Position numbers and translations under genes: made by a program. The notes under the pieces were generated by a model. It did not search any database. It saw only the letters and a list, made by a program, of their open reading frames with translations, and was not told where the DNA came from. A DNA stretch of 22,319 nt from Candidatus Methanoperedentaceae archaeon (GTDB lineage: Archaea > Halobacteriota > Methanosarcinia > Methanosarcinales > Methanoperedenaceae): assembly GCA_027371625.1 (NCBI GenBank), contig DAHXMQ010000183.1, forward strand, positions 1 to 22,319, read 5' to 3'. Below are positions 1-22,319 of the stretch, in pieces. Within the stretch, counting starts at the first letter, position 1, and the number at the start of each line of letters is the position of its first letter.

Positions 1-3
1 CTT

Positions 4-477
4 TTAAGAGGAGAAAGATATTGTATTGCCATTCGCATTGCAACTATTACAGGTTCCGTTCACGAAGTCGCTCGCACTGCTGGAACCTGGCGTATCGGAT
101 CCTGGTCCCAATGATGCATCGATTACAGGGTAATTGTCATAGAACACCTTCAGGTTAATTTTTTGATTTAGGTTGTTTGTTATGGACGTTCCTGCCTGTA
201 TCGAGTACTTGTTTTTTCCTATCCACATTACGTTTGCAGGGATTACGTTGGCGTTATCGGTCGGATTGATTTTTATCATTCCGGGCGGCACGGGGACGTT
301 ACCTGTAATATCGACTATGGTTAGCCTGTTGCCATCGATAATGTACCCAAGTTTTATTTTATCGTTTGTACTGTCCCTCAATTCATTGACATTTTTTCCC
401 ATAGAAGAAACTAAAACAGTTCCCATGACCGCAACTAATGCGATCAATACAATTGTTGCAGTCATTGCGCTGACCAT
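4..477 (-). CDS. archaeal type IV pilin-like protein
   Basis: A 157-residue protein that opens directly with a hydrophobic helix (about residues 3-25) followed by MGKNVNEL, then a beta-rich, serine/asparagine-rich extracellular part. A CNSC motif near the C-terminus could form a disulfide. This matches the N-terminal layout of archaeal type IV pilins (Arch_pilin-type), which polymerise through that helix or anchor in the membrane. The usual short basic leader with a prepilin-peptidase site is absent, and an in-frame TGA lies two codons before the ATG, so no upstream extension is possible. A weak GTGAT lies about 8 bases before the ATG and an AT-rich TATA-like stretch at 511-523. It is the last gene of a minus-strand run and stands alone. 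A generic N-terminally anchored surface protein is the alternative. Confidence 0.7.
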   Translation of the reverse strand: MVSAMTATIVLIALVAVMGTVLVSSMGKNVNELRDSTNDKIKLGYIIDGNRLTIVDITGNVPVPPGMIKINPTDNANVIPANVMWIGKNKYSIQAGTSITNNLNQKINLKVFYDNYPVIDASLGPGSDTPGSSSASDFVNGTCNSCNANGNTISFSS

Positions 478-510
478 TTTAAATCACATAGGGTATTTTC
501 AACTTAATTG

Positions 511-523
511 TATTAATATATTG
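511..523 (-). promoter_or_regulatory. candidate TATA box for the pilin-like gene
   Basis: On the minus strand the sequence reads CAATATATTAATA, centred about 40 bases before the ATG at 477. Spacing fits an archaeal TATA box with a short leader. The rest of the 478-637 gap shows no RNA gene or ORF. Confidence 0.4.
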
Positions 524-637
524 TGGTCTGGTTTGAGCAAAAACAGCCATATATGTTTATATTGATATAAGAAGCGCAACTCTGTATTTCCAGCATGAGC
601 GAAAACATGAAAGAAATTTAAATTTAAAATATTTTGA

Positions 638-1405
638 CTAAGTAGGGTCGTACTTATCCGGCATCTTATGAGGTCTTTTTCCTGTCGGTTTTGCATACAC
701 GTTCTCAACCTCAACGAATAAACCAAGTTTCATGGCATAATCGAATACCGACCATGCCTCGTCGTCGTTGAGTTTCGTGCGGCGCCTGAGCAGGACCTGC
801 ACTGTCTGAGCGTCGGCTTTTCCCGTAGAATCACAGCATCCTTCCATTATGTCCATGAGTACATGGACTTTAGGCGTGAAATAGATGTGTGCAGGTATAT
901 CATCGGGTATGTTCATCTGATCGCTTACCTCAGCCTTGAAATCTTGATCATATTTCTCAAGCTCTCCGAGTGAGGAATACCAGCACCTGTCCATTGAAGC
1001 GCCACTGACCCAGAAGGTCATGTCACGGTAATGCTTATCGATATAATATCTTGAAACCTTGCAGTCGTTGATGATGTCTATAATCTCAGGCACGAACTCG
1101 CTTTCGATACGTTCAGGGCGCGAGGTGCTGTTTGCATACCAGACGTATATGCCGTCCATTTCCGCTTTCGGTTCTAAGATGCGCGGCTTCGCATCGGCGC
1201 TGGACGCCATTTTAGTGAAGATGCTGTCGTTTTCACCACTGCCGCTGACATTGGGAATATACTGGCATATTGCTATAGATGCAACGAGCTTTCCATGAAA
1301 ATCCACTCTTGTTAATGCATCAAACATAACGCCTACAGCCGCAACGTCTCTGGTATAAAATACCTTCATCAATCTTTCCCATACAGTTGTTTGCTGTGAT
1401 GTCAT
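638..1405 (-). CDS. conserved-looking cytoplasmic protein of unknown function
   Basis: A protein of about 255 residues that I do not recognise. The open frame extends upstream to a TTG at 1453, but a strong TATA-like stretch (GTATATATAAC-type, 1428-1438) lies inside that extension, centred about 28 bases before the ATG at 1405. I therefore place the start at 1405 as a leaderless message beginning MTSQQTTVWERL. A further ATG at 1369 is possible. No signal peptide or membrane helix is visible, so it should be cytoplasmic. The C-terminal third (from about VHVLMDIMEG) alternates helices with a basic stretch (LLRRRTKL) and could be a winged-helix-like fold, but this is weak. It is monocistronic between the zincin-like gene and the pilin-like gene. 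Confidence 0.6.
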   Translation of the reverse strand: MTSQQTTVWERLMKVFYTRDVAAVGVMFDALTRVDFHGKLVASIAICQYIPNVSGSGENDSIFTKMASSADAKPRILEPKAEMDGIYVWYANSTSRPERIESEFVPEIIDIINDCKVSRYYIDKHYRDMTFWVSGASMDRCWYSSLGELEKYDQDFKAEVSDQMNIPDDIPAHIYFTPKVHVLMDIMEGCCDSTGKADAQTVQVLLRRRTKLNDDEAWSVFDYAMKLGLFVEVENVYAKPTGKRPHKMPDKYDPT

Positions 1406-1427
1406 CAAAATATTAGAGGCTTTTTTC

Positions 1428-1438
1428 GTATATATAAC
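1428..1438 (-). promoter_or_regulatory. TATA box deciding the start at 1405
   Basis: The minus strand reads GTTATATATACG here, centred 25-30 bases from the ATG at 1405. That is the spacing expected of a leaderless archaeal transcript, and it argues against the TTG start at 1453. Confidence 0.5.
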
Positions 1439-1523
1439 TAACTGAATTTTCAATTACAGTTTCTTTTTTTGAAATTTTTTCAGTGAAACAGACTGGATTT
1501 GAAAATCATGCTTTTTAATTTCG

Positions 1524-1889
1524 TTAGAGCAATTTCAACCTCTCTTTTATTGGAAGTTTGCGCATCCTAATTGCAAATGTTATTTTCTTCATCCAAACAC
1601 TATATGCCGGATTCCACCAACCATCTTTTAAAAAGTATGAAATACAATCCGTAAGTTGGCAATAATAACAATTCATCCCATTACATCCTTTGCAACCATT
1701 TCTAAAACCTATAATATGTCCAAGTTCATGAAATTCGATGGCTGAAAGTTCCGAAAGAAAACTATCAAAGTCTGTATCAGGGTTATGGAGTTTAGCGAGA
1801 TTATTTAGAAAAACAGTTACACTATTTGTTTTACGGTACCACCTCCCAAGACATTTTTTTCCTCGTGTTGAATAGTTTATTTCAACCAT
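1524..1889 (-). CDS. small HExxH zincin-like metallopeptidase homologue with Cys cluster
   Basis: A 121-residue protein with the motif HELGH at residues 54-58 followed by G61, i.e. HExxHxxG, preceded by a beta strand (SVTVFLNN) and a helix as in minimal zincins. H54, H58 and E55 would bind zinc and activate water. In metzincins and archaemetzincins a third His lies three residues after the Gly, but here that position is Asn (N64). A cluster C66, C69, C74, C77, C82 with M72 follows, reminiscent of the archaemetzincin Cys-rich tail but spaced differently. It has no signal peptide, so it is cytoplasmic unless exported otherwise. A TATA-like CTAATATAGG at 1911-1920 (minus) suggests a leaderless start at 1889. 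It may be a divergent archaemetzincin, another small zincin, or a truncated inactive relative. Confidence 0.6.
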   Translation of the reverse strand: MVEINYSTRGKKCLGRWYRKTNSVTVFLNNLAKLHNPDTDFDSFLSELSAIEFHELGHIIGFRNGCKGCNGMNCYYCQLTDCISYFLKDGWWNPAYSVWMKKITFAIRMRKLPIKERLKLL

Positions 1890-1910
1890 TGTTTATAGAA
1901 ACCTCATGCG

Positions 1911-1920
1911 CCTATATTAG
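1911..1920 (-). promoter_or_regulatory. candidate TATA box for the zincin-like gene
   Basis: CTAATATAGG on the minus strand lies 22-31 bases before the ATG at 1889, the distance for a leaderless archaeal start. No ribosome site is visible between them. Confidence 0.4.
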
Positions 1921-1980
1921 CGTAATGCTTCGCTTATTAAAGCGGAGTTCGTTACATGTGTGGGTATTTTTTGAAAAAAT

Positions 1981-2034
1981 GTTACAAAAATATCACCCGA
2001 TGGTTAGTACGCCATCGGGCGATGTAATGTAACC
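1981..2034 (-). terminator. hairpin terminator overlapping the stop of the 1,759-aa surface gene
   Basis: CCCGATGG (1996-2003) pairs perfectly with CCATCGGG (2012-2019) around an 8-base loop. Outside it, GTTACA (1981-1986) can pair with TGTAAC (2029-2034). On the minus strand the stem is followed by TGATATTTTTG, so the stop codon sits at the foot of the hairpin just before a T-run. Confidence 0.45.
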
Positions 2035-5000
2035 AATAGTTACCGCGGTTATTGTGGTTCCAGAAGGAGCGGAAATGATGTATTTTAAGTATCTGCCGTA
2101 TTCTCCGGAAGCAACCGTATAAAGAAGGTTCTCTCCTACTCCAGCTTGTGCCCAGTTGGACCACGTATTATCATCCATGCTGTATGATGTATAAACAACT
2201 GCTTGGTTGATATTTCCCGACCCCTGTAACTGGACGTAAGTGAACGTTTCATTCATTCCAGCATCAAATACGGCAGATGTAAAATTGCCATAATTGGCTG
2301 GTGTATTTGGTGGGATCTGGTATACTTGCTGAATCATTGACCCACTGCTTGACGAATAATTAGAGTCACCAGCATAAGTTGCTGAGATGGAATTGTTTCC
2401 AGCCCAGAGAGACGACGTTGAATACGTTGCTATACCCGATGACGTAGTACCAGTTCCCAGAGTGGTTGAGCCTTCTTTGAATGTAACGGTTTCGCCGTCA
2501 GGTATTGCGCCGTTCGATGGGGTTACCGTTGCAGTGAAAGTAATTGCATTACCATATGTCGATGGATTTAGTGACGATGATATTGCTGTTGTGGTGCCTG
2601 TTTTAACGGTCTGTGAAAGTGTTCCTGTGCTGCCAGTATAGTTCGTATCGCCGCTGTATGTCGCATTGATAACATGCGTCCCCACAGACAGCGAAGAGAT
2701 TGATGAGCTGGCTGCACTGCCGTTGGTTATATCGACCGGCGAACCAAAAGTTGAGCCGTCTACCACAAATTGCACGGTACCCGTTGCAATTGATGGAGAT
2801 ATTGTTGCCGTGAATGTTACTGACTGACCGGACGCGGATGGATTGAGAGACGAGGAAATTGCTGTAGTGGTGCTTGCCCGGTTCACGGTCTGGTAAAGTG
2901 TTCCTGTGCTTGCCGCATAATTTGAATCGCCGCCGTACACGGCATCAATCGTATGTGATCCCACAGATAGCGAAGAGATTGATGGGCTGGCTGCGCTGCC
3001 TCCGGAAACCGTTACTGGTGACCCGAAGTTCGTTCCATCAATTGTGAATTGTACAGTACCCGTTGCGCTGGATGGCGAGATCGTTGCAGTGAATGTAACC
3101 GACTGACCGGACGTGGATGGATTGAGAGACGAAGTGACTGCCGCCGTGCTGGCAGCCTGATTCACATTCTGGGCTAATGCACTCGACGTGCTTGCAGTGA
3201 AATTAGCGTCTCCGACATATACCGCCGTGATAGAACTGGTTCCCACGCTGAGAGATGATATCGAGAACGTTGCATTGCCAGACGACGTAGTACCGGTTCC
3301 AAGGACGACAGTGCCGTTCTTAAAAGTAACAGTCTCGCCATTTGGTATTGAGCCACCGGACGAGGTTATGTTTGCAGTGAAAGTGACCGTATTACCATAT
3401 GTCGATGGGTTTAGTGATGAATATATGGACGTTGTGGTGTTTGCTCCAACGGTCTGTGAAAGTGTTCCTGTGCTGCCAGTATAGTTCGAATCACCACTAT
3501 ACGTCGCATTGATAACGTGCGTACCTGCGGACAGTGAAGAAGTTGCCGGGCTGACCGCACTTCCATTCGATATTGATACAGGCGATCCAAAATTAGTTCC
3601 ATCAATTGCAAACTGCACCGTGCCTGTTGCATTCGATGGCGAAATTGCTGCGATGAATGTTATGGATTGGTTGATAGAAGATGGGTTGGTAGATGAAGAT
3701 ACTGATGTTGTAGTAGCTGCCTGGTTCACGGTCTGAGTTAATGTGCCTGTAGAGCTGCTGAAGTTAGCGTCTCCGGTATATAAGGCAGTTATAGGATCGT
3801 TTCCAGCTTGGAGAGATGATGTTGAAAAAGTTGCATTGCCCGATGCGGTCATGCCTGTTCCAATCACTGCAGAACCGTTCTTGAAAGTAACCGTCTCGCC
3901 ATCAGGTATTCCTCCTCCGGATGAGGTTACACTTGCAGTGAAGGTAACTGATTGATTGTATGTTGATGGATCAGCACTCGAAGATATTACCGTTGTAGTG
4001 CTCGCTTGGTTAACTATCAGTGATGCGACGCCCGAGCTTGAGTTAAAGTTAGAATCGCCAGGATATGATACGGTGATGGTTTTATTTCCTGCGGAACTTG
4101 ATGAGAGCGAACAACTGCCTACTGCGATTGATGATGAACACTGGTTCGTCCCATCGCTAACTGTAGCAAATCCCGTGGGACTGCCTGATCCCGGGGGATT
4201 TGCGGTCACCGTAAATGATACTGCATACGTCTGTCCCACCGCGGGGGATGAGGGTAAAATGTTGAATATTGTTGTGGTTGTACTCCCTTTGCTTACAATT
4301 TGTGAGAGAGAGCTCGTGCTTGAAGTGTAATTAATGTCGCCGCTATATGTCATATTAACGATGTGGGTGCCAGCGGATAGTGTGGATAGGGCATACGAGA
4401 CGCTACCGCCAGATAGTGCTACTGACCCGTAGTTATAACCATCGATAGAGATTTGCACCGAACCCGTTGCATTGGAAGGTGAAACGGTTGCAGTAAATGT
4501 AACTGACTGTCCGTATACCGACGGGTTGATTGATGAAGATACTGTTGTAGTGGTGCTTGCCTGGTTTACAGTCTGGGCTAATGCACTCGACGTGCTTGCA
4601 GTGAAATTAGCGTCTCCTACATATGAGGCTGTTATGTAATTGTTCCCCGCACCAAGAGACGAAGTCGAGAACGTCGCGTTACCGGATGAGGTAGTGCCCG
4701 TTCCTATCGCCGTCGAGCCGTTTTTGAATGTGACACTCTCACCGTCAGGAATAGCACCAGCCAGCGAGGTTATGTTTGCCGTAAAAGTAACTGACTGTCC
4801 GTATACCGACGGGTTGATTGTTGAAGATACTGCTGTGGTCGTACTCGCTTTGTTCACAATTTGTGAAAGTGTTCCTGTGCTGCCGGTATAATTCGAATCA
4901 CCACTATACGTCGCATTGATAACGTGCGTGCCTGCGGATAGTGAAGAAGTTGCTGGGCTGACTGCACTGCCGTTCGAGATTGATACTTGCGATCCAAAAT

Positions 5001-7272
5001 TTATCCCATCAATTGCAAATTGCACCGTGCCAGTTGCTGCAGATGATGAAGTTGTTGCAGTGAAAACCACTGGTTGCCCGTATGTTGACGCATTTAATGA
5101 CGAAGATATGCTTACACTCACAGTAAGTGGAAGGTAATCGGTATTATTCGTGCCAAGGGCATAAGCAAACTCGCATATTCCATCATTATCGGAATCTGCA
5201 CAGGTCTGGCTGAAGCCTGTGCCGTTTTCATATCCCCAATAATTGCCGCCAATATAATGACCACCGATTATGTCCGTGCCTGACATTCTTGTTGCGTTCC
5301 ATATGTTATTTTTTGTGTCATTGATATTGATACCGTTGGTATTATTGAAATAGTTGTTATAAAATATATTGGGAGAAAACGATGCAATTAAACCGATTCC
5401 GTATCCAATACCGGGACCCAAGGTGCCAGCGGATCCACTGCAGTAGCCGTTGCTGCCTCCCAGACCCTCATTGCCAAAGCTGTTGTTCGATACATAATTT
5501 CCAACTACGATATTGCTTCCGGAGGATTTTAAATAAATCCCATAGGCATTTCCGCCCAAACCGCCCATTGCGCCATAGCCTCCATTGCCACCGTACATTC
5601 CATTACCACCCATGCCGCCGTAGTTATTCCAAATGGTATTATTTGTTATGGTATTACTGAGAGACTGGTATAGATAAATACCATAAAAATTACCCCCGGT
5701 GCCACCTATTCCTGCCGAACCACTACCACAACCGCCTGCGCCCCAGCCACCGGAACCGATACCTCCGATACCTCCACTGTTATTCTGAATAAAGTTCGCT
5801 GTAATATTATTACTGGAACCGTATATGGATATGCCATAACTAAAGTTCCCATTACCCCCGTTCCCTGAGTTATAAGTGCTTTGGTTGTAGCCTGCACTAC
5901 CAATAATATTCGAAACAGTGTTATTAGTTATGATATTGTTGTTGGAAGTGATGTTTATACCAGTATCGTTTACAGCAGCAATGCTGTTGATTATACTGAA
6001 CCCACTCATCGTTGTATCGTTGGCAGTGATTGAAATAACATTACTGCTCCCCTTTCCATCTACAACAGGCATGCCTATGCCAACAATACTGACATTTGGA
6101 TATACAGTAGCAAACGGACCATACGATGATCCATTGTTATATACATCAACCGTATCGCCTGTATATGCATACGGTAACGCCTGATTTATATCACTAAAAT
6201 TGCAGCCGCTGGAGCAGACCGTTAATGTCGTTGATCGATTATAAAAGTTTTCATCTCCCCACGTCGCCCACGTTGGTTCGGGCGAGACGTAAGGACGAAC
6301 ACGCACTAAATCAATAGTATCAGAACTGCCACTATACCCGTATCCGAACATGATATCATCGACACCATCAGACCAGGGAGTACTCACCGTCACCAGAGCA
6401 CCGTTGTTTATAGAGTACTTTATCTGATTCCCACCGAGGTATATGATTTTTATACTACTCCATGCGTTAGGCGTCCTCGCTATACCCGTGTCTACATAAT
6501 TATTGTTGTCAAAGTATTCCCATGTATTGCCTGTGTATCCTACGGCAAGCACAAACCGAAGAGCATTGGCAGTAGAATTTCCAAATCCCGTCCAAGCCTC
6601 ACACCGCGCGCTGCACCCATTATCATAAAAATAATAATCAAGCTCATACGCATTGCCGACTGTTCCCCATGCGCGTGAGGTAATGCCTCCTGTATGTAGC
6701 GAATAATTACTGTAATACGTGGGACTTTCTAAAATAGTTCCAGTACCTGAAACCCATTTTGCTGTATCAAGAACACCACTGTCAAAATCGTCATAAAATA
6801 GAAATGTGTTGTTCCCGCCCAGCGAATTACTCAAAGAATAATTAAGACCACCTGCATATAGTTGTACAGGGCCGTTTCCCGTTACATTTGTCCACAATGT
6901 CCACGATGAGCTGTCTGAAGTGTTGCTCTCAACCCAGAATGGTAGTGTTGTAACGTTATTTATAGTCATATTCCAATTAATCGTTAGAATACTTCCATTT
7001 GCAGCGGATGTAAAGTTACAGTAATTATTACAGTAAACGTCTGTTGCACTATTTGTCCCCGTACCTTTGTGAATTGTGAATGGTATGTCATATGGTCTTG
7101 TACCATTCGGAATGTTGTTATTGAACATTACTGGATAAGGAGCACCCCACAACATTGCTGCCTGCGCAGTTCCTGTAAGCATCACAACTATAAGCACAAA
7201 ACTTACCAGAATCAATGTTGAAGAAAATAATCTATTCCTTTTCGTTGCTGCCAGACCATATTTTAATTTCAT
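1993..7272 (-). CDS. giant secreted surface protein: DUF2341, NosD-type beta-helix, ten Ig-like repeats
   Basis: A 1,759-residue protein. Order: Sec signal peptide (hydrophobic core about 16-33, likely cleavage after TAQA at 35-38); a DUF2341-like domain (about 45-160); a lectin-like stretch opening with DFDSG..D..KW (about 160-340); a right-handed parallel beta-helix with NosD-like turns (about 349-705) containing glycine-rich inserts and ending in a D.DNDGIC..Y...DYLPL motif; ten tandem Ig-like Big_3-type repeats of about 94 residues (716-1654); and a C-terminal beta domain (1655-1759) resembling discoidin-like carbohydrate modules. Asn-X-Ser/Thr sites are frequent. I see no C-terminal membrane helix or PGF-type sorting motif. 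The start follows GAGGTG about 10 bases upstream. Probable role: adhesion or cell-surface layer; the ligand is unknown. Confidence 0.85.
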   Translation of the reverse strand: MKLKYGLAATKRNRLFSSTLILVSFVLIVVMLTGTAQAAMLWGAPYPVMFNNNIPNGTRPYDIPFTIHKGTGTNSATDVYCNNYCNFTSAANGSILTINWNMTINNVTTLPFWVESNTSDSSSWTLWTNVTGNGPVQLYAGGLNYSLSNSLGGNNTFLFYDDFDSGVLDTAKWVSGTGTILESPTYYSNYSLHTGGITSRAWGTVGNAYELDYYFYDNGCSARCEAWTGFGNSTANALRFVLAVGYTGNTWEYFDNNNYVDTGIARTPNAWSSIKIIYLGGNQIKYSINNGALVTVSTPWSDGVDDIMFGYGYSGSSDTIDLVRVRPYVSPEPTWATWGDENFYNRSTTLTVCSSGCNFSDINQALPYAYTGDTVDVYNNGSSYGPFATVYPNVSIVGIGMPVVDGKGSSNVISITANDTTMSGFSIINSIAAVNDTGINITSNNNIITNNTVSNIIGSAGYNQSTYNSGNGGNGNFSYGISIYGSSNNITANFIQNNSGGIGGIGSGGWGAGGCGSGSAGIGGTGGNFYGIYLYQSLSNTITNNTIWNNYGGMGGNGMYGGNGGYGAMGGLGGNAYGIYLKSSGSNIVVGNYVSNNSFGNEGLGGSNGYCSGSAGTLGPGIGYGIGLIASFSPNIFYNNYFNNTNGININDTKNNIWNATRMSGTDIIGGHYIGGNYWGYENGTGFSQTCADSDNDGICEFAYALGTNNTDYLPLTVSVSISSSLNASTYGQPVVFTATTSSSAATGTVQFAIDGINFGSQVSISNGSAVSPATSSLSAGTHVINATYSGDSNYTGSTGTLSQIVNKASTTTAVSSTINPSVYGQSVTFTANITSLAGAIPDGESVTFKNGSTAIGTGTTSSGNATFSTSSLGAGNNYITASYVGDANFTASTSSALAQTVNQASTTTTVSSSINPSVYGQSVTFTATVSPSNATGSVQISIDGYNYGSVALSGGSVSYALSTLSAGTHIVNMTYSGDINYTSSTSSLSQIVSKGSTTTTIFNILPSSPAVGQTYAVSFTVTANPPGSGSPTGFATVSDGTNQCSSSIAVGSCSLSSSSAGNKTITVSYPGDSNFNSSSGVASLIVNQASTTTVISSSADPSTYNQSVTFTASVTSSGGGIPDGETVTFKNGSAVIGTGMTASGNATFSTSSLQAGNDPITALYTGDANFSSSTGTLTQTVNQAATTTSVSSSTNPSSINQSITFIAAISPSNATGTVQFAIDGTNFGSPVSISNGSAVSPATSSLSAGTHVINATYSGDSNYTGSTGTLSQTVGANTTTSIYSSLNPSTYGNTVTFTANITSSGGSIPNGETVTFKNGTVVLGTGTTSSGNATFSISSLSVGTSSITAVYVGDANFTASTSSALAQNVNQAASTAAVTSSLNPSTSGQSVTFTATISPSSATGTVQFTIDGTNFGSPVTVSGGSAASPSISSLSVGSHTIDAVYGGDSNYAASTGTLYQTVNRASTTTAISSSLNPSASGQSVTFTATISPSIATGTVQFVVDGSTFGSPVDITNGSAASSSISSLSVGTHVINATYSGDTNYTGSTGTLSQTVKTGTTTAISSSLNPSTYGNAITFTATVTPSNGAIPDGETVTFKEGSTTLGTGTTSSGIATYSTSSLWAGNNSISATYAGDSNYSSSSGSMIQQVYQIPPNTPANYGNFTSAVFDAGMNETFTYVQLQGSGNINQAVVYTSYSMDDNTWSNWAQAGVGENLLYTVASGEYGRYLKYIISAPSGTTITAVTIGYITSPDGVLTIG
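2311..5125 (-). repeat. ten tandem Ig-like domain repeats (about 280 bp each)
   Basis: Each unit starts near TTT-ISSSLNPS-YGQSVTFTA and ends near GDSNYTGSTGTLSQTV. Two subtypes alternate. Type A carries TGTVQFAIDG. Type B carries IPDGETVTFKNG. From the N-terminus the order is A, B, A, a divergent unit with NQCSSSIAVGSC, B, A, B, A, A, B. Some DNA stretches are near-identical between units five repeats apart. Confidence 0.85.
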
Positions 7273-7342
7273 CTCTCATTCACCTCATGTAATAAGCTTG
7301 CTCCTTAACGTAATAATGCAACCACAAAACAATTGTTATCAT

Positions 7343-7357
7343 TGTACATATACTTTT
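7343..7357 (-). promoter_or_regulatory. candidate promoter of the 1,759-aa surface gene
   Basis: The minus strand reads AAAAGTATATGTACAATG in the 137-bp gap between the two giant genes. It would give a leader of about 45-50 bases carrying the GAGGTG ribosome site at 7281-7288. This suggests separate transcription from the upstream pair. Confidence 0.35.
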
Positions 7358-7409
7358 TCATGATGTGTGCCATGATTTCCGTTGAACCCACGTTTCTGTC
7401 ACACTGGCA

Positions 7410-10400
7410 TCACGATACCGGGATTCCAAGAGTGTTGGAAAGGTAGCTTTTTATAGCATTTTCATTTGTTCCTTCGATATTACCCGTGTGTATGCCTCCG
7501 AGATTATCGGTTATCGTCACAGTATTGAACGTATCGCCTCCCGTGCGCCATGTGTAAGATGGACCGCTAACTGATGCCGACACAGCTTCTCCATAATGGT
7601 CCAGAGCATATCCGCCGATATAAAAGCATGCCAAGCTACATGAATATAGTTCATTATAGAACCCGTTGAGATTGTAACTATATTCATCGCCATAATTAGA
7701 GAAAATGTCTCCGACGGCGTTTATTGGTGGATATGCCGTCGCCACTGTACTGTTCGTACTGGTGGCACCCCATTCATCTGTTGCTGTTACTGTAACCGTA
7801 TACGTGCCTGGCACATATTGGTTCCATGCGAGGTTCCAGCCCAGGTTATATTGAAACATCCATTGCGGCGGGTCTTCTTCATCAGGTCTATAAACCGCGT
7901 ACCCGAAAGTGTATTGATTTGTCGAGGTTGAAATTCCATTCATGCCCCAGTCATACTCAACCTGGAAGTTTTTATCGCTCGGATCGTCGGGATTCACGAT
8001 AGTGGCATAAATTGTTGATGGTTCTATGGAATAGGAGAAACTACGCTCTCCATTGCAATCGTAACCGCAGTAGAATTTTGGATTCGCACCGATGAGATTT
8101 ATGCCCTCGAAATCAACGCTGTTGATGGTTATCTGTGGCGGTCGGTGCTTGTATATTTTCACTGCTTCGGTACTGCTTGATGAGAGTCCCCAGGTATCTT
8201 TTGCAGTTACGGTTACGTAAAAGACGTCGTAATACTTTCCATTCGAATCCTGATAATCCCAGTGATCCGGAGCATAAATGTGGGTAGTGCTGCCATTCAT
8301 CGACCATACGCTCTGTGTTCCATCGCCGAAATCGTACATATACCATATCTGGTCTCCCTGCGGATCGCCGTGAGGATTGTCAGGGTCGTAAGAGATTGAA
8401 TTGAAAACTACCGGAATTCTTTCCAGATACGCACCGGAAGGCAGGAACGGCACGCTCTTGACGTTGTATATGGACGTGATTATTGGCGCCCTCGGCGGAT
8501 TATCGTAGATGAAGACAGAATCGTTGTACGTTGCAACGGCATTGTATGGATCCTGAACCTGTGCTTCGAAATCAACAGACTGGTTCAATATGTAATTATA
8601 CGTGCCTTGCCGTGCAGTATATCTATGAGTAACGTTGTTCGCCTGGGGATTTGTTCTCGGAATTAAAATCGTCTGGTTCCACACAAGCTCACTGCTCGTG
8701 ATAAACGTCTGGTTTAAGGGGATGCTTCCTATCCAGCCGGAATCATATCCGTCGCCCCAGATGTACCTGTAATGCAGATAATCTAAATACTGCATATCCT
8801 CAACATCTGGGTCGGTTGCATTTAAGGTCATGTTATTAATGTCGCCAATATGAACTGGATTGTGCTGTCCTGCCCAAGGAGCCAGAGCCTGTCCCAGCGG
8901 ATTCGATGACGGTGTTTCCCCGGCGAGATTAAGGTATTGGAGAGCGGTTGCGCCGTACGCATTAGTCAGGTTTTTAGTATCTGCAACCGACAAGCCATAA
9001 ATTTCAGGCGGATCATTGTAAACGGTAACGGTCTGACTCGATGTACCCTGCTGCGGATTATAGACTATGTCGCCAGGGACGTCATCGATTGATCCCATTC
9101 CGCTGTCCGTAACCGTAAGACCTATGGTATGATTTCCGACTGTCGGCATCCATATGATTCCTTCTGGCTGCGTGACATTATCGCCTTCGTCGTGGCTGGC
9201 GCGCTGTTCCATGTAAACCTCCGGTGGGATAGGAATCCCGTCGAGAGACCAGTCCAGCGTCAGTGGATAAGAGAACGGTTTGCCGTAATACCTGTTCCAG
9301 TCCCATATATTAGGTTCAATCCTGACCCAGCCGTGCTGGGTGAGATTCCCTGCAAACCACGACAAGTTTTCATCGTTCGGATCGATTAACACACTGATGT
9401 TCGGGTAAGGAGGATATTCAGGTGGCGGCAGGTCTTTGAACCATCCTATCATATTCTCGCCAATGTCCTGCGGCGGTCTTTCCTGGTAATCCCAGCGCAC
9501 GTGTGCTACCCACGTCAGGTTATATTGCAACAATTGTTTTAAATTCCATGAATAAGCCGGCAGTCCCGCAACCATACCGCTGTTGTCTTGAACTGCTGCG
9601 CTTATCGTCTGGTTATCCTTGACTTTCCACCATCCTTCTCCCCAGTCGGGATAATAATGAATTGAATAGTTTTTCGAAGCCCCGTTGTCGGAGCTTATCT
9701 TATAGAAATCATAATAATCTACGGTATTGTTGCTGGTAAAATTGACGACAGTGTTGTTATTCGTATAAACGCCCTGGCTCATGGGATAAAACCATTCTGC
9801 CGTGAAATTGTCCGGATACCGATTTATTAAAAATTCCTTTGTGGAATAATCCCCGTCCGCGATATACGCTCTCACTTCCACGGCAAACGTCCCGTTCCTG
9901 TACAGATTTATTGTAGAACTCCATGTTACAAGCGTACTGTTCACTGCCGATATTTCTGCATCATTGACAACTACGCCGTCGCTATTATAAACCCGCACGC
10001 TTACTTCTGTTATGTTGGTTGCGTTTGTTTGCGCAGTTCCTGCCGCAACAATGCTGGCATCTGAAGTTCTCGTAACTCTTCTTGCAGGATTTATCATGGT
10101 TATCACGGGAACGTCGTCGTACTTGATATACAGGCTATCCTCCCCGGTCAATCCCGCAGAAGAATAAACGCGTGCGTCTATTATGTAAAGACCAGGCACG
10201 AGATTCACTGTCTGGCTCCACAGCGCCGCGCCCGTCGTATTGCTTAACGAAGATGCAGTACATGCGGATCCGCTTGGCGGGAAAAACCATGAAAAGATAC
10301 CAGATGAATTATCGGGCGCACAGGTGCTGTTTGAAAGATATAGAACGTAACTTGCGTATGGGGAAGGCGCCTCGCCGGGGACAAGCGACATTAAATCAAC

Positions 10401-12929
10401 TGTGATCTTAGCAATGCCGTCGGCGCTGTATGCAGTGCCGTTGATGGTTAAATTCTGCATTCCCACGTGATCCCCGTTGGCAAGATTTGTTATCTGGATG
10501 GTGGGCGCAGTCGATTGCTTGATTATGGTTATGCTCTCTGAAACTGTGTTATTCGCCTGGTCCACGGCGGTAATCACAAAATTATTATTGCCTTCATTCA
10601 AAGATGCGACATAATACCAGTCAACTAACGTCGAGCCGAATATTCCTGTAACAAGATTTCCATTTACATATACCGCGCTTATGTTGTTATTATCCCAAGC
10701 AACGCCGCCGATCGTTGCCGATGCAGACTGGACCACTGAATCGTTTTCCGGGTATAATATCTCGAGCTGGGGCGATGTATAATAAGCATATATATCCAGT
10801 GTAGCATTTGCCACGTTGCCTGCCGCATCTCTTGCCTGGATATTGATACTGTTTTTTCCTTCGTATAACTGCACAGTCGCATTCCAGTTCAGGTTTGCGG
10901 GTCTCCACCAGTTCGTGCCCGCAAGGGTAACGTTCTGGTAATCTACTGTAAGAGAATCCATTTCATAATCGTCAAAAACCGTGCCGGTTATTGTATAGTT
11001 CCGTGCATTTGTCACGTATCCTTCCTGAGGATTGGTTATTGTTATTATGGGAGGCGTGGTATCCTTATACGTGGCAACGTCCTGCTCAGCTAAATTCCCG
11101 GCAAAATCCTGTGCATATAATTTGACTGTCGTGGTATCCGTGAAGTTGTATATCTCTACGGTATAAGAAATTGACCCACTGCCGCCACTGGTGGGAACGG
11201 CTGGAATGCCGGTTACGTTTCCGCCATTATCCACTTCAGCCCATGCAATCGGATTGCCGGGAAGCTGTGTATCATCAGTGGTATTAAATGATATTACGTC
11301 CGTGTTCCCTCTAACGTATTTATCCGCGTGGGTAATGGTTATATTTGGCGGCACATTATCGTATATCACAGTCGTGTTCTTACTCCAGCCGCTGTATTTC
11401 CCCGACCTTGCGTAGGCAGAAATCCTTGCAATATAAGCCGTAGCCGAAGTCGGAGAATAAACCGTAAAAGACGTACTGAAATTATAACCACCGGATGTAT
11501 AGATATTAAAAGGACCTGGATTGGATAAACTGCCGCTGTACATTAAACTTACGTTCTGCCCCGAAGCCATATCGGATACCGGCTCGGCGTATATCTCGTA
11601 ATCGATATGGTCAACCCCGGAACCGGGAACATCAGATGCACTGAAGCCGAAGGTAATGCTCGACTGTGTGGCGTTGACGAAACCGAATCCCTCCGTAATG
11701 TTTTCATTAAATGCTTGAGTCATTATACTCGGCTGGCTGACTGCTGGATTCCAGATATCGTACATTGCAGTATTGCTCCATGCAGTCCATGCACTCGTTC
11801 TTCCAGCATTATCTACTGCATACGCTCTTGCAACGTAATACCTGCCAGGAGTCATGCTCGCGAACGTATAAGTGCCGGAAGACCCAATCCAATCAGAGAA
11901 TACAATGCTTCCGTTTAACAGATCTTCTATTTGCATGTACACGTTGCTTATGCCAGAATCAGGGTCTGAGGGCGATGTAGTGTACGTTACGCTGCCGGTG
12001 GTCGTCCACATTGGGTTTTGCGGTGTGCTGATAGTGGGGGTGTCAAGGTCTATTCTCGCGTATAGCGTAGTATAGCCGCTGGGATTTCCTGCATTATCCA
12101 CTGCCCTGAAATCGAAAGTATAGCTTCCCCCGGATGAAAGAGTAATGGCATAAGGCGAAGATACCTGCTGCCACGCCCCACTATTAGTTCTTTCCTGGTA
12201 ATAAGCCACGCCGCTTTCCGTATCAGTAGAAGGAGCCCAGACGAAATTGAGCGACCCCGTCCAGCTCCACGGCGGATTCGATGAAGTGGAAGCAACCCCG
12301 TTCGTATCAGTTACAACCGGCGTTGTTGGAGGTACGGTATCTACCCCAAACGACCGTGACTGAATACTGGACGTCGCGCCGGCATTATTATACGCCTGAA
12401 CGTAGAATGTATGTGTGCCGTCAGGTATGGAATTCACGACTGTACTGGTGCTCGTCGTCCACGTTTTAGCGCCGCTATCCAGCCAATAATAATAACCGGA
12501 TATTCCGCTTGTGCTGTATGCGCTCCATCCAAATCCAGCCGAGTTCTGGTTAATCCATACGGTGGGACCGCTTGTAATGGAAAGACTCGGCGTTCCAGTA
12601 TCTATTCCAAAACTGCTTGAAACTACTGCGCTGAGATTTCCGGAGTTATCTTTTTCTTCGAGATAGAAAGTATGCCAGCCGTCCGATACAGATAGAGTTG
12701 CACTGGTGCCTGTCGTAAAAAATTGCCCGCCGCCGTCCAGCCAATAATAATATCCTGCAATTCCAGTACCGTCGCTAGTTCCGTTCCATGTGAAAGCAAC
12801 GGTGTTTGTATTGAGCCAGCCGGAAGGACCGCTCGTAATGGATACGCTGCCTGCTTTTGCTGCGCCTGCAAATGCAAGTATCAGCAGCGATGCCAGAATT
12901 ACCTGATGAATGCGAATTTTTTTAATCAT
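7410..12929 (-). CDS. giant secreted surface protein with Ig-like and PKD-like modules
   Basis: A 1,839-residue protein with a Sec signal peptide (cleavage likely after AAKA, residue 26). The N-terminal part has about ten beta-sandwich repeats. The first two carry GYYYWLDxG...DG.HTFYxx..N.G, reminiscent of OmpL47/Ig-like repeats, and later ones carry DNAGN or DAAGN turns and TPPxI.I..P linkers typical of bacterial Ig-like modules. The second half has PKD-like units, clearest at YDFGDGTQSVW followed by VTVTAKDTWG, and again at VTVTATDEWG. Cysteine pairs occur near the C-terminus (YCGYDCNG and SCSLAC). No membrane anchor or sorting signal is visible at the C-terminus. The start is firm: the stop TGA of the preceding gene forms part of its TGAGGT ribosome site, so the two are translationally coupled. 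Probable role is a surface adhesin or scaffold. Confidence 0.85.
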   Translation of the reverse strand: MIKKIRIHQVILASLLILAFAGAAKAGSVSITSGPSGWLNTNTVAFTWNGTSDGTGIAGYYYWLDGGGQFFTTGTSATLSVSDGWHTFYLEEKDNSGNLSAVVSSSFGIDTGTPSLSITSGPTVWINQNSAGFGWSAYSTSGISGYYYWLDSGAKTWTTSTSTVVNSIPDGTHTFYVQAYNNAGATSSIQSRSFGVDTVPPTTPVVTDTNGVASTSSNPPWSWTGSLNFVWAPSTDTESGVAYYQERTNSGAWQQVSSPYAITLSSGGSYTFDFRAVDNAGNPSGYTTLYARIDLDTPTISTPQNPMWTTTGSVTYTTSPSDPDSGISNVYMQIEDLLNGSIVFSDWIGSSGTYTFASMTPGRYYVARAYAVDNAGRTSAWTAWSNTAMYDIWNPAVSQPSIMTQAFNENITEGFGFVNATQSSITFGFSASDVPGSGVDHIDYEIYAEPVSDMASGQNVSLMYSGSLSNPGPFNIYTSGGYNFSTSFTVYSPTSATAYIARISAYARSGKYSGWSKNTTVIYDNVPPNITITHADKYVRGNTDVISFNTTDDTQLPGNPIAWAEVDNGGNVTGIPAVPTSGGSGSISYTVEIYNFTDTTTVKLYAQDFAGNLAEQDVATYKDTTPPIITITNPQEGYVTNARNYTITGTVFDDYEMDSLTVDYQNVTLAGTNWWRPANLNWNATVQLYEGKNSINIQARDAAGNVANATLDIYAYYTSPQLEILYPENDSVVQSASATIGGVAWDNNNISAVYVNGNLVTGIFGSTLVDWYYVASLNEGNNNFVITAVDQANNTVSESITIIKQSTAPTIQITNLANGDHVGMQNLTINGTAYSADGIAKITVDLMSLVPGEAPSPYASYVLYLSNSTCAPDNSSGIFSWFFPPSGSACTASSLSNTTGAALWSQTVNLVPGLYIIDARVYSSAGLTGEDSLYIKYDDVPVITMINPARRVTRTSDASIVAAGTAQTNATNITEVSVRVYNSDGVVVNDAEISAVNSTLVTWSSTINLYRNGTFAVEVRAYIADGDYSTKEFLINRYPDNFTAEWFYPMSQGVYTNNNTVVNFTSNNTVDYYDFYKISSDNGASKNYSIHYYPDWGEGWWKVKDNQTISAAVQDNSGMVAGLPAYSWNLKQLLQYNLTWVAHVRWDYQERPPQDIGENMIGWFKDLPPPEYPPYPNISVLIDPNDENLSWFAGNLTQHGWVRIEPNIWDWNRYYGKPFSYPLTLDWSLDGIPIPPEVYMEQRASHDEGDNVTQPEGIIWMPTVGNHTIGLTVTDSGMGSIDDVPGDIVYNPQQGTSSQTVTVYNDPPEIYGLSVADTKNLTNAYGATALQYLNLAGETPSSNPLGQALAPWAGQHNPVHIGDINNMTLNATDPDVEDMQYLDYLHYRYIWGDGYDSGWIGSIPLNQTFITSSELVWNQTILIPRTNPQANNVTHRYTARQGTYNYILNQSVDFEAQVQDPYNAVATYNDSVFIYDNPPRAPIITSIYNVKSVPFLPSGAYLERIPVVFNSISYDPDNPHGDPQGDQIWYMYDFGDGTQSVWSMNGSTTHIYAPDHWDYQDSNGKYYDVFYVTVTAKDTWGLSSSSTEAVKIYKHRPPQITINSVDFEGINLIGANPKFYCGYDCNGERSFSYSIEPSTIYATIVNPDDPSDKNFQVEYDWGMNGISTSTNQYTFGYAVYRPDEEDPPQWMFQYNLGWNLAWNQYVPGTYTVTVTATDEWGATSTNSTVATAYPPINAVGDIFSNYGDEYSYNLNGFYNELYSCSLACFYIGGYALDHYGEAVSASVSGPSYTWRTGGDTFNTVTITDNLGGIHTGNIEGTNENAIKSYLSNTLGIPVS

Positions 12930-12935
12930 TTTACC

Positions 12936-14744
12936 TCAGGTACTGCTGCTGGTGTTGAGAGCTTTATCGTATCCACCGACTACCTGCACGTTCGAAGTGC
13001 CGTTTAGACTCCATTCTATGATCTCCTGTACGTTGCCGTTTATGTCCGTAAAATTCCCATAACTCGAACCGCCCCATTCAGGCGGCGAGAATGTGTTGTT
13101 GGCATAATTCCACGTATGCTGAACTATTCTTTTTGATATTTCATTGCCTTCGTTCTGCAAATCAGCCGGCATCTGGTTCCACGGATACCTTTCACTTGCT
13201 TTATGCCAGCCGTAAAAAACTATGCTGTCGTGATCCCAGCCGGTTGAATCGTTATACCCAACATCGCCTGTGGGGAACGCACCGACTTCAAGCCCGTTGC
13301 CGGGACTATACCAGTCGCCTGAATCGTGCGTGCTGTTTAAATAATCCGCAGCTATCTCCCATCCACCTGAGAACGGATTATCTATGCCGCTCATGTTTAT
13401 CCAGTCCTCTACGCTGCGGTTCCATACCTCCCTTGCTGCAACCACGAGCTGCTCTATGTTGTTCGGCAGACCCATGCTGTAGTTATACTCTGTATCGCTT
13501 TCATTCCCCCACGGCATTCCTATTACGTATTGTCCTGAAATAAAGTCCCCTTTTACCGCCTGTATCCTGTCGGGATAGAACATCGTTGTGTGATTCTGCA
13601 TCAGGTCAAACGCCTCTGACGTATAGATACCAACAGTAGTGTTGCCCTGCCCAGTCCAGTCGCCAGCCAGAGGCACATAGGCGCTGCCGCCAGGACCGAA
13701 CTGGAAAGTTACGTCCGCATTTCCTGCGCTGTTGCTGTTTTTCAGGTAGAATGTACCTGTGCTTTTCTGATAAACGCCAATAGTATCGGTCCCATCACCA
13801 TTCCAATCTCCCGTTACCGGCACGAAGTCGTTTCCACCCGGACCGAATTGCACTGTAATGTCTGCTGCGCCGCCAGTATTGCTGTCTTTCAGGTAGAATG
13901 TGCCTGTGCTTTTCTGATAAACGCCAATAGTATCGGTCCCATCGCCATTCCAATCTCCCGTTAGAGGCAAATAGTCGTTTCCACCCGGTCCGAATTGCAC
14001 TGTAATGTCTGCTGCGCCGCCAGTATTGCTGTCTTTCAGGTAGAATGTGCCTGTGCTTTTCTGATAAACGCCAATAGTATCGGTCCCACCGCCATTCCAA
14101 TCTCCCGTTACCGGCACGAAGTCGTTTCCACCCGGACCGAATTGCACTGTAATGTCTGATGTGCCGCCAGTATTGCTGTTCTTCAGGTAGAATGTGCCGG
14201 TATTCGGGTCATAAACGCCAATCGTAGTTACATGCTGCCAAGTCCGATCGCCAACTATCGGCACGTCTCCCGGCACGCCGTAATTAACGATAACGTCTGC
14301 GTTTCCTGCACTGTCGTTGTTCTTCAGATAAAACGTGCTTGGGGCATACTTTACAATCATCAGGTTTCCTGACGAAACGTACATTTTATTATTCTGACTG
14401 CTGAGATTCCGGTCGTAATCCGAAAAAAGAGCATAGCCGTATGTTACTTCGGAATCCAGTTCATTCTCATATTCGTTGAGAATCTGCTCTTTCGTAATAT
14501 TCCATGGATTCTGGAATGCGTGCCTGCTCACAACCGTTTCAGCCGCGGGCACCGCAATCGTTCTTAAATATCTCGGTTCATCCACACTGCCTGACGCCTG
14601 TGCACCCATTGCCTGGAGCATGTCTTTGCGCTGCGCTACGTTAAGCCCGTGATAATCCCTGAACATCTCTCCTTCCATAACAGTAAGCAGGTATATTCCC
14701 GCAAGTATTACAATCGCTATTGCTGCGGCTGATGTACGCTGCAT
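12936..14744 (-). CDS. membrane-anchored surface protein with FG-GAP/VCBS-like repeats
   Basis: A 602-residue protein. A pilin-like hydrophobic N-terminal helix (about residues 5-23) is followed by EGEMFRDYHG. Residues about 136-378 are five repeats of 47-49 residues with the calcium-loop-like core GDWNGDGTDTIGVY and the blade GTFYLKDSNTGG. Such repeats form beta-propeller blades in integrin alpha chains and many secreted proteins. The last 220 residues are rich in Trp, Tyr, Asn and Gly, with no family I recognise. The protein should sit outside the cell, tethered by its first helix in the membrane or packed into a pilus. It lacks a ribosome site; a TATA-like CTATAAGT (minus, 14,768-14,779) lies about 30 bases before the ATG, so it is probably leaderless. 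It heads an operon with the 1,839-aa protein. Confidence 0.8.
   Translation of the reverse strand: MQRTSAAAIAIVILAGIYLLTVMEGEMFRDYHGLNVAQRKDMLQAMGAQASGSVDEPRYLRTIAVPAAETVVSRHAFQNPWNITKEQILNEYENELDSEVTYGYALFSDYDRNLSSQNNKMYVSSGNLMIVKYAPSTFYLKNNDSAGNADVIVNYGVPGDVPIVGDRTWQHVTTIGVYDPNTGTFYLKNSNTGGTSDITVQFGPGGNDFVPVTGDWNGGGTDTIGVYQKSTGTFYLKDSNTGGAADITVQFGPGGNDYLPLTGDWNGDGTDTIGVYQKSTGTFYLKDSNTGGAADITVQFGPGGNDFVPVTGDWNGDGTDTIGVYQKSTGTFYLKNSNSAGNADVTFQFGPGGSAYVPLAGDWTGQGNTTVGIYTSEAFDLMQNHTTMFYPDRIQAVKGDFISGQYVIGMPWGNESDTEYNYSMGLPNNIEQLVVAAREVWNRSVEDWINMSGIDNPFSGGWEIAADYLNSTHDSGDWYSPGNGLEVGAFPTGDVGYNDSTGWDHDSIVFYGWHKASERYPWNQMPADLQNEGNEISKRIVQHTWNYANNTFSPPEWGGSSYGNFTDINGNVQEIIEWSLNGTSNVQVVGGYDKALNTSSST
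13611..14339 (-). repeat. tandem 147-bp coding repeat (five copies)
   Basis: Copies begin at 14339 (141 bp), 14198, 14051, 13904 and 13757, the last four each 147 bp. The third and fourth copies are almost identical in DNA, differing mainly where YLPL replaces FVPV. Each encodes one FG-GAP/VCBS-like blade. Confidence 0.9.
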
Positions 14745-14839
14745 GAGTCTTAATGAGCAATATAACTACTTATAGATTATTGAAATCTCTGAACCTCTGG
14801 AAAGCTTTTAATATCCCAAAATTCATAAACTATGTCTTA
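14745..14839. promoter_or_regulatory. compact divergent promoter between the surface operon and the pilin-like operon
   Basis: For the minus gene, CTATAAGT lies about 30 bases before the ATG at 14744. For the plus gene, AAAGCTTTTAATAT (14,802-14,814) lies 26-35 bases before the ATG at 14840, with a purine-rich BRE-like GGAAAG in front. Neither start has a ribosome site, so both messages are probably leaderless. The open frame on the plus strand reaches back to 14753, but that would embed both TATA boxes in coding sequence. Confidence 0.55.
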
Positions 14840-15319
14840 ATGACTTCTTTAGATTTTGCGGTGGAAAAGGCATTCAAGATTGGATTATATATGAGCACTT
14901 TAGCCATACTTGGCGCGCCGACGTTGGCTATGATGCAGACTGCTTTCATGACGGCGCAGGCGATAACTTTCCAGGATGCCGTAGTAAATGAAATCAATAT
15001 AGTGTACGCTGGAAAACTTCAGTCAGTCAACAACCATCTCCTGCTGCCGAAAAATACAACCGTTCAGATGTTCGATAATTTTAGACAAGCGGTGGCTAAC
15101 CAGATAACCATAAATGTTACCACACCGCTTGGAAGCTATCAACACACAGAACCTTTTGCAAACTCGGATGCTTTAGAGGTTGACCGAGTAGGCGGAATCG
15201 TGCCAACAGTATCTTCACAGACGCAGTGTTATAACATGACCACGTGGCGTGACCAGAGCTACGGAAATATTGACGTTACGTTTTCCTCTACAAATTGCGG
15301 GGGAAACCCGGGGAGTTAA
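14840..15319 (+). CDS. pilin-like surface protein 1
   Basis: A 159-residue protein with a hydrophobic segment (about residues 13-37, starting FKIGLYMSTLAILGAP) after a short charged leader, then an Asn/Thr-rich soluble part with two cysteines near the end (QTQCYN and TNCGG), probably a disulfide. I chose the start at 14840 from the TATA box 26-35 bases upstream; an in-frame ATG at 14753 exists but lies only 9 bases from the divergent start. It is the first of three genes separated by 3 and 5 bases, so they form one operon. I infer a type IV pilin-like or pilus-associated subunit from size, topology and clustering. No recognised pilin family motif or assembly ATPase is in the window. Confidence 0.6.
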   Translation: MTSLDFAVEKAFKIGLYMSTLAILGAPTLAMMQTAFMTAQAITFQDAVVNEINIVYAGKLQSVNNHLLLPKNTTVQMFDNFRQAVANQITINVTTPLGSYQHTEPFANSDALEVDRVGGIVPTVSSQTQCYNMTTWRDQSYGNIDVTFSSTNCGGNPGS

Positions 15320-15322
15320 AAT

Positions 15323-15781
15323 ATGGGCGAGGCAATGGGATTCGGCGTCGAACAGATAGGGGTTATAGGTCTTATGGTCATCGGAATAAGTTTTTCCGGA
15401 ATAGTTGCCGGAGTTATTCTGAATTCAGACAGCTACCAGAGCGTAGCAGGCGAATTCAGTGCCGTGAGACTTGCAGTCGAGATGGTGGGAACAAGCAAAC
15501 AGCCCGCTGCTATGGAATTCATAGCCAGGCTGTATGACGGAAAAACGTATACAATAGAGAGCAATGGAAATCGTCTATTGACGTTAACAATACTCAATGC
15601 AGACGGGTCTGTCTCAACGGACCAGAATGGAACAGAGGAAATCTCATATCAGACCACAAACGTGCAGATGGCGCCGTTTATAATAAATTCTAAAGATTAC
15701 AGCAGCCGCTTCCTCGTGGACGTTATTCCCGAACCTGACGGAGTCGTAATCACGGTTCCGAGCGCGGGCAGCGGAAGCTGA
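15323..15781 (+). CDS. pilin-like surface protein 2
   Basis: A 152-residue protein starting MGEAMGFGVEQIGVIGLMV. A Gly-Phe pair with Glu four residues on and then an uninterrupted hydrophobic helix (to about residue 34) resembles a type III (prepilin) signal, where cleavage would follow G6. The rest is a beta-rich extracellular domain (DGKTYTIE..GNRLLTLTI, later FLVDVIPEPDGVVITV) without cysteines. A GGGGAG ribosome site overlaps the end of the preceding gene. It is the middle gene of the three-gene operon. The role, probably a pilus subunit or pilus-like anchor, is inferred. Confidence 0.65.
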   Translation: MGEAMGFGVEQIGVIGLMVIGISFSGIVAGVILNSDSYQSVAGEFSAVRLAVEMVGTSKQPAAMEFIARLYDGKTYTIESNGNRLLTLTILNADGSVSTDQNGTEEISYQTTNVQMAPFIINSKDYSSRFLVDVIPEPDGVVITVPSAGSGS

Positions 15782-15786
15782 TTAAC

Positions 15787-16278
15787 ATGGTACTTGATAA
15801 TATCGAAAGCGCGATAAGCTCCTCGCTGGTCATACTGGCAATATCGATGTGGGCGGTGATTATGTCGACTTTCTTTGCCGCCGTGCACATACCCCAGGAT
15901 GAAATAATTCAAACCCAGATACTATCGCAGGCAGTGGCGATGGATCACGAAGGACCGTACATAGACCCTGCATCGGGAAACCTTTACGCAATACATTACG
16001 GCATGGACAACTCAACTAACGGCAATGACAACGGCATTATCCCGGTGAATTTTACCAATATCATAACAGTCGTTCCATCGAACATAACAACCGCGGGTCC
16101 TGACTATAATACGTCCGTGAACACCTTCTATCTCATCCGCACGATACCCATAATCCTGAACAGCGGCGATTTACGATTTCAGTCGTGGACTGTACAGGCG
16201 GGTTACTCTAATTTCACATATCCCCAACCGCTCACGAATGTAACGACGTATAATACTTCTTCTTTCACTGGTCAATAA
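15787..16278 (+). CDS. pilin-like surface protein 3
   Basis: A 163-residue protein with the N-terminal helix ISSSLVILAISMWAVIMSTFFA (about residues 10-32) after a short leader with D4 and E7, then an Asn/Thr-rich extracellular part with many N-glycosylation sites and no cysteines. It follows the previous gene by 5 bases, with GGAAG overlapping that gene's stop. It is last in the operon: a run of nine T follows about 28 bases after the stop. The function as a pilus-like subunit rests on topology and context only. Confidence 0.6.
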   Translation: MVLDNIESAISSSLVILAISMWAVIMSTFFAAVHIPQDEIIQTQILSQAVAMDHEGPYIDPASGNLYAIHYGMDNSTNGNDNGIIPVNFTNIITVVPSNITTAGPDYNTSVNTFYLIRTIPIILNSGDLRFQSWTVQAGYSNFTYPQPLTNVTTYNTSSFTGQ

Positions 16279-16336
16279 TCAACTATGCGACTTTTTGCGA
16301 TTCGGTTTTTTTTTCTCTCTGAAAACGCTCTATATG
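16277..16336 (+). promoter_or_regulatory. T-run terminator plus TATA box, copy A of a duplicated intergenic unit
   Basis: Contains ATTCGG followed by nine T (16,306-16,314), suiting archaeal transcription termination, then CTGAAAACGCTCTATATG with a TATA box at about 16,329-16,336 for the next gene. A related segment recurs at 17,164-17,230. Confidence 0.5.
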
Positions 16337-16394
16337 TAGAAATTGAGAATCTCTGCCTTTGGGCACGACCTGAAGGCGGAGGAGGTTAAAAAAT

Positions 16395-17102
16395 ATGAAA
16401 AATGTTCAAACAAAGAAGCAGAGACTCTTTTTTGCTTTAAACAGAATTGAAGCAGAAATTGAAAAAAACCCGGTTCAGTCTTGTGCCGATTTTGTGTTTG
16501 TAATAGAAAATATAAAAGGAGGTGAAATTGTGAGGTGGATCGCGGGACGAGATGCCTATACAAAAAATGAACTTTATGCTGCGTTCCCAGGATTTTCTCC
16601 CCGTTTCCTCAGAGATTTATATAGGCAGGTGAATAAAATCGAAGGGCGAACACCGATCTTGATCGGCGGAAAAAGAAATGGCACGAAAGCCCCCGTGGTA
16701 TACGCCCGCTATCCGCAGTTCTTTACGGAGTGGGCGCGGGAGCGGCGCATTAGTCCTTTTCTTTTAGTACAGGCAATCAAATATCTCAAAGAAAATAATT
16801 TGTGTGGGAATATAACGCTTGAAGAGGAAGAAAAATTTGGAAAGTGGCTTGCTCAAAATTCGCTCGGCAGTTGCCGATTTATTACTTATGCGCAAGACCC
16901 GTGCATCCCGGAAAACATAAAAATCAACAACGGCATCACCAGAAACGGGCACAAATTTCACCCCAAATTTCGAACCGGAATGTGGCGACATTATCTGCTA
17001 TATGCTCTCACCGCGCGGCGCACGCTTCCCGCACTCCCGTTTCAGGTCAATGCTACGATTATCGATTTGATTGAAAAAACGAGACGCACGAACAGTTCGT
17101 GA
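16395..17102 (+). CDS. unrecognised protein with a possible winged-helix region
   Basis: A 235-residue soluble, basic protein with no signal peptide or membrane helix. Residues about 55-83 (YTKNELYAAF..FSPRFLRDLYRQVNKI) look like a helix-turn-helix, and residues 86-104 (TPILIGGKRNGTKAPVVYAR) like a beta wing, so DNA binding is plausible but unproven. Two cysteines (C160, C170) flank ITYAQDP. The start follows GGAGGAGG about 9 bases upstream and is firm. It interrupts a run of pilin-like genes and has its own promoter. The DNA before and after it carries duplicated terminator/promoter segments, so it may have been inserted here. It could be a local regulator of the surface genes. Confidence 0.6.
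   Translation: MKNVQTKKQRLFFALNRIEAEIEKNPVQSCADFVFVIENIKGGEIVRWIAGRDAYTKNELYAAFPGFSPRFLRDLYRQVNKIEGRTPILIGGKRNGTKAPVVYARYPQFFTEWARERRISPFLLVQAIKYLKENNLCGNITLEEEEKFGKWLAQNSLGSCRFITYAQDPCIPENIKINNGITRNGHKFHPKFRTGMWRHYLLYALTARRTLPALPFQVNATIIDLIEKTRRTNSS
17087..17101 (+). terminator. hairpin at the end of the unrecognised gene
   Basis: CACGAA pairs with TTCGTG around a 3-base loop and covers the final codons up to the stop. A weaker stem with a TAAA loop (about 17,111-17,130) follows, then a T-rich stretch about 90 bases further on. Confidence 0.3.
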
Positions 17103-17163
17103 ATAGGCTACCTCACGCTAAAGCTGGGAGGCTCTCTCTATCCCTTAACACCACGACCGTAGT

Positions 17164-17230
17164 AATCAATCATGTGGATTTTTTCAATTCGGGTTTCTTT
17201 TTCTGAAAAATAACCAAAAATGCTATATAT
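17164..17230 (+). promoter_or_regulatory. T-rich terminator plus TATA box, copy B of the duplicated intergenic unit
   Basis: AATCAA..ATG.G..TTTTT...ATTCGGGTTTCTTTTTCTGAAAA, then GCTATATAT at 17,222-17,230. About three quarters of the first 38 bases match the segment at 16,277. The TATA box lies 24-32 bases before a GTG at 17,254. Confidence 0.5.
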
Positions 17231-17253
17231 TTTTGGGTTCGTATTACAATATC

Positions 17254-17919
17254 GTGGAATACACAAAAATTCAAAAAACATTAACTGGAGATGGTACATC
17301 GAAAGATGTGCCTGTTTCCATATCAGACTTCACATTCGATAATCGGGGCACGGTTGCAGCAATCGACGGGATGTTTGCAGTAATGATAATAACAATCGGC
17401 ATTGCGTTCTTACTCGCACTGCCTGGGTTAATTGGATTCTCTGCCGACATGCAGCAGGGATATGCAGTGACTTCGAAAAGCATCCAGGCAATGGATATTG
17501 CAAAAGCGATAATTTTCAGTCAGCAGGGCGAGTTTGCTGCGTTTGCATTTACCAGCGAGCTTCCACCGGACGATGGAAACACGCCGCCTGCGGGAACTTT
17601 TGAAGGGAAAATGCCAGACCAGTGGCTTGAGGACATTGGGATTACAACAGCCTATAATGATTTTTATGTTTATATGAAAACGCCTTCCATGCAAAAATAC
17701 ACGCCTGTTCTGAATGTTCAGGAATCATATGGAAGCATTTGGAATCCTGCTACATGGCTTGATTCGATAAAGAAATTCATATACAACCTCGAGTATGATT
17801 CTTTTGGCGGCGGCGAAAAGCAGCAGGGTAGATTTAATACGCAGATAACCACGGACAACGGTACGGTAATCCTGTTAGTAGTAAAAGGAAGCGATGAACT
17901 AACCAATACTTCGACGTAG
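17254..17919 (+). CDS. pilin-like membrane-anchored surface protein 4
   Basis: About 221 residues. The open frame can be extended to a TTG at 17233, but that begins almost inside the TATA box, so I choose the GTG at 17254 as a leaderless start. Unlike its neighbours it has a 30-residue leader ending DNRG before TVAAIDGMFAVMIITIGIAF. A charged leader, Gly, then a hydrophobic helix (about 40-61) with Asp is the pattern of a type IV prepilin cleaved after Gly. The exterior part is about 160 residues and cysteine-free. A seven-T run follows the stop. It belongs to the same surface gene block although separated by the unrecognised gene. An open segment in another frame directly downstream encodes a hydrophobic helix and charged tail, discussed separately. 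Confidence 0.6.
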   Translation: MEYTKIQKTLTGDGTSKDVPVSISDFTFDNRGTVAAIDGMFAVMIITIGIAFLLALPGLIGFSADMQQGYAVTSKSIQAMDIAKAIIFSQQGEFAAFAFTSELPPDDGNTPPAGTFEGKMPDQWLEDIGITTAYNDFYVYMKTPSMQKYTPVLNVQESYGSIWNPATWLDSIKKFIYNLEYDSFGGGEKQQGRFNTQITTDNGTVILLVVKGSDELTNTST

Positions 17920-18046
17920 TGCTGCTGGAATTTTTTTCCTTGCGTACATGGCGTTCTTTGCGGTTTACGGTATCGACAATTCAGAAAAGCATGTTATTTT
18001 CTTCGATGTGGATTTAAGAAAGAAAATATACGACCGATTGAAATAA
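17903..18046 (+). other. open segment encoding a hydrophobic helix and basic tail, no start of its own
   Basis: In the +1 frame relative to the pilin-like gene, translation from 17,903 gives RRSAAGIFFLAYMAFFAVYG followed by a charged tail ending KKIYDRLK at a TAA (18,044-18,046). The only ATG is at 17,948, giving 32 residues without the RR. It could be the lost end of a frameshifted gene or a chance reading of the segment CTTGCGTACATGGCGTTCTTTGCGG, which resembles dispersed GCAAAG-rich intergenic repeats. I cannot decide. Confidence 0.25.
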
Positions 18047-18380
18047 ATTGGAGCCTGCAGGGACATGCCCCGCAGGATTGTAACTAAAGTATGTGTCCTT
18101 TCGGAACATATTTTACAGGCTGTTCAGACCTGCACTCTTTATTATGACTCTTATGAGATATAAAAATTGCGGTGAGTTGATTCTGTTTTTAAAAAAGGAT
18201 AGTAATAAGTGTGAGCAGGAAGTGAGTGGTGGTATCAAAAAAATTCACTGCCCACGACTGGTTAGTATATCAATAGTAGTATTTATAATTCACGCAGGGT
18301 CGGGGTCCAGCAATCATGTTAAAATTAATATCAATATGAACATAAACCATAAATAAGAACGGCGTGATAGTACCAGCCAC
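17920..18380. other. 460-bp intergenic region with hairpin and promoter
   Basis: After a seven-T run (17,931-17,937) and the open segment above, there is a stem CCTGCAGGG/CCCCGCAGG with one mismatch (about 18,055-18,077), possibly a terminator or a decayed transposon end because GGGACATGC and ATTG also occur in the right ends further on. A TATA-like GTATTTATAAT at about 18,279-18,289 could serve the membrane ribonuclease gene, giving a leader of some 70 bases. I see no convincing gene in it. Confidence 0.4.
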
Positions 18381-19880
18381 ATGACGGAAAAAAACAAGCA
18401 TAACGGAAAACGAATACCGGACAGCAGTCACGGCACGTTATCTCTGATAATTGTAGTGGTTTTGCTTTTAACCGCACTAACGCTTGATGCAGTGCGGGCG
18501 CAGGCGCAGGAAGAAATTACTGCGCCGATTGATTCAAGTACGGTTCGTTCAACGGATGCTCATTTCAGAGCTGAAATTAATAATCCGTTTGATGATGCTG
18601 AAATGGAAATTTACATTCATTATTATACCGATAGCTATCCTGAACAGTTTTTTTATGTGAATGATTTTGTTATCAAAGATGAGTATATAAAAAGCGGCGA
18701 AGTTAAAACAACTGTGACTGTCCCGCAGGCAGCAATAAAAAAAGGAAAGAACTCAGTTGATGTCATATTCTATGAACCTGGTTTTGCAGATACCTTTACG
18801 GTTTATCCTGACTCAAAAGTTACTCTCAGGAAAATAACTCCATCCCTTTCACTGTCTCAGATAACAATCGAGCCAAAACCCATCGCAAACGAATCGGTAC
18901 AGATAAAATCGGCGCTATCAAATAGTGGAAAAGGCGCTGCGAGTAATATTACTGTAATATTGTTATCGGGAGAAAAAAAAGTGGATGAAGAAAAAATTAC
19001 AGGACTCAACCCGGGACAGTCGCAGCCCGTAATTTTTAACTGGACTGCTCCAGCAGGAATCTATGTACTGAAACTCGACATTTCAGCTTCTGGCGGATAT
19101 GCCGTGGCTCAGAACGTAACGGTTGAGGTTGTGAAAGAAAATACAGCAATGCTGTCTCAGGCAAACATACATCAATGGTCGGGTAGGGATGATGGTACAA
19201 AGAGTGAAAAAGTGTTGTATTTCTTGATATTTACCATAGTGGTTGCAGCTATATTTTTTCTGGTAGCGCGTAGAATGGAAAAGACTACAGCCCCTATCAA
19301 AAATACCGGTGGAGCCGAAAGGAAAAAAGAAGGAGATGTAAACCGGCAGATAGGAACCGAATTTGACGACGAAAAAGAAGCTTTACTGAGCCGAAAAGGA
19401 GCAGGAAACTCATCTGGGATGAATAAAAAAAGGAAGTTGAACAGAAAACCGCCAATCAGCAGAATAGTAGTAGATGGCAGCAATGTTGCAAGAGCAGATT
19501 TAAAAGACGGCCAAGGATCTGCGGAACAATTGATAAACGCGTATACTTCTTTACAGAGAGATTATGATTTTGATGAAATAATAATTATAATTGGGTCAGG
19601 ACTGAGATGGTATACGCCTGATTTTGAAAAACTTAACTATTTTATTGATTCTAAAGTCGTTCGAGAAGCCCCTGCTGGTGAAGATGATGATTTTTTCATC
19701 ATTCAATTTGCTTTAGATAATGACATGCTCATCCTGACGAACGATAGATTCGTAGATTGGAAAGCGAGATATCCTGAGTTAGAGGTGCAAATTGAAATGC
19801 GACGTGTTGCGTTTATGATAAAACCGGATGGATCATTAAGCTTAGGCAAGTTTCCCGATTACAAGAAGGAAAGATACTGA
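18381..19880 (+). CDS. membrane-tethered Zc3h12a/NYN-type ribonuclease with extracellular CARDB-like domain
   Basis: A 499-residue protein. A basic N-terminus and a hydrophobic segment (about 20-35, ending RAQA) form a signal peptide or signal anchor. Residues about 45-150 are a beta-rich domain. Residues about 155-250 have the CARDB pattern (IEPKPIANESVQIKSALSNSGKG then ILLSGEKKVDEEKI and GQSQPVIFNWTAP). A single membrane helix (about 278-296) is followed by basic RRMEK, placing the rest inside the cell. A charged linker leads to the catalytic domain (about 359-490): RIVVDGSNVA with D365, EDDDFFIIQFAL with D435-D437, and ILTNDRFVDW with N454/D455. These are the acidic motifs of the Zc3h12a/Regnase RNase within the PIN-like fold, which cleaves RNA with divalent metal. 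Topology implies outside binding linked to cytoplasmic RNA cleavage. It is monocistronic, and the start has no strong ribosome site. Confidence 0.8.
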   Translation: MTEKNKHNGKRIPDSSHGTLSLIIVVVLLLTALTLDAVRAQAQEEITAPIDSSTVRSTDAHFRAEINNPFDDAEMEIYIHYYTDSYPEQFFYVNDFVIKDEYIKSGEVKTTVTVPQAAIKKGKNSVDVIFYEPGFADTFTVYPDSKVTLRKITPSLSLSQITIEPKPIANESVQIKSALSNSGKGAASNITVILLSGEKKVDEEKITGLNPGQSQPVIFNWTAPAGIYVLKLDISASGGYAVAQNVTVEVVKENTAMLSQANIHQWSGRDDGTKSEKVLYFLIFTIVVAAIFFLVARRMEKTTAPIKNTGGAERKKEGDVNRQIGTEFDDEKEALLSRKGAGNSSGMNKKRKLNRKPPISRIVVDGSNVARADLKDGQGSAEQLINAYTSLQRDYDFDEIIIIIGSGLRWYTPDFEKLNYFIDSKVVREAPAGEDDDFFIIQFALDNDMLILTNDRFVDWKARYPELEVQIEMRRVAFMIKPDGSLSLGKFPDYKKERY

Positions 19881-20130
19881 CAACACACAGGCAGAACGAT
19901 AAAGATAGTAGAGAAGGACCATAAGTTTATGAACAAACGCTAATTGCATACATCGAAACACCGGGAAGAAAGCATAACAAACAAGATATATGAAGAAAAC
20001 GCTGGAAAAAAGTAATTAGCAGCTTGTGTCCTCATATTTAAAATCCCGTCTCGCTACAAGGCTATAAGAAACTACATCAAAAATCAAGGAAGGTACTGGA
20101 TGCCTGCAGAACCAAGAAAAAAAACATTAT
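19881..20130. other. gene-free stretch, possible eroded tnpB 3' end
   Basis: No gene is supported. On the plus strand, codons 20,068-20,136 read ETTSKIKEGTGCLQNQEKKHYS then TAA (stop at 20,134-20,136), directly before the double hairpin. The ending LQNQE resembles TnpB tails such as LKQEA, so this may be the decayed end of a tnpB gene, but an in-frame stop lies just upstream at 20,065. Confidence 0.3.
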
Positions 20131-20195
20131 TCCTAATCTATCAATTGCTCTTGTCCCTCACGGAACAAGCCCCCGGTTTCAACCGGGGGTGATTG
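20131..20195 (+). mobile_element. IS200/IS605-type right end (TnpB omega-RNA 3' part), copy A
   Basis: Two abutting hairpins: CTTGTCCC-TCAC-GGAACAAG (20,150-20,169, one C/A mismatch) and CCCCCGG-TTTCAA-CCGGGGG (20,170-20,189), then TGATTG. TCCTAATC and TTGC lie in front. The same architecture occurs inverted at 22,185-22,250. A stem with a TTCA-type loop closed by TGATTG is characteristic of IS1341-type right ends. No intact transposase gene accompanies this copy. Confidence 0.6.
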
Positions 20196-20721
20196 TCTTT
20201 TTCAACTGCTTGTATCCCGAATATATCATCACAACGCCGCCGATTGCAAGAAGAATCAACCCCATTCCGGGAGTTATACTCACCATCGCCGCAGCTGCCT
20301 GACCGAAAATACCGCCGCTTTCTGCAGCATTCGCTATCCCAACTTTTGCAACGGGAATTACCACTGCGGCTATAATAAGTCCGACGACTCCCGCACCCAG
20401 TACCAGTTTTGGCATAGCCTTCTTAAGAAGTGTGGGAATAATTCCAATAATACCAACAAGCAGCACGATCAGCGCAATATCCATATCAAGCCCGAGTATG
20501 TCTCTCGAACCGATTATCGGCACGCTGACCGATACATACGGAAGTATAAGTGAAAATAGCACCAGCAAAGGTCCTGCTATGGGTACGATTTTCTCTATAG
20601 CTGGCTGCTGTAAAGGCGTCTGCGCCTGCGTCTGTATTGAGGAAACAGTGCCCTGGCCTGCGCCGCAGTTCGGGCAGTACTTTGCATCCTGTATTTCTTT
20701 ACCACATTGTTTGCAATACAT
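20179..20721 (-). CDS. zinc-ribbon membrane protein with four hydrophobic helices
   Basis: A 180-residue protein. The N-terminal zinc ribbon has C3-x2-C6 and C16-x2-C19 (YCKQCGKE and YCPNCG), a common archaeal cytoplasmic module, followed by a Gln/Thr linker and four hydrophobic segments at about 45-66, 79-98, 105-125 and 150-169. The function is unknown; such proteins are usually annotated zinc-ribbon domain-containing. The last five residues and the stop lie inside the transposon right end at 20,131-20,195, so the native C-terminus after K175 appears to have been replaced. Upstream, GGTGA sits about 8 bases before the ATG and a TTTATATTA TATA box at about 20,748-20,756. Confidence 0.75.
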   Translation of the reverse strand: MYCKQCGKEIQDAKYCPNCGAGQGTVSSIQTQAQTPLQQPAIEKIVPIAGPLLVLFSLILPYVSVSVPIIGSRDILGLDMDIALIVLLVGIIGIIPTLLKKAMPKLVLGAGVVGLIIAAVVIPVAKVGIANAAESGGIFGQAAAAMVSITPGMGLILLAIGGVVMIYSGYKQLKKTITPG

Positions 20722-20842
20722 TTTATATCACCGCTGGTTATTATTCTTATTAATATAAATACTACTATCCTCTGAAAAACCATTTTCGCTTTTTTTTGAT
20801 TTGACGCAAAGGCAGCAACGATGAGATTGATAAAACTGTCAA

Positions 20843-20853
20843 CTATATATATG
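20843..20853 (+). promoter_or_regulatory. TATA box of the lipoprotein gene
   Basis: CTATATATATG precedes the ATG at 20,901 by about 50 bases, giving a short leader that includes the ribosome site GGTGAT at about 20,889-20,894. Confidence 0.5.
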
Positions 20854-20900
20854 AATGGAGAATATTAAAGAAAAACAAACAAAGAAATGGTGATAAAAAA

Positions 20901-21425
20901 ATGAATGGTACAAGAACAAAAATTTGCATTGCAATCAGCGCATTGATGATTGTGTCTATATTTGCCGCCGGATGCGTTTCCCCAAACCAGCAATATACCA
21001 CCAAGCAAATCAACGATATCAAAACAATTTATTTCAATTTAACTCCTCCAAACCTTGTGGAAAAAACTCATCCTGTCGTTGTGGAAAAAAGCGAGGTTAA
21101 TGGTATCATGAACGATTTCTATGATGCACAAAAGAATTATCTGACCCAATATAAAAAATATCAGGTTAGGTGTGGAAACGACATATCTACTTTAGCATCG
21201 ACATCAATGATTTTTGATAGTGTTTATAATGACACAAATACTGTGATTCTGAAAATGCCAGACCCGCAGGACTCTTCTAAGACAGTTTACTATTTATTTT
21301 TAACTAAATCCGGTGATGCTTTTCCACAACCGTATGATGGTTTGCAAGATCCAGTTGTTATCAACCCAAATGATCACTGGCATGTAATGAGTACGGAGCT
21401 TTGTTACCCTGTAACATATCCATAA
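20901..21425 (+). CDS. small predicted lipoprotein of unknown function
   Basis: A 174-residue protein with a lipoprotein signal peptide: basic start (TRTK), hydrophobic core and lipobox FAAGC, with the lipidated cysteine at C25. The mature part, starting VSPNQQ, is hydrophilic, with Tyr-rich helices in the middle (FYDAQKNYLTQYKKYQV) and a beta-rich second half (TVILKMPDPQD, TVYYLFLTKSG). Two cysteines besides C25 (RCGND and ELCYP) may form a disulfide. I do not recognise the family. It should be attached to the outer face of the cytoplasmic membrane. It has its own TATA box and a GGTGAT ribosome site and is flanked on both sides by transposon-end-like sequence, so its neighbours say little about its job. 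Confidence 0.7.
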   Translation: MNGTRTKICIAISALMIVSIFAAGCVSPNQQYTTKQINDIKTIYFNLTPPNLVEKTHPVVVEKSEVNGIMNDFYDAQKNYLTQYKKYQVRCGNDISTLASTSMIFDSVYNDTNTVILKMPDPQDSSKTVYYLFLTKSGDAFPQPYDGLQDPVVINPNDHWHVMSTELCYPVTYP

Positions 21426-21770
21426 TGAAAGCATTGTGACTACGGAATCAATGGATAGAGAAAGCCTCGCCGATTAGGAAAAACTCGGGCTAATCCTTGC
21501 GACTTCAGCCGTGAGGGGACGTCACGTAGTGGTATATCTCTCCCCTGTTAATTCCTTTTCTTTTCCCAATTTTGACTGCACCCTCGGCGCTCTCCCCAGC
21601 TAAAGCCAGTGGGAGTTTTTTTACCACTTGACCCCGACGCTATAAATTCGTGCCTGCAGGGAGTTTCGCCTCCACTGGATTGTTTTTTTCTTTTATTCGG
21701 GCTTTTTTTTATCATATTCACAATACTGCTGTCCGACGGTTCACCCATGTGATAGTACGGGGGTTCAAAA
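21426..21770. other. gene-free stretch carrying transposon right-end-like hairpins
   Basis: On the plus strand GATTAGG...CTAATCC (21,472-21,496) is followed by CTTGCGAC-TTCA-GCCGTGAG (21,496-21,515) and GGGGACGTCAC, a pattern very like IS1341-type right ends. On the minus strand CTCCCACTGGC-TTTA-GCTGGGGAG (about 21,588-21,613) is a degenerate stem with the same loop style. Just before it on that strand, NNPVEAKLPAGTNL then a stop (about 21,638-21,683) could be an eroded TnpB tail. ATTCGGGCTTTTTTTT (21,696-21,711) is a T-run like those at 16,301 and 17,187. A 98-codon frame here looks like a shadow. Confidence 0.4.
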
Positions 21771-21782
21771 CCCATATATATG
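21761..21782 (+). promoter_or_regulatory. promoter of the NERD gene with abutting palindrome
   Basis: CATATATATGA (21,773-21,783) is a strong TATA box. Directly before it GGGTT-CAA-AACCC (21,761-21,773) forms a perfect inverted repeat that could bind a regulator. The ATG follows about 60 bases later with GAGGAG as ribosome site. Confidence 0.45.
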
Positions 21783-21842
21783 AACAATCTAATAATATCA
21801 GCATATGAAACACAAAAAAAAGAAAAAGAGGAGCTCTGAATC

Positions 21843-22223
21843 ATGAAAGTTGTGTGTTTATCGGATCATATCACCCAGCATCTTAATGCAAAAGAAGAGG
21901 AGAGAGAGAAAAAATACGACGCGGCATGGAAAATATATGAAACTAAAATACGTGAGAGACAAAAAAAAATCAATGATAAAAGAGCCGTGCTATCGGATGC
22001 ATGGAGAAAGAAAAAAATCATAAACATTGTGATAAATGCTTTTAAATGGTCTTTGGCAGTACTATCTACTAAACCAAGCGTGCCCATAAAAACAAGTGGC
22101 AAAGACGAAGACGATGTTATATGGGAGAGTGGGCTGATGGGAGAACAACTGGTAGCAGAGTATCTTAAAACAAATCTCAAAGGTCAATCACTCCTTCCTG
22201 AAAGGAAGGAGCATGTCCCGTGA
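21843..22223 (+). pseudogene. NERD-domain gene truncated by a transposon end
   Basis: The frame encodes 126 residues. Residues 1-65 are highly charged and helical (KEEEREKKYDAAW...RERQKKIND), likely a coiled coil. Residues 66-80 are a short hydrophobic region. From residue 94 comes WESGLMGEQLVAEYLKTNL, the opening motif (GxxGE..VA..L) of the NERD nuclease-related domain, whose catalytic part should follow. It is cut off after G114: CAATCA at 22,185 is the first sequence shared with the transposon right end, and the last 12 residues and stop codon (in a GTGA loop) are element-encoded. The product therefore lacks the nuclease core and is probably inactive. The promoter and ribosome site are intact. 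Confidence 0.6.
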
Positions 22224-22250
22224 GGGACATGGGCAACTGGTTGATTAGGA
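22185..22250 (-). mobile_element. IS200/IS605-type right end (TnpB omega-RNA 3' part), copy B
   Basis: Read on the minus strand: TCCTAATC, then CATGTCCC-TCAC-GGGACATG (22,231-22,212), then CTCCTTCC-TTTCA-GGAAGGAG (22,211-22,191), then TGATTG. Both stems are perfect 8-bp pairs. It matches copy A in order, loops and flanks while the stem bases differ in paired fashion. The element body would extend rightward past the window end. Confidence 0.65.
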
Positions 22251-22319
22251 GGCATACAAAAACATGCAGCAGTTAGAAGAAAGAAATATATACACACCCA
22301 CAGATGCTCCACAAGTCTG
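22245..22319 (-). CDS. tnpB: putative 3' end of a tnpB gene (partial)
   Basis: On the minus strand the last 24 codons read QTCGASVGVYIFLSSNCCMF... and end in TAA at 22,247-22,245, immediately upstream of the right end, exactly where tnpB ends in IS1341-type elements. C-G-A-S near the start of the fragment resembles the ACGD-type tail that follows the RuvC-III motif in archaeal TnpB proteins, but the fragment is too short to prove it. TnpB is an RNA-guided nuclease that uses the right-end transcript as guide. The main evidence is position and the conserved end, not the peptide. Confidence 0.4.
   Translation of the reverse strand, partial: QTCGASVGVYIFLSSNCCMFLYAS

Follow-up and report, generated by a model that had tools for sequence, protein, structure and literature searches.

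A PIN/NYN ribonuclease domain joined to a jelly roll and CARDB ectodomain by a single predicted membrane helix in a Methanoperedenaceae archaeon

We describe a known type of ribonuclease domain in a domain architecture that is new, encoded in a 22,319-nucleotide window (the whole stretch of DNA analysed here) from a draft archaeal genome. A single open frame of 499 amino acids (P0001) joins an outer domain, one membrane helix and an RNase domain in one polypeptide, an arrangement that the initial annotation had read from the sequence and that the frame, Pfam and hydropathy all bear out. The start codon, an ATG, is the first start after a stop and is backed by the near-identical N-terminus of a relative, P0002. 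The architecture is confirmed as rare and, as far as one contig shows, real. A membrane-held Regnase-type RNase would be unusual even if the outer part is a mere anchor; should the nuclease be under the control of the outer domain, the protein would form a one-protein path from cell-surface contact to RNA decay in archaea, with no need for an intermediate kinase, cyclic nucleotide or transcription factor. The parts of the gene are listed in Table 1.

Table 1. Features of the P0001 gene (window coordinates) and of the defence island in the order-mate genome G087
Feature	Location	Strand	Basis or remark
Whole gene, bitopic membrane protein: ectodomain, TM, cytoplasmic PIN/NYN RNase	18381..19880	+	frame, Pfam, hydropathy
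N-terminal hydrophobic segment, residues 20-38, signal peptide or anchor	18438..18494	+	hydropathy; conserved in P0002
Outer domain 1, residues about 43-153, jelly roll	18507..18839	+	predicted model; best single-domain structural match in BcsB
Outer domain 2, residues about 154-252, CARDB beta-sandwich	18840..19136	+	Pfam PF07705 residues 154-231; predicted model
Transmembrane helix, residues 278-296	19212..19268	+	Kyte-Doolittle 2.96; helix 274-301 in predicted model
Basic cytoplasmic linker, residues 297-360, contains chassis/RNase cassette junction	19269..19460	+	charge, alignments
PIN/NYN RNase domain, residues 361-485	19461..19835	+	Pfam; predicted model; structural matches
Catalytic D365 (= ZC3H12B D195)	19473..19475	+	alignment with ZC3H12B
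Catalytic D436-D437 (= ZC3H12B D279-D280)	19686..19691	+	alignment with ZC3H12B
Catalytic D455 (= ZC3H12B D298)	19743..19745	+	alignment with ZC3H12B
G087 defence island	L009 (G087:C1:96000-112000), 2165-14564		292-aa protein is a coiled coil by eye

The C-terminal half is probably a metal-dependent PIN/NYN RNase, an activity to which both its sequence and its predicted model point. It matches RNase_Zc3h12a (PF11977) with an E-value of 6e-9 and 36.2 bits against a curated cut-off of 23, and the predicted model shows a PIN/NYN fold that matches the structures of ZC3H12B/C, Regnase-1 and KHNYN, so that Pfam, model and structural matches agree with the initial reading of residues 359-490 as PIN/NYN-like. 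The tetra-Asp active site is complete. Among the acidic motifs first listed as intact, D365, D455 and the pair D436/D437 stand, but D435 is not catalytic and is a serine in the relatives P0003-P0006. For comparison, D141N is an inactive mutant of MCPIP1, according to excerpts of PMC6805641. The domain type, the PIN fold and the four aspartates are common to the ZC3H12/Regnase PIN domains (ZC3H12B, 6sjd; ZC3H12C, 7ndk; MCPIP1/Regnase-1, 3v33 and 5h9v), from which P0001 differs by its ectodomain and membrane helix and by the absence of a CCCH zinc finger C-terminal to the PIN domain (P0001 contains no cysteine), which places it outside Regnase/MCPIP (ZC3H12A-D) proper. Membership in PRORP was rejected, PF16953 having no match in P0001 and falling below its cut-off in the relatives. 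The best NCBIfam match to the protein reaches only E 0.73, and no PHROGs family matches it at E up to 0.01.

The ectodomain had been described as CARDB-type, which is correct for its second part (PF07705, E 9e-9, 35.9 bits against a curated cut-off of 22.7) but incomplete, a jelly roll preceding it. In the predicted model this first domain has a fold of the BcsB/CBM type, closest to one in BcsB; Pfam carbohydrate-binding modules have no match in P0001, and one relative (L047) has a weak CBM-like match, E 0.0065, below the cut-off.

The enzyme lies very probably on the inside, making P0001 a membrane-tethered RNase. Its hydrophobic segments number two, with mean Kyte-Doolittle values of 2.65 (the N-terminal one) and 2.96, and an AxA-type signal-peptidase-like site follows A42 (by eye). 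Lysine and arginine against aspartate and glutamate number 3 against 5 in residues 240-276, just outside the second helix, and 17 against 9 in residues 297-360, just inside it, and four of the five N-glycosylation sequons fall in the outer part. The charge bias across the second helix favours an orientation with residues 297-499, and hence the RNase, inside; the inverted topology, with the RNase outside, is opposed by this bias and by the sequons. Judged by hydropathy and charge, the cytoplasmic placement given in the initial annotation is thus likely.

The two halves of P0001 have separate relatives. When the whole protein was compared with 5.77 billion proteins, among the best 7996 candidates scored (those with the most shared words) only the protein itself and four others matched, and the outer half, in a search of the same size and scope, matched only itself and P0002. 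The RNase half is 59-74% identical to four metagenome proteins, P0003-P0006 (the query, A3, already included P0003-P0005, so that P0006 was the only new find of that search), which have no membrane helix and a different N-terminal region, alpha-helical by eye. In whole genomes this half was found in 2 of 237 genomes of the class, its own and that of an order-mate, G087, where a relative of 47% identity forms the C-terminus of a 954-aa protein, likewise with another, by eye alpha-helical N-terminal region and without a transmembrane helix, and with Asn at the D436 position. PF11977 as a whole occurs in at least 5 of the 237 class genomes and, in a sample of 392 genomes from the phylum, in at least 15, its own included in both; these are lower bounds, since the M. 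jannaschii control that was recovered in another PF11977 search was missed in both counts. The PF11977 searches in the phylum returned 16 proteins besides P0001, none with a predicted membrane helix: the highest 19-residue Kyte-Doolittle value among them is 1.35, none exceeding 1.7, against 2.96 in P0001, though N-termini are uncertain in 3 of the 16 because their frames are broken or short. The membrane layout is therefore as unusual for a Regnase-type RNase as first supposed, and among the databases searched the same fusion was seen once only, in its own contig.

A phage or plasmid origin found no support: tblastn of the RNase domain against plasmids and phages, a PHROGs search and scans of viral contigs gave no match or relative. 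Scans of genome contigs for named relatives likewise gave none, each scan using two short peptide patterns that relatives may escape. At title and abstract level, among the matches listed in a literature search that excluded subscription papers, we found no membrane-spanning Zc3h12a/NYN protein, and in the excerpted columns of PMC11915815, as read here, an archaeal Zc3h12a-like orthogroup carries 'Other' for signal and '0' for membrane. As a separate observation on the family, a three-gene set recurs twice in one genome (G079) and once in another (G008), at loci L002, L003 and L005; in it, a Zc3h12a RNase that is extended at its C-terminus is accompanied by a protein that looks by eye like a zinc ribbon plus rhodanese and by one that looks like an NAD-dependent epimerase.

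The outer half with its helix, which we call the chassis, is shared most closely with P0002, a metagenome protein of 387 amino acids with the same signal segment, jelly roll, CARDB domain, transmembrane helix and basic tail. The two are 69% identical in a MAFFT alignment and 66% identical over 318 aligned positions by BLASTP, whose alignment stops about 20 residues beyond the membrane helix; where P0001 has its RNase, P0002 has a J-like domain (residues 321-387; Pfam DnaJ 22.2 bits, below the cut-off of 27.8, and without the HPD motif). Among 34 genomes of the family the chassis search matched one, its own. The chassis profiles A1 and A6 matched 35 and 34 of the 237 class genomes, respectively, weakly and mostly in the CARDB part, except in the own genome, G034 (L047, already a row of profile A6) and G162 (L051). 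Both L047 (361 codons, 23% identical) and L051 (435 codons), from order-mates, have the enzyme-free order of signal segment, beta domains, transmembrane helix and short basic tail, and three further CARDB-like frames of about 410 codons (L043-L045) have a helix and a short tail; among the frames read, which are some of the A1/A6 matches, no nuclease was seen by eye on the weaker relatives. The jelly roll plus CARDB ectodomain is thus of a type used in surface proteins by archaea of the order, and because L047 and L051 carry the layout without the enzyme, the chassis seems an ordinary surface-protein design and the RNase the novelty.

How the halves came together is hinted at by the linker, whose residues 315-336 align with the last helix of the J-like domain of P0002 at a score of 34, reached by 68 of 2000 shuffles; the regions upstream of the cassette in P0003-P0006 align with the linker at chance level (599-1571 of 2000 shuffles). 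This may indicate that the RNase took the place of most of a J-like domain in the chassis, a hint only, as five comparisons were made. Another explanation is a chimera or a young, non-functional fusion, in which the metagenome assembly or a recent accident brought two unrelated genes together: the fusion was seen once, in one contig of a draft genome of 429 contigs that is 68.75% complete, and each half has its own relatives. We consider this very improbable, as the frame is open across the junction, the active site is intact, the repeat listing shows no repeat within the linker and GC3 is alike in both halves (34.6 for the gene). The five plus-strand genes upstream have a GC3 of 44.5-54.3, but the low value tells little about foreign origin, since two plus-strand genes downstream are as low (34.3 and 35.4). 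The contig is also consistent with its bin, as a neighbouring gene for a 602-aa protein has homologues in three other genomes of the genus and three matches in its own.

The gene stands alone, 461 bp from the previous plus-strand gene and followed by a convergent one. Upstream lie small pilin-like proteins, one with a weak PilA-type NCBIfam match, and large surface proteins encoded on the minus strand, one with Big_3_5 in 10 stretches and another with Glucodextran_B, in keeping with the block of pilin-like and adhesin genes noted from the start; where a neighbour matches a family at all, it is a pilin-like, zinc-ribbon or Ig-like one. Judged by these matches, the locus fits surface structures and does not point to defence. 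At E up to 0.01, PADLOC assigned P0001 itself to no family; judged by the Pfam and NCBIfam matches of the neighbours, none of the adjoining genes is a recognised defence gene, and an Rfam scan and a tRNA search of the locus gave no match.

A link to defence runs only indirectly, through the cassette's relative in G087. There the 954-aa protein follows an MkoA-like SF1 helicase (PADLOC E 6e-114) and precedes a 292-aa protein, a ClpB-type AAA ATPase (PDC-M37B, E 2e-33), a radical-SAM protein and the Wadjet genes JetA and JetB. Helicase, NYN protein, AAA ATPase and radical-SAM protein may together make up a system not yet described. That the only whole-genome relative of the cassette in the 237 class genomes sits in a defence island, and that P0001 is a sporadic gene, its chassis present in 1 of the 34 family genomes, would suit a defence effector, whose cassette came from anti-mobile-element systems and which, triggered at the surface, would act in membrane-based suicide or RNA clearing. 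The surface-type neighbours, the lack of a PADLOC match and the lack of an obvious operon partner speak against such a role, which we regard as improbable.

We give about an even chance to the reading of P0001 as a domain-shuffled bitopic protein working as a receptor-like RNase. A Regnase/NYN cassette, from relatives without a membrane helix, would have been grafted onto the basic tail of the chassis, so that a metal-dependent RNase is held at the inner membrane face; the ectodomain would bind a surface polymer, glycan or partner protein, and ligand-induced clustering would bring the PIN domains together and increase RNA cleavage near the membrane. The initial annotation had suggested that the neighbouring pilin-like and adhesin genes could supply such a ligand. 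Here we infer the RNase activity, the type of ligand, the clustering and the effect of ligand on cleavage. Clustering would be the simplest relay: a subtle change of conformation would hardly travel through one helix and a long basic linker, and Regnase PIN domains are reported to act as dimers. Control of the enzyme by the outer domain, suggested by the layout and by the occurrence of different cytoplasmic domains on the same chassis, has a probability at or slightly below even, and the rival in which the ectodomain and helix only position a constitutive RNase, without ligand gating, ranks close behind. Such a plain anchor, which we hold to be rather unlikely in itself, could keep the enzyme close to surface-protein mRNAs under translation or to foreign nucleic acid entering the cell. 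Similar chassis do carry short tails in other surface proteins and a J-like domain in P0002, and bacterial membrane-tethered RNases without ectodomains exist (RNase Y and RNase E); against this, about 210 folded ectodomain residues are more than an anchor needs, and the jelly-roll fold of domain 1 is often, though not always, ligand-binding. The boldest reading, which we hold to be rather unlikely, is a one-component receptor ribonuclease in which contact of the ectodomain with a glycan or adhesin clusters the PIN/NYN domains and would thereby be converted directly into RNA cleavage, with IRE1-like wiring of independent origin and exchangeable outputs (the RNase here, the J-like domain in P0002). 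The second cytoplasmic domain on the same outer chassis makes swappable outputs testable.

Several known systems resemble parts of this design. IRE1 is a parallel in working, with a sensor across the membrane from an RNase in one chain; no relation is claimed, since the RNase of IRE1 has a different fold and is accompanied by a kinase. The NYN/ex-PIN nuclease of KHNYN (8wzc, 9s2d) shares the fold and the tetra-Asp site with P0001, but its KH and CUE-like parts are not among the Pfam matches of P0001, which is membrane-tethered; KHNYN is a Mn2+-dependent single-stranded RNase, according to excerpts of PMC12709174. A CRISPR-associated NYN ribonuclease of Bacteroides fragilis, with Mn2+-dependent, sequence-nonspecific ssRNA cleavage, is likewise a prokaryotic NYN RNase, set in immunity; it differs by its CRISPR partner and suggested crRNA trimming, and the abstract mentions no ectodomain (PMC11346440). 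Similar in layout, in what the excerpted text of PMC8195603 describes, are bivalve immune receptors, with an ectodomain, a transmembrane helix and a cytoplasmic module of swappable outputs that include HEPN RNases; these receptors are eukaryotic and use DED/TRADD-N adaptors, and their RNases belong to another family.

Elsewhere in the window, a 235-aa frame (16395-17102, plus strand) has no match in Pfam, NCBIfam or PHROGs, and a search of the 33 remaining genomes of the family gave no homologue at E up to 1e-5. Downstream of the P0001 gene, positions 20131-20173 and 22208-22250 form a 43-nt inverted repeat, 81% complementary, with one more copy on contig C222. Most shuffled versions fold less well than either stretch, and the second copy in the window ends a 126-aa frame (21843-22223) that may be an interrupted gene. 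Between them, positions 21450-21545 are rich in hairpins (by eye) and might correspond to the guide-RNA portion or right end of an IS605/TnpB element; an Rfam scan found nothing. The 602-aa surface protein (12936-14744, minus strand) contains near-identical repeats and has 15 partial matches in one other genome (G019) besides the three in its own; an internal stop interrupts all three of the latter and 8 of the 15, as if a repeat family expands and decays.
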